A DNA stretch of 63,797 bases, from NCBI GenBank assembly GCA_937872445.1, contig CALMSL010000076.1, forward strand, positions 1-63,797. Reading direction: 5' to 3'. The notes under the pieces are model-generated. The model was not told where the DNA came from. It did no database searches and saw only the letters and a list, made by a program, of their open reading frames with translations. This document shows, piece after piece, positions 1 through 63,797 of this stretch. The position numbers and the translations under genes were made by a program. Origin of the DNA: an uncultured Microbacteriaceae bacterium (lineage in GTDB: Bacteria; Actinomycetota; Actinomycetes; Actinomycetales; Microbacteriaceae). Position 1 is the first letter of the stretch. Each line of letters starts with the position of its first letter.

Positions 1-4
1 GAAC

Positions 5-50
5 GGGGGGAGGGCGACGAGGCGGTGGGGGGGGGGGAGGGGCTAGGGGG
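5..50. other. G-rich tract (possible G-quadruplex)
   Basis: Five runs of three to eleven guanines lie on the plus strand within 46 bases, including an 11-G homopolymer at 27-37. Spacing between runs is mostly 1-3 bases, with one longer gap. The pattern fits a G-quadruplex-forming motif about 190 bases upstream of the ABC-F start. It may also be inflated by homopolymer error at the window edge. No gene is seen in 1-238. Confidence 0.4.
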
Positions 51-114
51 TTTCTGCCAAAGGATCCCCGCCGAACCCGGAACCCCCAAACCCCTCCGCC
101 CGCCGCCGTAGTTC

Positions 115-153
115 GCTCCCTGAGGAGGCCTGAAAGGCCGTCTCGAAGGGAGC
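115..153. repeat. REP-like imperfect palindrome
   Basis: The outer arms GCTCCCT/AGGGAGC enclose GAG/CTC and an inner stem GGCCT-GAA-AGGCC, giving a three-tier hairpin of 39 bp upstream of the ABC-F gene. It resembles the short extragenic palindromes scattered in actinobacterial genomes, or a terminator of an upstream gene outside the window. There is no T-run on either side. Confidence 0.45.
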
Positions 154-238
154 CAACGGAGATACCGCGGGTGTATTCTGGTCGGCTTGCCACCGGTGAG
201 CCTTCGATACTCGGAGTCATTCATGACTGGGGCGCACC

Positions 239-1927
239 ATGGGCTACATCGACGTCAACGGGGTGTCCCTGTCGTTGCCGGACGGGCGGCCGCTGCTCGA
301 CGACGTGAGTTTTCGCGTGGGCGAGGGAGTGACGAGCGCGCTCATCGGCGCGAACGGTGCCGGCAAGACGACGCTGCTGCGCATCATCCGTGGCGAGCAG
401 AAAGCGGATGCCGGTGCGATCTCGATCGACGGCGCACTCGGTGTCATGGACCAGTTCGTCGGGCACGTGCGCGACGAATCCACGGTGCGCGACCTGCTCA
501 TCTCCGTCGCGCCCCGGCGCATCCGAAAGGCAGCGCTCGCGCTAGACCGCTCTGAGCTGGCGATCATCGAGCACGACACCCTCGAAACCCAGATGAGCTA
601 CGCGGAGGCGCTCGCCGAGTACGCGGATGCCGGCGGGTACGACGAAGAGACCATCTGGGACCAGTGCACAATGGCAGCGATCGGCATCCCGTTCGAGCGG
701 GCCAAATATCGCGAAGTGCGCACGCTCTCCGGGGGTGAGCAGAAGCGGCTCGCGCTCGAGGCCCTGCTGCGCGGGCCGGATGACGTTCTGCTGCTCGACG
801 AACCGGACAACTACCTCGACGTGCCCGCCAAGCGCTGGCTCGAGCAGTCGCTGCGCGCCACGAAGAAGACGGTGCTTCTGGTGAGCCACGACCGCGAGCT
901 GCTCGCGCAGGCCGCCGACCGCATCATCACGCTCGAGCTGGGCGGTGCGGGCAGCACGACCTGGACGCACGGAGGGGGATTTGGCAACTACCACGACGCG
1001 AGGCGGGATCGGATGGAGCGTCTCGACGAGCTTCGTCGCCGCTGGGACGAGCAGCACCTGAAACTCAAGCAGCTCGTCCAGGCGATGAAAGTGAAGGCGG
1101 CTGCGAGCGACGAGTTTGCCTCGCGCTACCATGCCGCCGTGACGAGGCTGCGCAAGTTCGAAGAGGCGGGGCCGCCGTTGGCACGGCCGGTCGACCAGGA
1201 CCTGTCGATGAGGTTGCGCGGCGACCGCACGGGCAAACGCGCGGTCGTGTGCGAACAACTCGAACTCACCGGACTCATGGCGCCATTCGATCTCGAAGTG
1301 TGGTTCGGTGACCGGGTTGCAGCGCTCGGCTCGAACGGCTCAGGCAAGTCGCATTTCTTGAGGCTCCTCGCACTGGGCGGCACGGACCCGGATCCGCGCG
1401 CTGGGCACATCACCTCGGTCGGTGCGACGCTCGCCCCGGTCGCACACAATGGCGTGGCCAGGCTCGGCGCGCGCGTCGTTCCCGGATGGTTCGCGCAAGT
1501 GCACGAGCATCCGTCCCTCCTCGGCCGCACCGTGCTCGACATCCTGCACCGCGGCGACGACAACCGCGCAGGGATGGCGCGCGAAGCCGCGAGTCGTGCC
1601 CTCGACCGGTACGGTCTTGCTGGCGCCGCGGAGCAGAACTTCGAGTCGCTGTCCGGCGGACAACAGGCGAGGCTGCAGATCCTTCTGCTCGAACTGAGCG
1701 GAGCGACTCTGCTGCTCCTTGACGAACCGACTGACAACCTGGACCTCGTGTCGGCAGAGGCGCTGCAGGATGCGCTCGAGCGGTTCGAAGGGACCGTCAT
1801 CGCCGTCACCCACGACCGGTGGTTTGCGCGATCCTTCGACCGGTTCCTCGTCTTCGGCGCCGACGGGCGAGTCTACGAGTCGGATGAGCCCGTGTGGGAT
1901 GAGGCGCGGGTCGCCCGCGCCCGCTGA
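239..1927 (+). CDS. ABC-F family ATPase
   Basis: This 562-residue protein has two ABC nucleotide-binding domains and no membrane segment, the layout of the cytosolic ABC-F family, which acts on ribosomes (translation factors or antibiotic resistance by ribosome protection). Walker A is GANGAGKT near residue 37 and GSNGSGKS near residue 364. The signatures are LSGGEQKR and LSGGQQAR. Walker B is LLLLDEP in domain 2. The usual DEPTNHLD box reads DEPDNYLD in domain 1 and DEPTDNLD in domain 2. The inter-domain linker is charged, as in the family. The ATG at 239 is favoured because homologues begin close to strand beta-1. The stop overlaps the start of a palindrome shared with the convergent gene. 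A specific drug or ribosomal role cannot be assigned from sequence. Confidence 0.9.
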   Translation: MGYIDVNGVSLSLPDGRPLLDDVSFRVGEGVTSALIGANGAGKTTLLRIIRGEQKADAGAISIDGALGVMDQFVGHVRDESTVRDLLISVAPRRIRKAALALDRSELAIIEHDTLETQMSYAEALAEYADAGGYDEETIWDQCTMAAIGIPFERAKYREVRTLSGGEQKRLALEALLRGPDDVLLLDEPDNYLDVPAKRWLEQSLRATKKTVLLVSHDRELLAQAADRIITLELGGAGSTTWTHGGGFGNYHDARRDRMERLDELRRRWDEQHLKLKQLVQAMKVKAAASDEFASRYHAAVTRLRKFEEAGPPLARPVDQDLSMRLRGDRTGKRAVVCEQLELTGLMAPFDLEVWFGDRVAALGSNGSGKSHFLRLLALGGTDPDPRAGHITSVGATLAPVAHNGVARLGARVVPGWFAQVHEHPSLLGRTVLDILHRGDDNRAGMAREAASRALDRYGLAGAAEQNFESLSGGQQARLQILLLELSGATLLLLDEPTDNLDLVSAEALQDALERFEGTVIAVTHDRWFARSFDRFLVFGADGRVYESDEPVWDEARVARAR

Positions 1928-2007
1928 CTTTCATTATTCAGGAGGTGGTGTGAAAGTTGAGCCGTACTGGTCACTCCTGCCCCATCACCTCCTGAATGAT
2001 GAAAGTC
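1926..2007. repeat. 82-bp inverted repeat at convergent gene ends
   Basis: The 25-bp arms at 1926-1950 and 1983-2007 are inverted copies with two mismatches, separated by a 32-base loop. The left arm starts inside the ABC-F stop codon and the right arm encodes the last seven residues of the opposing MalY-like gene. It may act as a bidirectional terminator, although there is no T-tract. The arm core ATTCAGGA is shared with the purH palindrome at 23710-23795. Confidence 0.7.
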
Positions 2008-3133
2008 GGGCGACGGCCTCGGTGAGGGTGTCGGGCGCGCAGGCCAGGTTCAGGCGGGCGAAGCCGCGGCCGGGGTCGCCGAACGGCGGCCCGTTGCTGA
2101 GAGCCACCCTCGCGTGCTCGAGGATGTGCGCGGCCGGGTCATCCCCCCAGCCGAGTGCGGTGAAGTCGAGCCAGGCGAGATAGGTGGCTTCCGGCATCCG
2201 GTGTTTCACCTCAGGCAACTGGGAATCAAGGAGGGTTGCGAAGAGACGCCGGTTCGCGTCGAGGGAGGCGATGATGCCGTCCAGCCATTCGCCGCCGTCC
2301 CGGTACCCGGCCACGCTCGCCTTCAGGCCCAGGAGGCTCGTGCGCCAGTACACCTCGTCCGGCATGGACCCGACGATCGCCTCCTTCGACTTGCCCGCGG
2401 TGACCATGATGGCGCACTTGAGCCCGGCCAGGTTCCACGCCTTGCTCGCGGCAGTGACGCACACGCCCACGTCGCGCGCGGCATCCGACACCGAAAGGAA
2501 CGGGGTGAACAGGGAATCCGGGTAGGTGAGCGGGCCATGGATTTCATCGCTCACGACGGTTGCCCCGTACTTTGCCGCGAGCTCCGCGACGGCACGCAAC
2601 TCTTCTGCAGAGTGCGCCCGCCCGACCGGGTTGTGCGGGTTGCACAGCAGGTACGCTCGGGCGCCGGCCTCGAATGCCTCCTCGATTCCGTCGAGGTCGA
2701 GCGACCAGCCGGAGTCGATTCCGCCGGCCAGCGGCACCTCGACGACGCGCGCACCCGACTCTGCGACGAGGTCGAAGAACGGAAAGTACACAGGCGGGTT
2801 GATGATGACGCCGTCGCCGGGCTTCGTCACGCGGCGCAGCGTCTCGACGATCGCGACCCCGACATCCGTCGTCGTCCACACCTGCGCGGGGTCGACGGCC
2901 CAACCCCAGCGAGCATCCGCAAACCCGGCGAACGCCTCGGGAAGTTCGGAAGTGGGCGGCGTGTAGCCGGTGTCCGAGTTGCGGATGGCGGCCATGAGCG
3001 CGTCCTGGATGGGCGGCGCGAGCGGGAAGTCCGTTTCCGCGACGAACAGGGGGAGCACATCTTCGGGGAACATGCGCCATTTCACGCTCGAGCGCTGGCG
3101 GAGAAGAGTCATCGGGTCGGCATGCACATCCAT
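1985..3133 (-). CDS. MalY/PatB-type aminotransferase (C-S lyase)
   Basis: This 382-residue class I/II PLP-dependent enzyme is of the MalY/PatB group, which cleaves cystathionine or cysteine conjugates (beta-lyase). Visible features are an N-terminal KWRMFPEDVLPLFVAETDF segment typical of MalY, the PLP pocket CNPHNPVGR, a SDEIHGPL aspartate motif, and the SKAWNLAGLK lysine motif near residue 230. The open frame continues far upstream on this strand without homology, so the ATG at 3133 is chosen because it matches family N-termini. The C-terminal SSFRR is encoded by the right arm of the 1926-2007 palindrome. The gene is convergent with the ABC-F gene and divergent from guaB3. The exact substrate is unknown. 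Confidence 0.88.
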   Translation of the reverse strand: MDVHADPMTLLRQRSSVKWRMFPEDVLPLFVAETDFPLAPPIQDALMAAIRNSDTGYTPPTSELPEAFAGFADARWGWAVDPAQVWTTTDVGVAIVETLRRVTKPGDGVIINPPVYFPFFDLVAESGARVVEVPLAGGIDSGWSLDLDGIEEAFEAGARAYLLCNPHNPVGRAHSAEELRAVAELAAKYGATVVSDEIHGPLTYPDSLFTPFLSVSDAARDVGVCVTAASKAWNLAGLKCAIMVTAGKSKEAIVGSMPDEVYWRTSLLGLKASVAGYRDGGEWLDGIIASLDANRRLFATLLDSQLPEVKHRMPEATYLAWLDFTALGWGDDPAAHILEHARVALSNGPPFGDPGRGFARLNLACAPDTLTEAVARLSSFRR

Positions 3134-3157
3134 ACCCCCAGCTTGCCACCTTGTGTG

Positions 3158-3243
3158 GGTCCCAAATGAAGGAGTTCCCGGTGCGCAGGTCCGTGATTCC
3201 GGGCTGATAGCGGGCAGCGGATGCTCGATCTCCTTCATTTCGG
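3158..3243. repeat. Dispersed palindromic element, CCCAAATGAAGG type (copy 1)
   Basis: The left end GGGTCCCAAATGAAGGAG (3158-3175) faces the inverted CTCCTTCATTTCGG (3230-3243). An inner CCCGG/CCGGG stem lies between them. It shares its core with the two copies flanking the DUF559 gene at 12828 and 13920. It occupies the divergent intergenic space between the MalY-like gene and guaB3, just upstream of the guaB3 promoter. Confidence 0.75.
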
Positions 3244-3270
3244 ACAGAACCGACGGGAGGGCCGGGAAGA

Positions 3271-3283
3271 TAGGCTTGATTCT
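3271..3283 (+). promoter_or_regulatory. -10 box for leaderless guaB3 mRNA
   Basis: TAGGCT at 3271-3276 is followed by 7 bases and then the GTG start, with no Shine-Dalgarno sequence. This spacing places transcription start at or next to the start codon. The same TAGGCT-N6/7-start arrangement recurs at several genes in the window. Confidence 0.6.
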
Positions 3284-4402
3284 GTGAGTGATATCGAGAT
3301 CGGACGATCCAAACGCGGTCGACGGGTTTTCGCGTTCGACGACATCGCGATCGTCCCGAACCGGCGCACGCGCGACCCGGAGGACGTCTCTGTGAGCTGG
3401 ACGATCGACGCGTACCAGTTCGAAATTCCGGTGCTCGCGGCCCCCATGGACTCTGTGGTGTCGCCGGAGACAGCGATCCTCATCGGAAAGCTCGGCGGTC
3501 TCGGCGTACTGAATCTGGAAGGTCTGTGGACCAGGTACGAGAACCCGACGCCGCTGCTCAAGGAAATCAGCGAGCTTCCGGCCGACCAGGCGACGAAGCG
3601 CATGCAGGCGATCTACAAGGAGCCGGTCAAGCCGGAACTTGTGACGAGTCGGCTCGCCGAAATTCGCGCTGCGGGCGTCACCGTCGCTGGCGCACTGTCC
3701 CCCCAGCGCACCCAGGAGCTGTATAAGACCGTCGTTGAGGCGGGCGTCGACCTGTTCGTTATCCGCGGCACGACCGTGAGCGCGGAGCACGTGTCGCAGA
3801 ACCAGGAACCGCTCAACCTCAAGAAGTTCATTTACGAGCTCGACGTGCCGGTAATCGTCGGCGGAGCGGCCGGGTACACCCCGGCGCTGCACCTCATGCG
3901 CACCGGGGCGGCCGGTGTTCTCGTCGGCTTCGGCGGCGGTGCAGCGTCGACGACGCGCGCGAGCCTCGGCATCCATGCCCCCATGGCGACGGCGGTCGCG
4001 GATGTCGCGGGCGCGAGGCGCGACTACCTCGATGAGTCGGGCGGCCGCTACGTGCACGTGATCGCGGACGGCGGGCTCGGAAGCTCCGGGGACATTGTGA
4101 AGGCGATCTCCGTCGGCGCGGACGCCGTCATGCTCGGCAGTGCGCTCGCAAGGGCGACCGAAGCTCCGGGCCGCGGCAAGCACTGGGGCGCTGAAGCGCA
4201 CCACTCTGAACTTCCCCGCGGCAACCGGGTCGACGTCGGGTCGGTGGCACCGCTCGAACAGATTCTGTTCGGCCCGGCCGAGGTGGCGGATGCGACGGTC
4301 AACCTGATTGGAGCGTTGAAACGCTCCATGGCGACGACCGGATACTCGGATCTCAAAGAGTTTCAACGGGTCGAGGTCGTACTCTCCCCGTACCACGCGT
4401 AA
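3284..4402 (+). CDS. guaB3: GuaB3-family IMP dehydrogenase-related protein
   Basis: This 372-residue TIM-barrel protein of the actinobacterial GuaB3 family is related to IMP dehydrogenase (purine interconversion). It starts near the barrel (MSDIEIGRSKRGRRVFAFDDIAIVP) and lacks the CBS-domain pair of canonical GuaB. It keeps the flavoenzyme/IMPDH phosphate-binding stretches (DGGLGSSGDIVKAISVGADAVMLGSALA), but there is no GxGSxC catalytic-cysteine loop: the equivalent region reads VIRGTTVSAEH. Function is therefore uncertain; it may not oxidise IMP. GTG at 3284 is selected because it sits 7 bases after a -10 box and matches homologues; the 21 upstream in-frame codons overlap the repeat. glpD follows after 8 bases. 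Confidence 0.9.
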   Translation: MSDIEIGRSKRGRRVFAFDDIAIVPNRRTRDPEDVSVSWTIDAYQFEIPVLAAPMDSVVSPETAILIGKLGGLGVLNLEGLWTRYENPTPLLKEISELPADQATKRMQAIYKEPVKPELVTSRLAEIRAAGVTVAGALSPQRTQELYKTVVEAGVDLFVIRGTTVSAEHVSQNQEPLNLKKFIYELDVPVIVGGAAGYTPALHLMRTGAAGVLVGFGGGAASTTRASLGIHAPMATAVADVAGARRDYLDESGGRYVHVIADGGLGSSGDIVKAISVGADAVMLGSALARATEAPGRGKHWGAEAHHSELPRGNRVDVGSVAPLEQILFGPAEVADATVNLIGALKRSMATTGYSDLKEFQRVEVVLSPYHA

Positions 4403-4410
4403 GGACATCC

Positions 4411-6138
4411 ATGGCAAAGAAGACGGTCACTCGATCCTCCCGGCTCGGTCCGGCCGAACGTTCAGCGGCGATCACCGCCCTGAAGGAGAAGGAACTCGAC
4501 ATCCTGGTCGTGGGCGGCGGCATCGTCGGCACGGGCAGCGCGATGGATGCGGTCACCCGCGGCTTGCGCGTCGGCATGGTGGAGGCGCGCGACTGGGGCA
4601 GCGGCACGTCGAGCCGGTCGTCGAAGCTCGTGCACGGCGGCATCCGGTATCTGGAGCAGCTGAATTTTCGTCTCGTGCGGGAGGCGCTCATCGAACGCGG
4701 GCTCCTGTTGCAGCGGATCGCCCCGCATCTGGTTCGTCCGGTGCGGTTCCTCTACCCGCTGAAGACCCCGATCATCGAACGCCTCTACATTGGCGCCGGG
4801 ATGCTCCTGTACGACCTGTTCAGCTACAGCGGCGGCCGTCCGCCCGGTGTCCCGCACCACCGCCACCTGAGCAAACGGCAAGTGCACAAGCTCATGCCGA
4901 GCCTGCGCGACGATGCCCTGGTCGGTGGCATCACCTATTACGACGCGCAGGTAGATGATGCGCGCTATGTCGCGAGCCTGGCCCGCACTGCATCCTTCTA
5001 CGGCGCGCACGTGGCAAGCAGGGTGCGCGTCGAAGGTTTCCTGAAAGTGGGTGAAAGGGTCGTCGGCGTGCAGGCGCACGACCTGCTCACCGGTGAGCGT
5101 TTCGACATCAGGGCCCGCCAAGTGGTGAACGCGACCGGCGTGTGGACGGATGACACCCAGGCCATGGTGGGCGAGCGCGGCCAGTTCAAGGTTCGGGCGT
5201 CGAAGGGCGTTCACCTCGTGGTGCCGCGGGACCGCTTCCAATCCAAGGTTGGGCTTCTGTTGCGCACGGAGAAAAGCGTGCTGTTCGTCATCCCGTGGGG
5301 CAGGCACTGGCTCATTGGCACGACGGACACCGACTGGAACCTGGACAAGGCGCATCCCGCCGCGACCGCCGCCGACATCGACTACCTGTTGAAGCACGTG
5401 AACAAGGTCATCAACGTGCCGCTCACCAGGGAGGATGTGGAGGGCGTATACGCGGGCCTTCGCCCCCTGCTCGCCGGGGAGAGCGACGAAACGTCGAAGC
5501 TGTCGCGCGAGCACATCGTCGCGCACAGCGTGCCGGGCCTCGTCGTGATCGCCGGCGGCAAGTGGACGACGTACCGCGTGATGGCGAAGGATGCGATCGA
5601 CGAGGCGGTCGCCGCTCTCGACGGGCGCGTCCCCGAAAGCACCACGGAGGACATCGCGCTGCTCGGCGCAGAGGGCTATCAGGCCGCGTGGAACAAGCGG
5701 GCGAAGATCGCCAGGGCCTTCGGCGTGCACAAGGTGCGCATCGAGCACCTGTTGAACCGGTACGGGACGATGACGGATGAACTGCTCGATCTGATCCGGG
5801 CCCGCCCGGAATTGGGCTCACCGCTTCCCGGCGCGGACGACTACCTTGAGGCGGAGGTGGTGTACGCGGCAACGCACGAGGGTGCTCTGCACCTAGATGA
5901 CGTTCTGGCTCGCCGCACCCGCATCTCGATCGAAGCGTGGGATCGCGGGGTCTCCGCGGCACCTGTTGCGGCCCGCCTCATGGGCGAGGTGCTCGGATGG
6001 GATGACGCGCGGGTGAAGCGGGAGGTCGCGTTCTACCTGAAGCGGGTGACCGCCGAGCGGGAAAGCCAGGAGCAGACGAGCGACGCTGCGGCGGATCGGG
6101 TTCGGCTGGAAGCACCCGATATCTCCATCGAGAACTAG
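4411..6138 (+). CDS. glpD: Aerobic glycerol-3-phosphate dehydrogenase
   Basis: This 575-residue FAD-dependent membrane-associated enzyme oxidises glycerol-3-phosphate to dihydroxyacetone phosphate and passes electrons to quinone. The dinucleotide-binding motif VVGGGIVGTG lies near residue 33, followed by the family signature GTSSRSSKLVHGGIRYLE and the substrate-region PWGRHWLIGTTDTDW. A C-terminal helical domain is present, and the length is typical of the family. It is separated from guaB3 by 8 bases and from the SURF1 gene by 2. It forms a glycerol/phosphodiester theme with glpK (58.6 kb) and the phosphodiesterase at 11.8 kb. The C-terminal 20 residues are polar and variable. Confidence 0.95.
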   Translation: MAKKTVTRSSRLGPAERSAAITALKEKELDILVVGGGIVGTGSAMDAVTRGLRVGMVEARDWGSGTSSRSSKLVHGGIRYLEQLNFRLVREALIERGLLLQRIAPHLVRPVRFLYPLKTPIIERLYIGAGMLLYDLFSYSGGRPPGVPHHRHLSKRQVHKLMPSLRDDALVGGITYYDAQVDDARYVASLARTASFYGAHVASRVRVEGFLKVGERVVGVQAHDLLTGERFDIRARQVVNATGVWTDDTQAMVGERGQFKVRASKGVHLVVPRDRFQSKVGLLLRTEKSVLFVIPWGRHWLIGTTDTDWNLDKAHPAATAADIDYLLKHVNKVINVPLTREDVEGVYAGLRPLLAGESDETSKLSREHIVAHSVPGLVVIAGGKWTTYRVMAKDAIDEAVAALDGRVPESTTEDIALLGAEGYQAAWNKRAKIARAFGVHKVRIEHLLNRYGTMTDELLDLIRARPELGSPLPGADDYLEAEVVYAATHEGALHLDDVLARRTRISIEAWDRGVSAAPVAARLMGEVLGWDDARVKREVAFYLKRVTAERESQEQTSDAAADRVRLEAPDISIEN

Positions 6139-6140
6139 TC

Positions 6141-6875
6141 GTGCTCCGCATTGCGCTCAGGCCGCGCTGGATCGCGGCGCTCGTGCTCGCCCTGGCGGTG
6201 GCCGCCGGGTTCGCGCTGCTCTCCCAGTGGCAGTTGTCGCGCAGCGTGAGCACCGGAACCGTCGTGCAGCGTCCGACCGAAACCACGCTGCCACTGAGCG
6301 AGGTGGCGACGCCGCAGCAACCGCTCAAGGCGACCGCTGACGGTCAGCGCGTGAGCGTGAGCGGACATTTCGTCCCGGGCGACAACCTGGTGCTGAGCGA
6401 CCGCTACAACGGCGGCGCACGCGGCTACTGGGTGGTCGCGCATCTCACTGCGGGCGATGCGGGTGTTGCCGTGGCACTCGGCTGGACGCCGTCGAAGGAC
6501 GAGGCGCATCGGGCGGCGGCCGCGTTCGATGGCGGGGAGGCCACGGTATCCGGGCGCCTCGTCGCGGATGAGGGCCCGCAGACCGGCGACTTCCAGTCGG
6601 GTTCTCTCACCACGCTGTCGATGGCGGCCATGGTGAACCTGTGGTCCGAGGTCGATTCGGGCGGGGTGTACAACGGGTACATTGTCGCGAACACCCCGGT
6701 CGCCGGACTGGAGAAAATCGACTCGCCGAGGCCGAGCCAAGAGGTCGAATTGAATTGGCTCAACCTGTTTTACGCGGCCGAATGGGTGATTTTTGCAGGG
6801 TTTGCCGTCTTCCTCTGGTGGCGCCTCGTACGGGACGTGTGGGAGAGGGAACAAACCCCGGCTTCCGTAGACTAG
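6141..6875 (+). CDS. SURF1 family cytochrome oxidase assembly protein
   Basis: This 244-residue membrane protein has an N-terminal transmembrane helix (about residues 10-27), a large extracytoplasmic domain, and a C-terminal helix (about 213-231), the classic SURF1 topology. Family motifs include the N-terminal GFALLSQWQL and the ALGWTPSKDEA/NLFYAAEWVIFAGFAVFLWWR regions. SURF1 proteins assist haem a insertion into cytochrome c oxidase subunit I. The GTG start at 6141 follows the glpD stop by 2 bases. A leaderless promoter for the next gene is embedded in its 3' end. Confidence 0.88.
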   Translation: MLRIALRPRWIAALVLALAVAAGFALLSQWQLSRSVSTGTVVQRPTETTLPLSEVATPQQPLKATADGQRVSVSGHFVPGDNLVLSDRYNGGARGYWVVAHLTAGDAGVAVALGWTPSKDEAHRAAAAFDGGEATVSGRLVADEGPQTGDFQSGSLTTLSMAAMVNLWSEVDSGGVYNGYIVANTPVAGLEKIDSPRPSQEVELNWLNLFYAAEWVIFAGFAVFLWWRLVRDVWEREQTPASVD

Positions 6876-6879
6876 AGGC
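6868..6879 (+). promoter_or_regulatory. -10 box for leaderless DUF3817 mRNA
   Basis: TAGACT (6868-6873) lies 6 bases before the ATG at 6880, inside the end of the SURF1 gene. There is no good ribosome-binding site, so a leaderless transcript covering DUF3817 and guaA is likely. Confidence 0.5.
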
Positions 6880-7296
6880 ATGCTTCAACTGCCCCGATCC
6901 GCCGACATCCCCCGCATTCGCAAGACCCTCGCGGTGTACAAGGTTTCCGCGATCGTGACCGGATCCTTCCTTCTCCTCCTCTGCCTCATGATGGTGTTCC
7001 GTTACGGGTTCGGCGTCGACATCGAGATTGGCGGCCCCGGCGGGTTCCTCGCCCTCACGCCGAAGGACTGGATTGTGGCGGTGAACCTGTCCACGGTCAT
7101 CCTCATCGTGCACGGCTGGCTCTACGTCATTTACTTGGCGTGCGACTTCGTGCTGTGGCGACTCCTGGGTTGGACGTTCGGCCGGTTCCTGCTCATCGCG
7201 CTCGGCGGAATCGTTCCGCTGTTGTCGTTCTTCTACGAGCGCACCGTTCCGCGCAGGGTGAACGCCGCTCTTGACGCGGTGGAGGTGCCTGCGTGA
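6880..7296 (+). CDS. DUF3817 domain membrane protein
   Basis: This 138-residue protein has three predicted transmembrane segments (about residues 23-45, 65-85 and 95-120). The DUF3817 pattern includes the [15 protein letters not shown] and [13 protein letters not shown] stretches. Its molecular function is not established. It overlaps guaA by 4 bases (ATG/GTGA-type overlap), a placement common in actinobacteria, so it is probably translationally coupled to GMP synthase. The C-terminal tail is basic and likely cytoplasmic. Confidence 0.85.
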
Positions 7297-8861
7297 CCCA
7301 GTCCGGCCCGGTTCTCGTTGTCGACTTCGGGGCACAGTATGCGCAACTCATTGCGCGCCGGGTTCGCGAGGCGAACGTGTATTCGGAGATTGTGCCGCAC
7401 ACGGTGACGGCGGCGGAGATCGCCGAGCGGCAACCGTCCGCCGTGATTTTGAGCGGCGGGCCCTCCAGCGTGTATGAGGCGGGTTCGCCCGCGTTCGACG
7501 CCGGAATTCTGGACCTCGGCGTTCCGATCCTCGGCATTTGCTACGGGTTCCAGATGATGGCGAAGCAGCTCGGCGGCGAGGTCGCCAGGACGGGCCTTCG
7601 CGAGTACGGGGCGACGGATGTCCGGCTCGCGGGCGACGGCGGCACCCTGATGTCCGGGCAGCCGGCCGCGCAAACCGCGTGGATGAGCCACGGCGATTCC
7701 GTCGCGGCGGCGCCGGACGGCTTCACTGTGCTCGCGTCCACCACGTCCACGCCGGTCGCGGCGTTCGCGAGCGACGAGCGCAAGCTATACGGGGTGCAGT
7801 GGCATCCGGAAGTGAAGCACTCGGAGTTCGGCCAGCGCGTGCTCGAGAACTTCCTGCACAACGCGGCGGGGATTCCCGCGGAGTGGACGAGCGGCAGCAT
7901 CATCACCGAGCAGGTTGAACGCATCCGGGAGCAGGTAGGCGGCGCTCGCGTAATTTGCGGGCTGTCCGGCGGCGTGGATTCCGCTGTGGCCGCGGCGATC
8001 GTGCATGAGGCGGTCGGCGACCAGCTCACGTGCATTTTCGTGGACCACGGACTCCTCCGCCAGGATGAGCGCCGCCAGGTGGAGGAGGACTTCGTCGCCT
8101 CAACCGGTGTGCGCCTTGTCACGGTGGATGCTGTGGACCAGTTCCTTGACGCCCTGGCCGGGGTGACCGACCCTGAGACCAAACGCAAAATCATCGGGCG
8201 GGAATTCATCCGCTGCTTCGAGAGCGCCGCCGAGGCTCTCGTACTCGAGGCGAAGGCGGAAGGTGAAGGTATTCGGTTCCTCGTGCAGGGCACGCTGTAC
8301 CCGGACGTCGTGGAGTCTGGCGGCGGTTCGGGCACCGCGAACATCAAGAGCCACCACAACGTGGGCGGTCTGCCCGAGGACATGCAGTTCGAGCTCGTGG
8401 AGCCCCTGCGCACGCTGTTCAAGGACGAGGTGCGCGCGGTCGGGCGCGAACTCGGTCTGCCGGAGGGCATCGTTTCGCGCCAGCCGTTCCCCGGTCCCGG
8501 GCTCGGCATCCGCATTGTCGGTGAGGTCACGCGCGAGCGCCTCGAGCTGCTGCGGCACGCGGATGCGATTGCTCGCGCCGAGTTGACGGCGGCGGGCCTC
8601 GACGCGGAGATCTGGCAGTGCCCTGTCGTGCTGCTCGCGGATGTGCGCTCGGTGGGCGTCCAGGGTGACGGTCGCACGTACGGCCACCCGATCGTGTTGC
8701 GGCCGGTGTCGTCGGAGGACGCGATGACGGCGGACTGGTCGCGACTGCCTTATGACGTGCTTGCGCGCATCTCGAACCGGATCACGAACGAGGTGGACGG
8801 TGTGAACCGCGTCGTACTCGACGTCACGTCGAAACCTCCGGGCACCATTGAGTGGGAATGA
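7293..8861 (+). CDS. guaA: GMP synthase (glutamine-hydrolysing)
   Basis: This 522-residue two-domain enzyme converts XMP, ATP and glutamine to GMP. The N-terminal class I glutamine amidotransferase has the catalytic Cys in GICYGFQMM (about residue 83) and His/Glu in QWHPEV (about 169). The ATP pyrophosphatase domain has the P-loop [12 protein letters not shown] (about 225). The C-terminal dimerisation domain has KPPGTIEWE at the end, which is typical. It starts with GTG inside the DUF3817 stop and its stop overlaps the next ATG. Together with guaB3 it forms a guanine-nucleotide cluster. Confidence 0.97.
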
Positions 8862-9613
8862 CTGACGACGACCGCGAAAGGTTGCGCCGCATCGCCTACG
8901 GGCCGGGTTCGAGTGCTGCGGAGCGCGGCAAGGCCGAGGCGGCACTGCGGGAGTACACGGTGGCCGCAGACTCGGAGACCCCCTCTCAAGAGAGCGACAG
9001 CCCTGAAGCCGTCCGCCCAGAGGAGCGAGGGCGATCCCCGGATGTGTCAAGCGAGCCCCTCGAGACGCACAAGGCAGATTGTCCGGAGCAGGTGCGCGTA
9101 CCCGGTATCCGCCCCGTGTGGCTCATCCCGATAGTTGTCGCAGCTTTGGCACTGGGAGCACTCGGCGCACTGAGTGCAACCGGTCAGCTTGCGCGCAATC
9201 CCACGGCTGCCGCGCCATCGGTGTCGTCAACTCCTCAGGAATCGGATGGGCCGCGCGCCACACAGTTTCCCAGCGGTGATCTTGAGGCGGCCGATCGTGC
9301 CTTCGCGCGCAGTCAGCAGCCAGAGGATGCCTTTCCTGACACTAATCTCCTGGAGGCGAACTCTATCGATCCGGGCAACGTGAGACTCCTCGAGGCGACC
9401 AATCCGGACGGGGAGGCGATAAGCGTGTGGGCGGGAACAAATCGATTGGGGTATCTGTGCCTTCTTGCCACGGTGGGCCCCGAACAGGCCGGGGCGGCAT
9501 CGTGCGCTTCACGGGCAGATTTTGCGCGTGGTGGTGGAATCGGTTTCGGAATAAACGGTTTCCTGGTCTCCTGGAATGGCAAAGGAGTGAGCATTGACGC
9601 GGGTGTCCGTTGA
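8858..9613 (+). CDS. Single-pass membrane protein of unknown function
   Basis: This 251-residue protein is not recognised. It has a cytoplasmic acidic/polar N-terminus of about 90 residues rich in Glu, Ser and Pro, one transmembrane helix (about residues 90-112), and an external domain with two Cys (YLCLLATV and AASCAS) that could form a disulphide. The ATG at 8858 overlaps the guaA TGA, which decides the start. The 3' half looks less GC-rich than guaA. It could sense or bind something outside the cell, but nothing specific can be claimed. Confidence 0.75.
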
Positions 9614-9749
9614 ATTAAGGCGCACTCACCGCTCCTCAACCTACGTGCTGATCCGACGTCTCCGCACAGGCCCGGACGTTAAGTTCGGTCAGGGTGTGTA
9701 GCCTCTGGCATTCTTGACTCTGCTCGACGAAGATAAAGGGGTGACTACC

Positions 9750-10007
9750 GTGACCGAACCGCAAGTGTGGACCATGATTGGCGTGTTCTCCGCGCTCATG
9801 TTCGGGACGTGGACCATCATTTCGACACTCTTTGTGCGAGTCGTTCGCACGGAGATTGGTGGTCTCCGGAGCGAAATGGGTGGCCTGCGGGGTGAAATGG
9901 GTGGTTTGCGGGCAGAAATGAACGCCCGGTTCGACACGGTGAACGTCAAAATCGATGGGCTGGACCGCGACGTACAACTTCTCATGAGTCGAGAGTTCGG
10001 AAAATAG
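9750..10007 (+). CDS. Small membrane-anchored coiled-coil protein
   Basis: This 85-residue protein has a hydrophobic helix at about residues 8-29, followed by a helical tail with three 7-residue repeats of the form E(I/M)GGLRx, then a heptad-rich end (VNVKIDGLDRDVQLLM). Short proteins of this layout are common in actinobacteria and their function is unknown. GTG at 9750 is preferred because AAGGGG lies 8-9 bases upstream; GTG at 9741 is an alternative. It may oligomerise through the coiled coil. Confidence 0.65.
   Translation: MTEPQVWTMIGVFSALMFGTWTIISTLFVRVVRTEIGGLRSEMGGLRGEMGGLRAEMNARFDTVNVKIDGLDRDVQLLMSREFGK
9852..9914 (+). repeat. Three tandem 21-bp in-frame repeats
   Basis: Three 21-base units at 9852, 9873 and 9894 encode E-I/M-GGLR-x three times. 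The second and third units are nearly identical. The copy number could vary by slippage without breaking the frame, changing the length of the coiled coil. Confidence 0.8.
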
Positions 10008-10033
10008 CGGGACTACCGAACCTGCGGTCCCGC
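10007..10033. terminator. Bidirectional hairpin between convergent genes
   Basis: GCGGGAC (10007-10013) and GTCCCGC (10027-10033) form a 7-bp GC-rich stem with a 13-base loop. It lies immediately after the coiled-coil gene stop and 15 bases from the end of the convergent BI-1 gene. Confidence 0.5.
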
Positions 10034-10047
10034 CGCAATCTAAGCGC

Positions 10048-10860
10048 TTAGTTGCGCAGGATCGCGAGCAGGCGCAGGATCTCCAGGTACAGCCAGACGA
10101 CGGTGACCATGATGCCGAACGCGGCCGTCCAACCGTACACGCGCGGCGCGCCCCGGCTCACACCCGTCTTGATGTTGTCGAAATCGAGCACGAGGGAGTA
10201 GGCGGCGAGCAGAATCACCAGAATGCCAAGGATCAGGCCAAGCGGAATCCCGAAGATCTCGGCACTGCGCATCCCGAACGGCTGGTTGTTGACGCCGGTC
10301 ACCATCAGGATGAGATTCAGTACCGAGAACGCGAGGTACCCGACCATGGCGATCAGGAAAACCTTCGTCGCTTTTTTGGATGCGCGCACCTTGCCGCTCG
10401 CGAAGAGGGCGAGCGTGACGCCGATCACGACAAGCGTGCCGAGAACCGCCTGGATGGCGATTCCCGAGTACATGGTTTCGAAGAAGTTGGTCACGCCACC
10501 GACGAAAACGCCCTCCACGGCGGCGTAGATGAGAATCAGCGCGGGCGACGGCTTCTTCTTGAAGATGTTGACGAGCGCGAGCACGAATCCGACGATCATG
10601 GCCGGCAGGAACAGCGCGGGCAGCATCCAGCCGACGACGGCGCCGCCGAGCAGGATCGCGAAGCTGAAGACGATCTTGATGATCGTGTCTTCGTAGCTCA
10701 TCCGATCCGTCTGCGCGGGCGTGGCCGACGGCTGCGAATACAGTTCCGTCAACTGCTGGGCGCTGAGATCCCCCGTGGCCGGTCGCGACAGCTGGGCAGC
10801 TTTGGCCGCGCTCGCGGAGAACGCGGGCGAGTTGGTGAATACCGGATTCGATGACGCCAT
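10048..10860 (-). CDS. Bax inhibitor-1/YccA family membrane protein
   Basis: This 270-residue protein has a polar N-terminus of about 60 residues followed by seven hydrophobic segments, as in bacterial YccA/BI-1 proteins, which leak calcium or associate with FtsH in characterised members. The motif region includes YEDTIIKIVFSFAILLGGAVVGW and a C-terminal WTAAFGIMVTVVWLYLEILRLLAILRN with the conserved YLEILRLL. GAGGA lies 5-6 bases upstream of the ATG at 10860. Its physiological role here is unknown. Confidence 0.88.
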   Translation of the reverse strand: MASSNPVFTNSPAFSASAAKAAQLSRPATGDLSAQQLTELYSQPSATPAQTDRMSYEDTIIKIVFSFAILLGGAVVGWMLPALFLPAMIVGFVLALVNIFKKKPSPALILIYAAVEGVFVGGVTNFFETMYSGIAIQAVLGTLVVIGVTLALFASGKVRASKKATKVFLIAMVGYLAFSVLNLILMVTGVNNQPFGMRSAEIFGIPLGLILGILVILLAAYSLVLDFDNIKTGVSRGAPRVYGWTAAFGIMVTVVWLYLEILRLLAILRN

Positions 10861-10899
10861 GGGTTCCTCATTCTTTCGGGGGAATCGCTTGGAGCCAAT

Positions 10900-11412
10900 C
10901 TAACCCGAAATCGCTGTGGATCTGCCCGACATCGCCGCGAGCGAACGCGCCAGCCAGGCCGACCCACTGAGTGCGGCGCCGGAAATCGGCAGCACGACAA
11001 CCCCCCAGCCGTAGTCCGGGAAAGTCTGGGACAGCACGGCGGCCACCAGCAGCGGCACCACCACCGTCAGGTAGCTGACAAGAGGTCGCTGGCGAAGGAG
11101 CAGCCACGCGGCGAACGGGAACACGAGGAACACCGTGGCGGGAGCACCGTTCAGCAGGACGATTGTCGTCAGTGCGCCGATGCCCGCACCGAGTATCCGC
11201 CGCCATCCCACCCCGGGGAGGATGCACCACCCGGTGATGTGGGCGAACAGGCCGAGCGGCAAAACCACCAGAGAGTAGGCGGAGGTGAGCTGGACGAGCG
11301 CGCCGCCCGCAAAAATCAGGGCAACACCCGCCGCGTATCTGGCGGGGTAGGACCCCCACCGCAACGGAAGTCGTGACGCCGGTTCACGCCACTTCGGGCG
11401 TGATTCAGGCAT
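10900..11412 (-). CDS. Predicted four- to five-helix membrane protein
   Basis: This 170-residue, strongly hydrophobic protein is not recognised by family. Helices fall at about residues 20-40, 45-65, 72-90, 100-125 and 130-150. The ATG at 11412 overlaps the end of the upstream zinc-ribbon gene by 8 bases, which decides the start and implies co-translation. The pair zinc-ribbon membrane protein plus polytopic protein probably works as one unit, but no substrate can be inferred. Confidence 0.7.
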   Translation of the reverse strand: MPESRPKWREPASRLPLRWGSYPARYAAGVALIFAGGALVQLTSAYSLVVLPLGLFAHITGWCILPGVGWRRILGAGIGALTTIVLLNGAPATVFLVFPFAAWLLLRQRPLVSYLTVVVPLLVAAVLSQTFPDYGWGVVVLPISGAALSGSAWLARSLAAMSGRSTAISG

Positions 11413-11761
11413 TCGAGGCGTAAATCTGCACCGCCGCGTAGATGATGAGGACCAGGCCGAGTGCGCCCATCGCAACGCCCACCCAGAACCCTGCGCCGTA
11501 CTTCGAGGTCATCGACTCTGAGGGGTCAGGGGGAAGTGCGGTGGATGGCGCAGGCACCGGAAGCGATGCGGCTCTGGGCCGTGCGGGGGAAGGAAGGCCC
11601 GCCGTGGGCAGCGCGTCCAAATTGCTCGTTGACGGGGACGCCACGGTTGAGCTCAGAATTGCGGCGCTTCGCTCGGCCGAATGCAGCGTGGGCCGCCCGC
11701 AGTAGATGCAGAATTTCCAGCGCGAGTCGAGTTCGCGGCCGCAACTCTCGCAACTGTCCAT
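11405..11761 (-). CDS. Zinc-ribbon, single-pass membrane protein
   Basis: This 118-residue protein starts with a rubredoxin-like zinc ribbon (CESCG, about residues 4-8, and CIYCG, about 20-24). A Pro/Ala/Ser-rich linker of about 55 residues follows, then a C-terminal transmembrane helix (about 92-114). The ATG at 11761 is preferred because it places the first CxxC directly at the N-terminus. It is divergent from the phosphodiesterase gene and overlaps the downstream membrane gene. Such ribbon-TM proteins are common in actinobacteria with unknown function. Confidence 0.75.
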   Translation of the reverse strand: MDSCESCGRELDSRWKFCIYCGRPTLHSAERSAAILSSTVASPSTSNLDALPTAGLPSPARPRAASLPVPAPSTALPPDPSESMTSKYGAGFWVGVAMGALGLVLIIYAAVQIYASNA

Positions 11762-11793
11762 AATCAAGCAGATTACCAACAGTCGACATCGCG

Positions 11794-11805
11794 TAGCGTT
11801 GCAGT
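11794..11805 (+). promoter_or_regulatory. -10 box for leaderless GDPD mRNA
   Basis: TAGCGT (11794-11799) lies 6 bases before the GTG start at 11806, again fitting a leaderless transcript. The divergent zinc-ribbon gene has TAATCT 8 bases before its ATG on the other strand. Confidence 0.5.
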
Positions 11806-12807
11806 GTGAAATCGGCTCCGCGGCCCCGACCGCTCGTCATCGCCCATCGGGGTGCGTGCGGTTACCGCCCGGAGCACAGCCGGGCCGCGTACGAGCTTGC
11901 GCTCAACATGGGCGCGGATGCCGTGGAGCCGGATATTGTCACCACCCGCGACGGTGTTCTGGTGATCCGCCACGAAAACGAGATCTCGGGCACCACGGAT
12001 GTCGCGTCGCGAACCGAGTTCGCGGACCGTCGCACGACGAAGACGATCGACGGGCAGAAACTCACCGGATGGTTCACCGAAGACTTCACCTGGGCTGAAC
12101 TGAAGACCCTGCGGGTGCGCGAGCGGTTGCCCGAGCTGCGGGGTACTGCTTTCGACGAAGAGCAGGGCATCCTGCGCCTGACCGACCTGCTTGAGTTGCT
12201 CGACGCTCACGGCGATACCGGCATGGTCGCGGAGATCAAGCACCCGACCTACTTCGATTCGATCGGATTTCCGCTCGGCGAGCTGGTGGCGGCGGAGCTT
12301 GCGGACGCCGGATGGAAGGCTGACCCGCGGCTCGTGGTGGAGTGTTTCGAAACGGGTGTGCTCGCGCAGGTGCGCGCGCACGGGATCGGAGCGCGGTACG
12401 TGTTCCTTCTGGAGGCGTCGGGGGCGCCCGCGGATGAGGTTGCGGCGCGGGGCCGGGACGCGAAGGCCTTCGCCGAGTACCTCACTGAGGAGGGGCTCGC
12501 CGAACTCGCGGCATCCGGCATGGACGGGATCAGCGTTGACAAACACCTGCTTCTCGCGACGGATGCCTCCGGCCAGGTGACCGGCACGACGGATCTCGTC
12601 GACCGAGCGCACGCGGCTGGACTCACCGTGTTCTGCTGGACGCTGAGGGCCGAGAACAACTTCCTTGCGAAAAACTTTCGCAGGGCCGGAGGGGCAAAGG
12701 AGTACGGCGAGTGGCTGGAGGAGTTCCAGCTGATCATGCGCACGGGTCTCGACGGTGTGTTCGCCGACCAGCCGGACCTCGCCATTGAGGCGCGTGCCGG
12801 GCTCTGA
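11806..12807 (+). CDS. Glycerophosphodiester phosphodiesterase
   Basis: This 333-residue TIM-barrel enzyme hydrolyses glycerophosphodiesters to glycerol-3-phosphate and an alcohol. The N-terminal motif IAHRGACGYRPEHS supplies the catalytic His-Arg and the Glu of the PEHS segment. GADAVEPDIVTTRDGVLVIRHE supplies metal-binding Glu/Asp and the second catalytic His. The C-terminal VFCWTLRAENNF is the conserved tryptophan motif. The long mid-section between residues 90 and 130 is typical of the GlpQ-like group. No signal peptide is visible, so it is probably cytoplasmic. Its product would feed GlpD. The module with 19-bp inverted ends begins 20 bases after its stop. Confidence 0.92.
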   Translation: MKSAPRPRPLVIAHRGACGYRPEHSRAAYELALNMGADAVEPDIVTTRDGVLVIRHENEISGTTDVASRTEFADRRTTKTIDGQKLTGWFTEDFTWAELKTLRVRERLPELRGTAFDEEQGILRLTDLLELLDAHGDTGMVAEIKHPTYFDSIGFPLGELVAAELADAGWKADPRLVVECFETGVLAQVRAHGIGARYVFLLEASGAPADEVAARGRDAKAFAEYLTEEGLAELAASGMDGISVDKHLLLATDASGQVTGTTDLVDRAHAAGLTVFCWTLRAENNFLAKNFRRAGGAKEYGEWLEEFQLIMRTGLDGVFADQPDLAIEARAGL

Positions 12808-12827
12808 CCTGCACCCGACGTAGTCTC

Positions 12828-12916
12828 GGGCCCAAATGAAGGCAATTTGAATCGATGGCACGCATTCATATGGCGCATGCTGAGCTGGTTCGGAGAATCT
12901 CCTTCATTTGGGTCCC
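12828..12916. repeat. Palindromic element, CCCAAATGAAGG type (copy 2, left end)
   Basis: The outer end GGGCCCAAATGAAGGCAAT faces the inner end whose reverse complement is GGGACCCAAATGAAGGAGAT. The ends are polar: one carries GCAAT and the other GAGA. Here the GCAAT end points away from the DUF559 gene. Confidence 0.75.
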
Positions 12917-12966
12917 GCGGGTGGGAGCTCGCCGGTGTCCGGCATTTCGACCACGGATGCAACGGG

Positions 12967-13845
12967 TCAGAGGTGGTCGCCTCGTGCCACGGCCGCAAGG
13001 ACGGCGCGTTCAACTTCATGCCACCGGTAAATCACCTGGTTGTAGCTGAACCGGAGTACGACGAAGTCGATGGCACAGAGTCGCGCATCGCGGCTTCGAT
13101 CAAGCTCGAAGCGAACTGGGTCGATGTGATATGCAGCACCATCCACTTCAACAACGAGCCGCCTGCCGATCAGGAAGTCGACGCGTTTCCCATCGATCCA
13201 AACCTGCCGCGCCAACGGCAATTTGTGTTGGGCAAGTCGGACGTAGGTTATGGACTCGGTGCCACTCTCACAGATTCCGTCAGCGAGGAGCAGGATGGGC
13301 AGGGCTTTCGGTGTAGCGCTAGCGAGAGCCTTCCATTCCGGGAAGGTCATCAGTGGCGCCGTACCTCTTCCGAACGAACGTAGGCCAGAGTTTGCGATCG
13401 CGACCGAATACTCGATTGGTTGACAGCGTGCTACTTCAGTCAGGCAGGGAAGTGGATCCAGCACGAGACGCGAGCCTGATCGTGGTTTTGGGCTCCAATG
13501 CGTCGTCACTCCGGAGGGATTCCTGCCAAGTCGTCGTCGCATGTCGTCGGGCGTCCGCAGCCTGCACTCGTTGTGGTGCAGCGACACGTGCAGGTGTTCG
13601 TCGGGAGGACTCCACATGCCGTGCTGAGTTGCGCCGGAGATGCACCCCAGCCGCCCGCCCACTCGCACGGCCCTCTGAAACGCGTGGTCGACATCCGTCG
13701 TGCAGTACCAGCCCTGTCGAACCCGAACGACATGGCCATAGTTGACAGCAAAGGCCAGCGACTTCTTGCCGAATCCTGCAGCAAGCAATTCATGGGTTGC
13801 GGCGAGTCCGCCGAGTGCGGCAATAGTCTCGGTGAGCGAATGCAT
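12967..13845 (-). CDS. AbiEi-type HTH plus DUF559 (Vsr-like) protein
   Basis: This 292-residue protein has an N-terminal winged-helix region of the AbiEi antitoxin type (LTETIAALGGLAATHELLAAG to VRVRQGWY, about residues 3-50). Its C-terminal DUF559 domain is related to the Vsr/PD-(D/E)XK nuclease fold (RVDFLIGRRLVVEVDGAAYH, with Asp and ExD residues in metal-binding positions, then a FVVLRFSYNQVI strand). No AbiEii toxin gene is adjacent, so it is an orphan. ATG at 13845 matches family N-termini; an ATG at 13893 would add a low-complexity leader. Codon use is visibly less GC-biased than in the flanking genes. It is flanked on both sides by inverted copies of the same palindrome. DNA cleavage or repeat mobilisation is a hypothesis, not shown. 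Confidence 0.8.
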   Translation of the reverse strand: MHSLTETIAALGGLAATHELLAAGFGKKSLAFAVNYGHVVRVRQGWYCTTDVDHAFQRAVRVGGRLGCISGATQHGMWSPPDEHLHVSLHHNECRLRTPDDMRRRLGRNPSGVTTHWSPKPRSGSRLVLDPLPCLTEVARCQPIEYSVAIANSGLRSFGRGTAPLMTFPEWKALASATPKALPILLLADGICESGTESITYVRLAQHKLPLARQVWIDGKRVDFLIGRRLVVEVDGAAYHIDPVRFELDRSRDARLCAIDFVVLRFSYNQVIYRWHEVERAVLAAVARGDHL

Positions 13846-13847
13846 CC

Positions 13848-13874
13848 CGCCAGCATTCACCGACAGTGCTGGCG
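13848..13874 (-). promoter_or_regulatory. Inverted repeat at DUF559 gene start
   Basis: CGCCAGCA (13848-13855) and TGCTGGCG (13867-13874) are perfect 8-bp arms with an 11-base loop, ending 2 bases before the start codon. On mRNA it would sequester the GGCGG ribosome-binding region. On DNA it could be an operator, as characterised AbiEi antitoxins autoregulate at inverted repeats. Confidence 0.5.
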
Positions 13875-13919
13875 CCCGAGTGCTGCTCCGCAAATTCTGT
13901 GGAGTTCGGACTATTGCAT

Positions 13920-14004
13920 CCCAAATGAAGGAGAAGTCGGAAAACGCCTCCGGAATTACAGGGGCGTATTCGGGAAATGTTCCGGATTGCCTTCATTTGG
14001 GCCC
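13920..14004. repeat. Palindromic element, CCCAAATGAAGG type (copy 3, right end)
   Basis: The outer arms CCCAAATGAAGG and CCTTCATTTGGG pair over 12 bp. Inside are CGGAA/TTCCG and ACGCC/GGCGT stems, giving a three-tier hairpin. The GCAAT end points towards pcrA, the mirror image of copy 2. Confidence 0.75.
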
Positions 14005-14030
14005 GAATCCTGGCGGTCGGCGGGCGCGCC

Positions 14031-14045
14031 TACAATTGATGGGCC
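14031..14045 (+). promoter_or_regulatory. -10 box upstream of pcrA
   Basis: TACAAT at 14031-14036 is a good extended-consensus -10 hexamer 9 bases before the pcrA ATG. It starts 27 bases after the right end of the DUF559 module, so the module forms the upstream promoter context. Confidence 0.5.
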
Positions 14046-16487
14046 ATGACCTTCATCCCTGAGCTGCCGAATCCCGACATCGAGTCGCGGCTTCTGGAAG
14101 GGCTTAACCCGCAGCAGCGCGAGGCCGTGTTGCACAGGGGCGAAGCACTTCTCATCGTGGCGGGCGCGGGCTCCGGCAAGACGAGCGTGCTCACGCGACG
14201 GATCGCCCATCTCATCGAAACGCAGGATGCCTGGCCGAGCCAGATCCTCGCGATCACGTTCACGAACAAGGCCGCCGCCGAAATGCGCGAGCGGGTCGAA
14301 TCACTCATCGGCAAAGCCGCGGAAGGCATGTGGATTTCGACGTTCCACTCGGCCTGCGTCCGAATCCTGCGCCGCGAGGCAGAAAGCTTCGGGTACACGA
14401 AGAGCTTCACGATCTACGACTCCGCCGACTCGCGCGCCCTCATCAAACGCATCATCAAAGACCTCGACGCCGACACGTACGGCTTCACCGTGAGCAAAGT
14501 CGCCGGCCGAATCTCCAAAGCCAAGAACGAATTGCAGGATGTCGAAAGCTACTCGCGGGATGCAAACTTCGCCGACCCCGCCGAGGCCGTCTTCGTGGAG
14601 ATGTTCCGCCGCTACTCCAACGATCTCACCCGCGCCAACGCCTTCGACTTCGACGACCTCATCGCGCAAACCGTGTACCTGTTCCGGGCCTTTCCGCGAG
14701 TAGCTGCCCTGTACCAGCGCCGCTTCCGGCACATCCTGGTTGACGAATACCAGGACACGAACCACGCCCAGTACTCCCTCATCCGCGAACTCACGCGCGG
14801 ACCGAAGCCCGACGACCTGAAAGGCGCCGTCGGATTCGATGGTATGCCGCTGAAGGAATATGCAGAGCCGCTCGGGCCAGCCTCGCTCACGGTGGTCGGC
14901 GACTCCGACCAGTCGATCTACGCGTTCCGGGGCGCGGACATCCGCAACATCGTCGAGTTCGAGCGGGACTTCCCCAAATCGAAAGTCATCCTGCTCGAAC
15001 AGAACTACCGTTCGACTCAGAACATCCTGAGCGCCGCCAACGCGGTCATCTCGAACAACTTCGACCGCAAAGACAAGAAGCTGTTCACCACGATCGGCGA
15101 CGGCGACAAGATCGTCGGGTTCACCGGGTACAGCCAGCACGACGAAGCCCAGTTCATCGCCGACGAGATTGCCGAGCTGCGCGAGAAGGGCATCGACTAC
15201 CGCGACATCGCCGTGTTCTACCGCACGAACGCGCAGACGCGTGCGCTGGAGGACGTGTTCATCCGCTCGGCGCTGCCCTACCGGGTGATCGGCGGCACGA
15301 AGTTCTATGAACGCGCGGAGATCAAGGATGCTCTTGCCTACCTGATTGCCGTGGCGAATCCGGCCGACCCGCTTGCGCTTCGCCGCATCATGAACGTGCC
15401 CAAGCGCGGCATCGGACCTGCCACCGAGGCGGCGCTTCAGAATCACGCGGACAAGGATGGCCGCACCCTGAGGGAAGCCCTCCGCGAATCGAACGAGCTC
15501 GGCCTCGGGCCGAAGGTGACCGGCGCGATCGAGGAGCTTGCAACGCTCCTCGACGAGGTGGGGGCGACGGTCGAGACGGCGGCGCCCGCGGACATCCTCA
15601 CCGCTCTGCTGGACCGCACGGGATTTCTGGAGGCATTGCGGGCGAGCCGCGACCCGCAGGATGAGGCGCGCGCCGAGAACGTCGAAGAACTCCTCGCCGT
15701 CACGCGCGAGTTCCGCAAGAACAACCCGACCGGCACGCTGCTCGACTTCCTCACCGAGGTGTCGCTCGTGGCGGCGGCCGATGAACTGGACGACTCGAGC
15801 GGAACCGTCTCCCTCATGACCCTCCACACCGCGAAAGGCCTCGAGTTCGAGGCGGTGTTCCTCACGGGCGTCGAAGAAGGACTGCTCCCGCACCAGATGT
15901 CCGCGGGGGAGCCGGGCGGCCCCGCCGAGGAGCGCAGGCTGTTCTATGTGGGGATCACCCGGGCTCGGCGGCGCCTGTACCTGTCCCTCGCGATGACGCG
16001 CGCGCAGTTCGGCGACGTGACCGTAGCGATGCCCAGTCGGTACCTGCAGGAAATCCCGGCCGAACTCATCGACTGGAGACAGTCGCCCGGGATGGCGAAC
16101 TCGCGTGGCGGCACTGAACCGCGGGCGCTCAACGCGCGGCGCGGAGGGTTCGGCGCAGAGACGTCGATTGCCGGCGGCTCTTTCGGAGGCTCGAGCGGGT
16201 ACGCGGTCGAGTCGGCAGGCCCCGGTGCGACAGCGAGGGCGCGGATGGCGGCGCGGGCCGCTGAGCGCCCGAAAACGGAGTGGGCGAGCCGCGTGACGAG
16301 CACTGTGCGCGACAACGGGGACCTGACGCTCGCGGCAGGCGACCGCATCCGGCACGTGGACTTCGGCGAAGGCAAAGTGACGGCGGTGACCGGTTCCGGC
16401 GCGAAGTCGGTGGCCGAAGTGCAGTTCGAGTCGGCGGGCCGCAAGAGACTTCTCATCAAGATATCGCCGATCGAGAAGATCGGATGA
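14046..16487 (+). CDS. pcrA: ATP-dependent DNA helicase PcrA/UvrD
   Basis: This 813-residue superfamily 1A 3'-5' helicase acts in repair and in removing roadblocks from DNA. Motifs in order: Q-motif LNPQQREAV, Walker A AGAGSGKT (about residue 40), motif II DEYQDTNHAQY, motif III VVGDSDQSIYAFRGA, motif IV QNYRST, motif V TLHTAKGLEFEAVF and motif VI GITRARRRL. The C-terminus (DRIRHVDFGEGKVTAV to KISPIEKIG) is the Tudor-like fold that binds RNA polymerase in PcrA. Length is typical of actinobacterial UvrD1. The final codons PIEKIG are the first copy of a tandem repeat that continues beyond the stop. Confidence 0.97.
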   Translation: MTFIPELPNPDIESRLLEGLNPQQREAVLHRGEALLIVAGAGSGKTSVLTRRIAHLIETQDAWPSQILAITFTNKAAAEMRERVESLIGKAAEGMWISTFHSACVRILRREAESFGYTKSFTIYDSADSRALIKRIIKDLDADTYGFTVSKVAGRISKAKNELQDVESYSRDANFADPAEAVFVEMFRRYSNDLTRANAFDFDDLIAQTVYLFRAFPRVAALYQRRFRHILVDEYQDTNHAQYSLIRELTRGPKPDDLKGAVGFDGMPLKEYAEPLGPASLTVVGDSDQSIYAFRGADIRNIVEFERDFPKSKVILLEQNYRSTQNILSAANAVISNNFDRKDKKLFTTIGDGDKIVGFTGYSQHDEAQFIADEIAELREKGIDYRDIAVFYRTNAQTRALEDVFIRSALPYRVIGGTKFYERAEIKDALAYLIAVANPADPLALRRIMNVPKRGIGPATEAALQNHADKDGRTLREALRESNELGLGPKVTGAIEELATLLDEVGATVETAAPADILTALLDRTGFLEALRASRDPQDEARAENVEELLAVTREFRKNNPTGTLLDFLTEVSLVAAADELDDSSGTVSLMTLHTAKGLEFEAVFLTGVEEGLLPHQMSAGEPGGPAEERRLFYVGITRARRRLYLSLAMTRAQFGDVTVAMPSRYLQEIPAELIDWRQSPGMANSRGGTEPRALNARRGGFGAETSIAGGSFGGSSGYAVESAGPGATARARMAARAAERPKTEWASRVTSTVRDNGDLTLAAGDRIRHVDFGEGKVTAVTGSGAKSVAEVQFESAGRKRLLIKISPIEKIG

Positions 16488-16606
16488 TCTTCTCGAACCC
16501 ACTTATGCACGGTCGCTCTCAGCGACCGTGCCATCGAGAAGATCGAATGATCTTCTCGAACCCTCCTGATGCACGCTCGTCCTTGACGATCGTGCCGATC
16601 GAGAAG
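16468..16606 (+). repeat. Three-copy ~64-bp tandem repeat of the pcrA tail
   Basis: The unit begins with CGATCGAGAAGATC, encoding PIEKI followed by a stop. Copies start near 16468, 16532 and 16596 (core TCGAG at 16471, 16534 and 16599). Copies 1 and 2 each hold a perfect 11-bp hairpin TCGAGAAGATC-N4-GATCTTCTCGA, and between them lies a second perfect 11-bp hairpin at 16507-16531. Copy 3 is partial and runs into the start of the RNB gene. Confidence 0.85.
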
Positions 16607-16608
16607 CT

Positions 16609-18030
16609 GTGACGCTTCACAGCGTGCGGCTCGGCACCGCCGACGGCGAGCTCGCGAAGGCGCTCGCGGCCATCCGCGGCGAACTCGACGTGACCGCGGA
16701 TTTCCCGCCCGAGGTCGGGGCGGAGGCGAATGCGGCGGCGGCGAAGGCATCCTCGACCCTGCCACCGCGCGACCTGCTCGACGTGCCGTTCATCACAATC
16801 GACCCTTCTGACGCGATGGACCTCGATCAGGCGATGCACCTCGAACGCCGAGGTGCCGGCTACCGGGTACGGTACGCGATCGCCGATGTCCCGGCGTTCG
16901 TGAAGCCGGGCGGCGCAATCGACACGGAGGCCCGCAAGCGGGGCCAAACCCTGTACCCGCCGGATGGGCGCATCCCCCTGCACCCGCTCGTGCTCAGCGA
17001 GAGCGCCGCATCCCTTCTGCCAGGCGAGATCCGCGGCGCGTACGTCTGGACGTTCGACCTCGACGCGGACGCGCGCGTCACCGCCACGGCGCTCGAGCGG
17101 GCCCGCGTGCGCAGCCGGACTCGATTCGACTACCCGCAGGTGCAGGCCCGGATCGACTCCGGCACTGCGCCCGAAAATGTGCTGCTGCTCAAAGAGATTG
17201 GCCGGGCCCTCGTCGCACTGGAGCGCGAACGAGGCGGTGCGAGCCTCGGCCGGCCAGACCAGGAGATCGGCGAAGACAACGGCCGCTACGTGCTCGTGCG
17301 CCGCCAACCGGTCGAGACCGAAGACTGGAACGCGCAGATTTCACTGCTGACCGGGATGGCCGCGGCGACGATCATGATCGACGGCGGGGTGGGCATCCTC
17401 CGCACGATGCCCGCGCCGAGCGACGAATCGGTGACCTGGTTCCGTCGTCGCGCCGCGGCACTCGGCACGCCGTGGCCGGAATCCGTGGAGTATGGCGCGT
17501 ATCTGCGCGCACTTCACCCGGCCGACCCCAAACAACTCGCCATCCTGCATGCCGCGGCGTCGCTGTTTCGCGGGGCCGGCTACACCGCGTTCGACGGCAC
17601 TGTTCCCGAGGAGAGAAATCAGTCCGCCGTCGGTGCTCCGTACGCGCACGCCACGGCGCCCCTGCGCCGACTCGTCGACCGATTTGTGCTCGTCGTCTGC
17701 GACGCGCTGGCGAATGGGCGCGACGTTCCCGACTGGGCACGCGCCGCGTTACCCGAGTTGCCGCCCATCATGGCGAAATCGGATTCGCTGGCAGGACGGC
17801 TCGATCACGCCGCAGTGAGCGCGGTCGAGGCCGCCGTGCTGCGCGATCGCGTGGGCGAGACATTCACGGCAACCGTCATCGCCTCGAAGAATGGCGGTGG
17901 GCACATCCAGTTGGTCGATCCGGCGGTCACCGCGGAGTGCGATGGGAAGGTTTCCGCTGGCCAGGTCATCACGGCACGCCTCGTGGAGGCGGATATCGCT
18001 ACAGGCACCGTGCGGTTCGAGGTGGCCTGA
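16609..18030 (+). CDS. RNB-domain ribonuclease (RNase II/R-like)
   Basis: This 473-residue protein contains the RNB exoribonuclease core. The catalytic aspartates are in FITIDPSDAMDLDQAM (about residues 60-75), followed by YAIADVPAFVKPG and the RNA-binding stretch HATAPLRRLVDRF near residue 350. It lacks the N-terminal cold-shock domains of RNase R. The last 60 residues look like a reduced S1-type barrel. It is expected to degrade single-stranded RNA 3'-5' in the cytoplasm. GTG at 16609 lies just after the tandem repeat. A GCTGTG/CACAGC inverted repeat straddles the start codon and may modulate initiation. Confidence 0.88.
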   Translation: MTLHSVRLGTADGELAKALAAIRGELDVTADFPPEVGAEANAAAAKASSTLPPRDLLDVPFITIDPSDAMDLDQAMHLERRGAGYRVRYAIADVPAFVKPGGAIDTEARKRGQTLYPPDGRIPLHPLVLSESAASLLPGEIRGAYVWTFDLDADARVTATALERARVRSRTRFDYPQVQARIDSGTAPENVLLLKEIGRALVALERERGGASLGRPDQEIGEDNGRYVLVRRQPVETEDWNAQISLLTGMAAATIMIDGGVGILRTMPAPSDESVTWFRRRAAALGTPWPESVEYGAYLRALHPADPKQLAILHAAASLFRGAGYTAFDGTVPEERNQSAVGAPYAHATAPLRRLVDRFVLVVCDALANGRDVPDWARAALPELPPIMAKSDSLAGRLDHAAVSAVEAAVLRDRVGETFTATVIASKNGGGHIQLVDPAVTAECDGKVSAGQVITARLVEADIATGTVRFEVA

Positions 18031-18093
18031 ACCGGGTCGCAGATCCGCAGCAACATCATTGGTGGCACAAAGGAAATACCTAGCATCCGCTCC

Positions 18094-18105
18094 TACCGTG
18101 ACGCC
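18094..18105 (+). promoter_or_regulatory. -10 box for leaderless esterase mRNA
   Basis: TACCGT (18094-18099) followed by 6 bases and ATG at 18106 matches the leaderless spacing seen elsewhere in the window. Confidence 0.45.
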
Positions 18106-19020
18106 ATGCGAAAGCCCATTGTCGCCTTCATCGCCGCCGCGGCGAGCGCCGCGCTTCTGCTTTCCGGATGCGCGGCCGCATCCCGACCGACCGGAACACC
18201 GCCGACTGCCACACCGCCCATCAAGACCCAGGACTGGCTCCCGGCCGGGGCGATCGTTCACCGCGACCTCGCCTACGGGTCCGATCCGAACCAGAAGCTC
18301 GATGTTTATCAGCCGCAGAACGCGCAGGATGCCCCGATCCTGTTGATGGTGCACGGCGGCGGCTGGAAGCGCGGCGACAAAGCCGCCTCCGGCGTCGTGA
18401 ACAACAAGGTCGCCCACTACCTGCCCCTCGGGTACATCGTGGTGTCGACGAACTACCGGCTGTACCCCGACGTCGACCCCGTGACGGAGGCAGGCGATGT
18501 GGGTTCAGCCCTCGCCTACGTGCAGGCGCACGCGGCCGAGTGGGGTGGGTCCGCGACGGACATCGTGCTCATGGGGCATTCGGCCGGCGCCAACCTCGTC
18601 TCTCTCCTCGCCGCCGACCCCACGATCGCGTCGGATGCGGGGGCTGCGCCCTGGCGCGGCACGGTCGCGCTCGACAGCGCCGCATTCAACGTCGTGACGA
18701 TCATGTCCGGCCCGCACCTGCCTCTGTACGATCCGATATTCGGCACCGACACCCAGTTGTGGCGGGACTCCTCGCCCACGCTTCGACTGAGCGCCCCTCC
18801 GGCGCCCATGCTTCTCGTCTGCGACAGCGGGCGCGCAAACTCGTGCTCGCAAGCGAAAGCCTTCGCCGCAGAGGTGGCGTCGAAGTACGGGAAATCCGCC
18901 GGCGACGCCATCCAGGTGTATCCGGTCGACCTCCGGCACGGCGAAATCAACGGCGAGCTGGGCACGCCGATCCCGCTGACCGACCGGGTCGATGCTTTCC
19001 TGAACTCGGTGACCTCGTAA
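18106..19020 (+). CDS. Lipoprotein alpha/beta-hydrolase (carboxylesterase-like)
   Basis: This 304-residue protein has a lipoprotein signal peptide (lipobox LLSGC, Cys about residue 24) and an exported alpha/beta-hydrolase domain. The oxyanion-hole motif is MVHGGGWKRGD (about residues 82-92). The nucleophile elbow is GHSAGANL (about 160), and a late His (DLRHGEING) fits the triad. It resembles the BD-FAE/acetyl-esterase group. The substrate is probably a short-chain or polysaccharide ester outside the membrane. It is anchored on the outer face of the cytoplasmic membrane. It shows no operon link to the RNB gene, which ends 75 bases upstream. Confidence 0.85.
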   Translation: MRKPIVAFIAAAASAALLLSGCAAASRPTGTPPTATPPIKTQDWLPAGAIVHRDLAYGSDPNQKLDVYQPQNAQDAPILLMVHGGGWKRGDKAASGVVNNKVAHYLPLGYIVVSTNYRLYPDVDPVTEAGDVGSALAYVQAHAAEWGGSATDIVLMGHSAGANLVSLLAADPTIASDAGAAPWRGTVALDSAAFNVVTIMSGPHLPLYDPIFGTDTQLWRDSSPTLRLSAPPAPMLLVCDSGRANSCSQAKAFAAEVASKYGKSAGDAIQVYPVDLRHGEINGELGTPIPLTDRVDAFLNSVTS

Positions 19021-19139
19021 CCGCCGAAAACCGCCACCGCATCAACCGGGTAGAGTTCTTCATGGCAAAAGTGTCCCGATGTCTGACGATCTCGTCATCG
19101 AGATAGCGCCGATACACCAATGCGGATTGGACAGACAGC

Positions 19140-20303
19140 GTGGATTTATTCGAGTACCAGGCCAGGGACCTCTTCGAGGCATACGGAGTGCCGGTACTGC
19201 CCGGCATCATCGCGGACACTCCTGACGACGTTCGAGCAGCTGCCGAGAAGCTCGGCGGCACCGTGGTGGTCAAAGCTCAGGTGAAAGTGGGCGGCCGCGG
19301 CAAGGCGGGCGGCGTGAAGGTTGTCCACAACCCGGATGACGCGGCAGCTGCCGCGGAGCAAATCCTCGGCCTCGACATCAAGGGCCACGTCGTGCGCCGC
19401 GTCATGGTGGCGGCGGGGGCGCGCATCGAGCGCGAGTTCTACTTCTCCGTGCTCCTGGATCGCGCGAACCGCTCCTACCTTTCGCTGTGCAGCGTCGAGG
19501 GTGGCGTGGAGATCGAGGTGCTCGCGGTGGAGCGGCCCGAGGCGCTCGCGCGCGTCGAGGTTGACCCTCTGGAGGGCATTGACGAGGCGAAGGCGGCGGA
19601 GATTGCCCGCGCGGGCGGTTTCCCTGAGGACCTGATCGCGAAGGTCGCGCCCGTGCTCGTGAAACTCTACGACGTCTACACGGGCGAGGATGCAACCCTC
19701 GTCGAGGTCAACCCGCTCGTGCTCACCGAGGACGGCCGCATCATCGCGCTCGACGGGAAGGTGACGATCGATGAGAACGCCGACTTCCGTCACCCGAACC
19801 ACGCGGCGCTGGAGGATGCGGCATCCGCCGACCCGCTCGAGGAAAAGGCGAAGGCCGCGAACCTCAACTACGTGAAGCTTGACGGCGAGGTCGGCGTGAT
19901 CGGCAACGGCGCAGGGCTTGTCATGAGCACGCTGGATGTCGTCGCCTACGCGGGCGAAAAGCATGGCGGAGTGAAACCGGCCAACTTCCTCGACATCGGC
20001 GGCGGGGCATCCGCGGACGTGATGGCGGCTGGTCTCGACGTGATTCTCGGCGATGCGCAGGTCAAGAGCGTGTTCGTGAACGTGTTCGGCGGCATCACCG
20101 CGTGCGACGCCGTCGCGAACGGGATCGTCGGCGCGCTCGCGAAACTGGGCGACAGCGCGAACAAGCCGCTCGTCGTGCGGCTCGACGGCAACAACGTCGA
20201 GGAGGGGCGGCGCATCCTCACCGAGGCAGCGCATCCGCTCGTGACGCTCGCCGACACCATGGACATCGGCGCAGACAAAGCGGCCGAACTGGCTTCGAAG
20301 TAA
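19140..20303 (+). CDS. sucC: Succinyl-CoA synthetase beta subunit
   Basis: This 387-residue ATP-grasp subunit of the TCA enzyme joins succinate, CoA and NDP phosphorylation. It starts with the diagnostic [22 protein letters not shown]. The ATP-grasp region [19 protein letters not shown] and the C-terminal [10 protein letters not shown] and [12 protein letters not shown] (CoA-ligase fold) are present. GTG at 19140 is supported by the conserved first residue of the family. sucD follows after 10 bases. A small hairpin (ATCTCG-TCAT-CGAGAT, 19089-19104) lies in the leader. Confidence 0.97.
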
Positions 20304-20313
20304 GGGACTGGAC

Positions 20314-21201
<888 letters not shown>

Positions 21202-21266
21202 TTTCGTGCGGTCCACGTGAGTGGCGCCGCGGCGCAGGGCGGATGCGGCGGTAGGCTCCGTCAGGT

Positions 21267-22493
21267 ATGAACCGCCCGATCACCGCCCTGTTCGCCGCGC
21301 TGGAGGCGCTGCTTGTCGTGGGCATCGGAATCGGGATCCCGCTCGTACCGCTCACATTCCTGTGGGCGTTCCAGTACGGGCTTCAAATCGACTGGGCGGC
21401 GTTCTGGCGGGCATCCGTCGACATTTGGCTGCTCGGCCACGGAGCGGATGTGCGCCTCACCCTCGACCCGGTCACGGCGAGCGCACTCGGATTTCCCGGC
21501 GCCGGCGACGCTTTCGTCGTGTCGATCGCGGCACTCGGATTCGCCCTGCTCACCGTGTTGCTCGGCGTACGCGCGGGGCGTCGCATCACGGAAACTCCCT
21601 ATGCACGACTCGGCACGCTCGTGGCCATCGTCGCGTTCGGCGGGCTCTCCGTCGGCGTGACGTTGAGCGCCCTCAACGACTTCGCGAGGCCATCCATCGT
21701 TCAGGGGGCCGTGCTCCCCACGCTGATTTTCACCATCGGGCTGCTCATCGGGGGCGGGTTGGCGTCCCGCAGGCTCGCGCGAATGCCGGGTCGAAGTGCG
21801 TCGGCGGGAGGCGCGGCCCGGTCCGCCCGATGGTGGGGTTCGCTGCCCGAGCACGTGCGCATCGTCGCGGCGCAGTCGCTGCGTGGGGGTACGGCGGCTG
21901 TGGCTGTCGTGGTTCTCGTGTCGGGCATCGTTCTCGCCATCATGGTTGTGGGCAGCTACGCGCAAATCGTGTCGCTCTATGAGGGAATCCATTCCGGAGT
22001 TCTCGGCGGAATTGCGGTCACCCTCGCCGAACTCGCATTCCTGCCGAACCTGGTCATCTGGACCGGCGCCTGGCTCATCGGTCCCGGGTTCGCGATCGGC
22101 GCAGGGTCGTCTGTCGGACCGCTCGGAACCAGCCTCGGACCGTTGCCGGCGGTGCCGATCCTCGGAGCCCTGCCCACGGGTGCGCACGCGTTCGGGTTCC
22201 TCGGGCTTCTCGTGCCCATCGTCGCCGGATTCCTCGTGGGTGTGCTGATTCGGCCCGCCGTGGTTCGTGTTCTCGACGGGCGCGGCGCTCTCGTCCTCAC
22301 CGGCGTGGGGATCGGCGTCGTCGGGGGCATCATTGTCGGCCTGCTCGCCTGGGTTTCCGGGGGATCGGCGGGGCCGGGCCGCCTCGCGGACGTGGGTCCG
22401 GATGCGCTCGCCGTCGGTCTGTTCGCAGCGCTGGAATTCGGCGTGCCCGCCGTCATCGGACTTCTGGCGGGGCGCCCGCCGCGCAGCAAATAG
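21267..22493 (+). CDS. PerM / DUF6350 multi-pass membrane protein
   Basis: This 408-residue protein has about nine to ten transmembrane helices from residue 5 to the C-terminus. Its position between sucD and purN is the conserved actinobacterial locus of the DUF6350 family, whose mycobacterial member PerM has been linked to cell division and stress tolerance. No catalytic motif is visible. TAGGCT at 21252-21257 lies 9 bases before the ATG. The assignment rests mainly on hydrophobic pattern and gene order. Confidence 0.75.
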
Positions 22494-22502
22494 GCTGGGA
22501 CC
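22491..22502 (+). promoter_or_regulatory. -10 box for leaderless purN mRNA
   Basis: TAGGCT (22491-22496) overlaps the perM stop codon, and 6 bases later comes the purN ATG. There is no Shine-Dalgarno sequence, so purN-purH probably has its own leaderless transcript. Confidence 0.55.
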
Positions 22503-23090
22503 ATGCTCTCGCTCGTCGTCCTCATTTCCGGGGGCGGTTCGAACCTTCTCGCGCTCCTCGAAGCATCCGAAGACGCACAGTTCCCTGCCCGCGTCGTCGC
22601 GGTGGGCGCCGATCGGCAAGCGGATGGGCTCGAGCACGCCGAACGTTTCGGGGTTCCGGCCTTTTCTGTTGCGCTGTCGAACTTCCCCGACCGCGAAGAC
22701 TGGGGGAACGAACTGCTGGACCAGATCGAGGAGTGGAATCCGGATCTCGTGATCCTGAGCGGATTCATGCGGCTGCTGCCGCCCCGCGTCGTCGCCGCCC
22801 TGTCTCCGCGTCTGCTCAACACGCATCCGGCATACCTTCCCGAGTTCCCGGGCGCGCACGCGGTTCGGGACGCGCTCGCCGCGGGAGCCGGCGAAACCGG
22901 CGCGAGCATCATCGTCGTCGACGACGGAGTGGATACCGGCCCGGTCGTCGCGCAGGAACGCGTGCCCATCGTGCCCGGCGACACGGAGCACGCGCTGCAC
23001 GAACGGATCAAGGTCGTCGAGCGGCGGCTGCTCGTTCAGACGGTGCTCGACATAGCCAACGGACACATCAACATGGAGGACTTCGCATGA
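22503..23090 (+). CDS. purN: Phosphoribosylglycinamide formyltransferase
   Basis: This 195-residue GAR transformylase transfers a formyl group from N10-formyl-THF to GAR in de novo purine synthesis. The N-terminal [14 protein letters not shown] phosphate loop, catalytic Asn-His in [17 protein letters not shown], and the Asp-bearing [12 protein letters not shown] are all present. The stop overlaps the purH ATG (ATGA), indicating coupled translation. Length is typical. Confidence 0.96.
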
Positions 23091-24736
23091 CCGACGCACC
23101 GGAGCGAGACGTCATCCCGATCCGTCGAGCGCTCCTCTCGGTGAGCGACAAGACGGGGCTGCTGGAGCTGGCTGAGGCGCTGTCGAAGGCTGGCGTCAAC
23201 ATCGTCTCCACCGGCTCGACCGCGCGGCAGATTTCCGACGCCGGATTCCCGGTCACCGAAGTGAGCGAGGTTACCGGATTCCCCGAGTCCCTGGACGGCA
23301 GGGTCAAAACCCTGCACCCGGCCGTGCACGCCGGCATCCTCGCCGATCTGCGGCTCTCCGGGCACGCCGCCGAACTTTCCGAACTCGGCATCGAGGCGTT
23401 CGAGCTCGTGGTTGTGAACCTGTACCCGTTCGTGGAGACCGTCGCGAGCGGCGCGGCACCGGATGCCGTGATCGAGCAGATCGACATCGGCGGGCCAGCG
23501 ATGGTGCGCTCGGCCGCGAAGAACCACGCGAACGTGGCGGTGGCGGTGTCGCCGGCGAGTTACCCGCAAATCATTAAGGCCCTCACTCTCGGCGGTACCA
23601 CCCTCGCGCAACGCCAGCGCCTCGCCGGGGAAGCCTTCGCGCACACCGCCGCGTACGACGCCGCGGTCGCCGAGTACTTCGCCGCGAACGTCGGCATCCG
23701 CTCCGACCTCCGGAAAATTCAGGAATCCGCGTCTCCGGGTGCGGCCGAAACCGGCGTGTCTGGCCCTGGCGCGACGCCGTTTCCTGAATTTCCGGCAGGG
23801 GGGGTGCAGGAACTGGAGCTGCGCTACGGCGACCCGACAACCCTGCGGTACGGGGAGAACTCCCACCAGGATGCGACGCTGTACCGAGCGGCGGACGGGC
23901 GCGGCCTCGCCCAGGCGGAACAACTGCACGGCAAAGACATGTCCTACAACAATTTTGTCGACGCGGATGCGGCCCTGCGCGCCGCCTACGATTTCGCCGA
24001 GCCGGCCGTGGCGATCATCAAGCACGCGAATCCGTGCGGGATCGCTGTCGCGGGCGACATTGCGACTGCCCATCGTCGCGCCCACGAGTGCGACCCGGTT
24101 TCCGCGTTCGGCGGCGTAATCGCCGCGAACCGGCCGATCGACCTCGCGGCGGCAGAATCGATGAAGGACATCTTCACCGAGGTGATCGTCGCGCCGGGTT
24201 TCAGCCAGGACGCGCTCACCGTGCTTTCCGCGAAAAAGAACGTGCGGCTGCTTCTCCTGCCCGCCGACTACGCGCGGGATGCGCTCGAGCTTCGGCAACT
24301 CTCGGGCGGGATGCTCACCCAGGTGCCCGACACCCGTTTCGCGCCATTCGATGACTGGTCGCTCGCATCCGGCAGCGCAGCGGATGCCGCCATGCGGGCG
24401 GATCTCGACTTCGCGTGGCGGGCGGTGCGCGCCGTGAAGTCGAACGCGATTCTGCTCGCGCACGGCGGAGCGTCCGTCGGCGTCGGGATGGGTCAGGTGA
24501 ACCGGGTCGACTCCTGCCGACTCGCCGTGGACCGCGCGGGCGAGCGCGCCAGAGGCAGCGTGGCAGCATCCGATGCGTTCTTCCCGTTCGCCGACGGGCT
24601 TCAGATTCTCCTCGACGCCGGCGTCGCGGCGATCGTGCAGCCGGGCGGCTCGATTCGCGACAGCGAAGTCATTGACGCCGCTCGGGCTGCCGGGGTGACC
24701 ATGTATCTGACCGGCGAGCGCCACTTCTTTCACTGA
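23087..24736 (+). CDS. purH: Bifunctional AICAR transformylase/IMP cyclohydrolase
   Basis: This 549-residue enzyme performs the last two steps of IMP synthesis. The N-terminal MGS-like cyclohydrolase domain ([22 protein letters not shown]) spans residues 1-200. The C-terminal transformylase has LRYGENSHQ, the catalytic Lys-His in IIKHANPCG, and ends [11 protein letters not shown] at 23087 overlaps the purN stop. The linker before LRYGENSHQ carries about 25-30 additional residues rich in Gly, Pro, Ala and Glu, encoded by the palindrome at 23710-23795. This extra loop is not expected in PurH and looks like an in-frame insertion tolerated between domains. Confidence 0.96.
23710..23795. repeat. 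Palindrome inserted in frame within purH
   Basis: CCGGAAAATTCAGGAA (23710-23725) pairs with TTCCTGAATTTCCGG (23781-23795), a 15-bp stem with a one-base bulge. Weaker inner GCGTC/GACGC pairing follows. The element is 86 bp, similar in size and architecture to the elements at 1926, 3158, 12828 and 13920, and shares ATTCAGGA with the first. Confidence 0.75.
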
Positions 24737-24798
24737 GGAGTTCCGACTGGCGGCCCTCGCCCGGTGCGTGAGATTCGCCCGCCAACCCGAGAATCCAA

Positions 24799-24810
24799 TA
24801 GTCTCGCAGC
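24799..24810 (+). promoter_or_regulatory. -10 box for leaderless DDAH-fusion mRNA
   Basis: TAGTCT (24799-24804) plus 6 bases and ATG at 24811 gives the leaderless arrangement. No ribosome-binding site is visible. Confidence 0.5.
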
Positions 24811-26037
24811 ATGACTTATTCGGGTGCATCCGCCATCGTCCGCAAGGTTGCCGGAGCCATCGCTGCGGCGCTGGTCTCCGCCGTGGTCACCCATTTCGGA
24901 ACTGTCCTCGTGTTCTTCACCGCAAACGGCGCGAATCCCTCGGTGTTCGGCCAGTTGAGCGACTACTTCCTGCCGTCGACGCTCCTGCTGTTTCTGCTTC
25001 TGGGCGTGATCGCGGGTTTTGACGGGCTGCGCCGCTGGTACGTCGCGGTGCCTCTCTCGATCCTTGCCTCGGCGCTGGCCGGGCTGTTCGGCAGCCTCAT
25101 CGCCGTCGTGAACAGCGGCACAACGATCGACGGATCAGCGGTGGGCTTCATCTTCGGAACACTCATCGGGCCGAAGCTGATCTTCGTCATCGTCGCCGTC
25201 GTTGTGGTGGCTACAATCGGGCGCCGGCTCTGGAGCCTCATCACCGGTGCTCGCCTCGACGTGCCGCCCGCCCGCGATCGCAGGGTCGCCTTGGTTCGGT
25301 TGCCTGCCGCGAATCTGGCCGATGGCCAGGTGACGCATATTTCGCGATCCGTCGTGGACGCGGAAAAAGCGGATGAGCAGTGGGACCGCTACGTCGCCGC
25401 GCTCATCGAGAACGGCTGGGACACCGTGGAGGTGCCGGTGGCGCCCGAGGCTCCGGACTCCGTGTTCGTCGAGGATACCGTCGTGATCTTCGGGGACACC
25501 GCGGTCGTGACGAGCCCCGGTCACGAGACTCGGAGGGTGGAAACGGCCGGAGTTGAAGACACCGTGCGTGAACTCGGTTTGCGGGTCGCCCGCATCGAGC
25601 TGCCCGGCACGCTCGACGGCGGCGACGTGCTCAAAGTCGGCAAGACCGCGTATGTGGGCCGCGGCGGCAGGACGAACGCCGAAGGCATCCGCCAGTTGAG
25701 GAACATCGTTTCGCCGCTCGGCTACACGGTGATCGCCGTCCCCGTCACGAAGGTCCTGCACCTCAAGAGCGGCGTGACCGCCCTGCCCGACGGCACGGTG
25801 ATCGGGTATCCCCCACTCGTGGACAACCCGGAACTGTTCGACCGTTTTCTTGCCGTGCCGGAGGAGACCGGGGTGGCCGTGGTGGTGCTGGATGACAGCA
25901 CGGTGCTCATGGCCGAATCGGCCCCGCGCAGCGCGGCCCTCATCGCCGACCTCGGCTACAACGTCGTCACGGTGGACATCAGCGAGTTCGAGAAGCTCGA
26001 AGGCTGCGTAACCTGCCTCTCGGTGCGGATCCGCTAA
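24811..26037 (+). CDS. Membrane domain fused to DDAH-like amidinohydrolase
   Basis: In this 408-residue protein the first 145 residues form four hydrophobic helices (about 11-36, 50-70, 75-98 and 112-137). Residues about 160-408 form a dimethylarginine dimethylaminohydrolase-like domain of the guanidino-group-modifying superfamily. Catalytic candidates are FVEDTVVIFGD (Glu/Asp), VLHLKSGVTAL (His) and EGCVTCLSVRIR (nucleophilic Cys near the end). DDAH converts methylated arginine to citrulline and methylamine. The substrate here is not proven. Fusion to a membrane module is unusual for this family and would tether the enzyme at the inner face of the membrane. The gene is convergent with DedA, 10 bases apart. 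Confidence 0.85.
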   Translation: MTYSGASAIVRKVAGAIAAALVSAVVTHFGTVLVFFTANGANPSVFGQLSDYFLPSTLLLFLLLGVIAGFDGLRRWYVAVPLSILASALAGLFGSLIAVVNSGTTIDGSAVGFIFGTLIGPKLIFVIVAVVVVATIGRRLWSLITGARLDVPPARDRRVALVRLPAANLADGQVTHISRSVVDAEKADEQWDRYVAALIENGWDTVEVPVAPEAPDSVFVEDTVVIFGDTAVVTSPGHETRRVETAGVEDTVRELGLRVARIELPGTLDGGDVLKVGKTAYVGRGGRTNAEGIRQLRNIVSPLGYTVIAVPVTKVLHLKSGVTALPDGTVIGYPPLVDNPELFDRFLAVPEETGVAVVVLDDSTVLMAESAPRSAALIADLGYNVVTVDISEFEKLEGCVTCLSVRIR

Positions 26038-26047
26038 GGCTCTCCCG

Positions 26048-26701
26048 CTAGACCCCGTCGACGGCCCGACGTTCGTGCCTCGTCACCCGCCAGGTATGGA
26101 TGCCGGCGACGATGGACGCGGCAATGACCACCCCCGCGATCACATAGGCGACGCTCTTCACGCCGGGAATGAACGCTGCGTAGTACCCGGTCAGGGTTAA
26201 CCCGACTCCCCACGCGAGCGCACCGACGAGGTTGCTGGAGAGGAACCGGTAATAGTTCATCCGGCCCACCCCGGCAATGACGGGAACGAACACTCGCCCC
26301 CAGGGCACGAAACGCGCAACGACGATCGACCACCAGCCGTACCGCTGGTAGAAAATCTCTGCGGCGTGGATCGCTTTCTGGGTGCGCCGACCGCCGTGCC
26401 GATCCAGGTATCCGCGGCCGTAGTGCCGCCCGAGGAGAAAACCGACCTGATCGCCGAGAAACGCAGAAATGCCCACTCCGACCGCGAGAATGACGATGTT
26501 CAGGCTTGTGGCGGATGCCGCGATGAGCCCGGAAGCGAACAGGAGCGAGTCGCCGGTGATGAACGGGATGAACAGGCCGAGGAAAATCGCCGTTCCGGCG
26601 AAGACGAGCGCCCAGACGATCAGGTAGAAGATGATCGGGCCCGCCGCGGAGAGGATGCCGCCCATTTCGTCGCCCAGATTGGAGGTCGCGTGGTGCAGCA
26701 T
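26048..26701 (-). CDS. DedA family membrane protein
   Basis: This 217-residue DedA/SNARE-associated-type integral membrane protein is of a family including undecaprenyl-phosphate/lipid scramblase-like translocases. Visible family signatures are FITGDSLLFASGLIA, DQVGFLLGRHYGRG and the RFVPWGRVFVPVIAGVGRMNYYRF re-entrant motif, with about five helices. ATG at 26701 precedes an N-terminal amphipathic stretch. The 293-base gap to the next gene upstream holds a strong iron-box-like palindrome and one GC-rich hairpin (near 26893-26915), but no gene. Confidence 0.88.
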   Translation of the reverse strand: MLHHATSNLGDEMGGILSAAGPIIFYLIVWALVFAGTAIFLGLFIPFITGDSLLFASGLIAASATSLNIVILAVGVGISAFLGDQVGFLLGRHYGRGYLDRHGGRRTQKAIHAAEIFYQRYGWWSIVVARFVPWGRVFVPVIAGVGRMNYYRFLSSNLVGALAWGVGLTLTGYYAAFIPGVKSVAYVIAGVVIAASIVAGIHTWRVTRHERRAVDGV

Positions 26702-26758
26702 GCTTACGACGCTATCGTGTGCGGGATGGGCGGCATGGGGGAATTCCGATCAATAAAT

Positions 26759-26782
26759 GCAGGTTAGGCAATCCTAACCTGC
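26759..26782. promoter_or_regulatory. Iron-box-like palindrome (DtxR/IdeR type)
   Basis: GCAGGTTAGG and CCTAACCTGC are perfect 10-bp inverted arms with a 4-base centre. The TTAGG-N4-CCTAA core matches the core spacing of the DtxR/IdeR consensus. An outer GGAATTCCGA/TCGGAATCC pair extends the symmetry to about 26740-26794. It lies 58 bases from the DedA start and about 230 bases upstream of the ABC exporter pair. Which gene it controls is uncertain. Confidence 0.5.
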
Positions 26783-27009
26783 CTGTCGGAATCCTGCTCC
26801 TCCGGGCAGTGGTACGCCACCCGAGTCGACCAGGAATCATCGCTTGCGTCGCCGTGAGCGTTGAGCGTATTCTGGAGGGCTGCGCTGGCGGTGGGGACGA
26901 AGGGTGCGTCCCCAGCGTCGGCATCGCTGAGACCGGCGCTGGAGGCCGTGACGGTCTCTCTGGAAACTCTGTCGGCTGCGTCGACCCCTGACTAGTGCAA
27001 GGAAAACTG

Positions 27010-28869
27010 TTGTCTTCTGACGCCACGAAGAAGCGCCCTGGGACGTTCGCGTCCATCATGCGGGTGTACCCCTACGCGAAACCGGCCATGCCCAGGATTT
27101 ATCTGGGGATGGGCGCGGCCATGGTGGCTGCGCTCGTGGCGCTCGCCATTCCGCAGGTGCTCCGGTCCCTCATCGACGGCCCGCTGAAGGACGGCGACTC
27201 CAGCGAGATCTGGTGGCCGGTCGTCATCGTTCTCATCCTCGGAATCGTCGAAGCGATCATGATCTGGTTCCGGCGCTGGTTTGTGCTGCAGCCGGGCACC
27301 CACATCGAGGCGCGGATGCGCAACGGCCTGTACAAGCAGCTCCAGGACCTGCCGGTGAACTTCCACGACCGGTGGCCGAGCGGCCAGCTGCTGTCCCGCG
27401 CGATCAGCGACCTGAATCTCATCCGGCGCTGGTTCTCGTTCGGCCTCGTGCTGTTCGTCGTCAACACGATCACGATCGTGGTCGGGATCGGCGTTCTCGC
27501 CAGCATCAACTGGATGCTCGGAGTCCTGTTCATGGTGCTGTCGATCCCGCTGTGGATTTACGGCTACGTGTTCGAGAACAAGTATTCCGTGGTGGCCCGC
27601 CGCAGCCAGGACCAGGCGGGGGACCTCGCGACGACCGTCGAGGAATCCGTCCACGGCATCCGCGTGCTCAAGGCATTCGGTCGCGGGTCGCACGCGCTGC
27701 GCAACTTCGAGTCGCAGGCTGAGCTGCTGCGCGGCACGGAGATCGAGAAGGCGAAGGCGATTGCCGGGATCTGGCTGTGGCTGCTGCTCGTGCCCGACGT
27801 GACGTTCGCGCTGTGTCTGGCGGGCGGAGTGTGGCTTGCCGCGGCCGGCGAAATCACCGCGGGCGGCCTTGTGGCGTTCTTTGCGACGGCGACCGTTCTC
27901 CGATTCCCGGTCGAGTCGATCGGGTTCCTGCTGTCCATGACCTTCGACACCCGCACGGCCGCTGACCGGTTCTTCGAGGTTCTGGATGAGAAGAACACGA
28001 TCGTGGACCCGGAACATCCGAAGACGATCGCGAATCCGGAGGGCCGCCTCGTGTTCCACGACGTGCACTTCCGCTATGCGGATTCGCCCGAACGGTTCCC
28101 CGACCTCGTGAACGGCATCAACCTCGAGTTGGAGCCCGGTGAGACCATGGCGCTCGTCGGCCTCACCGGCAGCGGCAAATCGACCATCACCGCGCTGGCG
28201 ACGAGACTGTACGACGTCACGGGAGGCTCGATCACGCTCGACGGGGTCGATATCCGCGACGTGACTCTGGAGGAGCTTCGGCGCCATATCGCGATGGCGT
28301 TCGAGGACGCGACACTGTTCTCGGCTTCCGTGCGCGACAACGTCCTGCTCGGTCGGCCCGAGTCGACGGATGCGGAGCTCGACGAAGCTCTCGGCATCGC
28401 GCAAGCGGACTTCGTGTACGAACTCCCCGAGGGTCTCGACACGACGGTGGGCGAGGAGGGGATGAGCCTCTCCGGCGGCCAGCGGCAACGGCTCGCCCTC
28501 GCGCGCGCGGTCGCCGCGAAGCCGGACGTGCTCGTGCTCGATGACCCGCTCTCCGCGCTCGACGTCGACACCGAGGCGCTCGTGGAAGCGGCGCTGCGCC
28601 GTGTGCTCGCGTCCACGACCGCGCTCATCGTTGCGCATCGCCCGTCCACGGTCATGCTCGCGGACCGGGTCGCGCTCCTGGAGAACGGCACGATCACCGC
28701 GGTGGGTCGGCACTCCGACCTCCTGGCCTCCAGCGACCACTACCGGTTCGTGATCTCGAGCCTGGAGGATGAGGAGGGCGGGCCCCAGCGGAACCCGTCT
28801 CCGCCCACGACGCCCATCCCCATCGTCACGAGCGGCGTGAGCCGCCCCAGCACGGAGGTCGGATCGTGA
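27010..28869 (+). CDS. ABC exporter half-transporter, subunit 1 (degenerate site)
   Basis: This 619-residue type IV (multidrug-type) half-transporter has six transmembrane helices in residues about 25-300 and a nucleotide-binding domain from about 335. Walker A is GLTGSGKST, the signature is [15 protein letters not shown], and Walker B reads [12 protein letters not shown]. The catalytic Glu is replaced by Asp, as in degenerate halves of heterodimeric exporters. TTG at 27010 is preferred because AAGGA lies 6 bases upstream; GTG at 26995 is possible. The gene overlaps the next by 4 bases. The C-terminus carries a Pro-rich tail. Substrate is unknown. Confidence 0.88.
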
Positions 28870-30671
28870 GCGTCACGGGAGTAGAGGGCGAGGAGCGCCA
28901 GGACTACACGAAGGCGGAAAGCAGGCAGATTCGCGCGCGCTCGCTGCGGCTGCTCGGTTCGCTCGTCAAGCCCCTGTGGGGCCGCATCACGCTCACGATC
29001 ATCGTGGTCGTCGTCAGCACCGCCGCACAGGTCGCCGGACCCGCGTTCATCGCATTCGGCATCGACAGCGGTCTTCCGGCGATGTTGAAACAGGACTGGA
29101 TGCCGCTCGGGTTCGCCGTCGGGGCGTTCCTGTTCACCGGTGTGATCGGCGCGGTGCTGATCGCCTGGTACACGGTGCTCACCGCCAGAATCAGCCAGGC
29201 CATCCTCATCGAGCTGCGCAAGCGGGTGTTCCTGCACACGCAGCGGCTCAGCCTCGAATTCCACGAGAGTTACACGTCGGGGCGCATCATCGCGCGGCAG
29301 ACAAGCGACCTGGACGCGATCCGCGAACTGCTCGACTCCGGACTGAGCCAGCTCGTGCAGGGCGGCCTGTACATGGCGTTCATCGCGATCGCCCTCGTCT
29401 CGATCGACTGGGTGAGCGGCGTCGTCCTGTTCATTTCGATCATCCCGCTGTGGATCCTGACCCGATGGTTCCAGCTCGCCTCGCAGAAGGTGTTCCGGGA
29501 GACCAGAACCGCGTCCGCGCGTGTCATCGTGCACTTCGTGGAAACCATGACGGGCATCCGTGCGGTGAAGGCGTTCCGCAAGGAGAAGCGCAACGAGAAG
29601 GAGTTCGGCGGGCTCGTCGAGAACTACCGCTACGCGAACGAGCGCGCCATCAACCTGTTCGGAATTTTCGACCCGGGGCTCGTGCTCATCGGCAACGTGA
29701 CTCTCGCTGCCGTGCTGCTCGTGGGCGGACTTCGGGTTGCGGGCGGCGGGCTCGCGGTGGGGGTTCTCCTCGCCACCCTGCTCTACACGCGGTCGTTCTT
29801 CGCGCCGGCGCAGGAGATCGCGATGTTCTACAACTCGTACCAGTCCGCGGCGGCCGCGCTGGAGAAGATCTCGGGCGTGCTCGAGGAGCAGCCGAGCGTT
29901 CCGGATCCGACCGGGCCGATCGATCTGTGGCAGGCGAAGGGCGCGGTGGCGTTCGACAGCGTCGAGTTCGCCTACAAGGAGGATCGGGTTGTCCTGCCGA
30001 GCTTCGACCTGGACATCCCCGCTGGTCAGACGATCGCGCTCGTCGGTTCGACCGGCGCCGGCAAGTCGACGCTCGCGAAACTCATCTCCCGCTTCTACGA
30101 CCCGACGGCAGGGGCGGTCACGCTGGATGGCGTCGACCTGCGTCACCTGCATCCGAAGGACCTGCGGCGCGCGATCGTCATGGTGACGCAGGAGGCGTAC
30201 CTGTTCTCCGGAACGGTCGCGGACAACATTGCGCTCGGAAAGCCGGATGCGACGCGCGAGGAGATCATCCAGGCCGCGAAGGCCGTGGGCGCCCACGAGT
30301 TCATCGAGGGGCTGCCGAACGGCTACGACACGGATGTGAACAAGCGCGGCGGTCGGGTTTCGGCCGGCCAGCGCCAGCTCATCTCGTTCGCGCGCGCGTT
30401 CATCGCGAACCCGGTCGTGCTCATCCTGGATGAGGCGACGGCGTCGCTCGACATCCCGAGCGAGCGCCTCGTGCAGGAGGGCCTGCAGACCCTGCTCGCG
30501 GACCGCACCGCCGTGATCATCGCCCACCGCCTGTCGACCGTGGCGATCGCAGACCGCGTTCTCGTGATGGAGCACGGCCGCATCATCGAAGACGGCACCC
30601 CCGCCGACCTCATCGCGGGCACGGGCAAGTTCTCGAAGATGCACGCCGCGTGGCGCGACTCCCTCGTTTAG
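28866..30671 (+). CDS. ABC exporter half-transporter, subunit 2
   Basis: This 601-residue partner of the preceding gene has six helices followed by an ABC domain. Walker A is GSTGAGKST, the signature is altered to VSAGQRQL (usual LSGGQ), and Walker B is [12 protein letters not shown] with the catalytic Glu intact, plus an AHRLSTV switch. The pair therefore looks like a heterodimeric exporter with one consensus and one degenerate ATP site. GTG at 28866 overlaps the upstream stop. Drug, lipid or siderophore export are all possible. Confidence 0.9.
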
Positions 30672-30683
30672 ACCTGCGAGAGG

Positions 30684-30989
30684 TCAGGGCCGGTGGCGGG
30701 CCATCCGCAGATTGATGCGGTATCCGGATGCCGCCGGCACGAGCGGGGTCCCCTCGGCCTCATAGTGCGGCAGAGCCTTCTCGTCGTGGCACAGCGGCGG
30801 CTGCCCGCTGGCCCGGATGACCCGCCACCAGGGAAGGTCGCTGCCGTAATACGCCATCACCTGGCCGACCGCCCGCGCGGCCCGCGAACCGATTGCCGCC
30901 GCAACGTCGCCGTACGCCATGACTTTCCCCGGCGGGATCGATTCCACAACCGCGATCACGCGCGAGACGAAGTCCTGATTGTGCTGCAT
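30684..30989 (-). CDS. Alkyltransferase-like (ATL) DNA-binding protein
   Basis: This 101-residue protein has the MGMT C-terminal fold, but the active-site PCHR is replaced by PWWRVIRASG, so it cannot accept alkyl groups and belongs to the ATL group. ATLs bind O6-alkylguanine lesions and hand them to nucleotide excision repair. IPPGKVMAYGDVAAAIG is the conserved DNA-binding helix region, including the arginine-finger segment SRAARAVGQVM. It is downstream of the GNAT gene by 14 bases and likely co-transcribed. Confidence 0.88.
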   Translation of the reverse strand: MQHNQDFVSRVIAVVESIPPGKVMAYGDVAAAIGSRAARAVGQVMAYYGSDLPWWRVIRASGQPPLCHDEKALPHYEAEGTPLVPAASGYRINLRMARHRP

Positions 30990-31003
30990 CCGCGGTGGGT
31001 GCC

Positions 31004-31456
31004 CTACAGGGTGAGCACGCCGAACTTTTCGCCGTACTGGGTTTCGCGCTCCACCACGAAGCCGATGTTCGTGAAGAACGCCTCAGGACCGAGGTCGCCC
31101 GGCTCCCACAGTGCGGACAGTCGCGTGAATCCGCGTTGGCGGGCCTCATCGGCGAGGGCGAGCACGGCGAACGTCCCAATACCCTGCCCCTGGTCATCCG
31201 CGGACACGTGAACCCGCCACACGCAGCTGCGGAACTCCTCCTCCGCAGCATCCTCATCGAAGTTGCCGCGGATGAAGCCGACAACGCGGTCATCCTTGAG
31301 CACGACCCTCGGCCACGTCGTGGTCGGGTCGAGGTAGGCATCCGCGATCGCGTAGGTGGGCGGAACGACGAATTGCTCCTGCCCGCGCCGCAGCGTCAAT
31401 GTGTTCGCGGCGAGCGCGTTGCTCGCGGAAAGCTCTTCGAGTCTCAGGTTGGCCAT
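31004..31456 (-). CDS. GNAT family N-acetyltransferase
   Basis: This 150-residue acetyl-CoA-dependent transferase has the motif A region DDQGQGIGTFAVLALADEARQRG (QGxGxG/A loop), preceded by a VWRVHVSA strand. Motif B is LSALWEPGDLGPEAFFTNIGF. The substrate cannot be deduced. It shares a transcription unit with the ATL gene and is divergent from icd, whose operator-like palindrome lies 41 bases from its start. Confidence 0.85.
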   Translation of the reverse strand: MANLRLEELSASNALAANTLTLRRGQEQFVVPPTYAIADAYLDPTTTWPRVVLKDDRVVGFIRGNFDEDAAEEEFRSCVWRVHVSADDQGQGIGTFAVLALADEARQRGFTRLSALWEPGDLGPEAFFTNIGFVVERETQYGEKFGVLTL

Positions 31457-31496
31457 GATGACAGGCTAACCACACCCGGCGATCTGCACCTAGAGA

Positions 31497-31514
31497 TATC
31501 TTGATGTCGAGATA
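31497..31514. promoter_or_regulatory. Operator-like palindrome upstream of icd
   Basis: TATCTTGATGTCGAGATA is an 18-bp imperfect palindrome (TATCT/AGATA ends) in the icd/GNAT divergent region. It is a plausible site for a dimeric transcription factor. The regulator is not identified. Confidence 0.45.
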
Positions 31515-31607
31515 ATTCCCGGTTGCCTGTAAGCTGAAAGTCGGCCCACTCGGCCCGGGCGAAAACGCCACCCCCAGATCAGAAGTGTTGTGCACAAGGA
31601 GAACCCA

Positions 31608-32822
31608 GTGTCGAAAATCAAGGTTGAGGGCACGGTCGTCGAGCTCGACGGCGACGAGATGACCCGCATCATTTGGCAGGCCATCAAGGACACGCTCATC
31701 CACCCGTACCTCGACATCGACCTTGAGTACTACGACCTTGGCATCGAGAAGCGCGATGAGACCAACGACCAGATCACGATCGATGCCGCCCACGCCATCC
31801 AGAAGCACGGCGTCGGCGTGAAGTGCGCCACGATCACGCCGGATGAGGCGCGCGTCGAAGAGTTCGGCCTCAAGAAGATGTGGCGGAGCCCCAACGGCAC
31901 GATCCGCAACATCCTCGGCGGCACGATCTTCCGCGAGCCGATCATCATCTCGAACATCCCGCGCCTGGTACCGGGCTGGAACAAGCCGATCATCATCGGC
32001 CGTCACGCCTTCGGAGACCAGTACCGCGCGACAGATTTCCGCTTCGAGGGTGAAGGCACCCTCACCATGACGTTCACGCCGAAGGACGGCAGCGAGCCGC
32101 AGAACTTCGAGGTGTTCCAGTCACCGGGCTCCGGCGTCGCTATGGGCATGTACAACCTCGACGACTCGATCCGCGACTTCGCGCGCGCCTCGCTCGCCTA
32201 TGGGCTCGACCGCGGCTACCCGGTGTACCTGTCCACGAAGAACACGATCCTGAAGGCCTACGACGGCCGCTTCAAGGACCTCTTCGCGGAAGTGTTCGAG
32301 CACGAGTTCAAGGCGAAGTTCGACGCGGCGGGGCTCACCTACGAGCACCGCCTGATCGATGACATGGTCGCCGCCTCCCTCAAGTGGGAGGGCGGATACA
32401 TCTGGGCGTGCAAAAACTACGACGGCGACGTGCAATCTGACACCGTTGCGCAGGGCTTCGGTTCGCTCGGCCTCATGACGAGCGTGCTCACGACCCCGGA
32501 TGGCAGGATCGTCGAGGCGGAGGCTGCCCACGGCACCGTCACGCGCCACTACCGCCAGCACCAGGCGGGAAAGCCGACGTCCACGAACCCGATCGCCTCG
32601 ATCTACGCGTGGACCCGCGCGCTCGCCCACCGCGGCAAGCTCGACGGCAACCAGGCGCTCATCGACTTCTCGCACACGCTCGAGGATGTCGTGGTGAAGA
32701 CGGTCGAGTCCGGCAAGATGACGAAGGACCTTGCCATGCTCGTCGGTGGCGATCAGGGCTACCTCACCACCGAGGAGTTTCTCGCCGCGCTCGCCGACAA
32801 CCTGAAGACGCGCCTGGCCTGA
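31608..32822 (+). CDS. icd: NADP-dependent isocitrate dehydrogenase (dimeric type)
   Basis: This 404-residue enzyme oxidatively decarboxylates isocitrate to 2-oxoglutarate. The sequence is of the eukaryote-like homodimeric subfamily: [15 protein letters not shown] at the N-terminus, the substrate motif SPNGTIRN, and C-terminal [15 protein letters not shown] for NADP binding. This differs from the monomeric IDH common in many actinobacteria. GTG at 31608 is chosen because AAGGAG lies 6 bases upstream and homologues begin there. Confidence 0.95.
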
Positions 32823-32924
32823 CCTTCGCGTTCGTGAGGATGCGCTCGCCGCGGGCAGGACCGGCGGCTGAGGGGAGCCTTGCCTTGCTGGAGCGGCGGT
32901 CGACTTCCGGGTAGTACTGAAGTC

Positions 32925-34823
32925 ATGAACCGGCTCGGAACGGCTATTCGCAGGTATCCGATCGTCGCGATCACGGTGCTCGTCGCCGCGGTCGGTGGCA
33001 TCCTCGCCCTCACCGGGTTCGAGACAGCTGCGCAGTGGCTGATCAGCGGCTTCGCGCTCATTGTCGCCGCCATGCAGGCGTGGGACATGATCAAGAACCT
33101 GATCGGCGGCCAGTGGGGGATCGACGCGCTCGCGATCATGGCGATCATCGCGACGGTGTCGGTCGGCGAGTACTGGGCGAGCCTCGTGATCGTGCTCATG
33201 CTGTCCGGTGGAGAGGCGCTCGAGGACTACGCGGCGGGCAGGGCCCAGCGCGAGATGAAGTCGCTGCTGGATCGCTCGCCGCAAACCGCGCACCGCCTCG
33301 TGGATGATGCGGGAACCATCGACGACATCGCGGTCACCGAGGTAGCGGTCGGCGACCGCCTTCTCGTGCGGCCGTCCGAGCTCGTGCCGGTGGACGGCAT
33401 CCTCGAATCGGATGCCGGCACGTTCGACGAGTCATCCCTCACCGGTGAAAGCCTCCCGGTGGAGCGCGCGAAGGGCGAGGCGCTCCTGAGCGGTTCCCTC
33501 AACGGCGAGCACGCGGTCATCATGCGGGCCAGTGCACTCGCTCAGGACAGCCAGTACCAGCGCATTGTCGCGCTCGTCGCGGATGCTGCCGAGAGCCGGG
33601 CGCCCCTCGTGCGCCTCGCCGACCGCTACGCCGTTCCGTTCACGGCAGTATCCCTGGCTCTGGCCGGGCTGGCCTGGCTGTTGTCCGGCGACCCGGTGCG
33701 CTTCGCCGAGGTGCTCGTCGTCGCCACCCCGTGCCCGCTGCTCATCGCCGCGCCCGTCGCTTTCATGGGCGGGATGAGCCGAGCCTCCCGTTTCGGCATC
33801 ATCGTCAAGGGCGGCGGAACCCTGGAGCAGCTTTCGCGCGCGCGCACGGCGGCATTCGACAAAACGGGAACGCTCACCCACGGCGATCCCACGGTCGTCG
33901 ACGTGCGCCCGTCGGGGGGTTTCACCGAGGATGAGCTGTTCACGCTGGTCGCCTCCGCCGAAACGCACTCCTCGCACGTGCTGGCTACCGCGATCGTGGA
34001 TGCCGCTCAGGAACGCGGACTCGCGCTCCAAACCGTCGCGAGCGCACGCGAAGAGGCCACGAATGGTGTCGTCGCCATGATCGGCGGCCGTGACGTGGTG
34101 GTGGGGAAACTCCTTTTCGTCACCGAGCACGCTCCGGATGCGGTTGCTACCCCGATTTTGAGCGGCGAAATGTCGGTCTACGTCGCCGTCGATGGCGGGT
34201 TCGCCGGGGCGATCGTGCTGAGCGATCGGGTGCGGGAGAACGCCCGATCGACGATCACGACGCTCGGGACGCTGGGGATTTCGAGATTCCTCATGCTCAC
34301 CGGCGACTCCACCGATACGGCCCGCCACATTGCTGCGGACGTGGGAATCGACGAGGTGCACGCTGAACTCCTTCCGCAGGACAAGGTCGAGATCCTGAAG
34401 GCGATTTCGCAGCGTCCCGTCATCATGGTGGGCGACGGCGTGAACGACGCTCCGGTGCTCGCGGTGGCCGATGTGGGCATTGCGATGGGGGCACGGGGTT
34501 CGACTGCCGCGAGCGAGTCCGCCGATGTGGTCATCGTGCTGGATGACATTGCGAAGTCGGCGGAGGCGATGGCCATCGGCCAGCGAACCATGCGCGTCGC
34601 CCTGCAGAGCATTTGGCTGGGAATCGGCTTGAGCGCCGGACTCATGCTGTTCGCGGCGTTCGGGTTCCTCCCCGCGATCGTGGGCGCGGCGCTTCAGGAG
34701 GTTGTCGATCTGGCGACGATCCTCAATGCGCTGCGCGCCCTCGGTGGGCCGCGCGCAACCACGCCGGCCATCGCACGGCCGATCCCGGATTCCCGGCCCG
34801 CCGAGCCGGTGGAGCACAAGTAG
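32925..34823 (+). CDS. P1B-type heavy-metal ATPase without HMA domain
   Basis: This 632-residue P-type ATPase has transmembrane pairs from about residue 10, an actuator motif TGESLPVER, a CPx motif in the altered form TPCPLLIAAP (about residue 270), the phosphorylation site DKTGT (about 312), and the hinge GDGVNDAPVLAVADVGIAMG. The usual HP dipeptide region reads SSHVLATAI. It lacks the N-terminal metal-binding domain. The metal is uncertain: Co, Ni or Zn are more likely than Cu given CPL rather than CPC. ATG at 32925 follows TAGTAC by 7 bases. A strong hairpin overlaps its stop. Confidence 0.88.
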   Translation: MNRLGTAIRRYPIVAITVLVAAVGGILALTGFETAAQWLISGFALIVAAMQAWDMIKNLIGGQWGIDALAIMAIIATVSVGEYWASLVIVLMLSGGEALEDYAAGRAQREMKSLLDRSPQTAHRLVDDAGTIDDIAVTEVAVGDRLLVRPSELVPVDGILESDAGTFDESSLTGESLPVERAKGEALLSGSLNGEHAVIMRASALAQDSQYQRIVALVADAAESRAPLVRLADRYAVPFTAVSLALAGLAWLLSGDPVRFAEVLVVATPCPLLIAAPVAFMGGMSRASRFGIIVKGGGTLEQLSRARTAAFDKTGTLTHGDPTVVDVRPSGGFTEDELFTLVASAETHSSHVLATAIVDAAQERGLALQTVASAREEATNGVVAMIGGRDVVVGKLLFVTEHAPDAVATPILSGEMSVYVAVDGGFAGAIVLSDRVRENARSTITTLGTLGISRFLMLTGDSTDTARHIAADVGIDEVHAELLPQDKVEILKAISQRPVIMVGDGVNDAPVLAVADVGIAMGARGSTAASESADVVIVLDDIAKSAEAMAIGQRTMRVALQSIWLGIGLSAGLMLFAAFGFLPAIVGAALQEVVDLATILNALRALGGPRATTPAIARPIPDSRPAEPVEHK

Positions 34824-34849
34824 AGGCCGGGGCAATCGCCCCGGCCTCT
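34822..34849. terminator. Bidirectional GC-rich terminator hairpin
   Basis: AGAGGCCGGGGC (34822-34833) and GCCCCGGCCTCT (34838-34849) form a perfect 12-bp stem with a 4-base loop. It starts in the P-ATPase stop codon and ends 19 bases before the end of convergent hsp20. Confidence 0.75.
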
Positions 34850-34868
34850 CCTTGCGGTTCGCGGTTGG

Positions 34869-35297
34869 TTAGCTCGCCGTCACTTCGACGGGTGCCTCGG
34901 AACCGGCGGCCTGGACCGCGATCTTGCGCGGCTTGGCTTTCTCGCTTACCGGGATCATGACGCTCAGCACGCCGTTGTCGTAGGTTGCGCTGATGTGCTG
35001 GGTGTCGATGCCGTCGCCGAGGTTCAGCTGGCGCAGGAACGATCCGCTCGGGCGCTCGTGGGCGAGCCACTTGACGTCGTCGCCACGCGGGGTGCGCTCG
35101 GCGCGGATGGTGAGCAGCTGACCATCGACATCGAGGTCAACTGAACCGGGGTCGATGCCGGGCAGATCGGCGTTCAGGATGTACAGGTCGCCATCCTTGT
35201 GCAGGTCGATGGGCATCAGGCGCGGGCCCTGACGTGAGTCCAGGAGGCTCGCGGCGACACGGTCCAGTTCGCGGAACGGGTCAAACAACATAGCCAT
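34869..35297 (-). CDS. Hsp20/alpha-crystallin small heat-shock protein
   Basis: This 142-residue ATP-independent holdase binds unfolding proteins. The alpha-crystallin domain spans about residues 28-125 (MPIDLHKDGDLYILNADLPGI to NGVLSVMIPVSEK), including the A-x-x-x-NGVL signature. The IxI-type tail is weak (KIAVQ). AAGGAG lies 12 bases upstream of the ATG. Two heat-shock operators, HAIR and CIRCE, sit in its promoter, so it is probably repressed by both HspR and HrcA. Neither repressor gene is in the window. Confidence 0.93.
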   Translation of the reverse strand: MAMLFDPFRELDRVAASLLDSRQGPRLMPIDLHKDGDLYILNADLPGIDPGSVDLDVDGQLLTIRAERTPRGDDVKWLAHERPSGSFLRQLNLGDGIDTQHISATYDNGVLSVMIPVSEKAKPRKIAVQAAGSEAPVEVTAS

Positions 35298-35315
35298 TTC
35301 ATTACTCCTTCGATA

Positions 35316-35336
35316 CTTGAGTCAACTCGACTCAAC
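35316..35336. promoter_or_regulatory. HAIR element (HspR operator)
   Basis: CTTGAGT-N7-ACTCAAC matches the HspR consensus CTTGAGT-N7-ACTCAAG with one mismatch. It ends 19 bases upstream of the hsp20 start codon. Confidence 0.8.
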
Positions 35337-35346
35337 TATCACCAGA

Positions 35347-35373
35347 TTAGCACTCTACCCTTGAGAGTGCCAG
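35347..35373. promoter_or_regulatory. CIRCE element (HrcA operator)
   Basis: TTAGCACTC-N9-GAGTGCCAG matches the CIRCE consensus TTAGCACTC-N9-GAGTGCTAA except in two of the last three bases. It lies 10 bases beyond the HAIR box in the hsp20 promoter, and it ends 2 bases before the stop codon of the adjacent TetR gene, which is read on the same strand. Confidence 0.8.
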
Positions 35374-35375
35374 AA

Positions 35376-36083
35376 CTACCGTTCGCCCTGCGCGGACGCG
35401 GCGCCGGCCGCTGCCGCGCTGTCCAGAATCATCCGGATGCCGGTGCGGTAGACGGAGAAGTCGTCGAGTGCCAGCAGCGCTTCGCGGTGCGCGGCGGTCG
35501 CCGGGTGGCCGGAGTGCGTCGCGCCGACGGTTTCCGGCACGTACGCTCGCTCCACCTCGCCGCGCCCGCTTTGCGATTGGGCGATCTGGGTTTGCGCGAT
35601 GATCGAGCCGAGCGCGAGCAGGTGGCTGGAGAACAGCTGGTAGTACTCGATCAACTCCTCGCCCTCGAGCCCCGCCCGGCCGAGGCAGCTGAGAATGAAT
35701 TCGATCCCGTCCAGTTCGGCGGATCCGCCCGTCGACAGGATTGCTGCTTCGGCCGCCACCGCCGGGTATTCCAGGTACGTGGCGAGCAGATTGTCCGCGA
35801 GTTCGGTGAGCGCGCTCTTCCAGTGGAGCGGATCAACTGTCGCCCTGGCGGATGCGATCGAGATCAGGCGCTCCAGGAGTGCCGCCATGAGTTCTTCCTT
35901 GTTCCGGAAGTGGCGGTAGATCGCGGTGGGGTCGACTCCCAGCTGTTTTCCGAGGTCTCGCACCGTGACGGATGCCGTACCGGGACGGGCGGCGATCCGC
36001 ATCCCCGCCTCAATGATGGATTCCCGGCTGAGGCGTGAGGGTTCGGATGCCTCCCGAAGGGTGGCGCGCGCAGGATCCGTCAT
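35376..36083 (-). CDS. TetR family regulator
   Basis: This 235-residue protein has an N-terminal helix-turn-helix (SRESIIEAGMRIAARPGTASVTVRDLGKQLGVDPTAIYRHFRNKEEL, about residues 18-65) and a C-terminal ligand-binding domain of the TetR_C type. It is divergent from the amidohydrolase-NIPSNAP-monooxygenase operon, and a perfect 7-3-7 palindrome lies in the shared promoter, so it most likely represses that operon and itself. ATG at 36083 is preferred; ATG at 36101 adds six residues. The inducer is unknown. Confidence 0.88.
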   Translation of the reverse strand: MTDPARATLREASEPSRLSRESIIEAGMRIAARPGTASVTVRDLGKQLGVDPTAIYRHFRNKEELMAALLERLISIASARATVDPLHWKSALTELADNLLATYLEYPAVAAEAAILSTGGSAELDGIEFILSCLGRAGLEGEELIEYYQLFSSHLLALGSIIAQTQIAQSQSGRGEVERAYVPETVGATHSGHPATAAHREALLALDDFSVYRTGIRMILDSAAAAGAASAQGER

Positions 36084-36114
36084 GATGGCATTGTTCCACA
36101 AGTCGCAACAACGT

Positions 36115-36131
36115 TGTCAACGATGTTGACA
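36115..36131. promoter_or_regulatory. Probable TetR operator
   Basis: TGTCAACGATGTTGACA is a perfect inverted repeat (7-3-7) lying between the divergent starts. It contains the plus-strand -35 box TTGACA and, on the other strand, the TetR gene's own TTGACA. Confidence 0.7.
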
Positions 36132-36155
36132 GACACGCCGACGGACGCGTACATT
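36126..36155 (+). promoter_or_regulatory. Sigma-70-type promoter of the amidohydrolase operon
   Basis: TTGACA (36126-36131), an 18-base spacer, and TACATT (36150-36155). The -35 box is half of the putative operator, so repressor binding would block polymerase. Transcription would begin near 36162, leaving a leader of about 50 bases. Confidence 0.65.
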
Positions 36156-36211
36156 TCAGGTGGGCCAGCGTCGACCTCCGCTGGCAACCCCGTGCGTCCC
36201 GAGGAGTTACC

Positions 36212-37909
36212 GTGTCAGCTTTCGCCGATTCCGTGATCGTGGACGGCTGGATCTTCACTGCGGGGATGGAACGCCCGGCGCTCGCCGACATCGCCATTGC
36301 GGGCGAGCGGATCATGGCCGTGGCCGAAGCCGGAGGTCTCGCGGACCTCATCGGACCGACGACGACAGTCCGCAGCGCCGCAGGCGAACTCATCGTTCCC
36401 GGCTTCCAGGACGCGCACATCCATCCGGTGTTCGGCGGCACCGAGCTCCTGCAGTGCGACCTCACCGCCGCCACGAGCGCTGAGGACTGCTACCGGTTGA
36501 TCCGGCAGTACTGCGCCGACCGCCCGGAGCCGGAGTGGATCATCGGCGCGGGCTGGTCGATGGAGTTTTTCCCCGGCGGCACCCCGACCAGGCGGGCGCT
36601 GGATGCCGCGACGGATGGCCGGCCCGCCGCGATCCTCAACCGGGACCACCACGGCATCTGGGTCAACTCGCGGGCGCTCGAACTCGCCGGCATCACCCGC
36701 GAAACGCCGGACCCGGGGGACGGCCGGGTCGAACGTGATTCCGCCGGGAACCCGTCCGGCACGCTCCACGAGGGGGCATCCGATGCGGTCACCTCGATCC
36801 TGCCGAAGGTGACCGACGAGCTCGCCGACCTCGGCCTGCGCACAGCGCAGGCCTACCTGCACGAACTCGGCGTGACCGCGTGGCAGGACGCCATGCTCGG
36901 CATCGGACTTGGCACGAAAGACGCCACCGACACGTACCTTGCCGCGCTTGCCGCAGGGGAACTCACCATGCGCGTCGTCGGTGCCCAGTGGTGGGAGCGC
37001 GACGGCGGGCTCGAGCAGGTCGACTCGATGATCGAGCGGCGCGACCGCATCGCCGCAGCGGACCCGACGGGCAGGTTCAGGGCATCCTCGGTCAAGATCA
37101 TGGTGGACGGCGTCGCGGAGAATTTCACCGCTGCGCTGAGTGCGCCGTATCGGGATGCCACGGGCCGCGCCACGGCGAACTCCGGTCTCTCGTTCATCCC
37201 GCCGAGGAACTTGAAACGGTACGTCACGGCGCTGGATGCTGCCGGATTTCAGGTGCACTTCCACGCGCTGGGTGACCGGGCGGTCACCGAAGCGCTCAAC
37301 GCGATCAAGGCGGCTCGCACCGCAAACGGCGATCGGGGCAACCGCCACCACCTTGCGCACCTGCAGTGGATCAGCTCCGCCGACATCCCCCGTTTCGCGA
37401 AGCTGGGGGCGGTGGCGAACCTCCAGATGCTCTGGGCGATGCACGAAGATCAGCTCGACGAGTTGACCATTCCGTTCATCGAACCGGGCCTGGTGGATCG
37501 CCTGTACCCGTTCGGGGAACTGGCCGAAAGCGGTGCGACGCTCGCCGCCGGCAGCGACTGGCCGGTGTCGACCCCCGACCCGCTCGCCGCCATCCACATC
37601 GGCGTGAACCGCACGCTGGACCCGGCGAACGCGCCCCCGCTCGGCGGCGTCGAACAACGCCTCACGCTCGCAGATGCGCTGACTGCGTACACCTTTGGCA
37701 GCGCGTTCGTGAACGGGCTGGAGGGGGACACGGGGCGTATTCAGGCCGGTTACCTCGCCGACCTCGTCGTGATCGATCGGAATCTTTTCGCGTTCCCGAC
37801 CGCCCAGATCGGCCAGGCGCGGGTGCGGCTGACCCTGTCGGGCGGGAGGGTCGTCTACGACCGCGATCAGGCCCCCGCCCGCCGCGACCCGGCGGTGGCG
37901 TCGACATGA
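36212..37909 (+). CDS. YtcJ-like metal-dependent amidohydrolase
   Basis: This 565-residue amidohydrolase superfamily member is of the YtcJ/amidohydro-3 group. Metal ligands are visible in PGFQDAHIHPVFGG (HxH), with later candidates FHALGDRAV, HHLAHLQW and AAGSDWPVSTPDP (Asp). The C-terminal beta-sandwich resumes at GRIQAGYLADLVVIDRN. It hydrolyses C-N or C-O bonds in amide or cyclic substrates; the substrate is unknown. It is the first gene of a TetR-controlled operon. GTG at 36212 follows GAGGAG by 7 bases and its stop overlaps the NIPSNAP ATG. Confidence 0.9.
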   Translation: MSAFADSVIVDGWIFTAGMERPALADIAIAGERIMAVAEAGGLADLIGPTTTVRSAAGELIVPGFQDAHIHPVFGGTELLQCDLTAATSAEDCYRLIRQYCADRPEPEWIIGAGWSMEFFPGGTPTRRALDAATDGRPAAILNRDHHGIWVNSRALELAGITRETPDPGDGRVERDSAGNPSGTLHEGASDAVTSILPKVTDELADLGLRTAQAYLHELGVTAWQDAMLGIGLGTKDATDTYLAALAAGELTMRVVGAQWWERDGGLEQVDSMIERRDRIAAADPTGRFRASSVKIMVDGVAENFTAALSAPYRDATGRATANSGLSFIPPRNLKRYVTALDAAGFQVHFHALGDRAVTEALNAIKAARTANGDRGNRHHLAHLQWISSADIPRFAKLGAVANLQMLWAMHEDQLDELTIPFIEPGLVDRLYPFGELAESGATLAAGSDWPVSTPDPLAAIHIGVNRTLDPANAPPLGGVEQRLTLADALTAYTFGSAFVNGLEGDTGRIQAGYLADLVVIDRNLFAFPTAQIGQARVRLTLSGGRVVYDRDQAPARRDPAVAST

Positions 37910-38217
37910 AGACCGTCCAGCTTCGCCGGTACACGATCCAGGAGGGCGAATTTGACGCGTTCGCCGCCTGGTGGGTGTCCGAGATGCCGACGCTTCGCGA
38001 AGCGTTCGGGTTCACCATCGAGTTCGCGTACGGGATCCCGGAAACCCGCGAGTTCATTTGGGCGGTGGGTGTCGCCGGTTCGGCTGAGCGCTTTGCGGAG
38101 GTCGAAGCGCGATACCTTGCATCCGCAGAGCGCGCGGCCGTGATGGGCGCGATTCCGGAGCGGGTCGCCGAGCGAAACATCCGTCTCGTGACGGAAGTTC
38201 AGGGAGCGACGCCATGA
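37906..38217 (+). CDS. NIPSNAP family protein
   Basis: This 103-residue ferredoxin-like protein (dimeric alpha-beta barrel class) is recognised by its start MKTVQLRRYTIQEGEFDAFAAWW and by length. NIPSNAP proteins often lie beside monooxygenases and may act as small auxiliary or binding subunits. It is translationally coupled at both ends by ATGA overlaps, arguing for equal production with the amidohydrolase and the flavoenzyme. No catalytic residues can be named. Confidence 0.82.
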   Translation: MKTVQLRRYTIQEGEFDAFAAWWVSEMPTLREAFGFTIEFAYGIPETREFIWAVGVAGSAERFAEVEARYLASAERAAVMGAIPERVAERNIRLVTEVQGATP

Positions 38218-39476
38218 GGGTGCTGATCGCGGGGGCCGGAATCGGCGGGCTCACGACCGCGCTGTCCCTGCACGCTGCCGGGATCACGGACGTCACCATC
38301 TGCGAGAGCGTCCCGGAGCTGCGCCCGCTCGGGGTCGGCATCAACCTGCTGCCGCACGCGGTGCGCGAACTCACGGAGCTGGGGCTCGGGGATGAGCTTG
38401 CGAAACTTGGTGTGGCAACGAGCCGCCTGAGCTACTTCAACCGTTTCGGCCAGGAGATCTGGTCCGAGCCCCGCGGCATCGGTGCCGGCTACCGCTGGCC
38501 CCAGTATTCGATCCACCGCGGCGAGCTGCAAATGTTGCTTCGGGACACCGTCGACCGCGTGCTGCCCGGCTCGATCAGGCTCGGCTCGGCCGTGCAGTCG
38601 TCGAATCCTGCGCCGGTCGGCGGCGAGGATGTCGGTGTTCGGTCGCAGGATGGCGCCGAGTGGGCGGTTTCCGCGGATGTCCTGGTCGGCGCGGACGGGA
38701 TCCACAGCACCCTGCGCGCACTGAGGTATCCGGATCAGGGCGACCCGGTGTGGAACGGCCTCATGCTGTGGCGCGGGACGGCGTGGGTGGAACCGTTCCT
38801 GGACGGCCGAACCATGATCATGGCGGGAGACGGCCAGCAGAAATTCGTCGCGTATCCGCTGACCGGCGCGAGCGCCGACCCCGATCGCCACGGCCTCGTG
38901 AGGCTCAATTTCATCGCTGAGCGGCGGGTGCCGGACGAGGGCCCCGGCGAGAACAGCTGGACCCGCACCGCCGACCCGGCCGAAGTGGCGCGGGAGTTCC
39001 GGGACTGGGATTTCGGCTGGCTGAACGTTCCGCAGGTGATCGCCTCGGCCACCGAACTGCTCCGCTATCCGATGGTGGATCGCGACCCGGTTGCGCAGTG
39101 GACGTTCGGCTGCCAGACGCTTCTCGGGGATGCCGCGCACCCGATGTACCCGATCGGGTCCAACGGGGCGTCGCAGGCCATCCTCGACGCGCGCACTCTC
39201 GCGTACGAACTAGCCACGGCGCCGACCGTCGGGGAGGCGCTCTCCCGGTACGAGAGTGCTCGCCTCCCACTCACGGCTGCGCTCACGCTCAGCAATCGGC
39301 AACTCGGCCCGGAGCGCGTCATGCAGTTGGCGTTCGAACGCGCGCCCGGCGGATTCGCCCACATCCACGACGTCGTGTCTCGGGAAGAACTGGAGTCGAT
39401 CGCCGCGCAGTACAAGCAGGCAGCCGGGTTCGCTCCGGAACTCCTCAATGAGCGCGCTTCGCTCAGCGTGAGCTGA
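38214..39476 (+). CDS. FAD-dependent monooxygenase, PhzS-like
   Basis: This 420-residue group A flavoprotein hydroxylase has the FAD motif LIAGAGIGGL (residues 3-12), GADGIHSTLRA (second motif, about 160), and GDAAHPMYPIGSNGASQAI (about 305). The stretches RPLGVGINLLPHAV and IWSEPRGIGAGYRWPQYSIHRGELQMLL closely resemble the phenazine monooxygenase PhzS subgroup. It would hydroxylate an aromatic or heterocyclic ring using NAD(P)H and O2. With the upstream amidohydrolase the likely logic is release of an aromatic core followed by hydroxylation. No phenazine core genes are present, so phenazine itself is not implied. Confidence 0.88.
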   Translation: MRVLIAGAGIGGLTTALSLHAAGITDVTICESVPELRPLGVGINLLPHAVRELTELGLGDELAKLGVATSRLSYFNRFGQEIWSEPRGIGAGYRWPQYSIHRGELQMLLRDTVDRVLPGSIRLGSAVQSSNPAPVGGEDVGVRSQDGAEWAVSADVLVGADGIHSTLRALRYPDQGDPVWNGLMLWRGTAWVEPFLDGRTMIMAGDGQQKFVAYPLTGASADPDRHGLVRLNFIAERRVPDEGPGENSWTRTADPAEVAREFRDWDFGWLNVPQVIASATELLRYPMVDRDPVAQWTFGCQTLLGDAAHPMYPIGSNGASQAILDARTLAYELATAPTVGEALSRYESARLPLTAALTLSNRQLGPERVMQLAFERAPGGFAHIHDVVSREELESIAAQYKQAAGFAPELLNERASLSVS

Positions 39477-39500
39477 CGTTCCCGCACGGTCGGGCAACGT
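39476..39500 (+). terminator. Terminator-like hairpin after the PhzS-like gene
   Basis: The nested stems ACGTT/AACGT and CCCG/CGGG enclose a 6-base loop immediately after the stop codon. There is no long T-tract. It separates the operon from the subtilase gene. Confidence 0.45.
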
Positions 39501-39630
39501 GAGAACGCCACAGGTTTATAACAGCTTGGTAACGAAGTGCCCCGTATGGGGGTAGACCGGGCATATGGTCATTCTCACGCGCAGGTCCCGACTGCGGCAT
39601 TATCCGTGCTGGTCAGGGAGGGACACGATC

Positions 39631-42600
39631 GTGGGTATTCGTAAAATCATCGCGGGGGTTGCCACAAGCGCACTCATCGCCTCTGGCCTCGTCGCGGGAA
39701 CCGCGCTCGGGGCCGTCGCAGCTCCGACCTCCATCGGGGGCCATGAGCAAACGACCTTCACGCCGGGACGCTACGTCGTCACGCTCGTCGATGACGCCGC
39801 AGCAACCTACCGGGGAGGCACGAACGGGTTCGCACCGACGACGCCGAAGTCCGGCAAGCAGCTCAATGCGCAAAACCGTTCGGTGGAGAACTACTCCGAC
39901 TACCTCACGCAGCAGCAAAAGGATGTCGCTGCCACGGTGGGCGCGAAAATCGAGTACTCCTACACGCTCGCCCTGAACGGCTTCTCCGCGAATCTCTCGG
40001 CGAAGCAGGCCGCGGAGCTGTCGGCGAACAAGAAAGTCGCCAGCATCGTCCCCGATGAGCTTCGGCACGTGACTGCGGTCCCGTCGACAACCTTCCTCGG
40101 CCTGGACGGGCCGGATGGCGTGTGGGCGTCCCTTGGCGGCATCGACCACGCGGGTGAGGGTGTCGTCGTCGGCATGCTCGACACCGGCATCGCGCCCGAG
40201 AATCCGTCATTCGCCGGATCTCCGCTTGGCACGTCCCCGGGATCTGAACCGTACCTGAGCGGGTCCACCATCAACTTCGTGAAGGGCGATGGCGGCACCT
40301 TCACCGGCACGTGCGAAACGGGCGTGCAGTTCACCGCGTCCGATTGCAGCACGAAAATCGTCGGCGCGCGGTACTTCGTCGACGGGTTCGGTGCCGGAAA
40401 CATCGGCGGAACCGGCCTCGGCGAATACCTTTCCCCGCGCGACGGCGACGGACACGGATCGCACACCTCGAGTACGGCGGCCGGAGACGCGAATGTGCCC
40501 GCCTCGATTGCGGGGACAAGCTTCGGCACCATCACCGGTGTCGCGCCGGCAGCGAAGATCGCCACGTACAAGGTCTGCTGGACCGGCCAGGACCCGACGG
40601 TAACCACCGATGATGGTTGCGCGACCTCGGACATCCTCGCGGCGATCAACGCCGCTATTGCCGACGGTGTCGACGTCATCAACTTCTCGATCGGAGGCGG
40701 GGCGGCGCAGACCACCGTGTCTCTCACCGATCAGGCGTTCCTCAACGCTGCAGCGGCGGGGATCTTCGTGTCGGCTTCTGCGGGCAACGCGGGACCGGGC
40801 TACTCCACGCTCGACAACGCGTCGCCGTGGATCACCACGGTCGCCGCGAGCACGATCCCGAGCTACGAAGCAACCGTGACTCTGGGCAATGGTGTCGCGA
40901 TGGCGGGAGCGTCGGTGACCGTCGACATGAACCCGGCCGACCCGCCGCTCACCGGCGATCTGGTTCTCGCGGACAGCGTGAAGCTCAGCGGGGCTGTGAA
41001 AGCGAACCTGTGCTACGCGAACACGCTGGACCCGGCATTGGCTGCGGGGAAGATCGTGGTGTGCGAGCGCGGCGATATCGCGCGAGTCGACAAGTCGGCT
41101 GAGGTCGCCAGAGCAGGCGGCATCGGCATGATCCTCATCAACGTCGTACCGGGCTCGACGGATCTGGACAACCATTCCGTCCCGACCATCCACCTTGATG
41201 CGCAATTCCATGACCCGCTCATGGCGTATGCCGCGACCGCGGGAGCCACGGCCACGTTCAGGCCGGGAAACTCCACCGGCATTGAACCGCCAACCCCCCA
41301 GGTGGCCGGGTTCTCCTCCCGCGGCCCCGTCCTCGCGGACGGCAGCGACATCCTGAAGCCGGACATTTCGGCTCCGGGCGTGGCCATCATCGCTGATGGC
41401 GCGAATGCGCAGGGTGGGGCTCCGACATTCCAGTTCCTGTCGGGGACGTCGATGGCGGCGCCGCACATTGCCGGCATCGCCGCCCTGTACCTCGGGAAGT
41501 CGCCGCTTGCCTCCCCGTCGGAGATCAAGTCGGCCATGATGACGACCGCCTACAACACGCTCGACGGCAACGGAAATCCGGTGACGGATCCGTTCATTCA
41601 GGGCGCCGGCAACGTGGACCCGACGAAGTACTTCGCACCGGGCCTGCTGTACCTGAACGGTGTGAATGACTGGCTCTCCTACATTCAGGGGATCGGCTAT
41701 GACGTGGGCGCTCCGCCCATCAACCCGAGCGACCTGAACCTCGCGTCGATCGCGATCGGTGCGCTCACCGCGCCGGAGACGATCACGAGAACTGTGACCG
41801 CAACACAGGCCGGCACGTTCACGTCGTCGATTTCGGTGCCCGGCGTCGACGCGGTGGTTTCGCCATCCACGTTGACGTTCGCGAGCGCTGGCGACACCGC
41901 GAGTTACACGGTGACGTTCACGCGAACGGATGCGCCGCTCGACACGTTCACCACGGGAGCCCTGACCTGGACCAGCGGAAGCACGGTTGTCCGTTCGCCC
42001 ATCGCGATCCAGCCGGTCACCATCGTTGCGCCGGCGAACGCCGCCGGCGAGGGCGCATCGGGCTCGGTGGGAATCACGGTGACCCCCGGATCGGATGCGG
42101 ATATCCCGCTGACGACTACCGGGTTGAGCCTCGGCGTTCTGCAGCCGGACCCCACCGGCACCGAAACCGGCCACTCCGGCTCGGGCGCGACGGGTGACTT
42201 CTTCAGCTACACGGTCACCGTTCCCAGCGGAACGGCGCTCGCGCGTTTCGACCTGGATTCGATCGATAACACCGCAGACCTCGACCTCACGGTGTACCGG
42301 CTCGACTCGACGGGAACGCCCGTCGCGGGCTGGCAGTCGGCGACATCCTCCGCGGATGAGCGGGTGGACATCGTGAACCCGGTTGCCGCCGACTATCTCG
42401 TGTACGTCGACATCTATTCCGCGAACCCGACCACGGCGTTCGACCTCCGGACGTACTCGGTCATCGAGGGCGGCACGCCGATCGGGCTCGACCCCGAAGT
42501 GATTCCCGGTGAGCAGGGCGTACCGTTCACGTACACGGCGAGCTGGAGCGGCCTTGAAGCGCACAGCAGCTACCTCGGGATCATCCACTACGCGGACACG

Positions 42601-43215
42601 GGCGCACAGACGCTCCTGACGGTGACGACGGGCGATGTCGTGTTGCCCGGCACCCCCATCAACACCTCGCCGCCCACGATCTCCGGCACCCCGGAGGTGG
42701 GGAAGAGGCTTACGGCGAATCCCGGAAGTTGGGACGTCGAGGGGTTGCACTTCGCCTACCAGTGGCAGGCGGATGGCGTGGACATCCCGGGAGCGGACTC
42801 ACGGCGCTACCGGGTGGCCTCCGCGGATCAGGGCAAGCAGCTGACCGTGGTGGTGACGGCGACGAAGGGCGATCTGCCCCCGGGCACCGCGGTGTCGGCC
42901 GCGGTGACAGTTCCGTTCACGTCCACAACGTCACTGTCCCTGAACCGGTTCATCGGGTTCTCCTGGCAGACGACGACCGCGAAGGTCACGGTCACGTCCG
43001 GAGCCCCCGGTGCGCCGACGGGAAGCGTGGCGATCAAGGTGAACGGAACTACCGTCACCACGATCGTGCTCACGTCGGCCGACAACGGCACCGCAACCTA
43101 CACGCTGCCGAAGCAGGGCCGCGGGTTCTACCGGGTGCAGGCCGAGTTCACGCCGGATGACGCGGCCGTGCAGGGTTCGACGAGCCCGACGAGGTACCTG
43201 CTGATCCTGTTCTAG
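39631..43215 (+). CDS. Secreted subtilisin-like serine protease
   Basis: This 1194-residue S8 protease has a signal peptide (residues 1-31, AVAAP cleavage region) and an inhibitor I9-type propeptide. The catalytic Asp184 is in GMLDTGIAP, His275 in GDGHGSHTSS, and Ser607 in SGTSMAAPH. A PA domain (LCYANTLDPALAAGKIVVCERGD) is inserted before the serine. A fibronectin-like region, a pre-peptidase-type beta domain and two Ig-like domains follow (about residues 1000-1190). There is no LPxTG or C-terminal helix, so it is likely released or held non-covalently. GTG at 39631 is preferred because AGGGAGGGA lies 7 bases upstream; starting at 39565 would spoil the signal peptide. Confidence 0.93.
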   Translation: MGIRKIIAGVATSALIASGLVAGTALGAVAAPTSIGGHEQTTFTPGRYVVTLVDDAAATYRGGTNGFAPTTPKSGKQLNAQNRSVENYSDYLTQQQKDVAATVGAKIEYSYTLALNGFSANLSAKQAAELSANKKVASIVPDELRHVTAVPSTTFLGLDGPDGVWASLGGIDHAGEGVVVGMLDTGIAPENPSFAGSPLGTSPGSEPYLSGSTINFVKGDGGTFTGTCETGVQFTASDCSTKIVGARYFVDGFGAGNIGGTGLGEYLSPRDGDGHGSHTSSTAAGDANVPASIAGTSFGTITGVAPAAKIATYKVCWTGQDPTVTTDDGCATSDILAAINAAIADGVDVINFSIGGGAAQTTVSLTDQAFLNAAAAGIFVSASAGNAGPGYSTLDNASPWITTVAASTIPSYEATVTLGNGVAMAGASVTVDMNPADPPLTGDLVLADSVKLSGAVKANLCYANTLDPALAAGKIVVCERGDIARVDKSAEVARAGGIGMILINVVPGSTDLDNHSVPTIHLDAQFHDPLMAYAATAGATATFRPGNSTGIEPPTPQVAGFSSRGPVLADGSDILKPDISAPGVAIIADGANAQGGAPTFQFLSGTSMAAPHIAGIAALYLGKSPLASPSEIKSAMMTTAYNTLDGNGNPVTDPFIQGAGNVDPTKYFAPGLLYLNGVNDWLSYIQGIGYDVGAPPINPSDLNLASIAIGALTAPETITRTVTATQAGTFTSSISVPGVDAVVSPSTLTFASAGDTASYTVTFTRTDAPLDTFTTGALTWTSGSTVVRSPIAIQPVTIVAPANAAGEGASGSVGITVTPGSDADIPLTTTGLSLGVLQPDPTGTETGHSGSGATGDFFSYTVTVPSGTALARFDLDSIDNTADLDLTVYRLDSTGTPVAGWQSATSSADERVDIVNPVAADYLVYVDIYSANPTTAFDLRTYSVIEGGTPIGLDPEVIPGEQGVPFTYTASWSGLEAHSSYLGIIHYADTGAQTLLTVTTGDVVLPGTPINTSPPTISGTPEVGKRLTANPGSWDVEGLHFAYQWQADGVDIPGADSRRYRVASADQGKQLTVVVTATKGDLPPGTAVSAAVTVPFTSTTSLSLNRFIGFSWQTTTAKVTVTSGAPGAPTGSVAIKVNGTTVTTIVLTSADNGTATYTLPKQGRGFYRVQAEFTPDDAAVQGSTSPTRYLLILF

Positions 43216-43226
43216 GCGACCGGCGC

Positions 43227-43958
43227 TCAGTCGGCGGCGGCTGGTGCGGCATGGCGACCCTGATGGGTCTCCGGCTGCACCAGCCGTCCGTCGTGCAGGT
43301 CGACGACATTGTGCGCGCGGGCGACGAGCAGCGGGTCGTGGGTGGAGATGACCGCGGCGATTCCCTTCGCCTTCACGAGCTCCTCGATGAGGTCCATCAT
43401 GGTTGCGGCGGTGCGCGAATCCAGTTGACCGGTTGGTTCGTCGGCGATGAGGATGTCCGGTTCACCGACGAGCGCGCGGGCGAGCCCGACGCGCTGCTGC
43501 TGGCCGCCGGAAAGCTCGTATGGTCGCTGAAGCGCGTGGTCGCCCAGGCCGACGAGGTCGAGAATTTCGCTGACCATCGCCGTACGCTCCCCGGGGTCGG
43601 TCCCTCGGATGCGTAACGGCACCTCAACGTTCTCCGCGGCCGAGAGCACGGGGATCAGCCCGAACGTTTGGAAAACGTAACCGATCTTTCCGCGGCGAAT
43701 TTCGGCAAGTTTCGTGTCGTTCAGAGTCGTGAGGTCATCATCACCGATCCACACGTTCCCTGACGTTGGGCGATCGAGCGCACCGAGCATGTTGAGTAGC
43801 GTCGTCTTGCCGCTCCCGCTCTTGCCGCGGACGACGAGGAGCTCGCCTGCGTGCACCCCGATCGTGATGTCGGTGCACGCGTGCACTTCGCCCGCACCGG
43901 TTGTGAACGTGCGGCTGACGTGTTCTGCCCACAGTGCTGGCCGGATTTCGTCCATCAT
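43227..43958 (-). CDS. MacB-type ABC transporter ATPase
   Basis: This 243-residue ATPase is of the LolD/MacB group that drives FtsX-type permeases. Walker A is GKSGSGKTT (about residue 47), the Q-loop is FQTFGLIPVLSAAENV, the signature is LSGGQQQRVGLARAL, and Walker B is ILIADEPTGQLD. ATG at 43958 overlaps the upstream stop (ATGA), and GGAGG lies 5 bases before it. It is the last gene of the four-gene operon 50905-43227. Two different ATPases with two large permeases suggest a heteromeric complex. Confidence 0.9.
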   Translation of the reverse strand: MMDEIRPALWAEHVSRTFTTGAGEVHACTDITIGVHAGELLVVRGKSGSGKTTLLNMLGALDRPTSGNVWIGDDDLTTLNDTKLAEIRRGKIGYVFQTFGLIPVLSAAENVEVPLRIRGTDPGERTAMVSEILDLVGLGDHALQRPYELSGGQQQRVGLARALVGEPDILIADEPTGQLDSRTAATMMDLIEELVKAKGIAAVISTHDPLLVARAHNVVDLHDGRLVQPETHQGRHAAPAAAD

Positions 43959-44884
43959 GGCGCCTCCTCCTCGTCGTGCGGCTCGGCCGGCGGGGAAGCC
44001 TTCGCCGGACGATTCCCCGGCCACACCCCGACATGGTCGGTTTCGAGCGCGAGCCGCACGCGCTCGCGCAGGTCGAGGGCTTTCGTGAAGTCATCCGGGA
44101 GCTGGAGTCTGCCTACTCGGTCGAGCACCGCGAACTCTTCAGCGATGTGCTGCTCCTGACCGTGTTCGTCGACTTCCCGCCGCCGAAGCACCTCAGTGGA
44201 TGTGCGTCCATCCCGGATCTGGACGGTGCGGTTGACGTGGTCGGAAACAGCGGGGTCGTGGGTGACGATGAGCGTCGTGATGCCGAGTCCTTCGTTCACG
44301 CCCCGCATCGCCTCGAGTACGTCGGAGGAGGTGGCTTCGTCGAGCTCACCTGTGGGCTCGTCGGCCAGGAGCACCTCGGGGTCGTTGGAGAGGGCAACCG
44401 CGATCGCGGTGCGTTGCTGCTCGCCGCCGGACATCTCGGTGGGCCTGCGGTCGGCGCAGTAGCCAACCTCTAGGAGGTCGAGGAGCTCCTGGATGCGGCC
44501 CCGGCGGTCTTTGGTCTTGTTGCCTGCAACGGCCATCGCCATGGCCACATTCTCCGATGCGGTCAAGTACGGCAGGAGATTGCGCGAGGTCTGCTGCCAC
44601 ACGAATCCGACACTGTGGCGCTGGTACTGCACACGCTCTTTGCGGCTCATCGTGAGCAGGTCGCTTCCCGCGCACCGTGCGACCCCGGCGGTCGGGGTGT
44701 CGAGCCCGGAGAGGATCGTGAGCAGGGTCGATTTGCCGGATCCCGACGCGCCGACAAGCGCGACCATTTCGCCGCGCTCGACGCTGAGGTTGAGTCCCTG
44801 GAGCGCCTGCACCTCGACTCCTTCGGCGGCGAAGATCCGCACAAGGTCGGTGCAGAGGATGTGCGGCTCAGTGTCGGTGGTCAT
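43955..44884 (-). CDS. MacB-type ABC transporter ATPase with C-terminal extension
   Basis: This 309-residue ATPase has Walker A GASGSGKST (about residue 40), the signature MSGGEQQRTAIAVAL, and Walker B VLLADEPTGELD. A roughly 80-residue C-terminal extension of acidic and basic residues follows the core (from DGRTSTEVLRRREV), which is unusual for this family and may bind the permease or a regulator. GGAAGGA lies 5-6 bases upstream of the ATG at 44884. The permease stop is 4 bases upstream, so expression is coupled. Confidence 0.88.
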   Translation of the reverse strand: MTTDTEPHILCTDLVRIFAAEGVEVQALQGLNLSVERGEMVALVGASGSGKSTLLTILSGLDTPTAGVARCAGSDLLTMSRKERVQYQRHSVGFVWQQTSRNLLPYLTASENVAMAMAVAGNKTKDRRGRIQELLDLLEVGYCADRRPTEMSGGEQQRTAIAVALSNDPEVLLADEPTGELDEATSSDVLEAMRGVNEGLGITTLIVTHDPAVSDHVNRTVQIRDGRTSTEVLRRREVDEHGQEQHIAEEFAVLDRVGRLQLPDDFTKALDLRERVRLALETDHVGVWPGNRPAKASPPAEPHDEEEAP

Positions 44885-44888
44885 GGTT

Positions 44889-47678
44889 CTATCCTTCCTC
44901 GGACGTTCTGAGGGTTTTGGCAAGACTGACGCGGCGGGCCGCGGACATGGCGATCAACGCGGCAAGGATAACGAGGAGTGCGAATCCGCCGACGATGATC
45001 CCGATCAGCCACGGGATGAACTGGACGTCGGGTTGCACGACCCCACCGGTGAACGGACGGAGATCAACGCCGGCCAGAACGATGAACGGCAGCACCACGC
45101 CAAGCACGAGTCCGATGATGACGGCGACAGCGGCCGTCGGCCCGATCTCCCAACTCGTGATGCCCCTCGCCTGACGCGGCGTGAGCCCGAGCGTGCGAAG
45201 GAGTGCGAGGAGCCGCTCGCGGCCGGGTCCGCCGATCATGAGTGCGAGGACCACGGCGGCAGCGCACAGGAGTGCGACGATGACGATGAGCGCGAGCAGG
45301 GCGAGCTGGAGACCTGCAGAAATGGGGGATTCGTTGAGCAGGCGTGCGGCATCCGCGGGGCTCTCGATCGTGGCGTCCGGGCCGACGATGGTGGACAGTG
45401 CGGACTTCACGGCACCGACATTCGCGCCCGCGTCAAGTCGGAGGAGCGTGATGCGGGGCAGGAATTTGTCGATCCCCAGCGCGTGACTGTTGGCCACGTC
45501 GATGAGCACCCAGTCTTCGACACCGCTGAGAGACGGGGAGGTGCCAGGGTGCCCTCCGTTCACGATGTCGGACTGGCCGAGGGTGGAGTCTTTCGTGATC
45601 GAGTACTGCGCGGCGAGATGAGGGGAGAGCAGGACAGGGACCTTGCCGGAGGGAGTGGTCGCCATGTCGATGTCGAAATCTGCAGATCCAGGGACACCGT
45701 TCTGGACGCGAGCGAGAGCAGCTGTATCTGCCACGACGATCGGCATCGCGACATTGGCGGTGGACGAGAAGTGTTCCTGAACGGAAAGGTTTTGCAGATG
45801 GTTGTCCTGGTACAGAGCGACGGACTCCGCTACCCCGTCGACGGCGGCGATCTCGTCACGCTGGTCGGCCGTGAGGATAGGCGAGTCGATCCGCAGGTCT
45901 GCTCCGACACTCGAGTGCGCGGCCGAGCTGACGCCGATGCCGACCGTGCCCAGTAGTACGCCAGAGAAGACCGCGACCGCCAGACCGACCACCATCGCCA
46001 GCACGGGGGCAAGGCCGGCGGCAGGATCGCGAATGCTCCGACTCGTCCCGAGGAAGCTGACGATGCCCTTCCGACGCTTCGCCGTGCGTGCGAACCAGAG
46101 GAGTGGCAGCGGGTAGACGCGGAGCACAATGAGTCCGGCGGACAGTGCGAGAAGGAACGGTACTGCCGCGAGAAGTGGGTCGACCGTGACAGTTTCAGTG
46201 TTTGACGTGAGTCCGCGTTGCAACAGGAGCGTGACGGCGAGCGCGGTGAGCGCGAGCACGAGGACCTCAAGCACCCAGCGGTAGTGGCCGCGAGTGCGAG
46301 GATTGAGGTCGCCGCGAGTCCTTCGCAGGCCTCGCCCGGACGAGGCGACGGCGACGAGAACGGGAGGGATGATCGCGACAATGATCGCGATGACGACGGT
46401 GATCGGCGACCACGAGCGCAGGAAGAGCACAGAAGCGAGCACAGCCCCAATGCCGGCAGCTGGTGCGGAAAGTGCGAAAACTTCGAGGGCCTGAGAAAGC
46501 TGCACCTGGGTTCCGCTGGCCCCGCGCGCGGAGGCGAGCGCGAGGGCGTCTCGGCGTCGAAGGATGATGAGCCTGGACAGCAACCACAGAACCGCGATCG
46601 CGACGCCGATAGGACCGGACGCCACCATGACGAGCACTGAGGTGGCGGTCGAGGCGCGGGTGAGCGCGGTGGAGAGCGTGTCTTCGGCATCCGAATTGAA
46701 GGTGAGTGAGGCGACCGTCGTCGAGCCCGCCACCTTCGGTAACACTTTGGGCTGGCTGATGAAATTGCGCAACTGCGGGAGCAGGTCTTGGTCTTCTTCT
46801 ACCGTGAGGCCTGAGGAGGAGAACGGGATTCCGACGAACGTCGTCGCGTCCAGGCTGGTCTGGTCGAGGACGACCGGCCACGACCCGGGGTCGATGAACG
46901 CGGCGCCCGTGACGATTCGGGTGTGGGAGCCAGAGAACGAGGTGTACGAGATTCCCGGGGCCAGTGCGTATCGCGCGGCGGCCCAGAATCCGTCTTTCGG
47001 GTCGATCGCGTCGAACGTTCCGGAGAGTTTCGCGTAGAAGCCGTGCTTGTTGTCGACCATGACAATGCGCTCTTCACCCACCGCCCACTTTGCCTCCTGG
47101 GCACTCAAGGCGGAAAGGAGGATGTCGATGGTCGGATCAACCGGATTGCGGTCGAACAGCGGGCTGATGGGGAACCGGTCGCCGTCATTCGGCGCCAGGA
47201 TCTGCTGGAACGGAGCCGGGAATGCACCGGCGGTCAAGCGAACGTGCTTTTCGAGCGCGGGTGACACGTTCAACGTGATGGGGGTCAGCGGATCGTTGAA
47301 TTCGACGCCAAGTCGAAGCGCCGGAAGTGCGTCGGTGGAGGTCACGAAGTTGGCCACTCCGAGGGCCTTGCGGAGCGGACGTGGAGCGCTGTCGGTGATC
47401 TGTTTAAGAGAATTCTCGAACTGTTCGAACGGCGCCTTTCCCGGCGTGATGACCGGGCTCCCTGGCGCCGTGCTCAGTAGGTCTCTGCGCGACGCGGGCA
47501 GGTTGTCCATTTGGTAGGCAACCTCGGCGGATGTCATGGAGCGCAGCGCGAGGGGGGCCGTGGCGGCGAGTGTAGCGACAACGAGCACGATGGCGGCCAT
47601 CGCGAGAAGCGGTCCGAGGTCGGCTCGGAACTGCCGGGCGAGCAGCCCTGGCAGGGTGGTGCGGGATCGGCGGCTCAC
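44889..47678 (-). CDS. Large FtsX-type ABC permease
   Basis: This 929-residue protein has one N-terminal helix (about residues 20-45), a large extracytoplasmic domain (about 50-330), then hydrophobic groups near 340-560, a second external domain, and three helices at the C-terminus (VIVALLCAAAVVLALMIGGPGRERL onward). This is the duplicated FtsX/MacB architecture for exporting peptides, lipids or antibiotics, or for driving cell-wall hydrolases. GTG/ATG-type overlaps of 4 bases with the upstream permease show operon organisation. The substrate is unknown. Confidence 0.85.
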   Translation of the reverse strand: MSRRSRTTLPGLLARQFRADLGPLLAMAAIVLVVATLAATAPLALRSMTSAEVAYQMDNLPASRRDLLSTAPGSPVITPGKAPFEQFENSLKQITDSAPRPLRKALGVANFVTSTDALPALRLGVEFNDPLTPITLNVSPALEKHVRLTAGAFPAPFQQILAPNDGDRFPISPLFDRNPVDPTIDILLSALSAQEAKWAVGEERIVMVDNKHGFYAKLSGTFDAIDPKDGFWAAARYALAPGISYTSFSGSHTRIVTGAAFIDPGSWPVVLDQTSLDATTFVGIPFSSSGLTVEEDQDLLPQLRNFISQPKVLPKVAGSTTVASLTFNSDAEDTLSTALTRASTATSVLVMVASGPIGVAIAVLWLLSRLIILRRRDALALASARGASGTQVQLSQALEVFALSAPAAGIGAVLASVLFLRSWSPITVVIAIIVAIIPPVLVAVASSGRGLRRTRGDLNPRTRGHYRWVLEVLVLALTALAVTLLLQRGLTSNTETVTVDPLLAAVPFLLALSAGLIVLRVYPLPLLWFARTAKRRKGIVSFLGTSRSIRDPAAGLAPVLAMVVGLAVAVFSGVLLGTVGIGVSSAAHSSVGADLRIDSPILTADQRDEIAAVDGVAESVALYQDNHLQNLSVQEHFSSTANVAMPIVVADTAALARVQNGVPGSADFDIDMATTPSGKVPVLLSPHLAAQYSITKDSTLGQSDIVNGGHPGTSPSLSGVEDWVLIDVANSHALGIDKFLPRITLLRLDAGANVGAVKSALSTIVGPDATIESPADAARLLNESPISAGLQLALLALIVIVALLCAAAVVLALMIGGPGRERLLALLRTLGLTPRQARGITSWEIGPTAAVAVIIGLVLGVVLPFIVLAGVDLRPFTGGVVQPDVQFIPWLIGIIVGGFALLVILAALIAMSAARRVSLAKTLRTSEEG

Positions 47679-50600
47679 CTGGTCTCAATCCTCTCGCTCT
47701 TGTCGAGGGCTTGCTTTCTCACGCGCGCGGCCGAGAACCCGGCGATCGCGAGCATGATGACGAGCGACCCGAGAAGCAGAATCCCCCCTGTGACAAGCGC
47801 GAACGAGAGGGTGGCGGGCAACCCTGCCGGCACATCCTGCACCGCTGAATGGGCGAGGTTGGGCACAGTGATGGCGGAGACGGCGAACCCGCCGGCTATG
47901 CCGAACAGCGCGGACAGCAGGATGATCGATGAAAGCTCGGCCAGGCGCGCGCGCGACTGTTGGCGTGCGGCAATTCCGACCGCGCGCAGCACAGCGACCT
48001 CTCCGCGACGTGCGCGAGCAACGGTCAGGGCGACGGCGCCGAGCGAGATTGCGGCGAGCAGCAGGCACCCGATCGCGGCAACCCACAGCGCGAGTTCGGA
48101 GGGGGCGGCGAATTGGGTGTCCATGGCGGCATCCGGGGTGACGAGCGTCGCCCCGTCCGGGAGGGCACTGTCGAGCGTTACCGGCCCACTCGTGGCGAGC
48201 CACACCTGGTTCGGGGTCGGAATGGACGTGCTCACCTGCAACATGTAACCGGTGAGCGTAGCGAGGTCGACGAGCACGGCATTCGGGGACTGAACACCGG
48301 GCAGCAGCGGGACGACCGCAGCGATCTTCCCGTTGATGGTAAGCCCGCTCCCGGCGAACCGAAATTGAAAGGGGTCCCCGGGCCCGACGTCGAAGTGTGC
48401 CGCGAGCTCCTTGCTCACGACGAGAGGAGGCGGGTCTGCCTGGTAATACACGTTGCCTGTGAATCCGGGACTGGCAGGGTTATTCGGATCCGCATCCTGC
48501 TCCATGAACCGCAGCCTTGAAATCGCAGCTCCGCTCGCCGGCAAGCCGACCGTCAGTCCGTCTGCGCTGGTTTCCGACGCGGACCCGAAAGCGTCGAGAA
48601 GTGGCATTCCCCAGGTTTTCGTGTCGAGCGCGACATGCTGTGGCCCGGCGGCTGTAGTCGCTTCTAGTTCACTGAATGAGGTGTTGAAAAATCCGCTGCC
48701 GGCGTGAACCGCGTAGTCGATTGCGGCTATGGACCACGTGTCATCGTCAGTCGGGAGATCGAACTTTACGTTATCGGTGATCGTGTCAGTGTTTCCCAAC
48801 GGAACGGCATCAATTCGAGGAAACACGGCCGTGATCAACGCACCGGTCGAATTGCGGAGCCACATGCTTGCCTGCACCCAACTGTCCGATACCGGCGTCC
48901 AATAGCCGGAAGTGGTCGCTTTCGTCACCGTCAACGTGAGCGAGATGGATTTCGCGCCGTCGGGGAGCCGGATGCCCTGGATCCTGGTGGTCCCCACGGC
49001 ATCGGCGAGCGACTTCGGATCGAGCGCACCGCCGGCATCCGTCACGATCGAACTGATTGCGTCGTGGGGAATCGCGGTGAGTTGGCCGGTTTCGTTGTCG
49101 CCAATTGCGATGGGCGTCGAGAGCACCGGTGTTGCGGCCGTGACGCCGGGGACGGAAAGGAACTCGGATGCCGTGATAGGAGTGGCACCCGCCAGCTGGA
49201 GTCCCGAGTTCGTGAGGGTGACCCGGGCATCAGCGCCGGTGATGAGGTCGGCATTGCGCCCGGAGAGCGTGTGCCACGACCCCGAGTATGCGGAGGCGAT
49301 CACAAGCCCGCCGACGGCGAGCGACACCACGAGAACGGCGACCGCATAGCTTCCGAGCCCTCGGGCGACCTGCCGCGCAGAGTACGACGGTTGCAGCGTT
49401 GTACGCCGCGCTGCGACACGCTCCCAGGCTGTGGCGAGTGGAGCGAAGATCACGAGGAGCACCAGGGCTATGGCGATGAGCGCGATGGTCGGCGCGACGA
49501 CGGCGAGAGGGTTGACGCTGACCCCGCCGCTGGCAGTCGTGATGAGCGGGGAGCCGTACAACAGCGACTGCCACACCGCGACTCCGGCCGCCGCAAGAGC
49601 GAGCGCTGTCGTGCCGAGGGTTGCTGCGGTCCGCGCTCTCCCCGAATCATCGATCGCGTCGCGTTTCGCGAGGCGAATCGAGTCGAGAAACGCGGTAACC
49701 CCGAAGATGACGAGCACCGCTGCAGCGACGAGCACCGCAAACTCCCACAGCGCGAAGGATCCGGCACCCGCGCCGTACAGCGCAACAAGCGCCGCAGCGG
49801 CTGCCGCGAATCCGAGACCGCATCCGAGGATGCTCACGACCGCGGCTTCGATGACTCCCGCGACCGTGAGCCATTGCGCTGAGGCGCCGCGGGATCTCAG
49901 GAGCGCGTTCTCCGGGCGACGGGCAAGCGAGAGCAGGCGGGCGAGCTGCACGAGTGCGATCAACCCGATGAGTGCGACAAGCAGGATGCCGACGGGGGTG
50001 ACTCCACGCACCGACGCCAGATTCCTCTGGACGGTCGTCGCCGACTGAGCGAGCGTGCCTTCAACGAGAACGTCTCCCTTGCCGATTTTCGCGTCGTCGA
50101 TGATGTCCTGCCGCAGCGTCGTCGCGATCGTTCCCAGCCGATCGAGCTGGTCGGGGCTGAGCCGATGATGATCGACGGCGATGACCCAGTGCACGGAGGG
50201 AACGGGCCCGAGCGTCGCGAGAGCTGCTTCGTCGACGACGAGCGGGCCGAAACTCGGGGTGCCGTCGCCGGCGGGAACGGCTGTGCCCGATGCGACTCCA
50301 GGGTCCGAGAACCAGCGCTGATCGGTGGCATCCTTCGGTAGCCACGTCGCGACAATCTTGATGCTCTTCGCGTCCGACCCAATTCCGACTCCAAGAACGT
50401 CTCCGACGGACAGGCCAAGCGATTTCGCCGCGTCGGCCTGAAGCGCCCCGAGAATGGGATCGGACGGCCCGGTTGATGCGGCGGGCCAGGCCCCAGCCAC
50501 GAGTGTTGCATGGTCGGCGAGACCGGCATCCGACCATGAGGTGATGCGCGCCTCGTTCGTGTCAGGAAGTTTGAGCTGCTGTCCGTCCTGTATGGCCGGA

Positions 50601-50905
50601 AGGGGGAAGTCGATGAGTGTTCGCGTGATGTCGACGGGCAGGCCGGCGAACTCCCGCTCAAAGAACGAGGTCGCCGCCGACGACTGCGCCGTCGGGTCAT
50701 CACCGAGTTTCGTCTCGACGCGAAGGCTGCTCGCGGTTGCGTCAGCGCCCGCGATGAAGTTTCGCGTGTTGACGGTCGCGGAAAAGTCGAGGTACCCGAT
50801 GAGCCCCACGACGAGTGCGGTGAGGACAAGGGTGACGGCCGCGACGGTGGAGAGGAGCCCGGTCTGGGACGCAGACCTGCGTAAGGCAAGAGCCGCAGTC
50901 CGCAT
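47675..50905 (-). CDS. Very large FtsX-type ABC permease
   Basis: This 1076-residue first gene of the operon has an N-terminal helix (about residues 13-40), a large external domain, a central block of helices (about 300-510), another external domain (about 530-940), and a C-terminal set of three helices containing VALTVARARRGEVAVLRAVGIAARQQ, the FtsX cytosolic loop motif. It is paired with the 929-residue permease and two ATPases. A perfect inverted repeat sits 24 bases upstream of its start. No membrane-fusion protein gene follows, unlike MacAB. Confidence 0.85.
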   Translation of the reverse strand: MRTAALALRRSASQTGLLSTVAAVTLVLTALVVGLIGYLDFSATVNTRNFIAGADATASSLRVETKLGDDPTAQSSAATSFFEREFAGLPVDITRTLIDFPLPAIQDGQQLKLPDTNEARITSWSDAGLADHATLVAGAWPAASTGPSDPILGALQADAAKSLGLSVGDVLGVGIGSDAKSIKIVATWLPKDATDQRWFSDPGVASGTAVPAGDGTPSFGPLVVDEAALATLGPVPSVHWVIAVDHHRLSPDQLDRLGTIATTLRQDIIDDAKIGKGDVLVEGTLAQSATTVQRNLASVRGVTPVGILLVALIGLIALVQLARLLSLARRPENALLRSRGASAQWLTVAGVIEAAVVSILGCGLGFAAAAAALVALYGAGAGSFALWEFAVLVAAAVLVIFGVTAFLDSIRLAKRDAIDDSGRARTAATLGTTALALAAAGVAVWQSLLYGSPLITTASGGVSVNPLAVVAPTIALIAIALVLLVIFAPLATAWERVAARRTTLQPSYSARQVARGLGSYAVAVLVVSLAVGGLVIASAYSGSWHTLSGRNADLITGADARVTLTNSGLQLAGATPITASEFLSVPGVTAATPVLSTPIAIGDNETGQLTAIPHDAISSIVTDAGGALDPKSLADAVGTTRIQGIRLPDGAKSISLTLTVTKATTSGYWTPVSDSWVQASMWLRNSTGALITAVFPRIDAVPLGNTDTITDNVKFDLPTDDDTWSIAAIDYAVHAGSGFFNTSFSELEATTAAGPQHVALDTKTWGMPLLDAFGSASETSADGLTVGLPASGAAISRLRFMEQDADPNNPASPGFTGNVYYQADPPPLVVSKELAAHFDVGPGDPFQFRFAGSGLTINGKIAAVVPLLPGVQSPNAVLVDLATLTGYMLQVSTSIPTPNQVWLATSGPVTLDSALPDGATLVTPDAAMDTQFAAPSELALWVAAIGCLLLAAISLGAVALTVARARRGEVAVLRAVGIAARQQSRARLAELSSIILLSALFGIAGGFAVSAITVPNLAHSAVQDVPAGLPATLSFALVTGGILLLGSLVIMLAIAGFSAARVRKQALDKSERIETR

Positions 50906-50928
50906 GAGACATTCTCCCTTCCCCCGGT

Positions 50929-50953
50929 TGACAGTATCAATTTGGCACTGTCA
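50929..50953. promoter_or_regulatory. Operator-like inverted repeat of the FtsX exporter operon
   Basis: TGACAGT (50929-50935) and ACTGTCA (50947-50953) are perfect 7-bp arms with an 11-base spacer, 24 bases upstream of the first permease start. The symmetry fits a TetR- or MerR-type dimer. The controlling regulator is not next to the operon. Confidence 0.55.
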
Positions 50954-51080
50954 CTGGCGTGTGACGTGCCCGAACAGCGTCTCTCAGCCACGACGTGGTG
51001 TTGACTGTTGGTATGAAAATGACCGTCGGCTTTGACACCGTGATGGAGATGCCAGTCCGCGTTGACGGGAGCATTGGCTG

Positions 51081-51851
51081 ATGGCCGAAGTTGTTATTGT
51101 CCGCGACGCGGATGAGGCGGGCGAGATCGCCGCTGACCTGATCGAGAAGCTGGTGAGGAACACACCGGACGCGGTGCTGGGGCTGGCGACCGGTTCGACG
51201 CCGCTCACCACCTGGACGTCACTCGGGAAACGCGGCCTCGACCTTTCCCACGTGCGCGGGTTTGCGCTCGACGAATATGTCGGGCTCGAGAACGGGCATC
51301 CCCAGTCGTACCGCGCGGTCATCGACCGCGAGGTCGTCGGCCCGCTCCGCCTCACCCCCGAGTTGGTCCGGGTACCGGGAGACAGCGGCCCGATCGAAAC
51401 GGCGGGCGACGACTACGAGGCGGCGATCGCAGCTGCCGGCGGCATCGACCTCCAGGTGCTCGGGATCGGCCGGACCGGGCACATCGGCTTCAACGAACCA
51501 AGTTCATCCTTCGGATCCCTCACGCGCGTCAAGACCCTCACCGAACAGACGCGGGCCGACAATGCGCGCTTTTTCGACTCGATCGATGACGTCCCCACCC
51601 ACTGCATCACCCAGGGACTTGGTACGATTCTGCGTGCACGGCACCTGGTGCTTCTCGCGTTCGGGGAGGCGAAGGCCCGGATCATTGCTGGTGCGCTGGA
51701 GGGGCCTCTCACGGCGAGCCTGCCCGCATCCGTCGTTCAGCTTCATCCGCGCGTGACGGTGATTGTGGACGAGCCGGCGGCCTCCGACCTCGCATTCGCC
51801 GACTACTACCGGTACGCGTGGGAACAGCGCTTGCCGTGGGAAAAAGTCTAA
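51081..51851 (+). CDS. nagB: Glucosamine-6-phosphate deaminase
   Basis: This 256-residue enzyme converts glucosamine-6-phosphate to fructose-6-phosphate and ammonia. Visible motifs are VLGLATGSTPLTTW (phosphate loop), ALDEYVGL (catalytic Asp) and IGRTGHIGFNEPSSSF (His/Glu region). It ends typically without the allosteric C-terminal extension of longer forms. It is convergent with nagA, whose stop is 9 bases away, so both steps of GlcNAc-6-P use are encoded together. The upstream neighbour is the exporter operon on the other strand. Confidence 0.95.
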   Translation: MAEVVIVRDADEAGEIAADLIEKLVRNTPDAVLGLATGSTPLTTWTSLGKRGLDLSHVRGFALDEYVGLENGHPQSYRAVIDREVVGPLRLTPELVRVPGDSGPIETAGDDYEAAIAAAGGIDLQVLGIGRTGHIGFNEPSSSFGSLTRVKTLTEQTRADNARFFDSIDDVPTHCITQGLGTILRARHLVLLAFGEAKARIIAGALEGPLTASLPASVVQLHPRVTVIVDEPAASDLAFADYYRYAWEQRLPWEKV

Positions 51852-51860
51852 GCCTGCCCG

Positions 51861-53009
51861 TCACCGGTAGCCGACGAGTGCCCCATTGGCCCAGACGCGC
51901 CCCACGTGCAGGCCCGCGTCGAGGATCACGGCATCCGCTGCGTAACCCGGTGCGAGGCGCCCCAGCCGGTGGTCGAGGCCCAGGGCACGTGCCGGAACGG
52001 TGGTGAGCGACGCGATCGCGTCGACCGGATGAACCCCCGCGTGCTCGATCGCATTCCGGAGCGCTACATCCTGCGTGAGGGTGGAACCGGCGATCGACTG
52101 CGTTCCGCGAAGGACCGCGAGACCGTCCAGAACGGTCACGTTGAGGGTGCCGAGTCGGTAGTCGCCATCGCCCTTCCCGGCGGCCGCCATCGCATCCGTG
52201 ATGAGGGCGATGCGCCCCGGTGCGCCGCGGAACGCCATCCCTGCGACATCCGGATGCACGTGCTGCCCGTCGAGAATGAGTTCGATCGTCACGCGCTCAT
52301 CCTCGAACGCGGCGATGATGGGTCCGGGCGCCCTGTGATGTATGCCGTTCATGGCATTGAACGCGTGGGTGAGGATGCGCGCGCCGCGATCGAACGCTTC
52401 GCGGGCAACATCGAAGTCCGCCTCGGTGTGCCCGATCGCCACGGCAACGCCCGCCTCGACGAGCACGTCGATGGTTTCCAGCGCTCCGGGAAGTTCCGGC
52501 GCCAGGGTGAGCTGGCGCAGTGTTCCGCGCGCCGCGCCGATCAGCTCCTCCACCTCGAACGGTTGAGGGGTCGTCAGATAGGCAGGGTTGTGTGCTCCCC
52601 TCCTGCCGTCGGCAAGAAACGGCCCTTCAAGGTGCGAGCCGAGTATTGTCGGGTCCGCGTCGGCGAGATCCGCGATGACCGCGAGGCTTTCCCGAAGCTG
52701 GGCGAGAGGGTTCGCCACCAGGCTCAAAACTGATCGGGTAGTGCCGTGGGAGCGGTGCATCGCCCGGGCGGCGAGGATTTCTTCCGTGCGGTCATCGTAG
52801 GAGTGCCCGCCGCCTCCGTGGCAGTGCAGGTCGATGAAACCGGGCACGAGCCAGTTGCCACCCACGTCAACGCTGTCGGTTGCCGACGGCCGGTCAGGAG
52901 TGCGCCCAGAGCCCGTCGCGGTGATCGTGTCGCCCTCGACGATCATCCAAAAATCGTCCACCTGACCCTCGGAGTCAAGCTTGCGCGCGCGGTGGAACAG
53001 GGTGCTCAT
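51861..53009 (-). CDS. nagA: N-acetylglucosamine-6-phosphate deacetylase
   Basis: This 382-residue amidohydrolase removes acetate from GlcNAc-6-P, the step before NagB. The metal-binding HxH is in PGFIDLHCHGGGGHS, with GSHLEGPFL, AIGHTEADFD, THAFNAMNGIHHRAPG and LITDAMAAAGKGDG conserved. ATG at 53009 overlaps the YrdB stop (ATGA); the longer open frame upstream is read-through of that gene. It works with the GH20 enzyme at 60.6 kb in amino-sugar recycling or chitin use. Confidence 0.94.
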   Translation of the reverse strand: MSTLFHRARKLDSEGQVDDFWMIVEGDTITATGSGRTPDRPSATDSVDVGGNWLVPGFIDLHCHGGGGHSYDDRTEEILAARAMHRSHGTTRSVLSLVANPLAQLRESLAVIADLADADPTILGSHLEGPFLADGRRGAHNPAYLTTPQPFEVEELIGAARGTLRQLTLAPELPGALETIDVLVEAGVAVAIGHTEADFDVAREAFDRGARILTHAFNAMNGIHHRAPGPIIAAFEDERVTIELILDGQHVHPDVAGMAFRGAPGRIALITDAMAAAGKGDGDYRLGTLNVTVLDGLAVLRGTQSIAGSTLTQDVALRNAIEHAGVHPVDAIASLTTVPARALGLDHRLGRLAPGYAADAVILDAGLHVGRVWANGALVGYR

Positions 53010-53398
53010 GACGGGTCCCCCCGGCGCTCCAGCGCTATCTCGCGGCGAAGGTTGAGGGTGCCGCTGACCAGAGCGATGACGCCGAAAACGAGGGCGACGA
53101 TGGGTTCTCCGAGCATCGCCCAGGCGATCACCGCGGAACCCATGACGCCGATTTCCACAATCCCCCGGCCCACCGGGTCGAGCGGAACGCGTGCCTTCGG
53201 CGAACGAAACAGCCCCCACACGATGATCGCGAACAGGGGCGTGCCGATCATGAACAGCACCCCTGGCCAGGGGAACGGCCAGGCGAGATACCCCCAATAG
53301 CCGAACGTGAAGACCGCGAACAGTTCCAGGAGGAAGCGCAGTACGAGGTTCAGGCTCAGCCCGGCGGTTCGTTGCGGGGCGGGGGGAGACGCTGACAC
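53006..53398 (-). CDS. YrdB-like (DUF2568) membrane protein
   Basis: This 130-residue protein has four hydrophobic segments (about residues 18-34, 40-62, 78-95 and 99-112) and the pattern of the DUF2568/YrdB family (NLVLRFLLELFAVFTFGYWGY, PVGRGIVEIGV). Its function is unknown. Its stop overlaps the nagA start, so it is the first gene of a two-gene unit. A link to sugar metabolism is only by position. Confidence 0.82.
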   Translation of the reverse strand: MSASPPAPQRTAGLSLNLVLRFLLELFAVFTFGYWGYLAWPFPWPGVLFMIGTPLFAIIVWGLFRSPKARVPLDPVGRGIVEIGVMGSAVIAWAMLGEPIVALVFGVIALVSGTLNLRREIALERRGDPS

Positions 53399-53418
53399 CC
53401 GTCAAGCCTATCGAGGGC

Positions 53419-54282
53419 TCAGCGGAAGATGATGGTGCGTTGACCGTCCAGCAGAACGCGGTGCTCGGCGAACCATTTGACCGCTTGCGTGAGGGTGCGG
53501 GATTCCTCGTCCTGGCCGATCGCCCTGAGCTCGGCGACGTTGCGCGAGTGGTCGACTCGAACCACGTTCTGCTCGATGATCGGCCCCTCGTCCAGGTCGC
53601 TCGTGACGAAGTGGGCCGTCGCGCCGATGAGTTTCACGCCGCGCGCGTGCGCCTGCCGGTACGGGTTGGCCCCCTTGAAACCAGGCAGGAACGAGTGGTG
53701 GATGTTGATCATCCGGCCCGAAAGCGCCTCGCACAATTCAGGGGAGAGCACCTGCATGTAGCGCGCGAGAACGACCAGCTCGATTTCGAGGCTCTCGACG
53801 GCGGCCAGGACCCGCCGCTCGAACAGCTGCTTCAGCTCGGGCGAGGAGACGGCGTGCGCCTCAAACGGCACCCCGTAGAACGTGGCGAGGTCCGCGAGAT
53901 CCGGATGATTGCTGAGCACAAGCGGCAACTCGACGCCCAATTGGCACGCGCGCTGGCGGAACAGCAGGTCGCCCAGGCAGTGGCCCGCCTTCGAGACGAG
54001 CACGAGGGTGCGCAACGGCCTGCCCACGACATCCAGCGTCCACGTCATCCCGTACCGGTCGGTGACCGGGGCCAGCTTCGCTTCGAACGCGGCGCGATCG
54101 GTGGCGGCCTCCACCTGCAGCCGCATGAAAAACATTCCGGTGTCGAGGCTCGCGAACTGCTGCGACTCCGTGATGTTGCCGCCGGCATCCACGATCGCGC
54201 CGCTCACCGCGTGCACGATCCCCGGCTGGTCGGTGCAGACCAGCGTGAGAACCCAGTGCGTCCCGGGGATTAATTCGGCCAT
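53419..54282 (-). CDS. purU: Formyltetrahydrofolate deformylase
   Basis: This 287-residue protein has an N-terminal ACT domain (WVLTLVCTDQPGIVHAVSGAI, about residues 9-85) and a C-terminal formyl-transferase-fold domain with the catalytic Asn-His in NIHHSFLPGFKGANPYRQAH and Asp in TSDLDEGPIIEQ. It hydrolyses 10-formyl-THF to THF and formate, balancing the one-carbon pool with glyA and the purine genes. ATG at 54282 is preferred because 34 further upstream residues lack homology. GGAGG lies only a few bases upstream, and a TACGCT -10-like box precedes it. Confidence 0.94.
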   Translation of the reverse strand: MAELIPGTHWVLTLVCTDQPGIVHAVSGAIVDAGGNITESQQFASLDTGMFFMRLQVEAATDRAAFEAKLAPVTDRYGMTWTLDVVGRPLRTLVLVSKAGHCLGDLLFRQRACQLGVELPLVLSNHPDLADLATFYGVPFEAHAVSSPELKQLFERRVLAAVESLEIELVVLARYMQVLSPELCEALSGRMINIHHSFLPGFKGANPYRQAHARGVKLIGATAHFVTSDLDEGPIIEQNVVRVDHSRNVAELRAIGQDEESRTLTQAVKWFAEHRVLLDGQRTIIFR

Positions 54283-54320
54283 AGCCTCCAAGCGTAGGGG
54301 AATCACGCGATACGCTGGGA

Positions 54321-54345
54321 TGGATGCCGCCGGCCGCGGCATCCA
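54321..54345. other. Perfect 10-bp hairpin between purU and the MFS gene
   Basis: TGGATGCCGC (54321-54330) and GCGGCATCCA (54336-54345) enclose the loop CGGCC, in the divergent intergenic space. It could be a regulator site or mRNA leader hairpin. It uses the over-represented GGATGC/GCATCC hexamer in both arms. Confidence 0.6.
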
Positions 54346-54390
54346 GCGGGCGGCTTGACGCACCAAACAATTCGTAAGGGGCACTACGGC

Positions 54391-55608
54391 ATGCCTGTGC
54401 CAAAAACCGAGACCGCGTTCCCGTGGATCGGACTGGTGACCCTGGCGGGCGCGATCTTCGTCACCGTCACGAGCGAGTTCCTGCCCACCGGTCTTTTGCC
54501 GCAGATGGCGGAGGGACTGAACGTCTCTCAGGCGCAGGTCGGGCTACTCATTACCGTGTTCGCCGCGACCGTCGTCGTCTCGGCGGCGGCCCTCACGAAC
54601 TTCACGCGACGGTTCCCCCGAAAACCGCTCATCCTCATCGTGCTCGTCGCGTTCGCCCTGACCAACTTTCTGGGCGCCATCGCCCCGACCTACGAGTTCA
54701 TGGTCGCCACCCGGGTGCTCGGCGGGCTCGCCCACGGATTGTTCTGGGCCGTCGTTGGCGCCTACCCCGGGCACCTCGTCCCACAACGCCAGCTTGCCCG
54801 CGCGGTGGCCATCACCTCCGCGGGAGGTTCCGCCGCGTTCGTGCTGGGTGTGCCGGCGGGGACGGCCATCGGGCATGCTCTGGGCTGGCGGCTCGCGTTC
54901 GTCGCGATGGGTGCGGTCATCCTCGTGTTCACCGCGCTCGTCGTGAAGTTCGTTCCCGCGGTCGAGCACCGCCAACCTGTGAAGACCGGCGAAATCCCGC
55001 TTCCCCTTCGCCGCGACCCGACCCTGCCGGGGGTCATCCTGGTCGGCATGATCACCCTCACGATCATGGTCGGGCACAACCTTTTCTACACCTACATCGT
55101 GCCGTATTTCACCGACGTGAACGGTTTCCCGGTGGGCGCGGTGAGCGCGTTGCTGCTCGTGTACGGAATCGCGGGGGCGGGGGGCCTGGTTCTGGTCGGG
55201 GTGGTCGGCGGGCGGCTGCCGAGGCTGGGGTTGTTCGCGGGCGTGCTGTTCGTGGCGATATCCGCACTCGCGATCGGCCTGCTGCCGACGGAGCAGTGGC
55301 TCGTGATCGTCGCACTCGTGGTGTGGGGGGCTGCGCTCGGTGGAATTCCCGCCCTGCTCCAGACGCGGGCGCTGCACACGGCGTCGCCCCAACTGAGGGA
55401 CCTTTCCTCTGCGCTCGTCACCACATCCTTCAACATCGGGATTGGCGGAGGAGCGTTCGTCGGCGCGCTCCTGCTCGACGGGCCTGGGCTGCGCTCGCTG
55501 CCCTTTGTGGATGCTGCGGTCATGGTGGGCGTGCTCGCGCTGCTGCTGGTGAGCGATCGGACGATCCGGAACCGGTCAGCGCGGCGCCCGTCGATCCCCT
55601 TTTCCTAG
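54391..55608 (+). CDS. MFS transporter (AraJ/DHA1-like)
   Basis: This 405-residue protein has twelve transmembrane helices and the DHA1-type motif A region between helices 2 and 3 (LTNFTRRFPRKPLILIV). The start region FVTVTSEFLPTGLLPQMAEGLNVSQAQVGLLITVFA is characteristic of AraJ/Cml-like drug or sugar efflux carriers. AAGGGG lies 9 bases upstream of the ATG at 54391; an upstream TTG at 54355 is less likely. It probably exports a small molecule by proton antiport. The copper operon begins just after its stop. Confidence 0.88.
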   Translation: MPVPKTETAFPWIGLVTLAGAIFVTVTSEFLPTGLLPQMAEGLNVSQAQVGLLITVFAATVVVSAAALTNFTRRFPRKPLILIVLVAFALTNFLGAIAPTYEFMVATRVLGGLAHGLFWAVVGAYPGHLVPQRQLARAVAITSAGGSAAFVLGVPAGTAIGHALGWRLAFVAMGAVILVFTALVVKFVPAVEHRQPVKTGEIPLPLRRDPTLPGVILVGMITLTIMVGHNLFYTYIVPYFTDVNGFPVGAVSALLLVYGIAGAGGLVLVGVVGGRLPRLGLFAGVLFVAISALAIGLLPTEQWLVIVALVVWGAALGGIPALLQTRALHTASPQLRDLSSALVTTSFNIGIGGGAFVGALLLDGPGLRSLPFVDAAVMVGVLALLLVSDRTIRNRSARRPSIPFS

Positions 55609-55628
55609 ATACCCCAAGGGGGTATAGT
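55609..55628 (+). promoter_or_regulatory. CsoR operator overlapping promoter
   Basis: ATACCCC-AAG-GGGGTAT (55609-55625) is a perfect 7-3-7 palindrome with the C/G tract typical of CsoR operators. The -10 box TATAGT (55623-55628) overlaps its right edge, so CsoR binding would occlude polymerase until copper is bound. Confidence 0.8.
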
Positions 55629-55670
55629 GGATTCATGCCCGCCCGGGGTATCGGGGAGGAAGGACTGCCG

Positions 55671-55952
55671 ATGATCGGATACGTCGAAGACAAGGACGCC
55701 CTGCTGAAGCGGCTGCGTCGCGCCGAGGGCCAGGTGCGCGGCATCCAGCGGATGATCGAAGACGACACGTACTGCATTGACGTGCTCACTCAGGTATCGG
55801 CCGCCACGAAAGCGCTCGAGAACGTTGCGCTCTCCCTGCTGGAGGATCACCTCAGCCACTGCGTCGCCGAAGCCACGAGAGAGGGCGGCGTGATCGCGGA
55901 CGAGAAGCTCCGCGAAGCGAGCGACGCCATCGCCAGGCTCGTCCGGTCCTGA
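55671..55952 (+). CDS. csoR: CsoR-family copper-sensing repressor
   Basis: This 93-residue all-helical DNA-binding repressor has Cu(I) ligands in the family pattern: Cys in DDTYCIDVL and His/Cys in EDHLSHCVAEA. The LKRLRRAEGQVRGIQRMIEDDTYC helix is diagnostic. ATG at 55671 is chosen because GGGGAGGAAGGA lies upstream and homologues start MxGY; ATG at 55635, 6 bases after TATAGT, could give a leaderless 105-residue form. It autoregulates and controls copZ-copA just downstream (46-base gap). Confidence 0.93.
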   Translation: MIGYVEDKDALLKRLRRAEGQVRGIQRMIEDDTYCIDVLTQVSAATKALENVALSLLEDHLSHCVAEATREGGVIADEKLREASDAIARLVRS

Positions 55953-55998
55953 CCCCCAAACCCGTTTTGTCCCTGCCACCGCAACTGAAGGAGAAGCC

Positions 55999-56253
55999 AT
56001 GACCAGCACATCGAACGAGGCCGCGCCGACCGACGAGATCACCGAGGAGTACCGCGTGAGCGGGATGACTTGCGGGCACTGCGTCGCGAGCGTCACCGAG
56101 GAGATCTCCGAGCTCGAGTCGGTGACCGGCGTCGAGGTCGCACTCAACGCGGGCGATGTTTCGGTGGTGACGGTGCGCAGCTCTGCAGCAGTCGACGCCG
56201 AGTCGATCCGCGCCGCGGTCACCGAAGCAGGCTATGAACTGGTGACCCCGTAG
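55999..56253 (+). CDS. copZ: Copper chaperone CopZ-like HMA protein
   Basis: This 84-residue ferredoxin-like HMA domain has the Cu(I)-binding MTCGHC motif (about residues 23-28) after a polar N-terminal tail. It shuttles Cu(I) in the cytoplasm to the ATPase encoded 2 bases downstream. AAGGAG lies 6 bases upstream of the ATG. It is part of a classic csoR-copZ-copA operon. Confidence 0.93.
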
Positions 56254-56255
56254 TC

Positions 56256-58526
56256 GTGACGGACACCACCACCGAGCCTGCCCACGACGTCCTCGACACG
56301 CTCGACCTGAACATCGGCGGGATGACGTGCGCCTCGTGCGCGACCCGCGTCGAGCGCAAGCTGAACAAGCTCCCGGGTGTCGAGGCGAGCGTCAACTACG
56401 CCACGGAGAAAGCCCAGGTGCGAGTTCCGAGCGGCGTCGATATCGAGACGCTTCTTTCGGCGGTCGCATCTGCCGGGTACACCGCGACCGTCCCGGAGCC
56501 GCCGGCGCCGGAACCCGTCGCTGGCGCGCCCGGCCCAACAGAGGCAGACCCGACCGCATCTCTGCGGCAGAGGCTCATCGGGTCGGCGGTGCTGGCCACC
56601 CCGGTCGTCATCTTGTCGATGGTTCCGTTCCTCCAATTCACGAACTGGCAGTGGCTCGCCCTCGCGCTCGCAGCCCCCGTCGCGCTGTGGGGAGCCTGGC
56701 CGTTCCACCGGGCCACCTGGGTAAACCTGCGCCACGGTGCCACAACGATGGACACCCTCGTGAGCATCGGCGTGCTCGCCGCTCTCGCCTGGTCGCTCTA
56801 TGCGCTGTTCTTCGGCACCGCGGGCGAACCCGGCATGACCATGTCATTCCACTTCCTCTCCGAACCGGGCTCCGGCGCCAACGAAATCTATCTGGAGGTT
56901 GCGGCGGCCGTCACCACGTTTCTCCTCGCCGGCCGCTACATCGAAGCGCGGGCAAAGCGCGAATCCGGTGCGGCGCTGCGGGCACTCCTGGAACTCGGCG
57001 CCAAGGATGCCGTGAAGCTGGAGGGCGGTCGCGAACAGCTGGTTCCGGTTTCCGCACTCCACCCCGGCGACCAGTTCGTGGTGCGCCCGGGTGAGAAGAT
57101 CGCCACGGACGGCTTGGTTCTCGACGGGGCATCCTCGGTGGATGCGAGCATGCTGACCGGAGAATCGATGCCCGTGGAGGTTGCCGCTGGGCATCGGGTC
57201 GTGGGTGCCACCCTCAACCTTTCGGGACGGCTCGTCGTCGAAGTGACGAGGGTCGGCTCCGACACGGAGCTTGCCCGCATGGGCCGACTCGTCGAGCAGG
57301 CGCAGACGGGCAAGGCGCAGGTGCAGCGGCTTGCCGACCGCGTGTCTGCCGTGTTCGTGCCCGTCGTTCTGGTTCTCGCCGTTCTCACGCTCGTCGTGTG
57401 GCTCGCCGTGGGTGCGGGGGCCAGCGTCGCGTTCACCGCCGCCGTGGCGACGCTCATCATCGCGTGCCCGTGCGCGCTCGGCCTTGCCACCCCGACCGCG
57501 CTGCTGGTGGGAACCGGCCGCGGTTCGCAGCTGGGCATCCTGATCGCGGGGCCCGAGGTTCTCGAGCAGACGCGGCGCGCGGACACGATCGTGCTCGACA
57601 AGACCGGCACGGTCACGACCGGCCAGATGGCGCTGCAGTCGGTGATCGTCGGGGACGGCGAGACCGAGGAGGAGGTGCTGCGCCTCGCGGCCGCCGTCGA
57701 GCACAATTCGGAGCATCCGACCGCGCGGGCGATCACTCAGGCGGCATCCGACCGCGGGATCGCCATCGGCGAGACGGAGGATTTTGCTGCGGTGGCCGGC
57801 AGCGGCGTCCACGGCATCGTGGATGGCCGGCTCGTGATCGTCGGGCGAACGGACTGGGTACGGGAAAATTGGGCCCTCGGGATTTCCCCGTCCCTGGGCA
57901 GCGCGGCCGAGAGCGCTGAGGCGTCCGGCGCCACGGTCATGGCCATCGCGTGGGATGGCGAAGTGCGCGGGCTCGCGACGGTTGCCGACACCGTGAAACC
58001 CAATAGCGCGCGAGCGGTCGCCCTGCTGAAAGACCTCGGGCTGACGCCGATCCTGCTCACGGGCGACAACGCCGGGGTTGCGGCGACGGTCGCCGAAGCG
58101 GTGGGCATTGCGGATGTGCGCGCGGGGGTGACGCCGCAGGGCAAGCTGGAGGCGATCCGCGAGTTGCAGCGCGAGGGGCGCGTTGTCGCCATGGTCGGTG
58201 ACGGCGTGAACGACGCCGCGGCGCTCGCGGCGGCGGACCTCGGCATAGCGATGGGTTCGGGAACGGATGCCGCGATCGCGGCGGGCGACGTGACGGTGGT
58301 CAGCGGCGATCTCGTGGTGGTGGCGGATGCCATCCGCCTCGCCCGGCGAACGCTGCGCATCATCAAGGGGAACCTGTTTTGGGCGTTCGCCTACAACGTG
58401 GCCGCGATCCCGCTTGCGATGCTCGGGCTCTTGAACCCGCTCATCGCCGGCGCCGCGATGGCGTTCTCGTCCGTGTTCGTCGTGACGAACAGCCTTCGGC
58501 TGCGGGGGTTCCGCGGGTCGCTGTAG
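56256..58526 (+). CDS. copA: Copper-exporting P1B-ATPase
   Basis: This 756-residue pump has one N-terminal HMA domain (MTCASC, about residues 23-28), eight transmembrane helices, an actuator TGES, the metal-transport motif ACPCALG (about residue 404), the phosphorylation site DKTGT (about 448), the HP motif in HNSEHPTA, and [10 protein letters not shown]. The CPC motif indicates Cu(I)/Ag(I). The C-terminus has the conserved [13 protein letters not shown] at 56256 follows the copZ stop by 2 bases. It contrasts with the CPL-type ATPase at 32.9 kb. Confidence 0.96.
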
Positions 58527-58583
58527 GTGGTCAGCCCGCGTGCGCGCCGCACGGTTACTTCCGTGCCGCAGCGCGGCGTGCTT

Positions 58584-58595
58584 TAGGCTCGTGGC
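58584..58595 (+). promoter_or_regulatory. -10 box for leaderless glpK mRNA
   Basis: TAGGCT (58584-58589) plus 6 bases and GTG at 58596. Upstream, GCACGG/CCGTGC (58549-58566) forms a small hairpin that may terminate copA transcription. Confidence 0.55.
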
Positions 58596-60122
58596 GTGGC
58601 CAGGAACACCGGACGTGATGCACGCGGCGAACAGTTCGTGGTAGCCATCGACCAGGGCACCACGTCAAGCCGGTGCATCGTGTTCGACGTGCACTCCACC
58701 ATCATTGCCGTCGCGCAAAAGGAACACGAGCAGATTTTCCCGCAGCCGGGCTGGGTCGAGCACGATGCATCCGAAATCTGGATGAACGTGCAGGACGTCG
58801 TCCAGGACGCGCTCGCCGAAGCGAAGCTCGACGCAGCCGACATTGCGTCGATTGGCATCACCAACCAGCGAGAGACCACCGTCGTCTGGGATCGTGCCAC
58901 GGGGAAGCCGGTGTTCAATGCGATCGTCTGGCAGGACACCCGCACGGCGGACCTGGTGCGCACACTCGGTGCGCCGGTGGGGCCCGAGCGATTCCGGGAA
59001 CGCACCGGGCTTCCCTTGGCTACCTACTTCTCCGGGCCGAAACTGCTGTGGCTGCTGGAAAACGTGGATGGGCTCCGGGACCGCGCCGAACGCGAAGAGG
59101 TGTTCTTCGGAACGATGGACACCTGGTTGATCTGGAACCTCACCGGCGGGGTCGACGGCGGCCGCCACGTCACCGATGTGACCAACGCGAGCCGCACGAT
59201 CCTGATGAACCTCCACAGCCTGAGCTGGGATGAGACGATCCTGGAGCGCATGAACATTCCGGCGTCGGTGTTGCCCGAGATCGCGTCGTCGTCCGAAGTG
59301 TACGGCGTGGCCACAGGAGCGCTCGCCGGAGTGCCCGTCGCCGGCGCACTCGGCGACCAGCATGCTGCGCTCGTCGGACAGACCGCATTCGAGGAGGGCG
59401 ACCTCAAGAGCACCTACGGCACCGGGGCATTTCTCCTGCTCAACTCGGGGGAGAGGCCGGTGTCGTCGCAGCACGGGCTGCTGTCGACCGTCGCATTCAA
59501 ATTCGGCGAGGCGCCGGCACACTACGCGCTGGAGGGGTCCATCGCCGTGAGCGGTTCGCTCGTGCAGTGGTTCCGCGACCAGTTGGGCGCCATCGCTAAG
59601 GCCAGCGACATCGAGGCGCTCGCGGCATCCGTCGACGACAACGGCGGGTGTTATTTTGTTCCCGCGTTCTCCGGCCTGTTCGCGCCGCACTGGCGCAGCG
59701 ACGCACGCGGCGTGATCGCGGGGTTGACCGGATACGTCACGAAGGCGCACATTGCCCGCGCCATCCTGGAGGCGTCGGCCTGGCAGACGCGCGAAATCGT
59801 CGATGCGATGGCGGCCGACACGGGAATCGAGCTTCAGGAGCTGCGGGTAGACGGCGGGATGACCGCGAACCGCCTGCTCCTGCAGATTCTCGCCGATGCC
59901 CTCGACGTGGATGTCGTTCGGCCGACGGTCGTCGAGACGACTGCGCTCGGCGCCGCCTACGCCGCCGGCCTGGCGGTCGGGTTCTGGCCCGACCTGGACG
60001 CGCTGCGCGCAAACTGGGAGGTCGACGAAACCTGGCATCCGGTGGTCGATGCACGGCGCCGGGCGAGCGAGTTCCACCAGTGGAAGAAAGCGGTGTCTCG
60101 CACTATGGACTGGGTCGACTAG
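58596..60122 (+). CDS. glpK: Glycerol kinase
   Basis: This 508-residue FGGY-family kinase phosphorylates glycerol to glycerol-3-phosphate for GlpD. Visible signatures are [17 protein letters not shown] near the start, [27 protein letters not shown], and the second FGGY motif around [21 protein letters not shown]. Length is standard. GTG at 58596 is supported by its -10 spacing; a short N-terminal leader precedes the ATP-binding strand. Its TAG stop interlocks with the TAG stop of the opposite-strand gene in the palindrome CTAG. Confidence 0.96.
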
Positions 60123-60622
60123 TCGATCGGCAGAAGTTCGGCGACCGGCCGCAGCCGGAACAGCCGAACAACCCTGCCTGACTCGCGCTCGTAGGAGCGG
60201 TACCCGGGCCACTGCGCCTCGATAAGCGCCCAGGCCGCATCCCGCTCGCCATCCGGAATCAGCGTGGCGTGCACGGAAAGGCGCTTCCCGGCCGCCGTGA
60301 TTTCCGCATCCGGGTTTGCGAGCAGGTTGTAGGTCCAACCCGGGTGCCGCTCCCGCGCAAAGCTCGTGCCGGCGACGATCGCGTTGCCGAACCCGTCGGG
60401 CGTGTACATGAGCTCGTTGGCGCGGATCTCGCCGGTTTTCGCCCCCTTCGTATAAAGGGTCAGCGAGTGAACGAGAAGGCTGCTCACCTGCACGCGGCCG
60501 CCGCTCAACCCTTTGACCAGCAACTCGACCGGCGGAAGAAGGCGCGGTCCGAGCCAACGGAATGCGCGTGTTCGGGTGAGGGGCGCGACGACCGACCGCA
60601 CCACGTGAACGACAGAACTCAT
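60119..60622 (-). CDS. F420/deazaflavin-type nitroreductase family protein (DUF385)
   Basis: This 167-residue split-barrel protein is of the DUF385/Ddn family, whose characterised members use F420 or related cofactors to reduce quinones or other substrates. Visible features are [49 protein letters not shown], the typical family core. No signal peptide is seen. It overlaps the GH20 gene by 4 bases (ATGA), so it is in the same transcription unit, although the biochemical link is unclear. The exact substrate is unknown. Confidence 0.85.
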
Positions 60623-62214
60623 GGAACCGCTTTCAGCCAGGGCACCCCGAGGGTGCGTTTGAACCCTATGCCCTGAGAGTCGAGGTAGTAGCCGAACGTG
60701 GCGAGCCGCGTGGCGAAATCATCGAAATTCCGGGCATCCTGCTGCATCCACCCCACCTCGGCGATCGCCGCGATGCGCGGAAACGCCATGTACTCGATGT
60801 CCGCCAGGGTGCTGATGGTCTCCGTCCACAGTGGTGCTTCAACGCCGAGTACGGTGTTTGGATCCCTGTCGGGAAAGACGGCGGCCGGATCCCAGCCGTA
60901 CGCTTCCTGAATCGTGAGGGGCGCCTGGGCCCATTCGGTGCCGATGTCTTCGTCCAGGTCGTATTTTTGGTCAAGATAGGCGACGTTCGACGGCGACATG
61001 ATCAGTTGGCCGCCATTGCCGAGAATGTTTTCGGTGAGCACGGCGGATCCGCCCCGGGGCGTGATGTAGTCCCAGTACTGGCCGATCGTCCCTTTCGGCA
61101 GGTCGGTGGCCCAGCCGATGTCGTGCCAGCCGATGACGGTCTTGCCCGCCGAGGCGACGATGCCGCTCGCCAGATTGATGAAGGTCTGGTAGTCGTTCAG
61201 GCTAGTGGCGCTCGACTCGTCCCCGCCGATGTGGATCCACGGGCCCGGCGTGAGGGCCGCGAGTTGCGTGATCACATCCTCGACGAAATGCCAGGTCACG
61301 TCTTTCCCGACGCACAGGGAAGAGAATCCGACGCTCGTGCCGAAATACAGCGACCGCGCTCGCCCGTTGCAGTTCAGCTCGGCGTACGACGCGAGGGCCG
61401 CGTTCGTGTGCCCCGGCATGTCGATCTCGGGAACGATCGTGATGTACCTGGATGCCGCATAGTTGACGATCTCGCGATAGTCGGCCTGCGTGTAGTATCC
61501 GCCACTGCCGCCTCCGACCTGCCGTGACCCGCCCACCTCCGTCAGGCGCGGCCATCCGTTGATCGCGATGCGCCAGCCCTGATCGTCGGCGAGGTGAAGG
61601 TGCAGCACGTTCATCTTCAGTTGCGCAATGTCGTCGATGTACCGCTTTACGACGGAGACCGGGAAGAAGTGCCGGGCGACGTCCAGCATCGCGCTGCGAT
61701 AGGTGTAGCGGGGGTAGTCGGTGATCGTGGTTGCGGCGATCGCGTAGCCCGTGGTTGTGGAGGTTCTCGGCGGAAGCAACTGGCGAAGAGTCTGGACGCC
61801 GTCGAAGAGTCCGGACGCTTCGTTCGCCGCTATCCAGATCTGGTCGGGCGTTACGCGCAGGTCGTACCCGCCCGGTGTATGGCCCGGCTCCACGATGAGG
61901 ACGATGTTCCCGCGCCCGGACAACGGCAGGGAAAGGCCCGTCATGGGCCTCAACAGGTTGACGAGGTATTCGGCCACCGGGGCGGCCGCGCCGCGACCAT
62001 CGACGGCGCTGCGCTCATCGAGGGTGAACGTCCCTTCGCCGGGGATGCGGGACACCGGTGACGGGATGACCGTGCGCGCAAGGGTCGTCGCCGTCGCTTC
62101 GATGGGCGGCGCGCCAGCGGTCACCGTGGTGCTCACGGCGCCGTTCGCGGTGCTCGCGCCCGCGAGAGCGATTGCGAGCAGGACGTACCACGGCGTACGT
62201 CGAAGAAGTGACAT
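60619..62214 (-). CDS. Secreted GH20 beta-N-acetylhexosaminidase
   Basis: This 531-residue protein has an N-terminal hydrophobic signal sequence (about residues 8-27). The pre-domain (GYDLRVTPDQIWIAANEASGLFDGVQTLRQLLPP) is the GH20b fold. The catalytic barrel holds MLDVARHFFPV, LHLHLADDQGWRI and the Asp-Glu pair in WIHIGGDESSATS. It releases terminal GlcNAc or GalNAc from chitin- or peptidoglycan-derived oligosaccharides outside the cell. The product fits NagA/NagB encoded 9 kb away. GAGGA lies 8 bases upstream of the ATG at 62214. Confidence 0.93.
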   Translation of the reverse strand: MSLLRRTPWYVLLAIALAGASTANGAVSTTVTAGAPPIEATATTLARTVIPSPVSRIPGEGTFTLDERSAVDGRGAAAPVAEYLVNLLRPMTGLSLPLSGRGNIVLIVEPGHTPGGYDLRVTPDQIWIAANEASGLFDGVQTLRQLLPPRTSTTTGYAIAATTITDYPRYTYRSAMLDVARHFFPVSVVKRYIDDIAQLKMNVLHLHLADDQGWRIAINGWPRLTEVGGSRQVGGGSGGYYTQADYREIVNYAASRYITIVPEIDMPGHTNAALASYAELNCNGRARSLYFGTSVGFSSLCVGKDVTWHFVEDVITQLAALTPGPWIHIGGDESSATSLNDYQTFINLASGIVASAGKTVIGWHDIGWATDLPKGTIGQYWDYITPRGGSAVLTENILGNGGQLIMSPSNVAYLDQKYDLDEDIGTEWAQAPLTIQEAYGWDPAAVFPDRDPNTVLGVEAPLWTETISTLADIEYMAFPRIAAIAEVGWMQQDARNFDDFATRLATFGYYLDSQGIGFKRTLGVPWLKAVP

Positions 62215-62412
62215 GATCGCGTCCTCACGCCGTCGGGCGGCGCTGTGTGGTTGGAGGTTCTGTCGAGACTATCGCCCTTCAACCCGGGTTCGCTGCCGTG
62301 ATTCCGGGCACCGAATGGTGACCCCGCCACCTGGCTGGGGGACGGTCGGTGAACCCGGCGCGGCGCGAGCGTTGAGCGTAACGTGAAGCACAGAAGCGCC
62401 GGGAGGCGCACG

Positions 62413-63348
62413 GTGAGTGTGGACCGGGAGGCGAGGATGCGGGGGATGGTGAAGGCGCTCGTCGCCACAGCCGGCTATGTCGCCCTCGGCCTGGCGGGGA
62501 TTGTCGTGCTCATGGTCCTGGAGAGCCTGTGGGCACGGCAGCGACGAATACCGGAACCGGTGTCCCCGGTGGAGGTGCGCTCGGGACTCTTCGGCGGCGA
62601 CGCTGGCGGCGAACCGCTGGAGTTGGCAATTCTCGGCGATTCGCTCGCGGTCGGCTTCGGTGCGGATGACCCCGACTGCGCGGTAGGCGTGCTGCTGGCC
62701 GAGGGCCTTGCTGCGGCATCCGGACGGCCGGTGCAGTTGCGCAACGTCGCCGTGGTGGGGGCCGAATCCAGGGACCTTGCCGACCAGATTCCGCGCCTGT
62801 GCCATCCGGGGGTCAATCTCGAAGTGGTGGTGATCATCGTGGGCGGCAATGAGATCCTGCACCTGCACAGGATCGGGTCGTCGGTGCAGTATTTGGCCAA
62901 GGCGGTGCGATTCCTTCGCCGACGGGGGTGTGAAGTGGTCGTCGCCACGTGCCCGGACGTGGGCACGGTGAGGATCTTCGCCCAACCGCTGCGGTTCCTC
63001 GCCCACCTGCTCAGTCGGCTGCTGGCCACTGCGCAGACCATTGTCGTGCTCCGCGCGGGTGGCCGCACGGTGTCCATGGCGGAGGAGCTGGGGCCGATTT
63101 TTCGAACGAATCCCGACGCCATGTTTTCCGCCGATCACGTTCACCCCTCCTCCCAGGGTTACGCTCGCGCGGCAGCGATCATTCTGCCCAGCGTGTGCGC
63201 GGCGGCCGGGTATTGGTCGGGTCAGAAACTGAACGTTCCGCACCGGATCTACCGGCAGGATCTCCGCATCCACCGGTTGGCGTGGCTGGCGTTTAGGACC
63301 GTCCGGCACGCGGGCGCGGAAGTGCGGCCCGCGGAGGCCGAGTCCTGA
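62413..63348 (+). CDS. SGNH/GDSL hydrolase, membrane-anchored
   Basis: This 311-residue protein has an N-terminal transmembrane anchor (about residues 13-37) followed by an SGNH hydrolase domain. Block I is LAILGDSLAVGFGADDPD (Ser nucleophile), block III has GGNEIL, and block V has DHVHPSSQGY (Asp-His). The substrate could be an ester on a glycan or lipid. GTG at 62413 is selected because GGGAGG lies 6 bases upstream; the in-frame upstream start at 62383 has no ribosome site. A zinc or other cofactor is not expected. Confidence 0.87.
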   Translation: MSVDREARMRGMVKALVATAGYVALGLAGIVVLMVLESLWARQRRIPEPVSPVEVRSGLFGGDAGGEPLELAILGDSLAVGFGADDPDCAVGVLLAEGLAAASGRPVQLRNVAVVGAESRDLADQIPRLCHPGVNLEVVVIIVGGNEILHLHRIGSSVQYLAKAVRFLRRRGCEVVVATCPDVGTVRIFAQPLRFLAHLLSRLLATAQTIVVLRAGGRTVSMAEELGPIFRTNPDAMFSADHVHPSSQGYARAAAIILPSVCAAAGYWSGQKLNVPHRIYRQDLRIHRLAWLAFRTVRHAGAEVRPAEAES

Positions 63349-63373
63349 CACGACGCGAGGGGCGTGCGCGATA

Positions 63374-63379
63374 TGCTTG
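63374..63379 (+). promoter_or_regulatory. -10 box of the glyA leader
   Basis: TATGCT lies 11 bases upstream of the riboswitch core, so transcription would start near 63386 and give a leader of about 134 bases before glyA. Confidence 0.5.
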
Positions 63380-63389
63380 CCGCATCGCA

Positions 63390-63456
63390 ACTGGCGTTCG
63401 GGTGGATCACCACCGGGGAGCGATGACCAAGCGAATCGGCCGTACGCCTGGGCCGT
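63390..63456 (+). promoter_or_regulatory. ZTP (pfl) riboswitch
   Basis: The leader contains the conserved pfl pieces in order: ACTGGCG (63392), a GTGG-AT-CACCAC stem, GGGGAGCG (63417), a variable linker, and GCCGTACGCCTGGGC (63441). These match the ZTP/ZMP-sensing aptamer that turns on glyA and other one-carbon genes when 10-formyl-THF runs short. Its position upstream of glyA agrees. Confidence 0.88.
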
Positions 63457-63461
63457 AAGCG

Positions 63462-63483
63462 GATACCGTTATAGGTATCCGAT
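63462..63483 (+). other. Expression-platform hairpin of the ZTP switch
   Basis: CGGATACC-GTTATA-GGTATCCG is a perfect 8-bp stem 5 bases after the aptamer. There is no U-tract, so it may act as a terminator with a factor, or by controlling access to the GGAG ribosome site about 26 bases downstream. Confidence 0.6.
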
Positions 63484-63519
63484 GAGCCCAGCGTCTGTCA
63501 CACACCGAGGAGCCAGCCC

Positions 63520-63797
63520 GTGTCCGATCGCCTTCCATCCACGTTCACTGATCCGTTGTCCAGCGTCGACCCGGAGATCGCGGCTGTGCTCCAGCAGGAG
63601 CTCGGCCGCCAACGCGACTACCTCGAAATGATCGCGAGCGAAAACTTCGTGCCGCGCGCTGTGCTCGAGTCGGCGGGATCCGTGCTCACCAACAAATATG
63701 CCGAGGGGTATCCGGGGCGCCGCTACTACGGCGGATGCGAGTTCGTCGACATCGCCGAGCAGCTCGCGATCGACCGGGCGAAGGCGCTGTTCGGAGC
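63520..63797 (+). CDS. glyA: Serine hydroxymethyltransferase, 5' part
   Basis: Only 92 codons are inside the window; the gene runs off the right edge. The N-terminus reads [48 protein letters not shown], then [22 protein letters not shown], both diagnostic for GlyA. The enzyme interconverts serine and glycine with production of methylene-THF. GTG at 63520 follows GAGGAG by 7 bases. It is controlled by the ZTP riboswitch just upstream. Confidence 0.96.

Follow-up and report, generated by a model that had tools for sequence, protein, structure and literature searches.

A DUF559 gene held between paired palindromic elements in Microbacteriaceae: a probable gene-plus-repeat system with lineage-specific sites

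In the DNA of an uncultured Microbacteriaceae bacterium (assembly GCA_937872445.1, contig CALMSL010000076.1, positions 1–63,797; this whole stretch of 63,797 nucleotides is referred to as the window), a gene of the DUF559 family lies between two complete palindromic elements of a dispersed family. We consider it probable (about 0.7) that the gene and its elements form a system that would operate in the manner of a REPtron, the enzyme being an unrelated one, an AbiEi–Vsr-type protein with lineage-specific paired sites. Observed here were the bracketing of such genes, the co-variation of arms with protein, the dispersal of the elements, the phasing of their arms, differences in presence and absence, conserved residues, and the predicted fold.

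Results

The DUF559 gene and the elements around it

The features of the module and its surroundings are as follows (positions are those of the window).

3158..3246, no strand: element C (dispersed), arm 3161–3172 and inverted arm 3232–3243, one mismatch
11806..12807, plus strand: GDPD-like gene, left neighbour of the module
12828..12915, no strand: element A (palindromic), arm 12828–12846, variable interior, inverted arm 12897–12915
12967..13893, minus strand: DUF559 gene of 308 aa, read from a TTG start and lying between elements A and B
13920..14004, no strand: element B (palindromic), inner arm 13920–13934, outer arm 13986–14004, mirror image of A
14046..16487, plus strand: pcrA/uvrD-type helicase gene, the neighbour on the right, which served in the synteny test and as a control

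The two neighbours, which we take to be a GDPD-like gene and a pcrA/uvrD-type helicase gene, were named from an earlier sequence-only reading of this DNA. That reading had described a single DUF559 gene between perfect 19-bp inverted ends. A scan allowing up to three mismatches (0.01 matches expected by chance) found the 19-mer exactly at 12828–12846 (plus) and 13986–14004 (minus), and the one gene between them matches the PF04480 profile at 33.9 bits against a cut-off of 20.6; an alternative in-frame ATG lies at residue 17 (13845). Within the window, no second gene was conspicuous between the two elements. The ends are palindromic, as had been proposed, but they are not 19-bp repeats: each 19-mer is the outer arm of a complete element of approximately 85 bp with two arms. 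The layout is a CCCAAATGAAGG arm, approximately 58 variable bases without evident pattern, and the inverted arm CCTTCATTTGGG, and the 12-base arm pairs span 12831–12912 in A and 13920–14001 in B. Element A has an outer arm of the GGCA type and an inner arm of the GGAGA type, and element B is upstream of both the DUF559 gene and pcrA. The supposedly lone third copy at 3158 is in fact a complete pair, element C, at which the full 19-mer has no match with up to three mismatches allowed. In the host genome (G000), the 12-base arm starts were 70–71 bp apart in 7/7 copies found, namely six exact pairs and the 3158 copy.

The gene had also been thought less GC-rich than its neighbours. In 500-bp windows its GC content (0.574–0.616) was below that of GDPD on the left (0.636–0.668) but only slightly below that of the first part of pcrA on the right (0.608–0.634). 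The absence of a transposase was borne out for the RAYT type, since the PF01797 profile gave 0 matches in the G000 draft (96.5% complete); as a control, the same profile matched in 5 of 14 genomes. Near the module, the single Rfam match had an E value of 2.6, under its gathering score, indicating no known RNA family there, and evidence for an outer terminator stem beyond the arms was weak, as just 15% of the flank pairs exceeded the 95th percentile of mismatched pairs.

In the predicted structure of the window protein, residues 15–209 have an AbiEi-like fold and residues 208–306 form a Vsr/EDxHD-type nuclease domain, with fold matches to AbiEi (6y8q) and I-Bth0305I (3r3p). The protein is thereby predicted to be an AbiEi-antitoxin fold joined to a Vsr/homing-endonuclease domain. 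Profile matches to AbiEi and to anti-phage nucleases were weak. The residues E213, Q230, D239, E249, D251, D265, and R268 were unchanged in 50/50 proteins and H256 in 49/50; by analogy, a catalytic role among these conserved nuclease-region residues may be assigned. Some genomes hold several divergent DUF559 copies. The host genome has two further DUF559 genes (G000:C193:44509–45354 and G000:C101:61107–61943), which are bracketed by different palindrome families, with TGCAGGACA and AAATTCAGG arms, respectively.

Distribution and placement of the elements

A pattern scan of genome contigs gave 83 stretches with at least one arm pair, of which, by record title, 81 are from Microbacteriaceae or unplaced actinobacterial MAGs; the hosts include Salinibacterium, Yonghaparkia, Microcella, a Cryobacterium MAG, and RYN_102. 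Matches in L107 (Uhrbacteria) and L117 (Maribacter) were set aside as due to chance and left out of the flank-pair and 88-element counts and of the genome sets for the spacer comparison. The stretches L138–L140 are outside the 88-element, flank-pair, and first bracketing counts and inside the 83-stretch tblastn, contig-joining, and spacer comparison. Viral contigs gave 0 matches of the element.

Among 88 different elements, 5 were inside a called gene, 7 overlapped one (with placement by a home-made gene finder, some of these overlaps are doubtful), 10 lay at stretch ends, and the rest were intergenic, between co-directional (32), convergent (20), or divergent (14) genes. One of the five in-gene cases is a weak call, and two are the same mutM (fpg) site in two sister species (L009 1502–1582, from G000 C92, and L090 6186–6266, from G003), where the element adds approximately 35 residues in frame after residue 67, as judged against a solved MutM.

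One genome can hold several different palindrome families, and arm sequences show turnover from genus to genus and also inside a genus; G001, G004, G006, and G007, of the same genus as the host, have neither the element family of the window nor this gene copy. A conserved central spacer palindrome around GGCGTGTCG..CGACACGCC was seen in L098, L103, L109, and L135 (Yonghaparkia Root332) and also in L101 and L118, and in most other genomes no such palindrome was seen. In L121 and L125, the element and 20 bp on each side are identical in G003 and G005, which are different species of the genus; this may reflect transfer or contamination.

DUF559 genes are bracketed by matching elements

With the window protein as tblastn query, six DUF559 genes were recovered from the 83 stretches, and 6/6 adjoin an element. 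When imperfect arms were allowed, the genes in L089, L083, L091, and L073 were bracketed on both sides, the RYN_102 gene was bracketed once the next contig piece had been added, and the Root332 gene had a full element on one side and a single arm on the other. Five of these genes, all except that of RYN_102, are located between GDPD and pcrA.

An alignment of seven DUF559 proteins (A1) was then searched against 299 genomes of the family, and 196 gave a match with an E value no higher than 1e-40. The four highest-ranking genomes (G000, G003, G059, and G096) were those with at least two CCAAATGAAGG pairs, an overlap that is partly circular as three of them contributed sequences to A1 (G000, G003, and, judging by coordinates, G096), leaving G059 as the only independent case; G298 has one pair. 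The next-best proteins had flanks without a CCAAATGAAGG arm but with other palindromes, different for most of them.

We therefore defined a two-sided test irrespective of arm sequence: inverted arms of 11 bp with at most one mismatch, a span of 60–115 bp, within 330 bp on each side of the gene, the arms of the two sides matching. The test was passed at 50 of 70 DUF559 loci (the best 30 returned by the A1 search and 40 from further down the ranking), against 0/28 pcrA loci and 0/70 shuffled flanks. Six rows of the ranking are outside this survey (G000:C193, G003:C10, G301:C37, G134:C114, G160:C3, and G173:C21), the first two of which were examined under a perfect-arm rule instead. In 17 of the 20 failing loci an inverted repeat was present on one side or both; one-sided inverted repeats were also common in the controls (34/70 shuffled flanks and 12/28 pcrA loci). 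Under the stricter perfect-arm rule, 16/30 loci and 10/13 loci in the genus passed, the two sets being partly the same genes and orthologues, against 0/29 pcrA loci. The pass rate was lower further down the ranking, with 4/16 lower-scoring loci of the family and 4/13 outside it.

Arms are private to each gene and follow the protein

At the 50 passing loci, the four arms around one gene agree and differ between genes, many having an AGGA-like inner end. Arm similarity rose with protein identity (rho 0.31, reached in 0/2000 permutations), and spacer similarity scarcely did (rho 0.086, 65/2000 permutations).

Two arm classes were followed through the 299 genomes. AAATKCAGG pairs occurred in 46 genomes, up to 47 per genome and a single pair only in 7 of the 46, and the reversed pattern in 1 genome. 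CAAYTCAGG pairs likewise occurred in 46 genomes, 13 of them with a single pair, and the reversed pattern in 1. An A1 match, with membership taken by eye from the search list, was present in 43/46 and 45/46 of these genomes, respectively, compared with 196/299 overall (Fisher 3e-6 and 2e-8, genomes being treated as independent). The five genomes with CAAYTCAGG arms at the gene flanks were all positive, and it was from these five that the pattern had been chosen; G096, G243, and G195 had 16, 15, and 24 pairs, respectively, clearly more than the flanks, and the two pairs each in G266 and G155 are maybe just the gene flanks. In G101 and G259, CAAYTCAGG sites formed dense arrays with repeats of approximately 20 bp and not simple pairs.

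The pair-bearing genomes without a gene match were G004, G080, and G312, and G002 had gene fragments only; since at most 8 candidates were scored per genome in the A1 search, a gene could have been missed. G005, which is of the same genus as the host and outside the 299 genomes, has 9 CCAAATGAAGG pairs but only distant DUF559 genes, and its contig is broken inside pcrA, where the module would lie. We regard the cognate link between a DUF559 protein and its paired site as well supported and very likely to hold. An association of this kind, akin to that of RAYT enzymes with REP palindromes, was what the sequence-only reading had put forward, and counting pairs around DUF559 genes in related genomes, as it had suggested, gave a strong association and not the lack of one that would have spoken against it.

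The spacing of the arms is phased

The spans of the 101 listed AAATKCAGG pairs (class one) were all 74–78 or 86–89 bp, and those of the 87 listed CAAYTCAGG pairs (class two) were mainly 66–67, 75–78, 85–88, and 96–98 bp, with stray single spans such as 68, 90, 94, and 107. Clusters thus centre on 76 and 87–88, and in class two also on 66 and 97. None of 2000 uniform draws was as periodic, also when one value per genome and span was used. The best period was 10.3 in class two and 11.7 in class one, which has just two clusters. The arm spacing takes discrete values about one turn of the helix apart; therefore, the arms must face the same side of double-stranded DNA, and the sites act on the duplex. 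This speaks against recognition of a single-strand hairpin, and we set aside RNA or such a hairpin as the working form, which is not needed where spacing follows the helical turn.

Elements come and go at individual sites

The host genome was compared with that of its sister species G003 (PcrA 98% identical). At the place of element C, G003 has 13 bp instead (window 3158–3250 vs L254 5537–5549). The reverse case is

21199..21216, no strand: element-free site in G000, with a G003 element opposite (L255 7354–7433)

where 151 bp in G003, comprising an element and a short duplication, replace 16 bp of the window. No target-site duplication was found at these two polymorphic sites. The 13 bp of G003 include a small palindrome that looks like two arm ends joined together; this could be an excision scar. 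Elsewhere, approximately 1.1 kb of the window (8861–9962) corresponds to only 198 bp in G003.

In RYN_102, 78 of 153 spacer pairs reached 70% identity or more, in every case with the two members on different stretches, against a shuffled maximum of 66%. Homology of 11 aligned copies stops approximately 25–33 bp to the left and 22–25 bp to the right of the arms, giving a copied unit of approximately 130–140 bp, and by eye several copies have TA at both ends. Root332 spacers were alike in 6/6 pairs, helped by the shared central palindrome. Spacer likeness was found in 11/210 pairs of G-O1, mainly local duplicates, in 2/45 of S. xinjiangense, and in none of three genomes. Copying of spacers from one place to another is seen in two of the seven genomes at most, and the dispersing unit looks like the 80–140 bp element.

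The gene at the GDPD–pcrA place is mostly old

The DUF559 gene lies between GDPD and pcrA at nine other loci too, in several genera. In a tree of 55 proteins, nine of the ten at this place fall within one clade of twelve, and the place requires three changes on the tree, a number that 0/500 shuffles matched or undercut. Because of the clade and of this three-change result, we conclude that the gene is mostly old and inherited, with losses and a few moves; descent plus loss is its main history at this place.

Comparing the GDPD–pcrA junction in relatives, another check that had been proposed, gave a divided answer. Of 19 relatives' loci at pcrA, GDPD was in reach at 15, of which two (G000 and G003) have the module and 13 do not, with gaps of 54–299 bp (54–62 in G001, G004, G006, and G007); the site is nevertheless occupied in several genera, and loss is therefore as likely as gain where it is empty. 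Some relatives carry a DUF559 gene at other places. No support was obtained for the 1.18 kb as a discrete transposon, and a fresh jump of the module was rejected, the gene having long been at this place across several genera.

Discussion

Proposed mechanism and alternatives

In the reading that we favour, a protein with an AbiEi-type DNA-binding fold and a Vsr/homing-endonuclease-type nuclease would recognise a 12–15 bp site specific to its lineage. One element would consist of two such sites, inverted and on the same helix face, 60–115 bp from outer edge to outer edge with a free spacer; the gene would be kept between two elements of its own, with further elements spread through mostly intergenic DNA. 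By analogy with AbiEi on its operator, the protein may bind both arms as two bridged monomers; it may also cut DNA, and cutting and repair would spread or maintain the elements. By analogy with REPtrons, the nuclease would naturally be what moves or maintains the elements, and we hold the chances of this to be even. Somewhat more tentatively, DUF559 proteins may drive short elements of a new class, mobile or self-maintaining, by double-site homing, where the protein would bridge two phased inverted sites on the duplex and cut, and repair would copy the element elsewhere. The gene between the elements would act as the resident driver, with the dispersed pairs as passengers, and site and protein would co-evolve into many private pairs inside one bacterial family, and probably in actinobacteria at large.

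The elements could instead be operators through which an AbiEi-like repressor controls its own gene and a regulon, the nuclease domain being incidental. AbiEi and Rv2827c are described as autoregulating via inverted repeats in the promoter (PMC7319586); one element is upstream of the DUF559 gene, and phasing suits paired operator sites. We nevertheless find this explanation unlikely, given the second element on the 3′ side of the gene, the 20/88 elements between convergent genes, where no promoter is expected, the 5/88 called inside a gene (one weakly), the seven nuclease-region residues unchanged in 50/50 proteins, and the two elements present in one sister species and absent from the other. 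Slightly less likely again is a MITE nature of the elements, which an ordinary transposase would move, the DUF559 gene being cargo caught between two copies. The copied unit and the TA ends (by eye) in RYN_102 fit such an origin, as does the polymorphism between G000 and G003; however, the bracketed gene is repeatedly DUF559, with arms that differ each time and follow the protein, which is not expected of random cargo, and no RAYT was found in G000 with the PF01797 profile.

A role in defence or addiction, in which the nuclease would hit foreign DNA or kill cells that lose it and the elements would mark or titrate, draws on the weak profile matches to AbiEi and anti-phage nucleases, the predicted Vsr-type fold, and the several divergent copies in some genomes. 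It appears improbable to us, as no partner gene stands out between the bracketing repeats of the window and titration leaves both the bracketing and the phased spacing of dispersed copies unexplained. The elements could also be sites that organise the chromosome as loop or domain markers, for which matS and H-NS sites are examples; their phased pairing on duplex DNA and their mostly intergenic location would fit. We consider this very improbable indeed, since the distribution is patchy (G001, G004, G006, and G007 are without element family and gene copy), arms show turnover both among genera and inside them, and several families may share one genome.

Relation to known systems

A close parallel to the system proposed here is the REPtron, described (PMC3116915, PMC8266576) as a single gene flanked by dispersed intergenic palindromic repeats, which form inverted doublets with conserved ends and a freer spacer; repeat and enzyme co-evolve, and the gene is largely vertical. 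The DUF559 gene is similarly flanked by palindromic repeats dispersed genome-wide. RAYTs, however, are HUH Y1 enzymes whose substrates are single-stranded hairpins, in most cases tagged with GTAG, whereas an AbiEi–Vsr-like fusion is predicted here. The arms GGNCCCAAATGAAGG(CA/AG) have, by eye, neither GTAG nor a hairpin of their own and pair with the other arm (other classes were glanced at), and their spacing follows the turn of duplex DNA. Membership among the REPtrons was rejected, as the PF01797 enzyme was looked for in the G000 draft and the GTAG hairpin by eye, and neither was found. In TIRtrons, a RAYT-like gene has long terminal inverted repeats at its two ends, and the genome contains related families of TIRs (PMC3733652). 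They share with the present case a gene between inverted repeats that are also found as a dispersed family, and differ in having a tyrosine transposase in place of a DUF559 protein, which here has a complete paired element on each side.

The predicted fold of residues 15–209 resembles the AbiEi antitoxin (type IV toxin–antitoxin, S. agalactiae 6y8q; Rv2827c). AbiEi bends DNA when two of its monomers bind to inverted repeats (PMC7319586); unlike it, the present protein has a predicted nuclease domain, and sites to either side of its gene and elsewhere in the genome. In contrast with the EDxHD/Vsr-like homing endonuclease I-Bth0305I (3r3p) and with Vsr (1cw0), no intron or intein was seen around the gene, which is bracketed by paired palindromes, and the predicted DNA-binding part is of the AbiEi type.

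Correia elements, which are MITEs, and Rickettsia palindromic elements are short, palindromic, and dispersed, and sometimes lie in frame inside genes. The present elements share these features, the in-frame case being mutM, but have a dedicated gene between two of them, lineage-specific arms, and a spacer that is free but phased.

We propose that the DUF559–palindrome partnership is of a new kind, because the enzyme, the recognised form, and the spacing rule differ from those of REPtrons and because searches of the open full-text literature (5.39 million papers), which excludes most subscription journals, gave no description of such a system. Since dozens of natural protein–site pairs can be listed (50 here), the recognition code is directly testable, and such pairs could serve as orthogonal DNA-binding tools. 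DUF559 is filed as a domain of unknown function, and one group of these proteins is now linked to a defined DNA substrate, which for each protein is legible in the genome. If the proposed reading is true, this group would be a second, enzymatically unrelated counterpart of the RAYT/REP role, acting on duplex DNA.
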